Below, in pieces: positions 1 through 43,340 of a DNA stretch of 43,340 nucleotides. Below the pieces are notes generated by a model, which was not told where the DNA came from, searched no databases, and saw nothing but the letters and a program-made list of their open reading frames with translations. This stretch comes from an uncultured Gammaproteobacteria bacterium. Lineage in GTDB: Bacteria > Pseudomonadota > Gammaproteobacteria > SZUA-152. Both the position numbers and the translations under genes were made by a program. Position 1 is the stretch's first letter. Each line of letters starts with the position of its first letter. The stretch is taken from positions 1-43,340 of the forward strand of contig CAJVYS010000013.1 of the NCBI GenBank assembly GCA_913009875.1. The letters run 5' to 3'.

Positions 1-242
1 AGTTGATACTTTGCTAATTATTGATGAGTATATCCGAATATGTGTATGTATTGATCATCATGTTATTATCATGTTACTTTCGTGTTATTAATATATCTGC
101 TTTTTTTTTTGTTTTTTTTTTGTTGTATTTTTTTATTTTTTTTATTGTTTTTGTATTTTTTTTTTTTTTTTTTTTTCAAGCAGAAGACGGCATACGAGAT
201 ATATCAGTGTGACTGGAGTTCAGACGTGTGCTCTTCCGATCT
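1..242. other. Non-genomic leader: low-quality poly-T plus Illumina P7/TruSeq adapter
   Basis: Bases 1-176 are T-rich low-complexity sequence. Bases 177-242 are exactly a 24-nt P7 flow-cell sequence (caagcagaagacggcatacg...), an 8-nt index (atatcagt) and the 34-nt read-2 primer site ending in gctcttccgatct. Read in reverse complement this is insert, adapter, index ACTGATAT, P7, then poly-A, the usual product of reading past the end of a short library molecule. From memory the index matches TruSeq index 25. The two ORFs in the track over this area (21-303) are artefacts. Genomic sequence begins at about 243. Confidence 0.98.
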
Positions 243-372
243 CATTCGTTCCTCACTGCCGAATCTTATAGCATCCTGGTCAGTATGCTCAGTGCCCAAT
301 TAACGGACCGAAACAGTCCGCGCGATATTGTTGTGGAATCTACCCACGAATCATTTTGATGAGGATGTTAAT

Positions 373-741
373 ATGGAGTCGCGGCGCCTTGGCGGAATAA
401 TGGTTGTCATTGGGATACTAAGTCTTCCCGCCTGTAGTTCATTTCAAAAAATAGACATGTCTGCTGAAGACAATAGCCTTGATAGAATAAAGACGGGTAG
501 CACGATACGCGTAACAAAAAAACAAGGAGAGGAAGCTGAGTTTGTTGTGCAAAATAAAGACCAAGTGAAAATTTATGGTGACAAAGAACAGATAAGATTA
601 GCTGACATACAAAAGCTTGAGGTTAAGGAAATAAACAACAAAAGAACGTTCATGTTAACGAGCGTGGCTGTTGGCGTGCTTTTCAACCCTATTGTGGGTC
701 TGGGCTTGGTGCTATTAAGTTATATGTTTATAAGCCCCTAA
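373..741 (+). CDS. Small lipoprotein of unknown function
   Basis: About 122 aa when started at the ATG at 373, which follows a GAGGA ribosome site by 7 nt; the track's upstream ATG at 328 adds 15 unlikely residues. The N-terminus is a lipoprotein signal (IGILSLPAC) with the lipobox cysteine, so the mature protein is probably membrane-anchored. The middle (TGSTIRVTKK... EEAEFVVQNKD) looks like a short beta-rich domain of the sort seen in many small proteobacterial lipoproteins, followed by a hydrophobic C-terminal segment rich in Gly, Val and Leu. Base composition is low: bases 481-540 have 26 G/C of 60, well below the flagellar genes. No function can be assigned. Confidence 0.65.
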   Translation: MESRRLGGIMVVIGILSLPACSSFQKIDMSAEDNSLDRIKTGSTIRVTKKQGEEAEFVVQNKDQVKIYGDKEQIRLADIQKLEVKEINNKRTFMLTSVAVGVLFNPIVGLGLVLLSYMFISP

Positions 742-941
742 GGACTGTTAACTTTCCTGTTTAAGTAGTGAGCTGTCTATGTCATTTTGCCGTTTGAATT
801 GAAGGCGCTGGAACTTTGAGTCACCATTACGTCTTCATCACGCATGCTTGAGCAGCCCTGGATAAGGCTTAAAACGGTATAGTGGCTGTAGGTAGGGTGC
901 CCTTTAATAATGATAATACATCATAATGCATAGCTGAGAAT

Positions 942-1415
942 ATGATAATGACCTATGGGCATGTAGTCGCGATTATTATTTTTAATAGCCTGCTCTTTTC
1001 AGGCATAACGCTTGCGAAAGACAAAAAAACGATCGGTGTAGGCATTGGTGCTATGTATAATGGTTTGGGCTTGTCATATGGGATACAGAAACTAGGCTCA
1101 TTCAAGTATATTTCGTTAGGTTGCTTGAGTGTCTTCACCTCTAGTTCAAGGGGTACGAAATATAATTGCGGATTTGGTCTAGGTTTTGTCAGAACTGATA
1201 TTGGGAATAGGCATGGATTAGGCGCCCACATTGGGGCTACATACAACGAGCATCGTGGACTGAATAAAATTGAAGTGTTTGTTGCTCCCCAATACATCTA
1301 TTTTGTTAATGGTATAGATGGGGCTGGGTTGAATCTTGGCGCCTCCGTCGGCTTTGGCAAACTTGACGGTGACTTTAAAATAAGCCCAGGATTACAAATC
1401 GGGTATCAATTTTAG
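942..1415 (+). CDS. Secreted outer-membrane-barrel-like hypothetical protein
   Basis: 157 aa. The first 25 residues form a signal peptide (hydrophobic run IIIFNSLLFSGITLA, likely cleavage after ALA-like LAK). The rest alternates Gly/aromatic and polar residues in short strands (GVGIGAMY, LGLSYGI, GLGFVRTD, LGAHIGATY) and ends with an aromatic residue (GYQF), the pattern of a small outer-membrane beta barrel. This is pattern-based; I recognise no family. It sits in the same AT-richer stretch as the preceding lipoprotein, about 200 nt downstream with no visible terminator between. A second ATG three codons in (MTYGHV) is also possible as start. Confidence 0.55.
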   Translation: MIMTYGHVVAIIIFNSLLFSGITLAKDKKTIGVGIGAMYNGLGLSYGIQKLGSFKYISLGCLSVFTSSSRGTKYNCGFGLGFVRTDIGNRHGLGAHIGATYNEHRGLNKIEVFVAPQYIYFVNGIDGAGLNLGASVGFGKLDGDFKISPGLQIGYQF

Positions 1416-1679
1416 GGTTTTCCCTAAATATATACGCCTCGTCAGAGCAATTCTCGGGTGGATTTCGCAGGATATTGACGCGGGGACTGGTGGCGTGGGA
1501 TCGGTACAAGCGCCGCGGCTATGTGCACGTTCCTTAGCGGGCATCAGGTGGCCCGATCCCAGCTGCTTGGTACGGGGTCCTAGCGGGGTTGTCCGGTCGA
1601 ATCGCCCAGAATTGGACTGGTACTCTGAGGGAATCGTTAGATGAGCTGCTGGTTCCTGCCAAACCCGGGTTGCAACCGA
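1416..1679. other. Gene-free junction between AT-rich and GC-rich sequence
   Basis: No supported gene. Composition rises sharply from the AT-richer genes on the left to G+C-rich sequence from about 1440 on. The track ORF at 1589-1807 has no codon character of a real gene and runs into the 3' end of the peroxidase gene in antisense. I see no clear terminator hairpin for either neighbour. Confidence 0.4.
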
Positions 1680-2687
1680 TTACGGCGGCGCCATCCTTCC
1701 CGTCAGGCTGTTCAGGAAGGCCACAATATCCTGCACCTCCCCGTCTGAAAATTCCTTGCCAAGCTGGGTCTTTGCCATCACCCGCACGGCTTCATCCAGC
1801 GTCTTGACCCGGCCATTGTGAAAATAGGGCGCGGTCACGGCGATGTTGCGCAGGATCGGCACCCGCCACATGTATTTTTCCCGCAGATTGCCGGTGGCCT
1901 CGAAGCGCCCCAGATCGTCCGCCAGCCCGTACTGCTCGTCGTAGCGGCTGCCGAGGTGGTTGGGGAACAGTTCATAGAAGCCGTCGCCGGGACCCATGGC
2001 CGGGCCAGGTGCCGGCCCCGCAAAGTTCACGCCGAAGTGACAGGATGCACAGCCACTGTCATTGAACAGCACCATGCCACGTCTGGCGCTGGCGGAGATG
2101 GCGTTCTCATCGCCGCGAATGTACTGGTCGAAGGGGCTGTCGGGGGTCAGCAGGCTGCGCTCGAAGCTGGCCAGGGCGCGGGCTACATTGTCGGCGGACA
2201 CCGCATCTTCGCCGGGGAAGGCGGCCTCGAAGGCCTGTCGATAATCCTCTGCATCCATCAGCCGCTGCACCATGGCGCCGATATGGGCGTTGTCTGAAAT
2301 CACCGGGTCGCGCAGGTGATCCAGGGTCTGCTCCTCCAGGCTGCGACTGCGGCCATCCCAATACAGCACGGTCTGAAAACCAATATTCCACAGCGTCGGC
2401 GTTGAGCGGTAGGTGTACTGCCCGTGTTGACCCCGGGAGACGGTCTTTCCATCCACTCCGCCTGTCGACAGCTTGTGACAGCTGTTGCAGGACAGTGTGC
2501 TGTTCGTGCCCAGCAGGGCCGGGTCGAAGAACAGTTTTTTGCCCAGGCTGATTTTTTCTGTGCTGGCGGGGTTGTCCGCTGGTTGCTGCACGGCCTTCGG
2601 TAGTGGCTGGAAGTGTTCAAAACCCCAGACGGAAAGAGGCAGGCACAGACCAAGGGTCAGTGGCAGGAAGGGGGATATTCGGGACAT
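1680..2687 (-). CDS. Di-heme cytochrome c peroxidase (MauG/CcpA family)
   Basis: 335 aa, periplasmic: an N-terminal signal peptide (hydrophobic to about residue 22) precedes two c-type heme sites, CNSCH at 67-71 and CASCH at 213-217. Family landmarks are in order: LGKKLFFDPALLG before heme 1, WDGR at 110-113, and a C-terminal YFHNGRVKTLDEAV block. Bacterial di-heme peroxidases of this type reduce H2O2 with electrons from small cytochromes or azurin; MauG-like members instead oxidise a protein substrate, and the sequence alone does not separate the two. Length is normal. It stands alone on the minus strand, upstream of and divergent from the flagellar operon. Confidence 0.9.
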   Translation of the reverse strand: MSRISPFLPLTLGLCLPLSVWGFEHFQPLPKAVQQPADNPASTEKISLGKKLFFDPALLGTNSTLSCNSCHKLSTGGVDGKTVSRGQHGQYTYRSTPTLWNIGFQTVLYWDGRSRSLEEQTLDHLRDPVISDNAHIGAMVQRLMDAEDYRQAFEAAFPGEDAVSADNVARALASFERSLLTPDSPFDQYIRGDENAISASARRGMVLFNDSGCASCHFGVNFAGPAPGPAMGPGDGFYELFPNHLGSRYDEQYGLADDLGRFEATGNLREKYMWRVPILRNIAVTAPYFHNGRVKTLDEAVRVMAKTQLGKEFSDGEVQDIVAFLNSLTGRMAPP

Positions 2688-2704
2688 TCTAGTATTCCAC
2701 CAAG

Positions 2705-2735
2705 GTTATATTGACGGGTTCAGTTGGTCTGTCAA
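2705..2735 (-). promoter_or_regulatory. Candidate sigma-70 promoter of the peroxidase gene
   Basis: On the minus strand TTGACA (2735-2730) is followed by TATAAC (2710-2705) with a 19-nt spacer, slightly long; a shifted -10 (AATATA) would give 17. It lies just upstream of the peroxidase ATG. Confidence 0.35.
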
Positions 2736-3032
2736 GGTTCAGGACACCACCAAAAGTAGGCGCCCTGAGGCGACAGCAGGCGCTTTTAGGTGACGCGCTC
2801 ATGGATGCTGACAGATTAACCCTCCGGGCGCTCCTGATGGTGCTTCTTAATTATCGTGGCGGCTCATGCCGGCGAGCCGAAGGGGCATTCTACAGTGGCC
2901 ACTGCGGTCATTCCACGCGACTGACGGGTTTCCGGCTAGGTGGAAGCCTGTGGTCAGTCAAGAAAATGCCATTTCCTGAGGTTGTATTTCTAACTCATTG
3001 AAAATATTGAGGTGATCTTGCTGTGGTCGAGT
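2736..3032. other. Intergenic stretch between divergent peroxidase and flagellar genes
   Basis: Part of a 422-nt gene-free space (2688-3109). The track ORF 2711-3001 is not convincing. Short hairpins can be drawn (GCGCC/GGCGC followed by TTTT at 2760-2787; CGGCTC/GAGCCG near 2862), without a clear role. The flagellar sigma-54 promoter lies at its right end. Confidence 0.4.
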
Positions 3033-3048
3033 GGCATAGCATTTGCAG
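3033..3048 (+). promoter_or_regulatory. Sigma-54 (RpoN) promoter of the fliL operon
   Basis: TGGCATAGCATTTGCA matches the -24/-12 consensus (TGGCAC-N5-TTGCA) with the required GG-N10-GC spacing and one departure in the -24 box. Transcription would start near 3060, about 50 nt before the fliL ATG. RpoN with an NtrC-type activator controls middle flagellar genes in related polar-flagellated bacteria; the activator itself is not in this window. Confidence 0.75.
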
Positions 3049-3109
3049 TGAGGCAGGTGTAGACGTCTATTTTGCACTGAAGCCGTACTGAAATTGAGGA
3101 ATCCAAGCC

Positions 3110-3655
3110 ATGCCAGATGACGACAAGGACCAGGACCAGGAAAAGCCCAAGGGTTCGATGGTGACCAAAATCCTCCTCTTCGGCGTCTTGCCGCTGATGA
3201 CCGCCATTGTGCTGGTCGTGGGCGGTCTGTTCATTGCCGGCGTACTGCCTGGCGGTGGCGGCGGTGATCAGGCCGTTGTGGAGGAGGGGCAGGATAGTGA
3301 TAACGGCGAGGATACCGGCGACTCAGTGGCGGATATGCCTGCAGTGTACATCCCCATCGATCCCGCCTTCGTGGTCAATTTCGCCAGCCAGGGGCGTGCG
3401 CGTTTTTTGCAGATCACCGTGGAGGTGATGACTCGCGATCCCACGGTGCCGGAGCATATTGAGCAGCATCTGCCCGTGATCCGCAACAACCTGATGTTGT
3501 TGTTCAGCAGCCAGACTTACGACAGCGTGAGCACGCTGGAAGGCAAAGAGGCCTTGCGTGAGGAGGCGCTGTCCGTAATTCAGGAAATCCTGGAAGAAGA
3601 GACCGGCGATCCCGGTGTAGAAGCGGTGTACTTCACCAGCTTTGTGATGCAGTAG
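3110..3655 (+). CDS. fliL: Flagellar basal body-associated protein FliL
   Basis: 181 aa, single-pass inner-membrane protein: charged cytoplasmic tail (about 1-18), one membrane helix (about 20-46, ILLFGVLPLMTAIVLVVGGL), a Gly/acidic linker, then the periplasmic FliL domain ending TSFVMQ. The family surrounds the stator units and supports torque under load. ATG follows a GAGGA site by 9 nt. First gene of the flagellar block, 18 nt before fliM, and directly downstream of the sigma-54 promoter. Unlike the Pseudomonas arrangement, no fliK precedes it. Confidence 0.93.
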   Translation: MPDDDKDQDQEKPKGSMVTKILLFGVLPLMTAIVLVVGGLFIAGVLPGGGGGDQAVVEEGQDSDNGEDTGDSVADMPAVYIPIDPAFVVNFASQGRARFLQITVEVMTRDPTVPEHIEQHLPVIRNNLMLLFSSQTYDSVSTLEGKEALREEALSVIQEILEEETGDPGVEAVYFTSFVMQ

Positions 3656-3673
3656 CCGACGGAATTTGATGAC

Positions 3674-4744
3674 ATGGCCGTAAACGACCTTCTTTCCCAG
3701 GACGAAATCGATGCTTTGCTGCACGGTGTCTCCAGCAGCGATATCGATACCGATGATGATCTGGCCGATGGTGAGGCCCGTGAATACGATTTCACCACCC
3801 AGGATCGCATCGTCCGTGGACGCATGCCGACCCTGGAGATGGTCAACGAGCGTTATGCACGCCTGTTCCGCATCAGCCTGTTCAACCTGTTGCGCCGCAG
3901 TGCGGAAATCTCCGTCGGCGGTGTACAAATGCTGAAGTTTTCCGAATACGTGCACAGCCTGTTCGTACCCACCAGTCTCAATATGGTGCGCATTAAACCG
4001 CTGCGGGGAACAGCGCTATTCGTGCTCGACCCCAAGCTGGTGTTCATGGTGGTGGACAACTATTTCGGTGGTGACGGCAGTTTCCACACCAAGATCGAGG
4101 GCCGTGAGTTTACCCCCACCGAGCGGCGCGTGATCCAGATCATTCTCGATCAGGTCTTCGTCGACCTGAAAGAGGCTTGGTCGCCGGTGATGGATCTGGA
4201 TTTTGAATTTATCAATTCGGAAGTGAATCCCCAGTTTGCCAACATCGTCAGCCCCAGCGAAGTGGTGGTGGTGACCACCTTTCATGTGGAAATCGAGGGC
4301 GGCGGCGGCGACTTCCACGTCACAATGCCCTATTCCATGTTAGAGCCGATGCGCGAGATCCTCGATGCCGGTGTGCAGAGTGATCGTGATAACGCCGATG
4401 GGCGCTGGGGCTTTGCCCTGCGTGAAGAAGTCAAAAGTGCGGAAGTGCATCTTTCCTGCACCTTGACTGAAGTGGAAATGGATCTGCGCGATGTGCTGGA
4501 CATGAAGGCCGGTGATGTGATCCCGGTGGATATCCCGGAGCTGGTGACGGTGAGTGCCGAGGGGGTTCCCGTATTTCGTGGCAAGTATGGAATATCCAAT
4601 GGCAATGAGGCCGTCAAGGTTGTCGAGCAGGTTACCCTGCCATCCAACCCCGAGGCGCAGCCGGCTCTGGAAGGCAAATCAGGCAGTGAACCTCTTCAAC
4701 TGCCCGAGCCCGTTAGTGCGGCGAACAATCAACAGAACGTATAG
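3674..4744 (+). CDS. fliM: Flagellar motor switch protein FliM
   Basis: 356 aa. The N-terminal CheY-P docking peptide LLSQDEIDALL (residues 6-16) is intact; the middle CheC-like domain includes the GGDG loop (about residue 133) that contacts FliG and neighbouring FliM; the C-terminal SpoA domain binds FliN. FliM forms the C-ring ring that converts CheY-P binding into reversal of rotation. The tail after residue 325 is a Pro/Gln/Asn-rich extension. It lies between fliL and fliN with 8 nt to fliN. Confidence 0.97.
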   Translation: MAVNDLLSQDEIDALLHGVSSSDIDTDDDLADGEAREYDFTTQDRIVRGRMPTLEMVNERYARLFRISLFNLLRRSAEISVGGVQMLKFSEYVHSLFVPTSLNMVRIKPLRGTALFVLDPKLVFMVVDNYFGGDGSFHTKIEGREFTPTERRVIQIILDQVFVDLKEAWSPVMDLDFEFINSEVNPQFANIVSPSEVVVVTTFHVEIEGGGGDFHVTMPYSMLEPMREILDAGVQSDRDNADGRWGFALREEVKSAEVHLSCTLTEVEMDLRDVLDMKAGDVIPVDIPELVTVSAEGVPVFRGKYGISNGNEAVKVVEQVTLPSNPEAQPALEGKSGSEPLQLPEPVSAANNQQNV

Positions 4745-4752
4745 GTAGGCAC

Positions 4753-5244
4753 ATGAACGATACGACGGACACAGAAGACAGCGCTGCGGGTGATGACTGG
4801 GCCGCCGCCATGGCGGATCAGGCCAGTGTCGAAGGTGAGGCCTCGGGCGAGGCCGCTTCGGCGGAGGCCGACTGGGGAGATGCACTGGCCGAGCAGGCCA
4901 GTGCCGAGGCAGGTACTGCCGACAAAGTCGAGCAGGCACCGATGGAGAATCTGCAGGCGGAAGAAAACGGTGAAACCCTGGAAGATGTCAGCCTTGATGT
5001 GATCCTGGATATTCCGGTCAATATCAGCTTGCAGATCGGCTCGTCAAAAATCAGTATCCGCAATCTGCTGAAACTGAATCAGGGCTCAGTGGTGGAGCTG
5101 GAGCGCTTGGCGGGTGAGCCGCTGGATGTGATGGTCAACGGAACGCTCATTGCACACGGTGAAGTCGTGGTGGTGAATGAGAAATACGGTATTCGCCTCA
5201 CCGATGTCATCAGTGCCCAGGAACGCATCAAGAAGCTGAAATGA
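4753..5244 (+). CDS. fliN: Flagellar motor switch protein FliN
   Basis: 163 aa. The C-terminal 80 residues are the SpoA domain (LDVILDIPVNISLQIG ... GEVVVVNEKYGIRLTDVIS) that forms the base of the C-ring and docks the FliH-FliI export ATPase. The N-terminal half is an acidic Ala/Glu linker containing two copies of a short motif, DWAAAMADQAS and DWGDALAEQAS. The stop overlaps the fliO start (ATGATGA), which suggests coupled translation. Confidence 0.95.
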   Translation: MNDTTDTEDSAAGDDWAAAMADQASVEGEASGEAASAEADWGDALAEQASAEAGTADKVEQAPMENLQAEENGETLEDVSLDVILDIPVNISLQIGSSKISIRNLLKLNQGSVVELERLAGEPLDVMVNGTLIAHGEVVVVNEKYGIRLTDVISAQERIKKLK

Positions 5245-5717
5245 TGAAGATACCCCTGTCACATATTTTTGTTGTCGCCACCGGCTTGATCGCCGCAACG
5301 GTGCGGGCCGCCGGGGAAAGTGTGGAAAAGGCCCCGGCCAGCAGCGTGCTGACGGACAACGATGTTACCTCACACCTGCTGCAGACCACTCTTGGCCTGT
5401 TGGCGGTGCTGGCGGTGATCGTTGCCATTGGCTGGGCCGTGAAACGATTCGGCAACCTACGTGGTGGCATTCAGGGACAGATGAAAATCGTTGGCGGCAT
5501 ATCGCTGGGTACACGTGAGCGGGTGGTACTGCTACAAGTCGGTGATCAGCAATTAGTGTTAGGCGTGGCGCCGGGTCAGATCCGCACCCTGCATGTTCTG
5601 GAACAACCGCTGAGTGCTGGTGATAGTAATGGCGAGACGCCAACGGCGGATAAAGTGGACGCACCCAGCTTTGCCATGCGCATGCAGTCTGCACTGAAAA
5701 GCCGGGGGATGGGCTGA
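5241..5717 (+). CDS. fliO: Flagellar biosynthetic protein FliO
   Basis: 158 aa. A signal-like N-terminus (to about residue 23), a periplasmic stretch, one membrane helix (about 48-68, TTLGLLAVLAVIVAIGW) and a cytoplasmic FliO domain (VGGISLGTRERVVLLQVG). FliO stabilises FliP during assembly of the export gate. ATGs at 5241 and 5244 are both possible; the first overlaps the fliN stop by 4 nt. Its own stop overlaps the fliP ATG by one base. Confidence 0.9.
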   Translation: MMKIPLSHIFVVATGLIAATVRAAGESVEKAPASSVLTDNDVTSHLLQTTLGLLAVLAVIVAIGWAVKRFGNLRGGIQGQMKIVGGISLGTRERVVLLQVGDQQLVLGVAPGQIRTLHVLEQPLSAGDSNGETPTADKVDAPSFAMRMQSALKSRGMG

Positions 5718-6466
5718 TGCGTTGCCGTTTGCCACTTGCCGTTGCCCTGTTGACGCTGCTGTTCTCCGGCCTGGCACAGGCAGCCGATCCCGGCCTGCAG
5801 GTATTATCAGTGACCACCGAAAAAGACGGCGGCCAGACCTACAGCGTGGGTTTGCAGGTGCTGGCGCTGATGACCGCCTTCAGCCTGCTGCCCGCGGCAC
5901 TGATCATGCTGACTTCCTTTACCCGTATCATTATCGTGCTGGCCATCGTGCGTCAGGCGGTGGGCATGCCGCAGGCACCGTCCGGACAGATTCTCATTGG
6001 CCTGGCATTGTTTCTGACTTTCTTTGTCATGTCGCCGGTATTCACCCAGGTCTACGATGATGCCGTGGTGCCCTATCTGGATGAAAAGATCGAGGCCAAG
6101 GCGGCCTTCGAGCGCGCCAGCCTGCCGTTCAGGGAATTCATGCTGGCGCAGACACGTGACAAGGATCTGTCCATGTTTGCCGATATCGCCGGCAGCGAGC
6201 CGATTGAAGATCATGCCGATGTGCCGTTTTCGCTGCTGATGCCGTCATTTATTACCAGCGAACTAAAGACCGCTTATCAGATCGGCTTTCTGATTTTTAT
6301 CCCCTTTCTGATTATTGATCTGGTGGTGGCGTCAGTACTGATGGCCATGGGCATGATGATGTTGTCACCGATGATCATTTCACTGCCCTTCAAGATCATG
6401 TTGTTCGTGCTGGTGGATGGCTGGGCGATGATCATGGGTACGCTGGCATCGAGCTTTTACGTCTAA
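5717..6466 (+). CDS. fliP: Flagellar export gate protein FliP
   Basis: 249 aa. Cleavable signal peptide (LAQA at about 20-23), then four membrane segments with conserved FliP blocks: SFTRIIIVLAIVRQAVG, a periplasmic loop, SELKTAYQIGFLIFIPFLII and MGMMMLSPMIISLPFKIMLF. FliP5-FliQ4-FliR1 form the export channel of the flagellar type III system. The gap to fliQ (56 nt) is the longest inside the export block. Confidence 0.96.
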   Translation: MRCRLPLAVALLTLLFSGLAQAADPGLQVLSVTTEKDGGQTYSVGLQVLALMTAFSLLPAALIMLTSFTRIIIVLAIVRQAVGMPQAPSGQILIGLALFLTFFVMSPVFTQVYDDAVVPYLDEKIEAKAAFERASLPFREFMLAQTRDKDLSMFADIAGSEPIEDHADVPFSLLMPSFITSELKTAYQIGFLIFIPFLIIDLVVASVLMAMGMMMLSPMIISLPFKIMLFVLVDGWAMIMGTLASSFYV

Positions 6467-6522
6467 ATATCCAATTTTAGTTGCCCCCTCCCTGGGTAAC
6501 TGTGCGGTAAAGGAAAATAGTC

Positions 6523-6792
6523 ATGACCCCGGAAATGGTACTTACCGTTGCGCAAAAGGCCCTTGAGGTCACCCTGTTGCTGACGGGGATTATTCTTCTG
6601 CCGGCACTGGCTGTGGGTCTGCTGGTGAGCATGTTCCAGGCGGCCACCCAGCTCAATGAACAGACCCTGAGCTTTATTCCCAAGCTGGGCGTTACCTTTC
6701 TTACCCTGATGATCGCGGGTCCCTGGCTGCTGACCTTGCTGATGGATTTCACCCGGCGCCTGATCAGTGAAATCCCGATGATTATCGGCTGA
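6523..6792 (+). CDS. fliQ: Flagellar export gate protein FliQ
   Basis: 89 aa, standard length. Two membrane helices (about 16-38 and 54-74) separated by the conserved AATQLNEQTLSFIPK loop. FliQ packs around FliP/FliR in the export gate. The ATG follows AAAGGAAAA at suitable spacing, and fliR starts 13 nt downstream. Confidence 0.95.
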   Translation: MTPEMVLTVAQKALEVTLLLTGIILLPALAVGLLVSMFQAATQLNEQTLSFIPKLGVTFLTLMIAGPWLLTLLMDFTRRLISEIPMIIG

Positions 6793-6805
6793 GCGAGGCA
6801 TCCGC

Positions 6806-7582
6806 ATGATGACCCTTGCCAGTTCGGAAATCATGTCATGGATCGGGGCCTTTCTCTGGCCGCTGTTTCGTATCGCCGCACTGGTGATGGCGGCGCCGGT
6901 GTTTGGCGCACGCACGGTTCCGGTACGCATCAAGCTGGTCTTCGCCCTGATGATCACCATCGTCGTGATGCCTGTTCTGCCCGCGCCGCCGGCGGTTGAC
7001 CCGCTCAGCGGTGAGGCCGTTCTGATCACCCTCAATCAGATTCTCATCGGCGCCGCCATGGGGCTGGCCCTGCAGTTGATTTTTGCCATGTTTGTGCTCG
7101 GCGGGCAGATCATCGCTTACCAAATGGGCCTGGGTTTTGCCACCATGGTTGATCCGACCTCCGGCACTACAGTGCCGGTTATCAGTCAGTTTTATATCAT
7201 TACGCTGACCCTGATTTTCTTTGCCCTGGACGGCCATCTGGTGTTTATCGATGTGGTGGCGGAAAGTTTCAGAACCCTGCCCATCGGCACGAACGGACTC
7301 AGCCGCGACGGTATGTGGCAGCTTGCCGTCTGGGGCGGAAAGATGTATGCCGGGGCGGTGCAGATCGCCCTGCCGGCGATCGCCTCCCTGTTGTTGATCA
7401 ACCTGACCTTCGGCGTCGTCACCCGCTCGGCGCCGCAGTTCAACATTTTCTCGCTAGGCTTCCCGATCTCTATTCTGGCGGGTTTTTTCATCATGATCGC
7501 TACGCTGGATGTGATATCTGCGCAGGTGAACAACCAGTTAACAATCATCTTTGAATTCATGCGCTGGCTGGCGGGCGGATAG
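6806..7582 (+). CDS. fliR: Flagellar export gate protein FliR
   Basis: 258 aa, hydrophobic throughout with several membrane helices. Conserved features include the N-terminal FLWPLFRIAALVMAAPVFG, the GLGFATMVDPTSGTTVPVI block and the C-terminal LTFGVVTRSAPQFNIFSLGFP motif. One FliR completes the FliPQR pore. Two adjacent ATGs (MMTLAS) could serve as start. flhB follows 10 nt later. Confidence 0.95.
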   Translation: MMTLASSEIMSWIGAFLWPLFRIAALVMAAPVFGARTVPVRIKLVFALMITIVVMPVLPAPPAVDPLSGEAVLITLNQILIGAAMGLALQLIFAMFVLGGQIIAYQMGLGFATMVDPTSGTTVPVISQFYIITLTLIFFALDGHLVFIDVVAESFRTLPIGTNGLSRDGMWQLAVWGGKMYAGAVQIALPAIASLLLINLTFGVVTRSAPQFNIFSLGFPISILAGFFIMIATLDVISAQVNNQLTIIFEFMRWLAGG

Positions 7583-7592
7583 GGCCTAGGAC

Positions 7593-8729
7593 ATGGCGCA
7601 AAACGATAACGGTCAGGAACGCTCGGAAGAGGCGTCGGCAAAACGCAAACAGGAGGCCCGTGACAAGGGCCAGATTGCCCGCTCCAAGGAACTCACCACG
7701 GTGATCGTGCTGTTGGTGAGCAGCGCCGGGTTTCTGTTTATGGGCAAGGCCATGGTCACCGGCCTGGAAGAGATCCTGCGCGACAATCTGAGTATCCATC
7801 GTGCCGATATCTTTGATACCAGCGCCATGCTGAAGCTGTTTTCCCATTCGGTCATGGCCGGTATCAATGTGGTGATTCCGCTGATGGCGCTGCTGGTGAT
7901 CGTGGCCCTGATCGCACCCATGGCGCTGGGTGGTTGGGTCTTCAGTACCAAGCCGATCCAGCCGGATCTCAAAAAAATGGATCCTATCAAGGGCATAGGG
8001 CGGATATTCTCCGCCAAGAGTCTGGTGGAATTACTGAAGTCTGTCGCCAAGCTGGGGCTGGTTGGCACGGTAGGCTATTGGTTGTTAGTCAGCAAGATGG
8101 ATGACTTTTTGAGTTTTGGTTATGAGGATGTCAATTCAGGCATTGCCCATCTGGGTGATGAACTGATCACGGTGGTATTTTTTCTCAGCAGTGCGCTGAT
8201 TTTGGTGGCATTGCTGGATGTGCCTTTTCAGGTCTGGGACCACTCGCGCAAGCAGCGCATGACCAAGCAGGAAGTGAAGGATGAGTTCAAGGAGACGGAA
8301 GGCAGTCCGGAGCTGAAGAGCAAGATCCGCCAGACCCAGCAGGAAATCGCCCAGCGCCGCATGATGGAAGAGGTGCCCAAGGCCGACGTGGTGATCACCA
8401 ACCCGAGCCACTATTCGGTGGCGCTGAAATACGATCAGGAAAAGAGCGCCGCGCCCACCGTGGTGGCCCTGGGTGTCGACGAGGTGGCCGGTCATATCCG
8501 TCGCATTGCGGTGGCCAATGACGTGCCCATCGTCTCCGCGCCGCCACTGGCGCGCGCCATCTATCACAACACCGAACTGAATGAAGAAATTCCCGCCGGC
8601 CTGTTCCTGGCCGTGGCGCAGGTGCTGGCCTATGTGTTCCAGCTGCGTCACTACGAACTCAACGGCGGCATTGCTCCGGAGTTCAATGCCGATATGCCCA
8701 TCCCCGATGATTTGAAACGAGACGAGTAG
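7593..8729 (+). CDS. flhB: Flagellar export switch protein FlhB
   Basis: 378 aa. Charged N-terminus, four membrane helices (to about residue 210), a long linker helix and the cytoplasmic domain that switches export from rod/hook to filament substrates. The autocleavage site reads NPSH at residues 270-273 instead of the usual NPTH; the cleaved Asn-Pro bond and the catalytically important His are kept, so cleavage is likely. Ends two bases before flhA. Confidence 0.96.
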   Translation: MAQNDNGQERSEEASAKRKQEARDKGQIARSKELTTVIVLLVSSAGFLFMGKAMVTGLEEILRDNLSIHRADIFDTSAMLKLFSHSVMAGINVVIPLMALLVIVALIAPMALGGWVFSTKPIQPDLKKMDPIKGIGRIFSAKSLVELLKSVAKLGLVGTVGYWLLVSKMDDFLSFGYEDVNSGIAHLGDELITVVFFLSSALILVALLDVPFQVWDHSRKQRMTKQEVKDEFKETEGSPELKSKIRQTQQEIAQRRMMEEVPKADVVITNPSHYSVALKYDQEKSAAPTVVALGVDEVAGHIRRIAVANDVPIVSAPPLARAIYHNTELNEEIPAGLFLAVAQVLAYVFQLRHYELNGGIAPEFNADMPIPDDLKRDE

Positions 8730-8731
8730 CC

Positions 8732-10813
8732 ATGGACTTTAAAACTGTGATCGAACGCGCTAAGCGCCTGATCAGTAGCGGCCTTGGCGCGCCCCTGCTG
8801 GTGATGGTGATGTTGGCGATGATGGTGGTGCCGTTGCCGCCCTTCATGCTGGATATCCTGTTCACCTTCAACATTTCCCTGGCGCTGGTGATCCTGCTGG
8901 CCTCTGTCTATGTCAAGCGGCCGCTGGAGTTCGCGGTGTTTCCCACCGTGTTGTTGTTGGCCACCCTGCTGCGCCTGTCGCTGAACATCGCCTCGACGCG
9001 CGTGGTGCTGCTGGAAGGCCACACCGGCACCGATGCCGCCGGGCAGGTGATCAAGGCCTTCGGTGAATTCGTCGTTGGTGGCAACACGGCGGTGGGTATC
9101 GTCATCTTCATGATTCTGGTGATCATCAACTTCGTGGTGGTGACCAAGGGCGCCACGCGTGTGGCCGAGGTGAGTGCACGTTTCACCCTCGATTCCATGC
9201 CCGGCAAGCAGATGGCCATCGATGCCGATCTCAACGCCGGCATCATCACCCAGGAAGAGGCCCGCGAGCGCCGCACCGAAGTGGCCCAGGAGGCCGATTT
9301 CTACGGCTCCATGGACGGCGCCGGCAAGTTCGTGCGCGGCGACGCGGTGGCCGGCATCCTGATCCTGGTGATCACCATCATCGGCGGCCTCGCCGTGGGC
9401 ATGCTGCAGCATGGCATGAGCATTGGCGATGCCACCCACAACTACACCCTGCTGACCATCGGCGACGGCCTGGTGGCGCAGATTCCCGCCCTGCTGCTGT
9501 CCACCGCCGCCGGCCTGATGGTGACGCGCAATTCCTCCTCGCAGGACATGGGTGGGCAGGTGCTCAAGCAGCTGTTCGACAATCCCAAAGCGCTTGCCGT
9601 GGCGGCCACCATCATCGGCACCATGGGTCTGATCCCCGGCATGCCCAACCTGGTCTTCCTGAGTCTGGCGGCAGTGGCGGGTGGCTCCGCCTGGTGGATT
9701 TCGAAACAGAAGAAAGAAGGCGGGGACAAGCCCGCCGCGACGCCGGCGCCGGAGACCCTGCCGGAAAACAAGGAGCTGAGTTGGGACGATGTGGAGCCGG
9801 TGGACATCATCGGTCTGGAGGTGGGCTATCGGTTGATTCCCATGGTCGATCGCAGCCAGGGCGGGCAGCTGATGGGTCGTATCAAGGGCGTGCGCAAGAA
9901 GCTGTCGCAGGAGCTGGGTTTCCTGATCCCCTCGGTGCATATCCGCGACAACCTCGATCTGCCGCCCAACACCTATCGCCTGACCCTGATGGGCGTGCCC
10001 GTGGGTGAGGCCGAGATCCATCCGGACCGTGACATGGCCATCAACCCCGGGCAGGTGTTCGGCACTCTTCCCGGCGGCATTGCCACCACCGATCCGGCCT
10101 TTGGTCTGGAGGCGGTGTGGATCGACCCCTCGCAGCGTGATCAGGCGCAGAGTCTGGGCTACACGGTGGTGGACGCCAGCACCGTGATCGCCACCCACCT
10201 CAGCCATATCCTGCAGAGCCATGCCGCCGAGCTGCTGGGTCACGAGGAAGTGCAGCAGCTGCTCGACAAATTGGCCAAGTCGGCGCCCAAGCTGGTGGAG
10301 GATCTGGTGCCCAAGCTGCTGCCCCTGGGTGTGGTGCTGAAGGTGTTGCAGAACCTGCTGCAGGAGCGGATTCCCATCCGCGATATGCGCACGATTGCCG
10401 AAACCTTGGCGGAGCATGCGCCAAACAGTCAAGACCCCGGCGTTCTCACCGCCGCTGTGCGGGTCGCCCTGAGTCGCTCAATCGTCCAGCAAATCAGTGG
10501 TATGGGGGCGGATCTGTCGGTAATGACGCTGGATCCAAGGTTGGAACAGTTATTGCAACAGACCCTCGCAGGTGGTGCCGATCAAGCGGGCGGGCTGGAG
10601 CCGGGACTGGCAGAGAACCTGCAACGTTCCCTGGCCGAGCAGGCCCAGCGCCAGGAAGCCGCAGGACATCCAGCGGTACTGCTGGTGTCAGCCGCCCTGC
10701 GGGGACTGTTGGCGCGGTTCGTCAGACACAGCATTCCCAATATGCATGTGCTGGCGTTCAACGAGATACCGGACAACAAGCAGGTCAAGATCACCGCCAC
10801 GGTGGGGGCCTGA
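8732..10813 (+). CDS. flhA: Flagellar export protein FlhA
   Basis: 693 aa. Eight membrane helices in the N-terminal half (with the FHIPEP-type block LRLSLNIASTRVVLLEG near 85 and the loop FTLDSMPGKQMAIDADLNAG), then a linker and the four-subdomain cytoplasmic ring that docks chaperone-substrate complexes. FlhA uses the proton-motive force for export. Length is normal. The large minus-strand ORF of 593 aa opposite it is a composition shadow. Confidence 0.97.
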   Translation: MDFKTVIERAKRLISSGLGAPLLVMVMLAMMVVPLPPFMLDILFTFNISLALVILLASVYVKRPLEFAVFPTVLLLATLLRLSLNIASTRVVLLEGHTGTDAAGQVIKAFGEFVVGGNTAVGIVIFMILVIINFVVVTKGATRVAEVSARFTLDSMPGKQMAIDADLNAGIITQEEARERRTEVAQEADFYGSMDGAGKFVRGDAVAGILILVITIIGGLAVGMLQHGMSIGDATHNYTLLTIGDGLVAQIPALLLSTAAGLMVTRNSSSQDMGGQVLKQLFDNPKALAVAATIIGTMGLIPGMPNLVFLSLAAVAGGSAWWISKQKKEGGDKPAATPAPETLPENKELSWDDVEPVDIIGLEVGYRLIPMVDRSQGGQLMGRIKGVRKKLSQELGFLIPSVHIRDNLDLPPNTYRLTLMGVPVGEAEIHPDRDMAINPGQVFGTLPGGIATTDPAFGLEAVWIDPSQRDQAQSLGYTVVDASTVIATHLSHILQSHAAELLGHEEVQQLLDKLAKSAPKLVEDLVPKLLPLGVVLKVLQNLLQERIPIRDMRTIAETLAEHAPNSQDPGVLTAAVRVALSRSIVQQISGMGADLSVMTLDPRLEQLLQQTLAGGADQAGGLEPGLAENLQRSLAEQAQRQEAAGHPAVLLVSAALRGLLARFVRHSIPNMHVLAFNEIPDNKQVKITATVGA

Positions 10814-10868
10814 GCGGGTTGCAAACCGACCGACGCAACCAGACTGATGTATCGAGGTAGCGAGAAGA

Positions 10869-12251
10869 ATGAAGATCAAACGCTTTTTTGCCAAAGACAT
10901 GCGGACGGGGATCCGTCAGGTGCGCGAGGCCCTCGGTGCCGACGCGGTGATCCTCTCCAACCAGAAGGTGGTGGGCGGTATCGAGATCGTCGCCGCCATC
11001 GACTATGACGAAGCCCTGCTCGCCGCCGAGGAATCGGCGACCCGCACGAGTCTGCTGGACAACGGCCCGGCGCAGGCTGCATCTGCCAGCGAGCCCTCCA
11101 TGGATCTGCTGAGCGAGGATACCGTCAGCCTCAGTCGCCCGACTAGCGCGCGCCAGGCCTATGTGCCTCCCGTGGAGGCACCGCCCGACAGCGAGATTCC
11201 CCGCCCGGAAATGCCCCGTGAGCCATCGGTGGATTTGCCCGGCTATCGCCCGTCCGAGGCACGCGAACAGCGGGCCGCCCGCCCGGCGCAGCCGGTGGAA
11301 TGGTCGCAGGATCCGACCCTGCAGCAGATGAAGAACGAACTCAAGGATTTGCGCGGCCTGCTTGAACAGCAGCTCTCCAGCCTTGCCTGGAGCGACCTGT
11401 CGCGCCGTGATCCCCAACAGGCCAAGCTGATCCGCTGCCTGCTGGAGCTGGGCCTGAGCCCTGCCCTGTGTCAACAGGTGGCCGACGAGGTGGGCCGTGG
11501 TCACGATGATTTCGATAACGTCTGGCGCCATGCCCTGGCCTGGCTGGCCAGCCGCCTGCCGCTGGACACTGCCGACAGCCTCGATGAGGGTGGCGTGGTG
11601 GCCCTGGTCGGCGCCACCGGTGTCGGCAAGACCACCACCATCGCCAAGCTGGCGGCGCGCTATGCCCTGCGCCACGGCCGCGAGAAGGTGGCGCTGATCA
11701 CCACCGACGGTTACCGCATCGCTGCCCACGAACAGCTGCGCACCTATGGTCGCATTCTTAATATCCCGGTACGTATCGCTAATACCCGTGAAGAACTCAG
11801 CGAGTCGCTGAAGCTGCTCGCCGATAAGGAACTGATCCTCATCGACACTGCCGGCATGAGTCAGCGCGACGTACGCCTGTCGGAACAGTTTTCGATGATT
11901 ACCGGCAGCGCCGCGGCCATCCGCACTTATCTGGTGTTGTCCACCAACACTCACCGTGCCGGTCTGCGCGAGGTGGTCAACGCCTTCAAGGAGGTGAAGC
12001 TGGACGGCTGCATCCTCACCAAGCTGGACGAGACCACCAGCCTCGGCGGCACGATTTCCACGCTGATGGAGAACAATCTGCCGGTGGCCTACATGAGCGA
12101 CGGTCAACGGGTGCCGGAGGATATTCATATTGCCCGTGCCCACACCCTGGTCAACCGTGCGGTACTGGTGGCGCAACAGACCAGCCAGGCCCTGGAACAG
12201 GAATCTCTCAACTTGGCGTTTAGCGGGATGGTGGCGAATGCTCATGGCTGA
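10869..12251 (+). CDS. flhF: Polar flagellar placement GTPase FlhF
   Basis: 460 aa. A basic N-terminus (MKIKRFFAKDMRTGIRQVRE), a variable Pro/Ala-rich middle, then the SRP-type NG domain: P-loop GATGVGKTTTIAKLAARYA (about residue 247), TTDGYRIAAHEQL, DTAGMSQRD and LTKLDETTSLG. FlhF marks the pole for flagellar assembly. It overlaps the start of fleN by 14 nt; FleN and FlhF act together to set flagellar number and place. Confidence 0.95.
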   Translation: MKIKRFFAKDMRTGIRQVREALGADAVILSNQKVVGGIEIVAAIDYDEALLAAEESATRTSLLDNGPAQAASASEPSMDLLSEDTVSLSRPTSARQAYVPPVEAPPDSEIPRPEMPREPSVDLPGYRPSEAREQRAARPAQPVEWSQDPTLQQMKNELKDLRGLLEQQLSSLAWSDLSRRDPQQAKLIRCLLELGLSPALCQQVADEVGRGHDDFDNVWRHALAWLASRLPLDTADSLDEGGVVALVGATGVGKTTTIAKLAARYALRHGREKVALITTDGYRIAAHEQLRTYGRILNIPVRIANTREELSESLKLLADKELILIDTAGMSQRDVRLSEQFSMITGSAAAIRTYLVLSTNTHRAGLREVVNAFKEVKLDGCILTKLDETTSLGGTISTLMENNLPVAYMSDGQRVPEDIHIARAHTLVNRAVLVAQQTSQALEQESLNLAFSGMVANAHG

Positions 12252-13116
12252 AACAATCGATCAAGCGGCCGGTCTGCGCCGTATCGCCACACCCCGGCCG
12301 GTGCGGGTGATCGCCATCACCAGCGGCAAGGGCGGTGTCGGCAAGACCAACGTCTCGGTCAATCTCGGCATGACACTTGCCGCACAGGGCAAGGAAGTGC
12401 TGTTGCTGGACGCCGACCTGGGTCTGGCCAACGTCGACGTAATGCTGGGTCTGCACACAAATTACGACCTGTCCCATGTGCTCAAGGGCGAGCGCACTCT
12501 GGAAGAGGTGATCTGCAAGGGACCGCAGGGACTACGCATCGTGCCGGCCTCCTCGGGTCTGCAGAACATGGCCGAGTTGAGCACTGCGGAACATGCTGGT
12601 GTCATCAGTGCCTTCAGTGAGCTGAGCGTAACCCCGGATGTGCTACTCATCGATACCGCTGCCGGTATCTCCGACAACGTGGTGACCTTCTCCCGCGCGG
12701 CACAGGAGGTAGTCGTGGTGGTCTGTGACGAACCGGCCTCCATTACCGACGCCTATGCGCTGATCAAGTTGCTCAACCGTGAATACGGCATCTACCGCTT
12801 CCGCGTGCTCACCAACCGGGTGCTGAGCGTGCAGGACGGGCGGGCACTCTATAACAAGATTCTCAAGGTCACGGACCGCTATCTGGACGTGGCACTGGAC
12901 TTCATGGGCGTGGTTCCCGAGGACGAGTATCTGCGCAAGGCGGTGCAGAAACAGCGTGCGGTGGTGGACATTTATCCCCGAAGTAAGTCGGCACTGGCAT
13001 TTAAGAAGTTGGCCAGCAAAGCCGATAGTTGGCCCGTACCGGCATCTGCTGGCGGGCAACTCGAATTCTTTGTTGAACGGCTGATCATGGCCAGTCAGCA
13101 GAATCTAAGCCAGTAA
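12238..13116 (+). CDS. fleN: MinD-like flagellar number regulator FleN (FlhG)
   Basis: 292 aa from the ATG at 12238 (a second ATG at 12244 is equally possible); the track start at 12130 is inside flhF and adds 36 unlikely residues. Deviant Walker A KGGVGKT at 31-37, LLDADLGLANVDVMLG, DTAAGISDNV and VVCDEPASITDAYALIKLL identify the FleN/FlhG branch of MinD ATPases. In relatives it represses the master activator FleQ and stimulates FlhF GTPase, limiting flagella to one. No obvious membrane-targeting extension beyond the C-terminal amphipathic FFVERLI region. Confidence 0.94.
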   Translation: MLMAETIDQAAGLRRIATPRPVRVIAITSGKGGVGKTNVSVNLGMTLAAQGKEVLLLDADLGLANVDVMLGLHTNYDLSHVLKGERTLEEVICKGPQGLRIVPASSGLQNMAELSTAEHAGVISAFSELSVTPDVLLIDTAAGISDNVVTFSRAAQEVVVVVCDEPASITDAYALIKLLNREYGIYRFRVLTNRVLSVQDGRALYNKILKVTDRYLDVALDFMGVVPEDEYLRKAVQKQRAVVDIYPRSKSALAFKKLASKADSWPVPASAGGQLEFFVERLIMASQQNLSQ

Positions 13117-13146
13117 CTTAAGCCGGTAACAATAAGGAGCGTCGTC

Positions 13147-13887
13147 ATGAGTGGAGCGGCAATGTATGCGGAGGCACAGGCCTTCGAACAAAATATCAAT
13201 GATGAGATTGCACAACATGCGCCACTGGTAAAGCGTATCGCCTACCACCTGATGTCGAGACTGCCACCCAGTGTGCAGCAGGATGATCTGATTCAGGCCG
13301 GCATGATCGGTCTGCTGGAATCGTTACGCAACTACGATGCCTCGCAGGGAGCCAGCTTTCAGACTTACGCCCGCATCCGCATCCGCGGCGCCATGCTGGA
13401 CGAGATCCGCAAGAACGACTGGGCGCCGCGCTCCGTGCACCGCAAGGCGCGCATGGTGGCCGAGGTGGTGAAGGATATCGAAAACCGCACCGGCCGTGAT
13501 GCCCGCGATCAGGAGATCGCCGAGGGCCTGGGTGTCACCCTGCCGGAATATCACCGCCTGTTGCAGGATGCCAGCGGCCACCGCGTATTCAGCTACGACG
13601 AACTGAACGTGGAGTCACACGGTGCGCCCGAAGGCTTAACTCAGCGGGTGCAGGGGCCGCTAGAAGGACTGCAGTCGGCAGACTTCAAGCGCAGCCTGGC
13701 CGATGCCATTGCCGGATTGCCGGAACGCGAACGGTTGGTAATGACGCTGTACTACGACGAGGAACTGAACCTGCGTGAGATCGGTTCCATCCTCGGCGTG
13801 AGTGAATCGCGCATTTGCCAGATTCACAGCCAGGCCGTGATCCGCCTGCAGTCACGCATGAACCACTGGACCGCCAGTGAAGACTAA
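13147..13887 (+). CDS. fliA: Flagellar sigma factor FliA (sigma-28)
   Basis: 246 aa. Region 2 ([34 protein letters not shown]), the region 2.4/3 block ([18 protein letters not shown]) and region 4 HTH ([24 protein letters not shown]) are all present. FliA drives late flagellar and chemotaxis genes once FlgM is exported. The ATG follows AAGGAGC by 6 nt. It sits 30 nt after fleN and 59 nt before cheY. I did not find a convincing sigma-28 promoter in the window. Confidence 0.97.
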
Positions 13888-13946
13888 ATGCTGAAGCAGA
13901 CGCAAAATATGTATCAACAAGTGAACCGGAAAGAGCGGAGGACCCC

Positions 13947-14339
13947 TTGGACAAGAACATGAAAATCCTCATTGTGGACGATTTCTCCACGATGCGGCGG
14001 ATCATCAAAAATCTGCTCCGTGACCTGGGTTTTTCCAACACCCAGGAGGCCGATGACGGCCTGACAGCATTACCGATGCTGAAAGTCGGTAATTTTGATT
14101 TTCTCGTCACCGACTGGAATATGCCCGGCATGCAGGGCATCGACCTGTTGAAGGAAGTCAGGGCCGACGCCGAGTTGGCCGGGCTGCCGGTGCTGATGGT
14201 AACGGCGGAGCAGAAACGCGAGCAGATCATTGAGGCGGCCCAGGCGGGTGTCAATGGCTATATCGTTAAACCCTTCACAGCGCAGACGCTGAAAGAAAAG
14301 ATCGACAAAATTTTCGAGCGCGTTGATGGAGGGGGTTGA
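13947..14339 (+). CDS. cheY: Chemotaxis response regulator CheY
   Basis: 130 aa single receiver domain. Acidic pair D11-D12, phospho-acceptor D56 ([11 protein letters not shown]), switch Thr in VTAEQ and Lys in the YIVKPF motif are in place. CheY-P binds FliM to change rotation. The start is probably TTG at 13947, which lies 4 nt after GGAGGA; the ATG at 13959 is too far from that site. Only 3 nt separate it from cheZ. Confidence 0.95.
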
Positions 14340-14342
14340 TAT

Positions 14343-15110
14343 ATGTCAACAGAAACTATTGCAGTCAATGCTGGTGCCAGTGAAGATATCCTCGCCCATG
14401 CCGAAGCGCTGGTGCGCGAGATACAGGCCGGTAATGAGGTGCAGGTCACAAATCTGCTGAACCTCATCAACACCGCACGCGAAGAGGGCATCTACCACGA
14501 AGTCGGCAAGATGACCCGTCAACTGCACGACGCGCTGAATTCCTTTACCCGGGAAACCCGTCTCGATGAGTTGACCGAGGACGAGATTCCCGATGCGCGC
14601 GCCCGTTTGCGGCACGTGATTACCCTGACACAGAAATCCGCCGACCGCTCCCTGAGTGCGGTGGAAAATACCCTGCCCAAGTGTGACCAGTTGTCTGAGC
14701 GCATCACCAAATTGGGGAGTAGTTGGCAGGACTTCAAGCACCGCGAAATGAGCATCGATCAGTTTCGCGCATTGAGCGTGGAGCTGGAAGCCTTCTTTAC
14801 CGATGCGGAGCAGGACACCGTCGATATTCGCAGTGGCCTGAACGAAATCATGATGGCGCAGGATTTTCAGGATCTCACCGGACAGATCATCACCCGTGTT
14901 ATCGAACTGGTGGAAGAGGTGGAAGGCAACCTGGTCGAGCTGATCCGTCTCACCGGCACAAAATTTTCAGGCACTGAAGAAAAGGATTCGGGCAAAGACA
15001 AGAAGCCCGATATCGAAGCTGCAGGTCCGGCAATTCCTGGCGTAGGCAAAAGCGATCTGGTGTCCGGTCAGGACGAAGTGGATGACTTGCTGTCGAGCCT
15101 GGGCTTCTGA
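14343..15110 (+). CDS. cheZ: Protein phosphatase CheZ
   Basis: 255 aa. Long helical region with the catalytic block MMAQDFQDLTGQIITRVIELV (Gln of FQDLTGQ is the catalytic residue in the family) and the C-terminal CheY-binding tail DEVDDLLSSLGF. Dephosphorylates CheY-P. A charged Lys/Asp-rich linker (KDSGKDKKPD) joins the two. Follows cheY by 3 nt and precedes cheA by 9 nt. Confidence 0.95.
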   Translation: MSTETIAVNAGASEDILAHAEALVREIQAGNEVQVTNLLNLINTAREEGIYHEVGKMTRQLHDALNSFTRETRLDELTEDEIPDARARLRHVITLTQKSADRSLSAVENTLPKCDQLSERITKLGSSWQDFKHREMSIDQFRALSVELEAFFTDAEQDTVDIRSGLNEIMMAQDFQDLTGQIITRVIELVEEVEGNLVELIRLTGTKFSGTEEKDSGKDKKPDIEAAGPAIPGVGKSDLVSGQDEVDDLLSSLGF

Positions 15111-15119
15111 GGAACGATC

Positions 15120-17177
15120 ATGGCGTTTGATGACGACGAAGAACTCTTGCAGGATTTTCTGGTTGAGGCCGGAGAGATCCTCGAAGAACTGAATGAACAG
15201 CTGGTCGATCTCGAGCAGCGTCCCGATGACAAGGAATTGTTGAATGCCGTGTTCCGCGGTTTTCACACCATCAAGGGTGGTGCCAGTTTTCTCAGTCTTG
15301 ATGCGATGGTGGGTCTTTGCCACCGTGCGGAAGATATTTTCAACGCCCTGCGTAACGATGAGTTGAATGTCAATTCGCGGTTGATGGATATCATGCTGCC
15401 GGTGCTGGATGTGTTGAACGCACAGTTTGACACCCTGCGCGGCGGGCAGGAGCCGGCGCATGCCGAGGCCAGCATGTTGCAGAATCTTGAAAATCTGCTC
15501 AAGGGGGATGCCGAGGCCACTGTGCCTGCGGTCGCCGCTGCGCCTGTGGAAACCGTCGCCAGTGATGCGGCGGATGAGGCCTTTGAGCAGTTGGTCGAGT
15601 CCGCCGATGTGGCGGCCCCCGTGGCAGCGGGTGACGGCGATGAAATTAGCGAGGAAGAATTCGAGGCCTTGCTGGACCAGTTGCACGGCGAGGGCAAACA
15701 CAGTGGTGTGCCGGGTGACAAACCCGCGGGCACCCCTGCTGATGGACCGCCTGTGGCAAAGGCGCCAGCGTCAATACCGGCATCCTCCCCGGATGAAGTG
15801 ATCAGTGAAGATGAATTCGAAGCCCTGCTGGATCAATTGCATGGCCAGGGCAAGCATGGTGGTGTGCCGCCGTCCGCCGCTGAGGCTGCACCCCAGAAGA
15901 CGGAAAGCAAACTTGCGCCAGAGAGCAAACCTGTAGAAGAAAGCAAACCTGTCGCGGAAAGCAAGCCTGCACCGAAGCCCAAGGCAGCTGCCAAGGAATC
16001 CGCCGCGGCCGAGACCACGGTGCGGGTGGATACCAAGCGTCTCGATGACATCATGAATCTGGTCGGAGAGCTGGTGCTGGTGCGCAATCGCATGGCGACG
16101 CTGGAGCTGATCACCCACAACGAAGAATTGACTAAGGTCGTCGGTAATCTGGATGTGGTGACGGCTGACCTGCAGTCGGCGGTGATGAAGACCCGCATGC
16201 AGCCGATCAAGAAGGTCTTTGGCCGTTTTCCTCGCGTGGTGCGGGATTTGGCGCGCAGCTTGAAAAAGGAAGTCAGCCTGGAGATGCAGGGTGAAGAGAC
16301 CGACCTGGACAAAAACCTGGTGGAGGCGCTGGCTGATCCATTGGTGCATCTGGTGCGCAATGCCGTCGATCACGGCATCGAGTCGCCGGAGGACCGTGTC
16401 AAGGCCGGTAAGCCGCGCGCCGGCTCGGTGATTCTGAGTGCCGAACAGGAAGGTGACCATATCACCCTGACGATTCAGGATGACGGCAAGGGCATGGACC
16501 CGGATGTGTTGCGCAAGGCGGCCGTGATCAAGGGCTTGATGGATGAAGAGGCCGCAGGCCGGCTGGAAGACCGTGACTGTTACAACCTGATTTTTGCCCC
16601 CGGTTTTTCGACCAAGGCGGAGATATCCGATGTCTCCGGGCGCGGCGTGGGCATGGATGTAGTCAAGACCCGCATCGAACAACTGAACGGCACCGTGGTA
16701 ATCGATTCAGAGCTGGGTCGTGGCAGTATTATTAATATTCAGGTGCCGCTGACGCTGGCCATTATGCCAACACTCATGGTTATGTTGGAGGATCAGATCT
16801 TCGCATTGCCGCTGGCCAGTGTGAATGAAATTTTCCATCTCGACCTGACCCGCACTAATGTTGTTGATGGTCAGCTGGTAGTGGTGGTGCGCAACAAGGC
16901 CCTGCCTCTGTTCTATTTGCGTCGCTGGCTGGTGGCCGGCGCCAGTTATGAAGATCTGCCGAAGGAAGGACATGTGGTGGTGGTGAGCATTGGCGCCCAG
17001 CGAGTCGGCTTCGTCGTCGATCAGCTGATCGGTCAGGAAGAAGTGGTCATTAAACCCCTCGGGGCCTTGTTGCACGGTATGAAGGGACTGGCCGGTGCGA
17101 CGATTACAGGCGACGGGCGCATCTCGCTGATACTTGATATTCCGGGGTTGATGCAGAGCTACGCCCGCCGGATATAG
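15120..17177 (+). CDS. cheA: Chemotaxis histidine kinase CheA
   Basis: 685 aa. P1/Hpt domain with phospho-His at 49 (FRGFHTIKGG), a long linker in place of a recognisable P2, dimerisation P3 (from about 300, VRVDTKRLDDIMNLVGELV), the kinase domain (HLVRNAVDHGIE, DDGKGMD, GRGVGMDVVK) and a C-terminal CheW-like domain. The linker carries two copies of ISE(E/D)EFEALLDQLHG spaced 52 residues apart, then a Glu-Ser-Lys-Pro repeat. CheA receives receptor signals through CheW and phosphorylates CheY and CheB. Confidence 0.97.
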   Translation: MAFDDDEELLQDFLVEAGEILEELNEQLVDLEQRPDDKELLNAVFRGFHTIKGGASFLSLDAMVGLCHRAEDIFNALRNDELNVNSRLMDIMLPVLDVLNAQFDTLRGGQEPAHAEASMLQNLENLLKGDAEATVPAVAAAPVETVASDAADEAFEQLVESADVAAPVAAGDGDEISEEEFEALLDQLHGEGKHSGVPGDKPAGTPADGPPVAKAPASIPASSPDEVISEDEFEALLDQLHGQGKHGGVPPSAAEAAPQKTESKLAPESKPVEESKPVAESKPAPKPKAAAKESAAAETTVRVDTKRLDDIMNLVGELVLVRNRMATLELITHNEELTKVVGNLDVVTADLQSAVMKTRMQPIKKVFGRFPRVVRDLARSLKKEVSLEMQGEETDLDKNLVEALADPLVHLVRNAVDHGIESPEDRVKAGKPRAGSVILSAEQEGDHITLTIQDDGKGMDPDVLRKAAVIKGLMDEEAAGRLEDRDCYNLIFAPGFSTKAEISDVSGRGVGMDVVKTRIEQLNGTVVIDSELGRGSIINIQVPLTLAIMPTLMVMLEDQIFALPLASVNEIFHLDLTRTNVVDGQLVVVVRNKALPLFYLRRWLVAGASYEDLPKEGHVVVVSIGAQRVGFVVDQLIGQEEVVIKPLGALLHGMKGLAGATITGDGRISLILDIPGLMQSYARRI

Positions 17178-17188
17178 GACGAACCACC

Positions 17189-18268
17189 ATGTCCATCCGA
17201 GTCCTGGTGGTGGACGATTCGCGATTTTTTCGCCGCCGTGTTAGCGAAATGCTGGAATCAGATCCGCAGATCAAGGTGATCGGCAGTGCGGAGAACGGCG
17301 AACAGGCGGTGCAGATGGCCAAGCGTTTGCGGCCCGACATCATCACCATGGACGTGGAGATGCCGATTATGGATGGCATCACCGCGACGCGAAAAATCAT
17401 GGCCAGTCGGCCCACTGCCATTCTGATGTTTTCCTCCCTGACCACTGAGGGCGCCCAGGCTGCACTGGATGCACTGGAGGCGGGTGCCATCGATTTTCTG
17501 CCGAAACGTTTTGAGGATATCTCGCGTGACCGCGATGAGGTGCGGAAGGTTCTGTGCGAGCGCATTCATGCGGTTGGACGTCGGCAGTTGTTGCGTCCAC
17601 AGCTGAGGCCACGGATATCGCAGCCCCCGGCGGCGACGCCAGGGACATCTCAGAAAGCAGCAACTGTATCGGCTTCGTCCGCGGTAAATCTGCCGCGTGG
17701 CAGGGTCAAGCTGGTTGCCATTGGCACCTCGACCGGTGGTCCGGTGGCATTACAAAAAGTGCTGTCGGAATTGTCGGCAGATTTCCCGGCACCGATTTTG
17801 CTTGTTCAACATATGCCCGGGAGTTTCACCACGGCTTTCTCGCAGCGCCTCGACAGATCCTGTGCTATTCGTGTCCGCGAGGCGGCAGATGGTGACCGCT
17901 TGGAGCCCGGATTGGCGCTGCTGGCGCCCGGAGGTAAACAAATGACGTTAGAAGGCAGGGCGGGGCAGATGCGTGTCAGAATTACCGAGCCCGAGTCGGG
18001 GCAGAATTACAAGCCCAGTGTTGATGTGACCTTCAGCTCCATTGCCCGGCAGATGGCGGGGCAGGCACTCGCCGTGGTATTGACCGGCATGGGAGCCGAC
18101 GGCCGTGAAGGCGCAAAGCTGATGAAGCAGGGCGGTTCGAAAGTTTGGGCGCAGGACGAGGCAACGTCAGTGGTCTATGGCATGCCAGCGGCCGTTGTCG
18201 ATGCCGGCATTGCCGAACATATTCTGCCACTGGAACAGATTGGCATTGCACTGGCACGGATACAGTAA
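17189..18268 (+). CDS. cheB: Chemotaxis protein-glutamate methylesterase CheB
   Basis: 359 aa. Receiver domain with D10/D11 and phospho-acceptor D55 (TMDVEMPIMDG), a proline-rich linker (about 135-165), and the methylesterase domain with the catalytic Ser in GTSTGGP, His in VQHMPGSFT and Asp in LTGMGADGREG. Removes methyl groups from receptor glutamates for adaptation. No cheR is present in the window. Eleven nt after cheA, 13 nt before motC. Confidence 0.96.
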   Translation: MSIRVLVVDDSRFFRRRVSEMLESDPQIKVIGSAENGEQAVQMAKRLRPDIITMDVEMPIMDGITATRKIMASRPTAILMFSSLTTEGAQAALDALEAGAIDFLPKRFEDISRDRDEVRKVLCERIHAVGRRQLLRPQLRPRISQPPAATPGTSQKAATVSASSAVNLPRGRVKLVAIGTSTGGPVALQKVLSELSADFPAPILLVQHMPGSFTTAFSQRLDRSCAIRVREAADGDRLEPGLALLAPGGKQMTLEGRAGQMRVRITEPESGQNYKPSVDVTFSSIARQMAGQALAVVLTGMGADGREGAKLMKQGGSKVWAQDEATSVVYGMPAAVVDAGIAEHILPLEQIGIALARIQ

Positions 18269-18281
18269 CCAGGGCCTAACT

Positions 18282-19022
18282 ATGGATATCCTGACACTCC
18301 TCGGTTTTATTATTGGCTTCGGCGCCATTCTCGGTGGCCAGATCCTGGAAGGTGGTCATATCACCTCACTGATCAACGGCCCGGCGATTCTGATTGTCAT
18401 GGGTGGTACGGTGGGCGCGGTGATGATTCAGTCGTCGTTGCGGGTGTTCATGAGTTCACTAAAAATGGCCCTGTGGGTCTTTGTTCCGCCCAAGTTGCAG
18501 GGCCAGGAGGTGATTGCCAAGATTCTTGAATGGAGCAATATCGCCCGCAAAGAAGGCCTGCTGGGGCTGGAGGACATTGCCGAAAATGAGGTCGACACCT
18601 TCGCCCAGAAAGGACTGCAGCTGCTGGTCGATGGTAGTGAGCCGGAAGTGATCCGTCGGGTCATGGAAGTGGAACTGGATGCCAAGGAACACCTCGGCGT
18701 GCAGTCGGCCAAGGTGTTCGAGAGCATGGGTGGATACAGCCCGACCATCGGTATTATTGGTGCGGTTATGGGCCTGATTCATGTGATGCAGAACCTGGCC
18801 GACCCGTCCAAGCTGGGCAGTGGTATCGCCGTCGCCTTTGTCGCCACCATCTATGGCATTGGTTTGGCCAACCTGTTATTTCTGCCCATCGCCGGCAAGC
18901 TCAAGGCCTTGGTGCATGCCCAGTCGCAGATGCACGAAATGATGATCGAGGGCGTGATCTCCATTGCCGAGGGTGAGAACCCGCGCAATATCGAAAGTAA
19001 ATTGCAGGGTTTCATTGATTAG
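18282..19022 (+). CDS. motC: Flagellar stator protein MotC (MotA/PomA family)
   Basis: 246 aa from the ATG at 18282; the track start at 18177 lies inside cheB. Four membrane helices: two near the N-terminus (about 2-22 and 34-50), two in the ExbB/MotA block GGYSPTIGIIGAVMGLIHVMQNL ... VAFVATIYGIGLANLLFLP. The cytoplasmic loop between contacts FliG. Partner of MotD in the ion channel that powers rotation. Position after cheB is diagnostic for motCD rather than motAB. Confidence 0.93.
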   Translation: MDILTLLGFIIGFGAILGGQILEGGHITSLINGPAILIVMGGTVGAVMIQSSLRVFMSSLKMALWVFVPPKLQGQEVIAKILEWSNIARKEGLLGLEDIAENEVDTFAQKGLQLLVDGSEPEVIRRVMEVELDAKEHLGVQSAKVFESMGGYSPTIGIIGAVMGLIHVMQNLADPSKLGSGIAVAFVATIYGIGLANLLFLPIAGKLKALVHAQSQMHEMMIEGVISIAEGENPRNIESKLQGFID

Positions 19023-19043
19023 GCGTAGGGGCCGCAGACCGTC

Positions 19044-19988
19044 ATGGCGCGTAGAAAAAAACCGGAAGAACACGAGAATCATGAACGCTGGCTGGTATCC
19101 TATGCCGACTTCATTACCCTGTTGTTCGCCTTTTTTGTCGTTATGTATTCCATTTCCGCGGTCAATGAAGGTAAGTATCGGGTATTGTCCGATTCTATTT
19201 CCGCTGCCTTCGACCCGACCCGTGCCGGTCTGCCGATAAAGCTTTCCAGTCCCCTGCGGCCGCCGGTGTTGGAGCGAGACATGATGTCCCGTGACGCGAA
19301 CCCTGTCAGCCGCAACAATCAGTATCCCAATGCGCCGTCCGGGCCGCAGCCCAGCGAAGAGGATCGCCTCAATCTGAGCAAGATATCGAATCAGGTCGAA
19401 CGCAGTCTTGCGTCACTGATCGATCAGGATCTGATACGGGTAAAAAACAACGACCTCTGGGTGGAGATAGAAATCAAGTCCAGCATCCTGTTCAAGAGTG
19501 GCAGTGCAGGGCTGTCACGACAGGCGCGCCCGGTGCTGCAAAAGATTGCCGGGATACTGGCAAAATTTCCCAATTATATTCAGGTGGAAGGGTTTACTGA
19601 CAATGTTCCCATTCGCACCCAGATCTATCCATCTAACTGGGAGTTGTCGGCCGCGCGTGCCGCCAGTGTGGTGCATCTGTTTACCCAGTCCGGTATCCCA
19701 CCCAAACACCTGTCGGCGATCGGCTATGCCGAATACAAACCGATTGCCAGCAACAAGACTACAGAAGGCCGGCAGAAGAATCGCCGTATCAACATCATTG
19801 TTCAGTCCGATGCCATTGCCCGGCGTACCAATCGCACCGAACAGCTGGAGGAATCACTGGCCGACAAGCGCAAGGCGGCCGCCGCAAAAAAATCTGACAG
19901 GCAGAAAATGACGCAGGGCAGCGGCTTTGCACCGTCGATAAATCTGCTGCCGCCCGCGCGTATCTCACCGGTGGGCAGGGAGCCGTGA
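19044..19988 (+). CDS. motD: Flagellar stator protein MotD (MotB family)
   Basis: 314 aa. Short cytoplasmic tail, one membrane helix (WLVSYADFITLLFAFFVVMYS) containing the ion-binding Asp at about residue 22, a linker, and an OmpA-like peptidoglycan-binding domain (VEGFTDNVPIRTQIYPSNWE ... LSAIGYAEYKPIA). A basic tail follows. The last codon overlaps parC by 4 nt. Confidence 0.94.
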   Translation: MARRKKPEEHENHERWLVSYADFITLLFAFFVVMYSISAVNEGKYRVLSDSISAAFDPTRAGLPIKLSSPLRPPVLERDMMSRDANPVSRNNQYPNAPSGPQPSEEDRLNLSKISNQVERSLASLIDQDLIRVKNNDLWVEIEIKSSILFKSGSAGLSRQARPVLQKIAGILAKFPNYIQVEGFTDNVPIRTQIYPSNWELSAARAASVVHLFTQSGIPPKHLSAIGYAEYKPIASNKTTEGRQKNRRINIIVQSDAIARRTNRTEQLEESLADKRKAAAAKKSDRQKMTQGSGFAPSINLLPPARISPVGREP

Positions 19989-20809
19989 TGAAAATCTGGG
20001 CAGTGGCTAACCAGAAGGGTGGGGTTGGCAAGACCACCACGGCGGTCAACCTGGGTGGCGTGCTGGCGCGTGAAGGACATCGCACCCTGCTGCTGGACAT
20101 GGACCCCCACGGCTCCATGTCGGCCTATTTCGGTCTCGATCCGGATGAGCAGAAAAACAGTCTGTATCAGTTGTTTCAGTGCAAAAAATCGGGCCGGGAA
20201 CTCTCGCCCATGCGGGTCGTTTGCTCCACCGGCTTCGACAATCTGGACATGATTCCCGCCTCCACGGCGATGGCGACGCTGGATCGCCAGCTGGGTGCGA
20301 GTGACGGTATGGGGCTGGTGATCGCCCAGGCCCTGCAGCGGCTGGCCGATCGCTATGAATTCGTGCTCATCGACTGCCCGCCACAGCTGGGGGTGCTGAT
20401 GATCAACGCACTGGCGGCCTGCCAGCATCTGATCATCCCGGTGCAGACGGAATTTCTTGCCGTGAAGGGGCTGGAGCGCATGTTGCGCACCCTGGAGATG
20501 ATCCAGCGCGCGCGCCACAAGGTGCCGGCCTATACCATTCTTCCCACCATGTACGACCCACGCACCCGTGCCTCCACCGGCACTCTACGCTTGCTGCGCG
20601 AACGCTTTGCTGAACATCTCTGGCGTTCGGTGATTCCGGTTGACACCCTGTTCCGCGAGGCCAGCCGCCTGGGCATACCGCTGACTATCAAGGCGCCAAG
20701 GGATCGCGGCTCGCTCGCCTATGCCGAGCTGATGCAGGATCTGTTGGCCGATGGCCCGCACTGCGCGGCCGGGCGGCCGAGGGTAGTGCCGGTATCTGCG
20801 CTGCGCTGA
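19985..20809 (+). CDS. parC: ParA-family ATPase ParC for polar chemotaxis arrays
   Basis: 274 aa. Walker A KGGVGKTT near residue 12, LLLDMDPHGSMSAYFGLD, and LIDCPPQLGVLMINALAAC identify a ParA/Soj-type ATPase. Genes at this exact place (after motD, before a CheW-domain partner) are ParC in Vibrio and its Pseudomonas counterpart, which place and segregate chemotaxis clusters at the cell pole. The assignment rests on family plus synteny. It overlaps motD (4 nt) and parP (1 nt), so the three are probably co-translated. Confidence 0.85.
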   Translation: MMKIWAVANQKGGVGKTTTAVNLGGVLAREGHRTLLLDMDPHGSMSAYFGLDPDEQKNSLYQLFQCKKSGRELSPMRVVCSTGFDNLDMIPASTAMATLDRQLGASDGMGLVIAQALQRLADRYEFVLIDCPPQLGVLMINALAACQHLIIPVQTEFLAVKGLERMLRTLEMIQRARHKVPAYTILPTMYDPRTRASTGTLRLLRERFAEHLWRSVIPVDTLFREASRLGIPLTIKAPRDRGSLAYAELMQDLLADGPHCAAGRPRVVPVSALR

Positions 20810-21867
20810 TGGCCGGCAAGCGTTCGGATTCATCCTCCCTCGCAGATCCACAGGAGGCGCTGGGCTTTTATCTGGACTCCCTGCTGATGGATCTCCCCGA
20901 GGTGCCGCCAGAGGTTGTTTCAACCGAACCCCCCACAGATGCCGTTGTGCCGCCTACGGAGCCCATGGCACGCCCTTTTGCTGAATCCCCCGTTGAGCCC
21001 CAGTCCCCGGTTGACCTCGCTTTATCGTCGGAAACGTCCGCGCAGCAGCCTGTGCCGACGGTGATGCCCTCCCGCCCGTTTGCCGAGCCCGAGCGGACAT
21101 TGCCGCTACTTGCCGGGCCGCCGTTGCTTCCCCGGCTAATGGTGGACAGCCTCGACGTCGAGACGATAGCCGAGGATACACAGGACCAGGCAGCCGCCGA
21201 GATATCGACATGTCTGGCAGCACCGCCAGTGGCGCCGGTACAGTCAATGCCGGCAGAGCCCATTCCGCCGGTCAAGGCGGCCCCGGCATCCGTGCCGGAC
21301 AGGGCGCCCATCCCTCCCGGTGTGGCCCCGGAAATACCGCCTGATGACACCATCGATGCGCCGCTGGCAGAGGCCCGTCGCAGGCCAACGGCGAAGATCG
21401 GGTCACCCTCCTGGGCCGGTAGTGACTTCCAGTGCCTGACCTTCGTGGTGGCCGGCCTGACTCTGGCCGCACCGCTGGACCGGCTGCACGGCATCGTCGA
21501 GTGGCCGGGCGAACTCACTGAACTGCCGGGCTATGCCGACTGGTTCATGGGCCTGCTACCCAACCGTGGGCAGAACGTGCGGGTCATCGATACCGCGCAG
21601 ATCATCATGCCCGACGGTCGTGTCCCCGATGCCCGCCCGGTGCTGGAGCGGGTGAACTACGTGGTGCTCATCGACGATGGTCGCTGGGGCCTGGCCGCCG
21701 ACGCCATCGCCCGGATATTGACGCTGTCACCCGATGGCGTGCGCTGGCGCGGTGAGCGCGGCAGGCGTCCCTGGTTGGCGGGTACCGCCGTGGAACAGAT
21801 GTGTGCGGTGCTGGACATCGACAACCTCAGCGAACAGCTTGCCGAAGGTCTCAGGCTCGGTGAATGA
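20809..21867 (+). CDS. parP: ParP-like CheW-domain protein, partner of ParC
   Basis: 352 aa. The first 200 residues are a low-complexity Pro/Ala/Glu linker; the C-terminal 150 form a CheW-like domain (FQCLTFVVAGLTLAAPLDRLHGIVEW ... GLLPNRGQNVRVIDTAQII). In Vibrio ParP links ParC to CheA through such a C-terminal domain. Position directly after parC supports the call; the sequence itself only shows CheW-like architecture. A sigma-54 promoter overlaps the end of the gene. Confidence 0.8.
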   Translation: MAGKRSDSSSLADPQEALGFYLDSLLMDLPEVPPEVVSTEPPTDAVVPPTEPMARPFAESPVEPQSPVDLALSSETSAQQPVPTVMPSRPFAEPERTLPLLAGPPLLPRLMVDSLDVETIAEDTQDQAAAEISTCLAAPPVAPVQSMPAEPIPPVKAAPASVPDRAPIPPGVAPEIPPDDTIDAPLAEARRRPTAKIGSPSWAGSDFQCLTFVVAGLTLAAPLDRLHGIVEWPGELTELPGYADWFMGLLPNRGQNVRVIDTAQIIMPDGRVPDARPVLERVNYVVLIDDGRWGLAADAIARILTLSPDGVRWRGERGRRPWLAGTAVEQMCAVLDIDNLSEQLAEGLRLGE

Positions 21868-21869
21868 CT

Positions 21870-21885
21870 TGGCGCGAAACGTGCT
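21870..21885 (+). promoter_or_regulatory. Candidate internal sigma-54 promoter before cheW
   Basis: TGGCGCGAAACGTGCT has the invariant GG and GC separated by 10 nt and matches most other consensus positions (TGGCACG-N4-TTGCT). Start would be near 21897, 63 nt before the cheW ATG. It fits the only large gap (92 nt) in the chemotaxis block. Confidence 0.5.
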
Positions 21886-21959
21886 TTGGCTACAGAGTGT
21901 AGGAAATGTGTCGATACATTGACAGATCGCATTGCCAACCAGACACAGGATAGAGGTCA

Positions 21960-22445
21960 ATGAACACATCAGTGAACAGTGCCAGTAGCGCCGGGGTCGA
22001 GCAGGAACTGCGTTGGGTCACCTTCCGGCTGGAGAACGAAAAGTACGGCATCAACGTCATGCAGGTGCAGGAAGTACTGCGCGTATCGGAGATCGCCCCC
22101 GTGCCGGGTGCGCCGGATTACGTGCTGGGTATTATCAACCTGCGCGGCAATGTGGTGACCGTCATCGACACCCGCAAGCGCTTCGGCCTGATACCGAAAG
22201 AAATGGATGACTCGACACGCATCGTCATTATCGAATCCGACGACCAGGTGGTGGGCATCCTCGTCGACAGTGTCGCCGAGGTGGTGGATCTACGCGTTTC
22301 CGAGATGGAGGCGGCACCGAATGTCGGCACCGAAGAAAGTGCCAAGTTCATCCAGGGCGTAGCCAGCCACGATAATGAACTGCTGATTCTGGTGGATCTC
22401 AATCGACTGCTCACCGATGAAGAGTGGGCCGAAATGATGCTCTGA
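21960..22445 (+). CDS. cheW: Chemotaxis coupling protein CheW
   Basis: 161 aa, one CheW domain: VTFRLENEKYGINVMQVQEVLR, the receptor/CheA-contact block PGAPDYVLGIINLRGNVVTVIDTRKRFGL, and the C-terminal VDSVAEVVDLRVSEMEAAP. Bridges chemoreceptors to CheA in the polar array. The ATG follows a GAGGTCA-like site. Probably its own transcription unit with the DUF2802 gene, from the sigma-54 site upstream. Confidence 0.95.
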   Translation: MNTSVNSASSAGVEQELRWVTFRLENEKYGINVMQVQEVLRVSEIAPVPGAPDYVLGIINLRGNVVTVIDTRKRFGLIPKEMDDSTRIVIIESDDQVVGILVDSVAEVVDLRVSEMEAAPNVGTEESAKFIQGVASHDNELLILVDLNRLLTDEEWAEMML

Positions 22446-22484
22446 GCCATTTTTGGTATGGGCATCGGCGCAGGAGATTTGAGT

Positions 22485-22877
22485 ATGTTGAGTGTATCGT
22501 TTGATGTGTTTGCCATTGCCGGCCTGGTGACGGCCCTGATTGCGCTGTTGTTTGCCTATTCGGCCAATGGCCGGTTGCGTGCCCGGCTGGAAAAACAGCA
22601 GGACTCCCTCAAGACCCTGCAGGCCGATGTGTCCGCCATGTGCTCCGGCACGGTCCAGCTGGGCGAACACCTGGCGCAGCAGGAACAGCGCTTGCAGACA
22701 CTCGGCCGCCGTCAGGATGACCTGGAATTACATGAGCCCTCCGGCGACAACTACCGTCATGCCGCCCGACTGATGGGCAAGGGCGTCGAACTGGAAGAAG
22801 TGATGGAAGACTGCGGCCTGGCCCGCGGTGAAGCCGAATTGCTGGTGCTGGCACAGAAGCTGGAGAAGGCGAGCTGA
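22485..22877 (+). CDS. DUF2802 membrane-anchored coiled-coil protein
   Basis: 130 aa from the ATG at 22485, which follows AGGAG by 8 nt. One N-terminal membrane helix (FAIAGLVTALIALLFAYSA), a coiled coil (about 30-80, LEKQQDSLKTLQADV ... QQEQRLQTLGRRQDDL), then the DUF2802 helix-turn-like C-terminus (AARLMGKGVELEEVMEDCGLARGEAELL). The family is found at this place in related flagellar loci; its function is not known to me. Linked to cheW by 39 nt. Confidence 0.8.
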   Translation: MLSVSFDVFAIAGLVTALIALLFAYSANGRLRARLEKQQDSLKTLQADVSAMCSGTVQLGEHLAQQEQRLQTLGRRQDDLELHEPSGDNYRHAARLMGKGVELEEVMEDCGLARGEAELLVLAQKLEKAS

Positions 22878-22908
22878 GCCGCCTGCAATAGCTATTCGTT
22901 TTAGAAAT

Positions 22909-22973
22909 TGTGGGAGCGGCTTCAGCCGCGAATATTAAGGTGGGGTCTATTCGCGGCTAAAGCCACTCCCACA
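22909..22973. repeat. REP-like inverted pair (core GGCTTCAGCC), likely bidirectional terminator
   Basis: Arms 22909-22932 and 22950-22973 are 24 nt each and pair with two mismatches; each arm is itself partly palindromic (GCGGCTTCAGCCGC). Sits between converging genes (DUF2802 and flhX). Same family as the pairs at 31190 and 41265. Confidence 0.85.
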
Positions 22974-23019
22974 GATTTATTGTTTTCCTACCGCTCATCG
23001 CGATTGCGGGCATAGCCCG

Positions 23020-23298
23020 CTACTCGTTTCCCGCAGGCCGTTTTCCACTCAATAAATAAACGAAGGCAATCACCTCCGCCACCGCCAGATACAGCTCCGG
23101 GGGAATCTCGGTGCCCAGGTCCAGCCGCGACAGCAGTTCGCTCAGGGCGGCATTTTCCTGGAGTGGAATGCCGTGTTCCTTCGCCAGCGCGATGATCTGC
23201 TCGGCAACCTCGCCACTGCCCTTGGCGGTGACCGTCGGTGCGTTGTCACCGTCATAGTGCAGGGCCACGGCGGTGATGGGTGTGTGATCTTTGCTCAT
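23020..23298 (-). CDS. flhX: FlhX: short FlhB C-terminal-domain homologue
   Basis: 92 aa, soluble. It aligns with the part of FlhB after the autocleavage site: ITAVALHYDGDNAPTVTAKG, then LAKEHGIPLQENAALSELLSRLDLGTEIPPELYLAVAEVIAFVY. It has no membrane region and no NPTH. Such stand-alone FlhB-CC-like proteins can substitute for the cleaved FlhB fragment in some bacteria. It overlaps the end of the FliK-like gene by ATGA, so the two are translationally coupled, opposite in direction to the main flagellar operon. Confidence 0.85.
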   Translation of the reverse strand: MSKDHTPITAVALHYDGDNAPTVTAKGSGEVAEQIIALAKEHGIPLQENAALSELLSRLDLGTEIPPELYLAVAEVIAFVYLLSGKRPAGNE

Positions 23299-24752
23299 GC
23301 TTTCTCGTCCAGCAGCACATAGGGCAGGGCGGGCCTTTCATCAGCCGTCTGTGGGCTGCCGTGGCGGGTGCTAAGGTTACCAACGCACAGTCCGGCGGCC
23401 CGCAGGCGCTGCTGCAGCTCGCCCAGGTGTTGCTCGAACAGCTCGGCGGTGCGGTTATCCCCGGCCCAGAAAGTGGCGCTGATCACGCCGCCAGTCAGCG
23501 TGACCCGGATGTGTATTTCACCGAGACCGTCCAGTTCGACGGCGAGGGTGATACTCCACAGACTGTCCGATCCCCTGCCTTTCCCACCACGTTCCTCATC
23601 GATGCGGATCTGCAGCAGGTCGAGCTGGTCGCCGTGGCGCAGGGGCAGGTCGAGCAACCAGCTTCGCCGACCGTCGTCTTCGCTGTTGGCCGCGAGCTGG
23701 CTGAGCTGGATGCGGGCCAGGCTACCGTCCACCTGTCGCAGCAATTCCTGCAGCTGTTGCGGCAGACTCAGGTTGAGCAGCGATGCGGCACTGGCCGGCA
23801 GGCGTGACTGGGCAAAGGGCTGGCTGTTGGGCAGGGGCGGCGGCACATCGGCAGGATGTTTTTGTGCGCCGTGGGTCGATGGGGCGGTGGCGCCAGCGGG
23901 TATGCGCAGACCCAACAGCAGCGACAGCAGGCCCAGCAGTCCGCCCTTGAGATCGCCGCTTAGTTGTTGCGCCGTCTGCGCAAAGGGCTGGCGCGTGCGC
24001 AGGGCCTCGGCCAGTCGCGCCTCGAGAAAGATACCGGAGTTGGCCAGCGCCTGTTGCAAACCGTCAGCCCGGCCCACGCCGTCGTGCCGGGGCAGCTGGT
24101 CGAGAATCCGCCGCACCTGTTGTAATACCTCTGCGGGCAGTTTGCTACCACGTGAATCGTCAGCGCCGACGATGGCCTGCAGCTGGGCCAGCAGCGAGGA
24201 CAGCGGCAACTGGCGTGGCAGGGCATCGCGTACGGCCTGCTGTGAGACAGAGGGTGCCGTGATATCCAGTACCCGCAGCGCGATGGACTGGCCGGGGCTG
24301 ATCACCTGTAGACTCAGGGCCTGCCCCGCCAGCACCGGCAATGGCGGCAGGTTGAGGGGCAAGAGTTTGCCGCCGATGCGCAGCAGTGATGGCTCGCCCG
24401 GTGCTGGCTGGATGATACGGGCCTGGAGTATCTGTCCCGCCTGCCAGGGCTGGGCGGGGGCGGGCAAGGTGATGTTGGCCGAGCCCACGGGGTTGAGCCA
24501 TTTCAGTGCGGCATCCACGGCGGGGCGGATGACCTCCAGCCGCAGTTGTTGTCCGGGGACGAGTGACTGGCTGCTGCGGGCTTGCAGTAGCTGGCCGTTG
24601 ATCTCCAGCAGCGGCGGGCTGGCCAGCGGGCCTTGCCTCACCGTGGCCTGCAGTGTCAGTCCGCTGCCCCAGCCCTGCACCATGGCGGCCGCCGACAGGG
24701 ATGCCCGCGCACCCGGACCGGTTGCTGCGGCTGCCGATGGGGCAAATGGCAT
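23295..24752 (-). CDS. fliK: FliK-like flagellar hook-length control protein
   Basis: 485 aa from the ATG at 24752, preceded by AAGGG 7 nt away; the upstream ATG at 24773 has no clear ribosome site. Long Pro/Gln/Leu-rich N-terminal region, then the C-terminal Flg_hook domain (about residues 370-465): WLLDLPLRHGDQLDLLQIRI, LWSITLAVELDGLGEIHIRVTL, FWAGDNRTAELFEQHLGELQQRL. FliK measures hook length and triggers the FlhB switch, which fits its coupling to flhX. It is possibly a second FliK paralogue, since canonical fliK sits before fliL in relatives. Confidence 0.75.
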   Translation of the reverse strand: MPFAPSAAAATGPGARASLSAAAMVQGWGSGLTLQATVRQGPLASPPLLEINGQLLQARSSQSLVPGQQLRLEVIRPAVDAALKWLNPVGSANITLPAPAQPWQAGQILQARIIQPAPGEPSLLRIGGKLLPLNLPPLPVLAGQALSLQVISPGQSIALRVLDITAPSVSQQAVRDALPRQLPLSSLLAQLQAIVGADDSRGSKLPAEVLQQVRRILDQLPRHDGVGRADGLQQALANSGIFLEARLAEALRTRQPFAQTAQQLSGDLKGGLLGLLSLLLGLRIPAGATAPSTHGAQKHPADVPPPLPNSQPFAQSRLPASAASLLNLSLPQQLQELLRQVDGSLARIQLSQLAANSEDDGRRSWLLDLPLRHGDQLDLLQIRIDEERGGKGRGSDSLWSITLAVELDGLGEIHIRVTLTGGVISATFWAGDNRTAELFEQHLGELQQRLRAAGLCVGNLSTRHGSPQTADERPALPYVLLDEKA

Positions 24753-24844
24753 TTGTGGGCCCTTAATTTGCATGGTGGATTTGGATCGTCAATATTACCT
24801 TGGCAGAGTACTTGGTATCATAGCCCGCTGGGGAGTAAAAAATA

Positions 24845-25813
24845 ATGCAAACAAGACAATTGTGGTACACGCGCCGGAACGGCGAGATCCGTGGCCCCTT
24901 TCCGGCCGGGCAGATTACCCGCTTTATCCTGCTGGGGCGCATTCGCGAATGCGATGAACTCAGTGCCGATCAGCAGACCTGGCAGCCGGTGTCCGAGGTA
25001 CCGGTGCTGATCCCGGAGGAAATGAAGGGCGACCTGCAAGATGCCGCGGTCTACGAGCGGCTGATGATCGCGCGCATGCGCGAGGACGAGCGCACCGCAC
25101 GCGACCGCCGTGGCGAGGACGAAATCACCCCCGCGGGCGTGCCGCGTGACCGGCGCCGTTCCGATGACGACCGGCGGGCCTGGGAAGAGGCCGAAATGCT
25201 GCGCCACCGTGAGATCAAGACCGCGATTACCGAGGCGGCGAAACACAGCAAACAGAATTACTTCCTGCGCGGTGCGGTGGTGGCCCTGATGCTGGCGGCG
25301 GTGGTGGGCAGTGCGCTCTATTTTCAACCCTGGGAGGAGCATCACTCCTCGGACTGCAACGCCATTCCCCAGCCCTGGGTGAACTGGAGCAACTGCTTTA
25401 TGGAAGGCGTGCAATTGGTGTCGATGGATCTGCGCGGTTCACGGCTGCGCAATGCCAACCTCACCGGCGCCGACCTTCGCGGTTCACAGTTTACCGGCGC
25501 GGACCTGGCCTATGCCAACCTGTCGGTGACCAATCTGACCGATGTCGATCTGCAGCAGGCGATGCTGGTGGGCACCAATCTGCGCAAGAGCAATCTGAGT
25601 GGCGCCAATCTCACCGGCGCGAATATGGCCTACGCCATTCTGCAGAATGCCAATCTCAGCGATGTCCGTTTCACTGATGCCGACCTCAGCAATGCCGACC
25701 TGCGCGGCGCGACGCTGGAAAACACCGACTTCACCGGCGCCAACCTCAGCCAGGCCCGCTGGCTGGACGGCCGCGTGTGCAAGCCGAATTCGCGGGGTAC
25801 CTGCGAGCATTGA
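24845..25813 (+). CDS. Membrane protein with GYF-like head and pentapeptide repeats
   Basis: 322 aa. N-terminal GYF_2-like domain (LWYTRRNGEIRGPFPAGQI, about 6-55), a strongly charged Arg/Asp/Glu helix (about 65-135), one membrane helix (about 139-158, GAVVALMLAAVVGSALYF) and a C-terminal right-handed pentapeptide beta helix (about 195-305, repeats of A(D/N)LXX such as ANLTGADLRGSQFTGADLAYANL). The topology suggests a cytoplasmic head and periplasmic solenoid. Role unknown. The ATG follows GGGGAG by 9 nt. A poor imitation of a sigma-54 box upstream lacks the GC element. Confidence 0.8.
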   Translation: MQTRQLWYTRRNGEIRGPFPAGQITRFILLGRIRECDELSADQQTWQPVSEVPVLIPEEMKGDLQDAAVYERLMIARMREDERTARDRRGEDEITPAGVPRDRRRSDDDRRAWEEAEMLRHREIKTAITEAAKHSKQNYFLRGAVVALMLAAVVGSALYFQPWEEHHSSDCNAIPQPWVNWSNCFMEGVQLVSMDLRGSRLRNANLTGADLRGSQFTGADLAYANLSVTNLTDVDLQQAMLVGTNLRKSNLSGANLTGANMAYAILQNANLSDVRFTDADLSNADLRGATLENTDFTGANLSQARWLDGRVCKPNSRGTCEH

Positions 25814-25826
25814 GATTTGTTGATTT

Positions 25827-25887
25827 GCCACGGAGGCATGGAGTTCACGGAGAAAAATAATATTTTTATCTCTGTGTCCTCTGTGGC
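25827..25887. repeat. Imperfect intergenic inverted repeat (CCACGGAG type)
   Basis: GCCACGGAG near 25827 pairs with CTCTGTGGC ending 25887, with AGAAAAATAATATTTTTATCT forming the inner part. This lies between converging genes (pentapeptide protein and amrA) and could terminate both. Similar elements are common between genes in gammaproteobacteria. Confidence 0.6.
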
Positions 25888-25948
25888 GAAAGGGCCTTTT
25901 CCGCGAGCAAGGCTTTCTGCAAAGGCTGTTAAAACGCTGCAACCGGCG

Positions 25949-26545
25949 TCAAAACGATTCTGTGGTATACCGTGACACACGGATCGTGTCCGACCAGTAA
26001 TCCGCCGGCAGGCCGGCCTTCAGCTTCAGATGTTGCAGGAAGTCGTGCGGATCGGGCAGGGATTCCCACACCGCCGGCAGAAAAGTGCCCCGGTGATAGC
26101 CGTCCTCCAGTATCAGGCCATCCACGCCGGGTCGCAGCTGGCGGATCAGGTCTTCCTCTGAATGGAATTGCATCGGCGTGGCGGGCGACAGCACCGAGAT
26201 GTGCACATCCAGATCGGCCAGCTCACTGGCCTGCAGGGGCGGGAAGCGCGGGTCGGAAAAGGCCGCAGCGTAGGCATTGTGGGCGACATCCTCCACCAGC
26301 GGACGCACTGCCTCCAGGCTACCGATGCAGCCGCGCAGCTGGCCGTGTTCGTTGAGGGTGACGAAGGTGGCGCGGGGTTCGCGCAGCGGGTGTGGATAGC
26401 GTGCGATGTCCACTGTCAGCGGGCGGCCGGTTTCGATGCCGTGTTCGATGGAGGCTCTCGCTACCTTGTGCAACAGACTGCATTCCTCTTCGCAGAGGCC
26501 GTTTTTGCTGCTGTTGTGCGGATTAGCTGAAGACATAGGCACCAT
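25949..26545 (-). CDS. amrA: AmmeMemoRadiSam system protein A (AMMECR1 family)
   Basis: 198 aa. AMMECR1 hallmarks: ATFVTLNEHGQLRGCIGSLEA (conserved LRGCIG), VAHNAYAAAFSDPRFPPL, LDVHISVLSP and a C-terminal block FLPAVWESLPDPHDFLQHL. The biochemical role of this family is unknown; the fixed Cys suggests a binding or catalytic site. The start may be M1 (26545) or M4 (26536, AGGA about 10 nt upstream). It overlaps the end of amrB by about 20 nt, so the two are co-translated. Confidence 0.93.
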   Translation of the reverse strand: MVPMSSANPHNSSKNGLCEEECSLLHKVARASIEHGIETGRPLTVDIARYPHPLREPRATFVTLNEHGQLRGCIGSLEAVRPLVEDVAHNAYAAAFSDPRFPPLQASELADLDVHISVLSPATPMQFHSEEDLIRQLRPGVDGLILEDGYHRGTFLPAVWESLPDPHDFLQHLKLKAGLPADYWSDTIRVSRYTTESF

Positions 26546-27317
26546 ATCCTACGACCTGATCGCGCGGCCCGGCGGTGTCACCGGAGTTGCGTAAGTCGAT
26601 GGTCTTTCCATGCAGGCCGTGCCGCCGGGCGAAATACAGCAGGCCGTTGACGGCGCGACTGCCACAGGCATTTTCTCCGTGAATCCTCTCCGTCTGCAGT
26701 TGCTCGATGGCGCTGGAGGTGGCGCTGTCGAGGGCCTCTGCGGTGTGGTAATCGTGGTAGTGGCTGAGGTCGGAACTGATCACGATCAGCGTCTCCGGCC
26801 CACCCCATAGCTGTTCCAGTACCTCGGCCACCTCGTCGGGCGAGGCATCCCCCACCACCAGCGGCACCAGTGTGAAGTCGTCCAGCACGCTCTGCAGGAA
26901 GGGCAGCTGTACCTCCAGGCTGTGTTCCAGGGCATGGGCCTCGTCGAGCCTGTGCACCTGTGGCAGTCGCTCGATGCGTTCGATGACCTTGCGCTCCAGC
27001 GGGATGGTGCCGAGCGGGGTGCTGAAGGCATCGGCACTGCTGCTGGCGAGACCCAGCAGGGGCACGCGGTGCGACGGGCCGAGCAATACTACGCGGTGGA
27101 TCTGATCGCTAGCCGGCAGCAGGCGCACATAGGCGCTGGCTGCCACCGGGCCGGAATAGACGTAGCCGGCGTGGGGCACGATGATGGCCTTGGGTACCTC
27201 GGCGGCCTTCACGTTAACCGCCGCCTCGCGCAGATAACGGGCTATGATGTCTTGCAGCTCCTGCACATCGGCGGGGTAGAACATGCCGGCGACAGCCGGG
27301 GGGCGAATGCGGCTCAT
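26523..27317 (-). CDS. amrB: AmmeMemoRadiSam system protein B (MEMO family)
   Basis: 264 aa from the ATG at 27317, which has a GAGGAA site; the track start (27479) adds 54 unlikely residues. MEMO fold related to class III extradiol dioxygenases; the residues that bind metal in human MEMO1 have counterparts at H49 (VPHAGYVYSG), H83 (LGPSHRVP) and C218 (ENACGSRAV). Substrate unknown. It is divergent from the radical SAM gene amrS with 103 nt between, and upstream of amrA. Confidence 0.94.
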   Translation of the reverse strand: MSRIRPPAVAGMFYPADVQELQDIIARYLREAAVNVKAAEVPKAIIVPHAGYVYSGPVAASAYVRLLPASDQIHRVVLLGPSHRVPLLGLASSSADAFSTPLGTIPLERKVIERIERLPQVHRLDEAHALEHSLEVQLPFLQSVLDDFTLVPLVVGDASPDEVAEVLEQLWGGPETLIVISSDLSHYHDYHTAEALDSATSSAIEQLQTERIHGENACGSRAVNGLLYFARRHGLHGKTIDLRNSGDTAGPRDQVVGYGAYVFS

Positions 27318-27420
27318 GTGTGGTTCCTCGTCTCTGGATGGCAGGCTTTTAAAATCCAAACCCGCCCATACTCTATGGTTATAGATAGCGATATGCACAT
27401 GGAATTCCAAGGGGGCGATC

Positions 27421-28524
27421 ATGAAAAAGCGCACATTTGTCGGCAGCGAGTCCGTTGTATCGACCGAATACTGGCACAAGCTGGATGATGGCCGCCTGCA
27501 ATGCGACCTCTGCCCGCGTTACTGCAAACTGCGCGACGGCCAGCAGGGGCTGTGTTTTGTGCGTGCCCGGCAGGGCGACGAGATCGTCCTCACCACCTAT
27601 GGCCGTTCCAGCGGCTTCTGCGTCGACCCCATCGAGAAGAAGCCGCTGAACCATTTTCTGCCCGGCACCGCGGTGCTGTCCTTCGGCACCGCCGGCTGCA
27701 ACCTGGCCTGCAAATACTGCCAGAACTGGGACATGAGCAAATCACGTGAGATGGATACCCTGGCCGACCGCGCCACGCCGGAAATGCTGGCGGATGCTGC
27801 GCAGGAATTGGCTTGCCGCAGTGTGGCCTATACCTACAATGATCCGGTGATCTTTCTTGAATACGCGGTGGATACCGCCGAGGCCTGCCACGAGCAGGGG
27901 ATCAAGTCCGTGGCGGTCACCGCCGGCTACATCTGCGAAGAACCACGCAAGGAATTCTTCCTCGACATGGACGCCGCCAATATAGACCTGAAGGCATTCA
28001 CCGAGGATTTTTACTACAAGGTCACCGGCGGCCACCTGCAACCGGTGCTGGATACCCTGCGCTACGTCAAGCATGAAACCGATGTGTGGCTGGAGATCAC
28101 CACCCTGGTGATTCCCGGTTACAACGACTCAGACAAGGAACTGGACGAGATGACCCGCTGGGTGGTGAAAGAGCTGGGGCCGGATGTGCCCATGCATTTC
28201 TCCGCCTTTCACCCGGACTGGAAGATGATGGACGTACCCTCCACGCCGCCGCAAACCCTTGCCCGTGCGCGCACCATCGCGCTGGAAAACGGCGTGCGCT
28301 ACGCCTACACCGGCAACGTGCACGACAGCGACGGGCAGAGTACCTATTGCCATTCCTGCGGTACGAAACTCATCGGCCGTGACTGGTATGAACTCTCCAC
28401 CTGGCACCTTACCGACGACGGCCACTGCAAGACCTGCGGCACCCGCTGCGCCGGCGTCTTCGACGGCCCACCCGGCGACTGGGGATCGCGGCGCATGCCG
28501 GTGCGGTTGTCGACAATGCGCTAA
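27421..28524 (+). CDS. amrS: AmmeMemoRadiSam system radical SAM enzyme
   Basis: 367 aa. The radical SAM cluster motif is GCNLACKYCQNW (CX3CX2C, about residue 95). An N-terminal Cys pattern (CDLCPRYCKLRDGQQGLC) resembles pyruvate-formate-lyase-activating enzymes, and the C-terminus carries zinc-ribbon-like pairs (CHSCGT; CKTCGTRC). It generates a 5'-deoxyadenosyl radical; the target is unknown. The ATG follows AAGGGGGCG. It is transcribed away from amrBA, so the three probably share a promoter region. Confidence 0.95.
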   Translation: MKKRTFVGSESVVSTEYWHKLDDGRLQCDLCPRYCKLRDGQQGLCFVRARQGDEIVLTTYGRSSGFCVDPIEKKPLNHFLPGTAVLSFGTAGCNLACKYCQNWDMSKSREMDTLADRATPEMLADAAQELACRSVAYTYNDPVIFLEYAVDTAEACHEQGIKSVAVTAGYICEEPRKEFFLDMDAANIDLKAFTEDFYYKVTGGHLQPVLDTLRYVKHETDVWLEITTLVIPGYNDSDKELDEMTRWVVKELGPDVPMHFSAFHPDWKMMDVPSTPPQTLARARTIALENGVRYAYTGNVHDSDGQSTYCHSCGTKLIGRDWYELSTWHLTDDGHCKTCGTRCAGVFDGPPGDWGSRRMPVRLSTMR

Positions 28525-28527
28525 TGG

Positions 28528-29394
28528 CTACTGGTTGGAGGGCGTTTGCTCAAAACTGATTTCCGTAATGCGCCCCCGCCAATAGGGTTTCCGTCCCTCG
28601 GGTAGCAGCCACGCTACCTCGCCCTCGATGGGGATGCGCATACCGTCACGCAGGGCGTAATGGCTCCAGCGGCCTTCCCACGCTGTCGCAATCACTTCGC
28701 CTGCGACCGTGCGACCACGGGTCTCGGCCCGCACCGACTCGATCAGGGCTTGTGCGTCGAAGTGAAACAGCAAGCTTACCCGGGTTTCGCCGTCTTGCAG
28801 CGAGGCCCTGGCCGAGGCGTCGTCCACTGCCTCCCACTGCACGCCCTGACTGGGCAGCAGGGCCGTCGGATACCACGCCGCCTCGGCGAGATAGCGCATC
28901 AGCTCACCCTGATCCATGGCCGGCGTAGCGCGCATATCCGCCAGTGTGATCAGCCCGAACAACGAGGCACGAAGAATGCCTTCGCCGGCGACATAGGCAT
29001 CATGCACCCGTACCGGCAGGCCCGGCATCATGGTGATACGAGCATTCCAGACAAAGCCCGGTGGCCGGGTGGTGACGTGCTGGGTCGAGGTAAACGGCTT
29101 CCATTGCTCACCGGTCTCACTCATGTTGAAGGTGCCGGTGTGCGTCACGCTGACCTGCGACACGATTGGCTGACCGTCGTAGAGCACCGCCCGAAAGTAG
29201 CGTTGTACCGGCGTCGGCAAACCGTTCAGTTCGCTGGCGTCGTAGTTGGCAGGCTTATTGGGAGAGTGTGCGGCCTCCAGTTTGGCGTGCATCTCCCGGG
29301 TAGCCGACTGCCAGCGGGCCGCACCGAGGGCCAGTGCGGCGGCAGTCACTACCACCAGTCCAAGGGTCACGAATAGGATAATTTTCAGCCACAT
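28528..29394 (-). CDS. DUF6544 (formerly DUF6920) family membrane-anchored protein
   Basis: 288 aa. An N-terminal membrane helix (about 4-26, IILFVTLGLVVVTAAALALG), then an all-beta soluble part with LPTPVQRYFRAVLYDGQPIV near 58 and RVHDAYVAGEGILRASLFGL near 128. The family call is from memory of these blocks; function unknown. It converges on amrS with only 3 nt between stops and has a weak ribosome site, so expression may be low or from a distant promoter. Confidence 0.65.
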   Translation of the reverse strand: MWLKIILFVTLGLVVVTAAALALGAARWQSATREMHAKLEAAHSPNKPANYDASELNGLPTPVQRYFRAVLYDGQPIVSQVSVTHTGTFNMSETGEQWKPFTSTQHVTTRPPGFVWNARITMMPGLPVRVHDAYVAGEGILRASLFGLITLADMRATPAMDQGELMRYLAEAAWYPTALLPSQGVQWEAVDDASARASLQDGETRVSLLFHFDAQALIESVRAETRGRTVAGEVIATAWEGRWSHYALRDGMRIPIEGEVAWLLPEGRKPYWRGRITEISFEQTPSNQ

Positions 29395-29439
29395 GTCGGT
29401 TATGTTTGCAGTTACCCCAGTACGTCATGCACGACCTTG

Positions 29440-29979
29440 CTACAAGGATAGCTCATGTAGTTTAAGCACGGACTTCCAGTTTCTGGTCGTCGCCCCGACC
29501 CCGAGTTTTTGCTCAAGAAAGGCATTGGACAACTTGCTCTTGCCGTAACCATTCGGGCAATACAGATAGACTTCTTTCCCAACCACAAACAATTGTTCGG
29601 GTTCGGTAACATATTGCTGAATGCCGGAAACCCTGTCTTGCGTGGGTTGCGAAGACAAAAATGTGACCAATACTTTTGTGCCATCCTTCTGCAGATCAAC
29701 AGGGCCAAGGGGGTTGTTGTTGATGATGTTCGAAATTTCACGATGGGTGCGAATCACGACAGGCACACGAAACGTGTATTTTTCTTCGATGGCCTTTTCT
29801 ATTTTTTCTTTCAGTTCAGTTTTATCTTCGGAATCGGCGTTGAATATGACATTTCCACTCTGGATGTAAGTCACCACATTCTGCAATCCCAGTGACTCGT
29901 ACAGAGATTTAAGATCAGCCATCTTGATCTTCTTCTGACCACTGATATTGATTCCGCGAAGGACGGAAGCATATTTCAT
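29440..29979 (-). CDS. DUF1697 family protein
   Basis: 179 aa, cytoplasmic. DUF1697 signature at the N-terminus (YASVLRGINISGQKKIKMADL ... SLGLQNVVTYIQSGNVIF) and C-terminus (YLYCPNGYGKSKLSN, TTRNWKSVLKL). Function unknown; the family is scattered among bacteria by transfer. Base composition is low (29821-29880 has 24 G/C of 60) against about 60% in neighbours, and a strong palindrome lies just upstream, both hinting at acquisition. Confidence 0.9.
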   Translation of the reverse strand: MKYASVLRGINISGQKKIKMADLKSLYESLGLQNVVTYIQSGNVIFNADSEDKTELKEKIEKAIEEKYTFRVPVVIRTHREISNIINNNPLGPVDLQKDGTKVLVTFLSSQPTQDRVSGIQQYVTEPEQLFVVGKEVYLYCPNGYGKSKLSNAFLEQKLGVGATTRNWKSVLKLHELSL

Positions 29980-30029
29980 TTCTCATTATTTCCTGAGGAT
30001 GGTATTTTATGGAGAATAATGGTTGATAT

Positions 30030-30110
30030 GTAGCCTGGATGAAGCGCAGCGGAATCCGGGAGATGGTTGGGCTAAACTTCCCGGATTCCGCTGCGCTTCA
30101 TCCAGGCTAC
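30030..30110. repeat. Perfect 32-bp inverted repeat with 17-nt loop
   Basis: Arms 30030-30061 and 30079-30110 (GTAGCCTGGATGAAGCGCAG...) are exact reverse complements. Arms of this wording recur in intergenic space of many gammaproteobacterial genomes; its mobilising enzyme is not known to me. It lies in the 474-nt gene-free space 29980-30453, which otherwise holds only the tetR promoter. Confidence 0.9.
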
Positions 30111-30384
30111 TTGCTGTGATTCGTAGGGTGGTCATTGCCCATTGCGCGGCGGTGGGCAAGTATGACAAAAAACGACAGGTTTCAAGCGGTTTATGTGTAA
30201 GTGCCATGTCGGATCGTTACGATTTGTCAAAACAGGCATATTGGAGGATTGGGCCCTTTCGTGTGTTGTCATAGCTCAGATAAAGTATTTTCGGGGTTCC
30301 CCAATATTTAGATTGTAGATATTACCCTCTACCGTGAAACGAATAGTTTCTGTATTTCTTTCCTGCCACTTTCCCGGCAGCGAT

Positions 30385-30412
30385 TTGACATTGTTCCACC
30401 CGCGCCTATACT
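30385..30412 (+). promoter_or_regulatory. Sigma-70 promoter of the TetR-family gene
   Basis: TTGACA at 30385-30390 and TATACT at 30407-30412 with a 16-nt spacer; near consensus. The TetR start codon is 42 nt downstream of the -10. No clear operator palindrome seen. Confidence 0.7.
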
Positions 30413-30453
30413 TGCGAGCGATTACTCACTTTTATAATGGCAGGTGCCGACGT

Positions 30454-31047
30454 ATGGGTAAGCCCAGCGAACAACGCAAGCGGGAAATCATCGATGCCAC
30501 GTTGGATCTGGCGGCGAGTCTGGGGGTGAAGAAGGTGACCACCCAGGCCATCGCGGACCATGTCGGCATTGCGCAGCCGACGGTGTTTAGGCACTTCAAG
30601 ACGCGTGATGCGATTTTCGTGGCGGCGATTTCGTCCATTGGTGAGGGGCTGTTTCGGAATCTGGCGGCATTCTTTTCCGGCATCGGCCCGGCCGATGAGC
30701 GTTTGCATCAGTTGGTGCAGGCGCAGTTGCGGTTTATTTCGCAGAATAGGGGTTTGCCGCGCTTGCTGTTTTCCGATCGGCTGCATCTGGAGTCTCCGCT
30801 GCTGAAACAGGCGGTGCAGAAGATCATGAATGGCTATACACAGCAAGTGAGCCGGATGATCCGCGAGGGTCAGGCGGCGGGGCTGATGCGCCAGTCGCTG
30901 GATGCGGATGAAAGCGCCTGGCTGGTGGCGGCGCTGATTCAGGGGGTGGTGATGCGCTGGTCGATTTTTGACTTCGATTTTGATCTTGCCGCGGAGGCGG
31001 AACCGCTGTGGGGGTTTATTGCAGCGGCCTTGCTGGTAGATGGGTGA
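30454..31047 (+). CDS. TetR/AcrR-family transcriptional regulator
   Basis: 197 aa from the ATG at 30454; the upstream track start lies before the promoter -10 and is wrong. N-terminal TetR HTH (IIDATLDLAASLGVKKVTTQAIADHVGIAQPTVFRHFKTRD), then an all-helical ligand/dimer domain with no recognisable effector signature. Target genes are not evident: the downstream cytochrome gene is separated by a REP-type terminator, and the upstream neighbour faces away. Confidence 0.9.
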   Translation: MGKPSEQRKREIIDATLDLAASLGVKKVTTQAIADHVGIAQPTVFRHFKTRDAIFVAAISSIGEGLFRNLAAFFSGIGPADERLHQLVQAQLRFISQNRGLPRLLFSDRLHLESPLLKQAVQKIMNGYTQQVSRMIREGQAAGLMRQSLDADESAWLVAALIQGVVMRWSIFDFDFDLAAEAEPLWGFIAAALLVDG

Positions 31048-31189
31048 GTGTGGCTTGGTTTGACGTCTTGGATTGGGGCTCAGTCAGTCCCGCATTCCCC
31101 GGGAATCTTTGAATAAATACTTTTGCCAGAATGACTCGGTCGGGATTTCTCCTTTCCCGGCCTTGGATGAGGGGGCGGTTTTATATGAG

Positions 31190-31264
31190 TGTAGGAGCGG
31201 CTTCAGCCGCGATGCTTGTTTGTAAAATCCATCGTGGCTGAAGCCGCTCCCACAAGGGTTTTTT
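31190..31264. repeat. REP-like inverted pair followed by T-run (terminator)
   Basis: Arms 31190-31213 and 31231-31254 (GGAGCGGCTTCAGCCGCGA type) pair with few mismatches; TTTTTT follows at 31259-31264. Placed after the tetR gene, it has the form of a rho-independent terminator. Confidence 0.85.
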
Positions 31265-31318
31265 GTTGTGGTGCGATGGCATCGGGTCAGGTCAGTTTAC
31301 TGTTTAAGGAATCAGGTT

Positions 31319-31798
31319 ATGTGCAAGTTGTGTTGGGCAAGTGTGGTGGTGTTATTGCTGGCGGTGGTGGGCATGGGTTACAAGTTCATTCTCAGCGGTG
31401 AGGTGGTGGCGACTGCCGATGGCCGTGAGGCGATTGTGCTGGAGCCGGCGGAGCGCGATATGGTCTTGAGTGAAATGCGCGAATTTCTGGTGAGCATACA
31501 GGCGATTACCGAGGGCATCGTCAATGACGATATGGCCAGCGTGGTGACGGCGGCCCGGGCTATGGGGACGTCCGCTCCGCGGGATGTGCCGGGTTCGCTG
31601 ATACGCAAGCTGCCGCTGGGTTTTAAGACTATGGGTTTCGATACGCATACCCAGTTTGAACAGCTGGCGCTGGACGCGGAGCAGTTGGGCGACGGCGAAT
31701 ATGCCTTGGGGCAGCTGACGGAATTGATGCAGAATTGTACGGCGTGCCACACGATGTACCGTTTTGAGACGGCGGCATCGCTGCAAGAGGCACAGTGA
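31319..31798 (+). CDS. Small c-type cytochrome
   Basis: 159 aa from the ATG at 31319 (AAGGA 8 nt upstream); the track start at 31268 is in the leader. An N-terminal membrane or signal helix (ASVVVLLLAVVGMGYKF), a helical middle, and a C-terminal heme site CTACH (LMQNCTACHTMYRF) close to the end. The C-terminal position of CXXCH after a helical body resembles cytochrome c' or related four-helix cytochromes. The electron partner is unknown. It is 53 nt upstream of the patatin gene, same strand. Confidence 0.8.
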   Translation: MCKLCWASVVVLLLAVVGMGYKFILSGEVVATADGREAIVLEPAERDMVLSEMREFLVSIQAITEGIVNDDMASVVTAARAMGTSAPRDVPGSLIRKLPLGFKTMGFDTHTQFEQLALDAEQLGDGEYALGQLTELMQNCTACHTMYRFETAASLQEAQ

Positions 31799-31851
31799 TG
31801 TAATGAACCTCGTGGAGGACACGTATGTATGCATAAACGACAGGTATATCG

Positions 31852-32808
31852 ATGAACGATTCAGATAGTGCTGTGGCAAGAAAGACCGTTTCTCTGGTGC
31901 TCGGCAGTGGCGGCGCCCGGGGTATGGCGCATGTCGGCGTGATTGAATATCTGCTCGAGCAGGGCTACGACATTCGCTGTATTTCTGGGGCGTCCATCGG
32001 GGCGCTGGTGGGGGGTATTTATGCCACCGGCCGGCTGGATCTTTTTCGTGACTGGCTGCTGGCGCTGAGCAAGACCGATGTGCTGCGCTATCTGGATCTC
32101 TCTTTCAGCGGCACGGCGCTGTTTCGCGGCGAGAAGATCATCGACGCCCTGCGTGAACTGGTGGGCGAGCATCTTATTGAAGATTTGCCGGTTACCTACA
32201 CGGCTGTGGCTACGGATGTGGAGCGGCAGAAAGAGGTGTGGATGGCGGATGGACCGTTGTTTGATGCGATCCGCGCCTCCATTGCCGTGCCGACGATTTT
32301 CACCCCGCATCATTACCGGGGCATGCGGCTGCTTGATGGCGGTCTGCTGAATCCGGTGCCTATCGCGCCAACGCTGAAGGAGGTGACGGATCTGACCATT
32401 GCGGTCAATCTGAATGCGGTCAGTGTGGATCATTCATACCACAAGCCGCCACACAAGCCGCCACACAAGCCGCCGCGCAAAGCGGTCGGCAGAAAGGGTG
32501 TGACAGCGCCCACGGGTATTGTCGAGGCCTATCATCAGCGTATCAGCGGTTTTCTGGATGAGCTGCAGCAGAACTTCAGCGATCTGGCCTTCCGCTCGTC
32601 GGGGGCTGACGAGCTGGGTCTGTTCGATTTGCTGAACAATTCCTTTGAAACCATGCAGAATGCGATTACCAATATCAAGCTGGCGACCTATTCGCCGGAC
32701 GTGGTGATCGAGATTCCCCGCGAAACCTGCAAGGCCCACGAATTTTACCGTGCCCGCGAGCTGGTCGAGGTTGGCTACGAACGGGCTGAGGCGGCTGTAT
32801 CAGCTTAG
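31852..32808 (+). CDS. Patatin-like phospholipase (RssA type)
   Basis: 318 aa. Patatin motifs: oxyanion hole GSGGARG (about 18-24), nucleophile elbow GASIG (about 46-50), and catalytic Asp in LLDGGLLNPVP. Predicted serine lipid acyl hydrolase, cytoplasmic or peripheral. An odd insert of three 12-bp tandem repeats (32440-32475) encodes HKPPHKPPHKPP in the middle of the protein. A possible terminator hairpin follows its stop. Confidence 0.92.
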   Translation: MNDSDSAVARKTVSLVLGSGGARGMAHVGVIEYLLEQGYDIRCISGASIGALVGGIYATGRLDLFRDWLLALSKTDVLRYLDLSFSGTALFRGEKIIDALRELVGEHLIEDLPVTYTAVATDVERQKEVWMADGPLFDAIRASIAVPTIFTPHHYRGMRLLDGGLLNPVPIAPTLKEVTDLTIAVNLNAVSVDHSYHKPPHKPPHKPPRKAVGRKGVTAPTGIVEAYHQRISGFLDELQQNFSDLAFRSSGADELGLFDLLNNSFETMQNAITNIKLATYSPDVVIEIPRETCKAHEFYRARELVEVGYERAEAAVSA

Positions 32809-32820
32809 TTGGTGTTGTTG

Positions 32821-32849
32821 CCGTAGGGCGGGTGGAACCCGCCCTACGG
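32821..32849. repeat. Perfect hairpin (CCGTAGGGCGGGT type) between converging genes
   Basis: A 13-bp perfect stem with GGA loop lies between the patatin gene and the sigma-54 activator gene, which converge here. No strong T-run on either strand, so termination is possible rather than certain. The sequence is a common intergenic palindrome type. Confidence 0.7.
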
Positions 32850-32859
32850 TGTGCGTTTC

Positions 32860-34182
32860 TCAGTCGATTCTCAGTCGTTTGATGTGGCGATACAGGGTAC
32901 GTTCGCTGACGTGGAGCTGTTTCGCCGCGCGTGCGCGATGGCCGTCGCATTGCGTCAGTGCATCCAGCACCATCTGTTCGGTGAGGCGTCCGCGGCGCTG
33001 GATCAGGTGTCCGATGGCTTGCCTTGCCCTCTCTTGCTTGCTGCTGAAGGCGTTGCCGTCTTCCAGAACGATGTGAACCGGGGCCAGACTGTCGTCGCAG
33101 GCGAGGATGACGGCGCGCTCGAGGGTGTTGCGCAGTTCGCGGATGTTGCCGGGGAAGTCGTGCCCCAATAGTTTTTCGATCACCTCGCTGGACAGCGGAA
33201 TGTGATGCTCTCCATCGAACTGGCTGGTGAGGAAGTGTTCGGCCAGGGCGACGATGTCTTCACGGCGGTTGCGCAGCGGCGGGATATGAATAGGGAAGGC
33301 GGACAGGCGGTAGTACAGATCCTGACGGAACTGGCCCTCGGCCACCATATGCTGCATGTCGCGGTTGGTGGCGGCGACTATACGCACATCGACGTTGATG
33401 TATTCATTGCCGCCGATGCGGCGAATAGTGCCGCTTTCCAGTGCGCGTAGCAGTTTGGTTTGCAGTGACAGGGGCAGCTCGCAGATCTCGTCGATGAACA
33501 GGGTGCCGCCATTGGCGGCTTCAAACAGGCCGATCTTGCGGCTGTCAGCACCGGTGAAGGCGCCTTTCTCGTAGCCGAACAGTTCACTTTCGATGAGGTT
33601 TTCATCCAGCATGCCGCCATCCACGATGACGAACGGGCTGGTATGGCGCTTGGAATAGAAGTGGATGTATTCGGCGACCTTTTCCTTGCCAACGCCGCTT
33701 TCGCCCAGCAGCAGCACGGTGGACCGGGTGGGGGCGACGCGCTGCAGCAGGCTGCTCATGTGTAGGAAGGCCGGTGAGCGGCCCACCAACAGGCCATCGT
33801 TTTTGCCCGGCTGTGACAGTACCTGCACATATTCGCCCATGTACATGACTTCACCGTTGTCATCGACAATGGGTGCGGCCTGCAGCTGCACGTATTCCTC
33901 GTTGTTGTCTTTGTCGTAATGCACGTGCATGACCTGGCACGGCTTGCCAGTACTGAAGACCTCTTCCAGCGGGCACTGCTCACCGTGCTGGCTGCAGGGG
34001 GCGCTGGCGTGGTGGGAGACTTCGTAGCAGTGCCGGCCAAGCAGATCGTCGCTTTCTACGCCATAGTGGTCCTGGTAGGCGCGATTGGCGGCAAGGATCT
34101 TGTAGTCCCTGCCGATGATCACAAAGGGGCCGGGCAGGATGTCGATGATTTGTTCGCAGCTGGGTTTCTTGGTCGTCAGCAT
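32860..34182 (-). CDS. PAS-domain sigma-54-dependent activator (NtrC family)
   Basis: 440 aa from the ATG at 34182; the track start (34254) is in the leader. Order: PAS sensor (about 8-120) with a Cys/His cluster (C52, H57, H58, C63, H66, C70, C82; CYEVSHH ... CPLEEV), AAA+ domain with Walker A GESGVGKE (160-167), GAFTGA (207-212, contacts sigma-54), Walker B GGTLFIDEI, and a C-terminal Fis-type HTH (VSERTLYRHIKRL). It lies just downstream of sqr, which has a sigma-54 promoter, so sqr is the most likely target. The signal is not known from sequence; a sulfide or redox sensor is an inference. Confidence 0.93.
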   Translation of the reverse strand: MLTTKKPSCEQIIDILPGPFVIIGRDYKILAANRAYQDHYGVESDDLLGRHCYEVSHHASAPCSQHGEQCPLEEVFSTGKPCQVMHVHYDKDNNEEYVQLQAAPIVDDNGEVMYMGEYVQVLSQPGKNDGLLVGRSPAFLHMSSLLQRVAPTRSTVLLLGESGVGKEKVAEYIHFYSKRHTSPFVIVDGGMLDENLIESELFGYEKGAFTGADSRKIGLFEAANGGTLFIDEICELPLSLQTKLLRALESGTIRRIGGNEYINVDVRIVAATNRDMQHMVAEGQFRQDLYYRLSAFPIHIPPLRNRREDIVALAEHFLTSQFDGEHHIPLSSEVIEKLLGHDFPGNIRELRNTLERAVILACDDSLAPVHIVLEDGNAFSSKQERARQAIGHLIQRRGRLTEQMVLDALTQCDGHRARAAKQLHVSERTLYRHIKRLRID

Positions 34183-34511
34183 AATAGAGGAGATCCTTAT
34201 CTGTGCGACAGACATTACTGACGATGGCGCCATAGGTGCCGTCAGTAATGTCACTAACTGTCATGTCTGGAACGAAAGGATATGTTACGAAACCGGCGTC
34301 GACAGCCTCTGTTGACGTCGCTTAGGTAAGCAAACCGGGATGATACTTCGAGGTTATTCGGTTTAAAGTGTGGAATCTTCCGAAATAGTGAAAGCCGGGA
34401 GAGTATTCCACTTCTGTTTGCTGAGAAGGAGTTACTATTCACCGAAAAAATGTAAGATATGACCTCGATTTTCCGCTTGCTTTCCTACGGCCTCTGTGCG
34501 TGTTCTCCTCG
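34183..34511. promoter_or_regulatory. Leader of the sigma-54 activator with a 13-bp inverted repeat
   Basis: Gene-free space between the end of sqr and the activator start. Arms GACATTACTGACG (34211-34223) and CGTCAGTAATGTC (34240-34252) are exact reverse complements around a 16-nt loop; an outer pair CAGACAT (34209) / ATGTCTG (34263) adds further symmetry. It could be an operator or enhancer site for the Fis-type regulator or an mRNA hairpin near its start. I found no strong promoter. Confidence 0.5.
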
Positions 34512-35783
34512 TTAACGCAATTTCTCGATGCCCAGCGCCTTGAGTATGTACTTTTCGTAAATGTTCTCTGTGGTGCCCTTTTTCATCTTCCTGATAAAGT
34601 ACTTCTCAAAGGCCACCTTGGCCAGATGCACCCATTTACCCTTCTTCATCCATGCCACGTTGCGTGGCGGGATCTGTGGCATGGCAACAAAAGCCACGCC
34701 GGTGTCGCCCATGTCGGCCAGGCAGATGGCGTTCCAGGTGGCCTCGGTGCTGGGTTCCTTGCCAGCGATGGCATCGCGGATGTTGTGTGCCATGGCACAG
34801 ACCATGGACTCGATCATGTAACCGGTCTTGGGTGTGCCGGTGGGGATGGGGGTGACCTCCACCGGTGGGATAGCGATACATACGCCCACGGAGTAGATGT
34901 TGTGCCACTTGGGATTACGCTGGAACTGGTCGACCTTGACGAAGCCGCGCGGGTTGACCAGGTCTTCGCCGACGTTGGCCACGGCGTCCACGCCCTTGAA
35001 GGCGGGCAGCATCATGGAGAACTTGAAGGGCAGTTCGTGTTCCTTGATGACCTCGCCGGCATCGTTGTGCTCGGCAACGAACATCTTGCCTTCTTCCACC
35101 TTGGAGACCTTGGCGTTGGTGATCCAGTTGATGTGTTTGTTGCGCAGTTCGGATTCCAGCATGCCCTTGGAATCGCCCACGCCGCCGAGGCCGAGGTGAC
35201 CGATGTAGGGCTCGGGCGTGACATAGGTGATGGGTACCCGGTCGCGGATCTTGCGCTTGCGCAGGTCGGCATCCATGATCAGGGCAAACTCGTAGGCGGG
35301 GCCGAAACAGGAAGCCATTTGCGCCGCACCGACGACAATGGGGCCAGGGTTTTCGATGAACTTCTGCCAGTTCTCGTAGGCTGTTTCAGCGTGGTCCACG
35401 GTGCACACAGAGCTGGTGTAGCCGTTGGGCCCCAGGCCCTCCACCTCATCGAAGGCCAGCTTGGGGCCGGTAGCGATGACCAGAAAGTCGTAGTCGATGA
35501 CGCGCTTGTCGGCCAGCACCACCTGATTGGCGTCCGGCTTGATTTCGGTGGCCGCCACGGGAATGAAGTCGATGCCTTTTTTGGCCAGATAGGGGGCAGG
35601 TTTGAAGGTGGTGTCGGCGCGGGTGCGCCAGCCGACTGCGACCCAGGGATTCGACGGCACAAACTGAAAAATGTCTGAATTGGAGATGACCGTGACCTGA
35701 TGCCCCTTGCCGAGAATGTGTTTGATGTCGTACGCGGCGGGCAGGCCGCCGGTGCTTGCTCCAATGATGACGATGTGCGCCAT
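34512..35783 (-). CDS. sqr: Sulfide:quinone oxidoreductase
   Basis: 423 aa from the ATG at 35783, which has an AAGGAG site; the track ORF of 829 aa runs on antisense to the next gene. FAD-binding GASTGGLPAAY at the N-terminus. Three cysteines at 127 (SSVCTVD), 159 (MASCFGP) and 354 (NAICLAD) fit the catalytic trio of Acidithiobacillus ferrooxidans SQR at 128, 160 and 356. The C-terminal VAMPQIPPRNVAWMKKGKW block with amphipathic helices anchors it to the membrane. It oxidises sulfide to sulfane sulfur and reduces quinone. Confidence 0.93.
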   Translation of the reverse strand: MAHIVIIGASTGGLPAAYDIKHILGKGHQVTVISNSDIFQFVPSNPWVAVGWRTRADTTFKPAPYLAKKGIDFIPVAATEIKPDANQVVLADKRVIDYDFLVIATGPKLAFDEVEGLGPNGYTSSVCTVDHAETAYENWQKFIENPGPIVVGAAQMASCFGPAYEFALIMDADLRKRKIRDRVPITYVTPEPYIGHLGLGGVGDSKGMLESELRNKHINWITNAKVSKVEEGKMFVAEHNDAGEVIKEHELPFKFSMMLPAFKGVDAVANVGEDLVNPRGFVKVDQFQRNPKWHNIYSVGVCIAIPPVEVTPIPTGTPKTGYMIESMVCAMAHNIRDAIAGKEPSTEATWNAICLADMGDTGVAFVAMPQIPPRNVAWMKKGKWVHLAKVAFEKYFIRKMKKGTTENIYEKYILKALGIEKLR

Positions 35784-35837
35784 GATAGATCTCCTTGTCA
35801 GTGGGTGTTGGGATGAGCGGGTAGCAAAAGGTCGATC

Positions 35838-35875
35838 AATCGATCTCTGCAATCGTTCTCTGAATCGTTCTCTGG
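35838..35875 (-). repeat. Three direct 12-13-bp repeats in the sqr leader
   Basis: AATCGATCTCTGC, AATCGTTCTCTG and AATCGTTCTCTGG follow one another without gaps between the sqr sigma-54 promoter and its start codon. Helical phasing (12-13 bp) is not ideal for same-face binding; they may be regulator sites or leader RNA features. Confidence 0.7.
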
Positions 35876-35881
35876 AAAAAT

Positions 35882-35897
35882 AGCATGAAACATGCCA
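35882..35897 (-). promoter_or_regulatory. Sigma-54 promoter of sqr
   Basis: On the minus strand TGGCATGTTTCATGCT has GG-N10-GC spacing and departs from the consensus at two positions. The -12 element is about 100 nt from the sqr ATG, giving a leader of about 90 nt. A matching sigma-54 activator is encoded directly downstream of sqr. Confidence 0.65.
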
Positions 35898-35922
35898 GTT
35901 TTCTTTTTTTAGGGCATCCGGT

Positions 35923-35952
35923 TTGACGCACGACCGTATCGAGCCGGATAAT
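35923..35952 (+). promoter_or_regulatory. Sigma-70 promoter of the DUF455 gene
   Basis: TTGACG (35923-35928) and GATAAT (35947-35952) with an 18-nt spacer; start codon 33 nt downstream. Divergent from and close to the sqr sigma-54 promoter, so regulators there could affect both. Confidence 0.5.
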
Positions 35953-35984
35953 CCGTTCTTTGCCGTACAGGGGAGAGCTTGGCC

Positions 35985-36788
35985 ATGACCGTTTCCGACC
36001 TGTTTTCTGCCGCCGATGCTTGTCTGATGCTGGACGATCCGGATGAAAAGGTCGCGCAGACACGCGCCGTGGCACAACAGTGGCGTGCAGGTGAGCTGTC
36101 GCTGCAGAATGACACACCGCCCACGGCCATCGGTGAACCCGGCAGGCCCGAGCGACCGCCATTGGTTTCTCCCCGGCAATTGCCCCGGCGCAGCCTGCAT
36201 ACCCCGGAGGGGCATGCGGCACTGATTCACGCTATCGCCCACATCGAGTTCAATGCCATCAATCTGGCCTGGGATGCGGTGTACCGTTTCCGTGATATGC
36301 CTCGGGCGTTTTATGATGATTGGGTGCGGGTGGCCGACGAGGAGGCCTACCACTTCGTGCTGGTGCGCGATCACCTGCGCGGGCTGGGTTTCGACTATGG
36401 CGACTTTGCCGCCCATAATGGCCTGTGGGAGATGGCGCAGAAGACGGCCTTTGATCCGCTGGTGCGTATGGCGCTGGTGCCGCGCGTGCTGGAGGCGCGT
36501 GGCCTGGATGTGACGCCGGGTATCATGAAAAAGCTGGCTGACCACGGTGATCATGCCGCGGTGGCGATGCTGGAGATTATTCTCCACGATGAAGTGGGGC
36601 ACGTGGAGATCGGCTCGCGCTGGTTTCATCATCTCTGTGCACGGCGCGGCGTCGACTCGAAGGAAACCTTCCGGCAATTGTTGGATCAATACATGAAGGG
36701 CCGCAGCAAGGGGCCGCTGCATCGCAGCGCGCGTCTGGCGGCTGGTTTTAGCGAAGATGAACTGGATTATCTGCAAGGGGTGGGTTGA
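35985..36788 (+). CDS. DUF455 ferritin-like domain protein
   Basis: 267 aa from the ATG at 35985 (GGGGAGAG about 8 nt upstream; the track uses TTG at 35979). Helical, with ferritin-like metal ligand patterns: HAIAHIEFNAINLAWDAV, VADEEAYHFVLVRDHL and LHDEVGHVEIGSRWF. A di-metal centre is predicted; the substrate is unknown. Directly abuts the next gene (no gap), so they form an operon divergent from sqr. Confidence 0.88.
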   Translation: MTVSDLFSAADACLMLDDPDEKVAQTRAVAQQWRAGELSLQNDTPPTAIGEPGRPERPPLVSPRQLPRRSLHTPEGHAALIHAIAHIEFNAINLAWDAVYRFRDMPRAFYDDWVRVADEEAYHFVLVRDHLRGLGFDYGDFAAHNGLWEMAQKTAFDPLVRMALVPRVLEARGLDVTPGIMKKLADHGDHAAVAMLEIILHDEVGHVEIGSRWFHHLCARRGVDSKETFRQLLDQYMKGRSKGPLHRSARLAAGFSEDELDYLQGVG

Positions 36789-37577
36789 ATGACGGGTGTA
36801 AGCGTGAAGTGGTGGTTGGGGTTGGTGCTGGTGACCTTGCTGGGTGGCTGCGCAAGCCAGCCACAAAAGACGGCCGAGGAGATTGCCGCCGAAGAAAAGG
36901 GCGAGAGCCTGCCGGGAACGGCGCTGCTGTATGTGGAGATCGAGGCGGGGAGCGGTCAGTCCTACACCACGCGCATGTTCGTCAATGCCAACTATGTCCA
37001 CATGGGTGACAGCCGCTCACCCAAGGACTTCCTGCTGTTCGATCGCAAGGCAAGGGTGATTTACAGCGTCAATGCCGACGACCAGACCGTTTTCGAGATC
37101 CACGCCAAGCCCATCGAGATCGAGTCGCCTATTACCATCGACTATGTGGAGGAATCACAGCCCTCCAGCGCGATCCCCAAGATCGAGGGCCGTCACGCCA
37201 CGCACTACCGTTACACGGTAAACGGCGAGCGTTGTTATGACGCGGTGGTGACGCCGCCCGGTTTTTTACCTGAGGTACGTGAGGCGCTGATGGAATTTCG
37301 GGCGATTCTCGCCGCCGAGCATGCCAGTACACTGGCCAATACGCCGCGCGACATGCTCGATGCCTGCGACCTGGCGGTGAATGTTTTTGATGCTAATCGC
37401 CATTACTCGCATGGCCTGCCCATCCGCGAGTGGGGTGCTGACGGATACCAGCGTTTCCTGAAGGATTACCAGGGAGACTTTACCGTTCTGCAGGAAGTAT
37501 TAAGTCTGCCCGAGGAATATCGGCATTATTCCGCAGGGGATGTGCTGCCGGAGACCACGGAGGCCGCCGAGCGGTAG
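36789..37577 (+). CDS. Lipoprotein of unknown function
   Basis: 262 aa. Lipoprotein signal with lipobox LLGGC (about residue 21), a charged linker (KTAEEIAAEEKGE), then a beta-rich part (ALLYVEIEAGSGQSYTTRMFVN ... DFLLFDRKARVIYSVNADDQ) and a helical C-terminus. I recognise no family. Starts on the base after the DUF455 stop, so the pair are co-translated and may act together in the envelope and cytoplasm. Confidence 0.8.
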   Translation: MTGVSVKWWLGLVLVTLLGGCASQPQKTAEEIAAEEKGESLPGTALLYVEIEAGSGQSYTTRMFVNANYVHMGDSRSPKDFLLFDRKARVIYSVNADDQTVFEIHAKPIEIESPITIDYVEESQPSSAIPKIEGRHATHYRYTVNGERCYDAVVTPPGFLPEVREALMEFRAILAAEHASTLANTPRDMLDACDLAVNVFDANRHYSHGLPIREWGADGYQRFLKDYQGDFTVLQEVLSLPEEYRHYSAGDVLPETTEAAER

Positions 37578-37642
37578 GAGCGGACCCTTGGGCCGCGATG
37601 ATTTGTGCCGGACCATTTCGCGGCCCAAGGGTCCGCTCCTAC
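37574..37642. repeat. REP-like inverted pair (core GGACCCTTGGGCC)
   Basis: 25-nt arms 37574-37598 and 37618-37642 pair perfectly around a 19-nt loop. The arm shares the GTAGGAGCGG head and CCGCGA tail of the other REP-like pairs but has a different core. Lies between converging genes (lipoprotein and lpxH). Confidence 0.88.
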
Positions 37643-37655
37643 GGGAGGCTTGGTG

Positions 37656-38372
37656 TTATCCGGCAATCAGTTTGCAACCCGCTCTGTCACAACGCAACAG
37701 GCTGGCCTGCTGATACCAGTCGTCCAGCACGATGCGGGTTGCCGGCTGGCCGTTTACTTGCAGTATGTGCACTGCCGGGCGGTGAGTGTGGCCGTGGATC
37801 AGACGTGTCACACCGTGTCTGTGTAGTGCCTCCATCACTGCGTCCGCGTTGACGTCCATGATTTCTTCCGCAGTGCTCTGGGTGTGTGCCTGACTTTGCG
37901 CACGCATTTCCTGCGCGGTTTTGATGCGCTCCTCGATGCTCATGGCCAGTGCGGCGGCAATCCATGCCGGGTCGCGTACCCGGGCGCGAACCTGTTGGTA
38001 AGTCACGTCGTCGGTGCACAGGGTGTCACCGTGCATGAGCAGGGTGGGGGTGCCGTACAGGTCGATAACGACGGGATCGTCAATGAGCTTTGCGCCGGTC
38101 ATGGCCTCGAAACCTTCACCCATCAGAAAGTCACGGTTACCGGCCATCACGTACACCGGAACTCCACTTTCCGTTAGTGCCTTCAATGCCTCGATGGGCG
38201 CGGTCATGTCAGGCAATACGGCGTCATCACCCAGCCAGGCCTCGAACAGATCGCCGAGAATATACAGCGCCTCGGCCTTGCGGGCCTCGCCCTGCATAAG
38301 TGCCACGAACTGCTTGATGAGATGCGGTCGTTCCGCAGAGAGATGCAGGTCGGAAATGAAGAGTGTGCTCAT
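37656..38372 (-). CDS. lpxH: UDP-2,3-diacylglucosamine diphosphatase LpxH
   Basis: 238 aa calcineurin-like phosphoesterase. Metal-binding motifs in order: SDLHLS, GDLFEAWLGDD, AGNRDFLMG, LMHGDTLCTDD and HGHTHRP. Catalyses the fourth step of lipid A synthesis, releasing lipid X and UMP at the inner membrane. Neighbouring ppiB and cysS are its usual companions in gammaproteobacteria. The start has no strong ribosome site. Confidence 0.96.
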   Translation of the reverse strand: MSTLFISDLHLSAERPHLIKQFVALMQGEARKAEALYILGDLFEAWLGDDAVLPDMTAPIEALKALTESGVPVYVMAGNRDFLMGEGFEAMTGAKLIDDPVVIDLYGTPTLLMHGDTLCTDDVTYQQVRARVRDPAWIAAALAMSIEERIKTAQEMRAQSQAHTQSTAEEIMDVNADAVMEALHRHGVTRLIHGHTHRPAVHILQVNGQPATRIVLDDWYQQASLLRCDRAGCKLIAG

Positions 38373-38403
38373 GGGCTGGCTGTCGGTTTGTGCATTCAGA
38401 TAT

Positions 38404-38437
38404 GAAAAGGGCGCAAGGGGTTCTGGCCCTGCGCCCT
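38404..38437 (-). terminator. Rho-independent terminator after ppiB
   Basis: On the minus strand AGGGCGCA pairs with TGCGCCCT, with extra GGG/CCC pairing inside, followed by TTTC. Located 26 nt past the ppiB stop and before lpxH, so lpxH may need its own promoter. Confidence 0.65.
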
Positions 38438-38462
38438 ATGTCCGTGCGTGTTGCAGGAGGAA

Positions 38463-38963
38463 TCAGTCTTCGATGACTTCCGCACTCTCAATGACGATGT
38501 CCTCGGCGGGTACGTCCTGGTGTCCGCCGCGGGTGGTGGTGGGCTGGCCCTTGATGCGGTTGACCACGTCCATGCCCTCGACCACCTTGCCGAACACGCA
38601 ATAGCCCCAGCCCTGCCCGGTGGGGGCGGTGTGGTCGAGGAAACTGTTGTCGGCGATATTGATGAAGAACTGCGAGGTGGCGGAGTGCGGGTCGTTGGTA
38701 CGCGCCATGGCCACGCTGCCGGTGAGGTTCTTCAGGCCATTGTCGGCCTCGTTCTCGATGGGATCACGGCCGCCGGGCTTGGGGCTCATGTCCGGCAGCA
38801 TGCCACCGCCCTGGACCATGAAGTTGTCGATCACGCGGTGAAACAGGGTGCCGTCGAAGAAACCGTCTTTGGCGTATTGCTCGAAGTTGGCGGCGCTTTT
38901 CGGGGCCTTGTCAAAATCCAGTTCGATGTCGATGTCACCCATGTTGGTATGCAGTCTGATCAT
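38463..38963 (-). CDS. ppiB: Peptidyl-prolyl isomerase PpiB (cyclophilin)
   Basis: 166 aa, no signal peptide, so cytoplasmic. Cyclophilin core: [37 protein letters not shown] and [16 protein letters not shown]. Catalyses cis-trans isomerisation of Xaa-Pro bonds. The ATG follows AGGAAAA. Immediately downstream (27 nt) of a secreted paralogue, with which it probably shares a transcript. Confidence 0.95.
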
Positions 38964-38990
38964 GCGTTTTTCCTGATGAAAGAATGAAAA

Positions 38991-39587
38991 TTAGTGGCCT
39001 GCGTCGGTGGTTTCCACGGTGACCTTTTCGATGATGACCGGGGTGCGTGGCACGTCTTTACGGAAGGGGCCGCCGGAACCGGTCTTGCTGCGGCGAATCT
39101 TGTCCACCACAGGCATGCCCTGGACCACGCGGCCGAATACGGTGTAGCCCCAGGCTCGCTGGGTCTTTTCGCGGAAATCGAGGAAGCTGTTATTGGCGAC
39201 ATTGATGAAGAACTGCGCGGTGGCGGAGTGCGGGTCGCCGGTGCGGGCCATGGCGATGGTGCCGATCTTGTTGCGCAGGCCGTTGTCGGCCTCGTTCCTG
39301 ATCGGGGCGTGGGTGTCTTTTTTCTGAAAGTCCGGGGTGAAGCCGCCACCCTGGATCATGAAGCCATCGATGACGCGGTGAAAGATGGTGCCGTCGTAGA
39401 AGCCTTCATTGACATAGGTGAGGAAGTTTTCCACCGTCTTTGGGGCCTTTTCGCGATCCAGTTCCAGCACCATGTCACCCATGTTGGTGGTGATGCGAAC
39501 GCGTGGGTGGGTGTCGTCGGCCAGCAGCAGGCCGGGCAGCAGTGAAAGGGCGAAAAATATAACCAGTGTGCGAGTCAGAGCTTTCAT
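38991..39587 (-). CDS. ppiA: Periplasmic peptidyl-prolyl isomerase (PpiA-like cyclophilin)
   Basis: 198 aa with a cleavable signal peptide ([18 protein letters not shown]) followed by the same cyclophilin core as ppiB ([37 protein letters not shown]). Periplasmic folding catalyst. The two adjacent genes look like an old duplication with one copy retargeted. ATG preceded by AGGAA at 8 nt. Divergent from cysS. Confidence 0.92.
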
Positions 39588-39741
39588 TCAGCGTTCCTGT
39601 GGCTGGGGAGTGGAGAGTCAGCGGGCAATGATATCGGTTTTGCCGGAGTCGCGGAAGGCCGTGTTTTTTGTAGTGCGAGGGTGATTTCGCTACCATTGCC
39701 GCCACTTGAAACCGGCCACCGGCCCCTAACCCGGACTCCCC

Positions 39742-41199
39742 ATGCTGCAAATCCACAACAACCTCACCAAGCGTAAAGAGTCCTTCGTCCCCATCGACCC
39801 GAAAAACGTGCGCATGTACGTGTGCGGCATGACGGTGTACGACCTCTGTCACCTCGGCCATGCGCGGGTGCTGGTGGTGTTCGATGTGGTGTACCGCTAT
39901 CTGCGCCAGGTCTATGGTGCGGAGCAGGTGACCTACGTGCGCAACGTCACCGATATCGATGACAAGATCATCGCTCGGGCCAACGAGCGCGGAGAGAAGA
40001 TCAACCAGCTGACCGATCATTACATCAAAGAGATGGTCCGCGACGCCGATGCCCTGGGCGTGCAGCACCCGGACGAAGAGCCGCGCGCCACCCGCCACAT
40101 GGACGAGATCATCGCCATGATCCAGACCCTGATCGACAAGGGCTATGCCTATCAGGCCGGCAATGGCGGCACCCTGGGGGACGTGTATTACGATGTCAGC
40201 CACTTCGAGCACTACGGCCAGCTGTCGGGCAAGAATACCGACGACCTGCGCGCCGGAGCGCGTGTCGAGGTGGATGCCGCCAAGCAGGACCCGCTGGACT
40301 TCGTGCTATGGAAGGCCGCCAAGCCCGGCGAGCCGTACTGGGAATCGCCCTGGGGCAAGGGCCGGCCCGGCTGGCACATCGAGTGCTCGGCCATGGCCAC
40401 CTGCTGCCTCGGCAACCACTTCGACATCCATGGCGGCGGCCTGGACCTGCAGTTTCCCCACCACGAGAACGAGATCGCGCAGAGCGAGGCGGCCACTGGC
40501 GAGAAGTTTGTCAATGTGTGGATGCACAACGGCTTCGTGCGCATCGATGAAGAGAAGATGTCCAAGTCGCTGGGCAACTTCTTCACCATCCGTGAGGTGC
40601 TGGAGAAATACAAGCCTGAGGTGGTGCGCTTTTTTATCCTCAACAGCCATTACCGCAGCCCGCTGAACTATTCCGACAAGCATCTGGACGAGGCCAAGGC
40701 GGCGCTGACCACCCTTTATAACGCGCTGCGCGGCGTGACGCCTGGGGAGGGTGGTGATGTGCAGGCCTACACGGCGCGCTTCGATGCGGCTATGGACGAT
40801 GACTTCAATACGCCCGAGGCGATTGCGGTGCTGTTCGAGCTGGCGCGGGAGATCAATCGTCTACGCAATAATGATGCACTGGTGACGGGCCAGTTGGCGG
40901 CCGAGTTGATGCGGCTGGGTAGGTGCCTGGGGTTATTGCAGAAGTCCCCGGGAGAATATTTTGAAGAGATAGAGGTCACGGAACAGATGATAGCGGCTAG
41001 GGCATCAGCAGGTGCGAGCATTGATATAAAAGTCATTCGTGCTGATGAAAAGAAGAAAATAGAAAAATTAATTGAGCAGCGTTCCTTGGCCAGAGAAAAC
41101 AAAAACTGGGCCGAATCCGACCGTATTCGTGATGAGCTGGCTGCACAAGGGGTTGTGCTGGAGGATGGCCCGCAGGGGACGACCTGGCGGCGGGAATAA
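39742..41199 (+). CDS. cysS: Cysteinyl-tRNA synthetase
   Basis: 485 aa class I synthetase. HIGH-type motif CHLGHARV (about 36-43), zinc/cysteine site residues in [13 protein letters not shown] and [19 protein letters not shown], and [10 protein letters not shown]-terminal anticodon-binding part ends in [21 protein letters not shown]. It is about 24 aa longer than the E. coli enzyme; the extra residues lie near 405-440, where base composition drops (40981-41100 has 50 G/C of 120) and codon use changes. Confidence 0.97.
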
Positions 41200-41211
41200 C
41201 CGCTGTGGCGG

Positions 41212-41390
41212 GTAGGAGCGGGCCATGCCCGCGATAGGCGGCTGGGGAAAAACAATAAATCTTCTGTGGGAGCGGCTTCAGCCGCGAAAGCAGGCTGAAT
41301 TCCTTCGCGGCTGAAGCCGCTCCCACATATAGCTGCAATCAGTAGCCTCTGTGGGTTAATAAAACCATCGCGGGCATGGCCCGCTCCTAC
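41212..41390. repeat. Nested pair of REP-like palindromes
   Basis: Outer arms 41212-41235 and 41367-41390 (core GGGCCATGCCC) are perfect 24-nt reverse complements. Inside them, arms 41265-41288 and 41304-41327 (core GGCTTCAGCC) are another perfect 24-nt pair. Lies between converging cysS and folD. Two related elements, one inserted into the loop of the other or paired by recombination. Confidence 0.92.
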
Positions 41391-41393
41391 GGA

Positions 41394-42260
<867 letters not shown>

Positions 42261-42371
42261 TTAGTGAAGCCGACTGTAAAAACGGGGCGCTATGATCTCA
42301 CGCTGCCGCGGTACTCCGCAATTCGTGTTGCTGATGGGGGTTTGCGGATGGCGCTGCGGGAATAACGTCGC

Positions 42372-42377
42372 TATAAT
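42372..42377 (+). promoter_or_regulatory. -10 element of the tRNA-Pro promoter
   Basis: Perfect TATAAT 14 nt before the tRNA gene, followed by a GC-rich discriminator (GCGCCGCC) typical of stringently controlled stable-RNA promoters. No good -35 at 17 nt. Confidence 0.5.
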
Positions 42378-42391
42378 GCGCCGCCTCGGTT

Positions 42392-42468
42392 CGGGGTGTA
42401 GCGCAGTCTGGTAGCGCGCCTGCTTTGGGAGCAGGATGTCGGGGGTTCGAATCCCTCCACCCCGACCA
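42392..42468 (+). tRNA. tRNA-Pro (TGG)
   Basis: 77 nt with encoded CCA. Acceptor CGGGGTG/CACCCCG, anticodon stem CCTGC/GCAGG with loop TTTGGGA giving anticodon TGG, T-arm GGGGGTTCGAATCCC. The minus-strand ORF across it (42261-42602) is spurious. Confidence 0.98.
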
Positions 42469-42524
42469 GTATATTGTTGGCTATGCGATATAGTCATCCG
42501 GCGATGCGGGCAGGCTGGTTCTCT

Positions 42525-42601
42525 GCGCTCGTAGCTCATGCGGATAGAGCATCGGCCTTCTAAGCCGAGGGTAGCAGGTTCGAATCCTGCCGGGCGCGCC
42601 A
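42525..42601 (+). tRNA. tRNA-Arg (TCT)
   Basis: 77 nt with encoded CCA. Acceptor GCGCTCG/CGGGCGC, anticodon stem TCGGC/GCCGA with loop CTTCTAA, anticodon TCT. Starts 56 nt after tRNA-Pro, so probably the same transcript. Confidence 0.98.
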
Positions 42602-42680
42602 ATTTAGTGTTGTTATTTGTAGAGTGTCTCTAAACATTCAGCGCAACGGCATTGAGTGATTAGATACACCCGTTAGGGTG

Positions 42681-42708
42681 TTCAATTCAGGGCGGCTTCA
42701 TGTATAAT
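42681..42708 (+). promoter_or_regulatory. Promoter of tRNA-His
   Basis: TTCAAT (42681-42686), 16-nt spacer, TATAAT (42703-42708), followed by a GC-rich discriminator CGCCGCCC. tRNA-His starts 17 nt later. Confidence 0.65.
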
Positions 42709-42725
42709 CGCCGCCCTGCTGAGAT

Positions 42726-42802
42726 GGTGGGCGTAGCTCAGTTGGTAGAGCGCAGGATTGTGATTCCTGTGGTCGTGGGTTCAAATCCCATCGTCCACCC
42801 CA
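42726..42802 (+). tRNA. tRNA-His (GTG)
   Basis: 77 nt counting the extra 5' G that marks tRNA-His (paired with C73). Anticodon stem CAGGA/TCCTG with loop TTGTGAT, anticodon GTG. CCA encoded. Confidence 0.98.
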
Positions 42803-42891
42803 TTTTTGATGTTTGAAGGGCATGATCCGTTTGGGGTAAAATCCGGCGGATTATGTCAGCCAGTATTGGGTGCCCGTGGCATCGCAGTTAC

Positions 42892-42967
<76 letters not shown>

Positions 42968-42973
42968 AACGAC

Positions 42974-43000
42974 AAGGCCCGGCAATTGCCGGGCCTTATT
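42974..43000 (+). terminator. Terminator after tRNA-Lys
   Basis: A 24-nt perfect palindrome AAGGCCCGGCAATTGCCGGG(CCTT) followed by ATTTGTTT ends the tRNA transcript. Confidence 0.85.
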
Positions 43001-43057
43001 TGTTTATGGCGATGGGTTTATGGTGACGGGTTTCTGTCGATGGGTTTTTGCCGGTGG

Positions 43058-43063
43058 TATACT
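43058..43063 (+). promoter_or_regulatory. -10-like element upstream of the terminal repeat
   Basis: TATACT lies 32 nt before the first tRNA-Leu-like unit, the distance seen for tRNA promoters. The -35 region is weak. Confidence 0.3.
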
Positions 43064-43092
43064 GTGTCTTCTGTCGCGCAGGACGAATCGAA

Positions 43093-43340
43093 TACGCGAA
43101 AGTGGCGGAATTGGTATTTAGAAACGCTCAAAGAGCGTAGCGAATGCTAGCGATTCTTAAGGTGAATACGCTGGATTAGCACGGCGGGTTGGTAGCCTGC
43201 AACTGGTTTTAATTACGCGAAAGTGGCGGAATTGGTATTTAGAAACGCTCAAAGAGCGTAGCGAATGCTAGCGATTCTTAAGGTGAATACGCTGGATTAG
43301 CACGGCGGGTTGGTAGCCTGCAACTGGTTTTAATTACGCG
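43093..43340. repeat. 121-bp tandem repeat with tRNA-Leu-like 5' half (contig end)
   Basis: Exact period 121 from 43093 to the last base (two full units plus 6 nt). Each unit includes GCGAAAGTGGCGGAATTGGT (43096 and 43217), which matches the acceptor 5' strand and D-arm of a tRNA-Leu, but then departs: no anticodon arm, T-arm or CCA follows. The rest can form hairpins: ACGCTC-AAA-GAGCGT, GCGATTC-TTAAGGT-GAATACGC, GCGGG-TTGGTAG-CCTGC, and AATTACGC/GCGGAATT across the unit boundary. The 248-nt span equals 121+127, the mark of an assembly loop at k=127. Function unknown. Confidence 0.85.

Follow-up and report, generated by a model that had tools for sequence, protein, structure and literature searches.

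In tyrT, the 3′ end of tRNA-Tyr is repeated in an array that lies downstream of the tRNA gene. In this Escherichia coli rtT/tyrT system, small RNAs are released from the tRNA transcript (PMC4986893). Partial tRNA genes also arise at tRNA-targeted genomic islands. In the Islander collection, 5′ fragments are found in 159 of 3919 islands, the size floor is 2 kb, crossover subsites lie in the anticodon loop, the T loop, and the T/acceptor junction, and cases of tandem islands exist (PMC4383910). Integration can likewise leave tRNA gene fragments, partial copies that are found besides the full gene (PMC9897764).

The locus compared here lies at the end of the window, the whole 43,340-nt stretch of DNA that was analysed, which belongs to contig C13 of an uncultured gammaproteobacterium (genome G000). 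Features of the locus in the window are all on the plus strand. A cluster of tRNA-Pro(TGG), tRNA-Arg(TCT), tRNA-His(GTG), and tRNA-Lys(CTT) (42392..42967; ARAGORN), in an order that relatives share, lies directly upstream of a tandem array. The tRNA-Lys gene is followed by a predicted intrinsic terminator with a 10-pair stem and a T-rich tail (42974..42997), a hairpin that is also kept in relatives. Further on, an extended −10-like motif, TGGTATACT (43055..43063), is a sequence-based candidate for the promoter of the array and tRNA-Leu. At this candidate −10, GGTATACTG is retained in the genus relatives read (G001-G006), and a generic consensus scan made no promoter call at 43055..43063.

The array consists of two perfect 121-nt units and 6 further nucleotides, and it reaches the last base of the contig (43093-43340). 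Tandem Repeats Finder reports 2.0 copies with a period of 121, 100% matches, no indels, and a score of 496, far above that of every other array in the window. Its left border is exact, with an A at 43092 against a T one period on, at 43213. Both results confirm the original observation that periodicity starts exactly at 43093 and runs for 248 nt to the end. Unit 1 (43093..43213), here called variant A, and the identical unit 2 (43214..43334) were delimited from the sequence and by Tandem Repeats Finder, and the contig stops after the first 6 nt of a next unit (43335..43340). Elsewhere in the window, two adjoining minus-strand ORFs (38463-39587) are a tandem gene duplication, with stretches of DNA that are 73-82% identical and lie about 540 nt apart, and positions 30030-30110 contain GTAGCCTGGATGAAGCGCAGCGGAATCCGGGA, a perfect inverted repeat of 32 nt around a 17-nt loop.

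Each unit begins with TAC, 3 nt before a 21-nt copy of the start of tRNA-Leu(TAG), GCGAAAGTGGCGGAATTGGTA. Next come a 44-nt hairpin (H1), the stretch GGTGRAYA, and another hairpin (H2), and the unit closes with AT-rich sequence. The first copy (43096..43116) matches the tRNA-Leu gene on contig C81 of the same genome at 100%, and a second copy that matches this gene is found at 43217..43237. Identity to the tRNA extends through GGTA to position 21, within the D loop. H1 (TTTAGAA...TTCTTAA; 43117..43160 in unit 1 and 43238..43281 in unit 2) is delimited by covariation and by a covariance model, whose match to the first unit spans 43111-43173. H2 (43184..43200 and 43305..43321) is a predicted hairpin of the variable part, terminator-like in G000 and different in sequence between lineages. 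The tRNA-Leu(TAG) gene is single-copy in G000, and its exact 5′ fragment is found elsewhere only in the array. A conserved reading frame was not found in the unit, where stops break the frames read by eye and the longest has no Pfam match. A coding unit was rejected on these grounds; its best frame, LVFRxAxRAxRVLAILKVDTLE, is stopped at the same place in most units. Rfam gave nothing significant in window 43060-43340 or in the array of the relative G389 (L041).

Contig C81 supplies the other side of the locus. It ends in 248 nt made of 2.05 perfect copies of a variant unit, variant B, which is 93% identical to variant A of the window. There the array resumes on the minus strand (L004 15901-15654) and leads straight into a complete tRNA-Leu(TAG) gene (L004 15674-15590, minus strand), followed by tig (trigger factor, by Pfam). 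The ORFs beyond tig were read by eye and presumably encode ClpP, ClpX, and Lon. Since G001 and G003 carry tRNA-Lys, a single unit, and tRNA-Leu on one contig, C13 and C81 are neighbours that the array has split. The length of 248 nt had been explained as the period plus 127, the span expected of a cycle at k=127, and this sum holds on the ends of both contigs; a k=127 graph with two self-loops, one for A and one for B, explains both. If both variants come from one genome, at least four units (two A and two B) lie between tRNA-Lys and tRNA-Leu. Alternatively, A and B may come from two strains. Assemblies of relatives also break within this array, each according to its own k. In a one-k variant of the self-loop signature, a G004 contig with k141 in its name stops after exactly 141 nt of repeat. 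Two contigs of G415 overlap by exactly 127 nt.

Units have also been assembled through. In G006 (L006), three units are present, the third cut by the contig end, and in G389 (L041) a complete two-unit array is joined to tRNA-Leu. These arrays support the earlier view that the repeat is a genuine tandem array whose copy number was lost in assembly; the identity of the unit, a tRNA-Leu 5′ end with a hairpin, and its placement between tRNA-Lys and tRNA-Leu are additions to it. A false repeat made at the contig end is very unlikely, the least credible of the explanations weighed here. Untrimmed adapters do occur at other contig ends of this assembly, but other species, assembled independently, show the same unit, in part as complete arrays within contigs. 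As for the adapters themselves, window 1-242 is non-genomic; it opens with T-rich sequence and then contains a full Illumina index adapter (CAAGCAGAAGACGGCATACGAGAT...GTGACTGGAGTTCAGACGTGTGCTCTTCCGATCT, about 177-242), which indicates that the reads were not adapter-trimmed. At the far end of C81, L004 1-44 is an Illumina adapter (CACCGAGATCTACACTCTTTCCCTACACGACGCTCTTCCGATCT) that gives a false ORF tail ending GRASCRERV. The array explains the repeated assembly breaks at this locus, by which tRNA-Lys and tRNA-Leu/tig end up on separate contigs.

Among relatives, one unit is present in G001, G003, G010, and G017, two in G389, and at least two or three in G004, G415, and G006. In all of them the units directly precede tRNA-Leu(TAG). 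The occurrence of the same unit before the same tRNA gene in related bacteria makes the array look like a tRNA-linked element, old and so far undescribed, and not like an assembly oddity. Across 24 genomes of one family, a model of H1 found the unit in seven genomes of the window's order, at this locus only, and all strong model matches sit at tRNA-Leu(TAG). A remnant unit with an internal deletion is found in G005, while G002, G007, G008, G009, and G011 carry this type of tRNA but lack the unit. Among the 11 genomes besides G017 in the genus g6, neither a close match to this tRNA-Leu nor an H1 match was found, and 10 of them have a different tRNA-Leu(TAG). Given its patchy presence, with absence or decay in these six relatives (G002, G005, G007, G008, G009, and G011) and in most of g6, the element is dispensable.

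The tRNA-Leu gene itself varies in g6. In most of these genomes (L118-L127), tRNA-Leu(TAG) has other acceptor and T stems, of the GCCGTCC or GGGGCGG type. The presence of these types where other genera have the GCGAAAG type suggests, from sequence comparison, replacement of the tRNA gene at a fixed locus. Recent horizontal transfer of the G017 tRNA-Leu was considered and set aside; its GCGAAAG type is shared with other genera, and retention of an older gene is as likely.

Wider searches added few members. When 85,462 species genomes were scanned with an exact-core pattern, five contigs matched, each of them at this locus; one, JAOULB010000005.1 (L041, genome G389), lies outside the window's order. 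A search of the order of G389 added G415, giving 2 of 40 genomes in all. A model search with strict filters over 369 genomes of the class and 399 of the phylum yielded no further strong or convincing members. The 15-mer GGAATTGGTATTTAG, searched with one mismatch allowed in the 369 class genomes, had exact matches only in G389, already known, and its one-mismatch matches showed no adjoining tRNA-Leu at the 20 loci examined. Several candidates were rejected. The motif GAGCGNAGCGAR, often within palindromes, occurs 40 times in G000 against 2 times for the reversed control; the motif is overrepresented in these genomes, yet many dispersed palindromes that are unrelated to each other contain it, and it was not accepted as the element. 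In G136 (L031, L035, L036), dispersed hairpins TTTAGTCTTTCTTAACGAGCGAAGCGAGTTTAGAAAGACTTAA with an H1-like layout are found away from tRNA genes. Weak model matches in this genome were judged convergent because GAGCGNAGCGAR occurs in so many unrelated palindromes. Loose-pattern matches in viral contigs, candidates for tandem tRNA-Leu, proved to be ordinary complete tRNAs.

H1 is the part of the unit that is conserved as a structure, as judged from an alignment of 13 units from 9 mutually related genomes. In this sample, 92.6% of its cells are paired, compared to 28-59% for slid structures, and five pairs show compensatory changes on both sides. The covariation score, the number of double-changed cells, and the percentage paired were reached by none of 500 shuffles. 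Single units fold at energies only modestly lower than those of shuffles, with z-scores too weak to use alone. Between lineages, the tRNA copy and H1 are about 62-100% identical, whereas the tail is unalignable at 22-50%. Across the two orders (G000 against G389/G415), identity is 86-100% for the tRNA copy, 79-83% for H1, and 30-49% for the tail. Trigger factor is only about 47% identical between these orders, and the conservation of H1 and the tRNA copy despite this distance speaks against both recent transfer and neutral drift. The selection on H1 could act on single-stranded DNA instead of RNA.

These comparisons bear on the possibility that the array is neutral debris without a function, left from an old duplication of part of tRNA-Leu (its 5′ end) with its leader, and that it grows and contracts by slippage and gene conversion. 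Copy number is variable and several relatives have lost the unit, as such debris would. In G001 and G006, a T insertion in the D loop is common to the tRNA and the repeats, which suggests homogenisation between the tRNA-Leu gene and its copies, as read from the sequences. However, H1 is no part of the tRNA, and it has been kept across orders with compensatory changes, unlike the tail next to it. This pattern already disfavours neutral debris and makes it improbable.

Because an intact tRNA-Leu comes after the last unit, the array resembles an insert placed at the 5′ end of the tRNA without breaking the gene. One rival reading is an intron-like insertion, with the first copy as 5′ exon and with removal of all that follows it as far as the D loop of the last copy. 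For G010 and G389, folding predicts that the 3′ strand of the tRNA pairs with the upstream copy at a probability of about 0.97, and in G010 the acceptor strand finds a better match in the upstream copy than in the 5′ end of the gene itself. Yet the predicted pairing varies between genomes, the last copy alone yields a complete tRNA-Leu in every genome, and upstream copies are damaged in G017 and G415. To our knowledge, no self-splicing RNA is as small as this insert. The chance that the insert is intron-like is therefore slim. In some genomes, but inconsistently, folding predicts competition of upstream copies for the acceptor strand of the tRNA.

The main rival explanation, still an unlikely one, is a minimal mobile element or its relic, whose specific target is the 5′ end of tRNA-Leu(TAG). 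Its ends would be marked by the displaced fragment and the restored gene, like attL and attR, and arrays would be formed by reinsertion at the recreated site. Islander recognises tRNA-targeted islands by such a pattern, a whole tRNA gene with a 5′ fragment displaced upstream of it, on the correct side and in the same orientation (PMC4383910), and the single site, the patchy occurrence in two orders, and the tandem copies fit an element of this kind. In contrast to such islands, the insert is only about 100 nt long, about twenty times shorter than the 2-kb floor, and carries no gene; neither an integrase nor a larger relative was found. The fragment ends in the D loop and not in the anticodon loop, the T loop, or the acceptor junction where island crossovers fall. 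No copy of the element was matched in collections of phage, plasmid, and viral contigs. The scrambled tail between lineages and the decayed copy in G005 suggest long residence rather than movement. The fragments left by integration (PMC9897764) resemble the locus in being partial tRNA copies besides a full gene, but here the copies come with a conserved hairpin and form tandem repeats at a single locus across many species.

Of the known systems, rtT/tyrT is the closest. Both have tandem repeats within a tRNA transcription unit, each with one end of the tRNA gene; the difference is that the present units repeat the 5′ end of tRNA-Leu, in an array upstream of the gene. The Rfam covariance model of rtT gave no match at E-values up to 10 in the window array or the L041 array. 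By this comparison the element resembles the rtT/tyrT repeats without being a member, and any release of RNA from it is putative. It is outside both the rtT/tyrT and the tRNA-targeted island families.

The reading preferred here, held with slightly more confidence than doubt, is that the array is an old structured RNA element transcribed in the leader of tRNA-Leu, with a copy number that changes by recombination. With the tRNA-Lys terminator and the conserved −10-like TGGTATACT upstream of it, the array probably forms the 5′ leader when tRNA-Leu is transcribed. Transcription in the sense of the tRNA would start from this candidate promoter, just past the terminator of tRNA-Lys. RNase P cleaves at the 5′ end of tRNAs in established tRNA processing, and its cut would detach the array from pre-tRNA-Leu. 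The freed leader would be a repeat RNA or a set of unit-length RNAs, with H1 as the part under selection, and unequal recombination between identical units would alter their number. A putative small RNA, or control in cis of tRNA-Leu synthesis, is the likeliest reason for the upkeep of the array. From the predicted terminator-like H2 in G000, each unit might also attenuate transcription; the U-rich tail of H2 is not retained in G389. More tentatively, and with somewhat less than even confidence, the units may be an old, undescribed structured RNA element, tandem mimics of the 5′ end of tRNA-Leu(UAG), each with the conserved hairpin, that are transcribed ahead of its single gene and control the tRNA or act as RNA themselves, in an array of tunable length.

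If the units are made as RNA, several uncultured gammaproteobacteria keep a single-copy, presumably needed tRNA gene behind an array of variable length built from its own 5′ end. If true, this would be a new route for a tRNA leader to acquire a regulatory or small-RNA role, and a parallel to the tyrT/rtT repeats at the opposite end of the tRNA.
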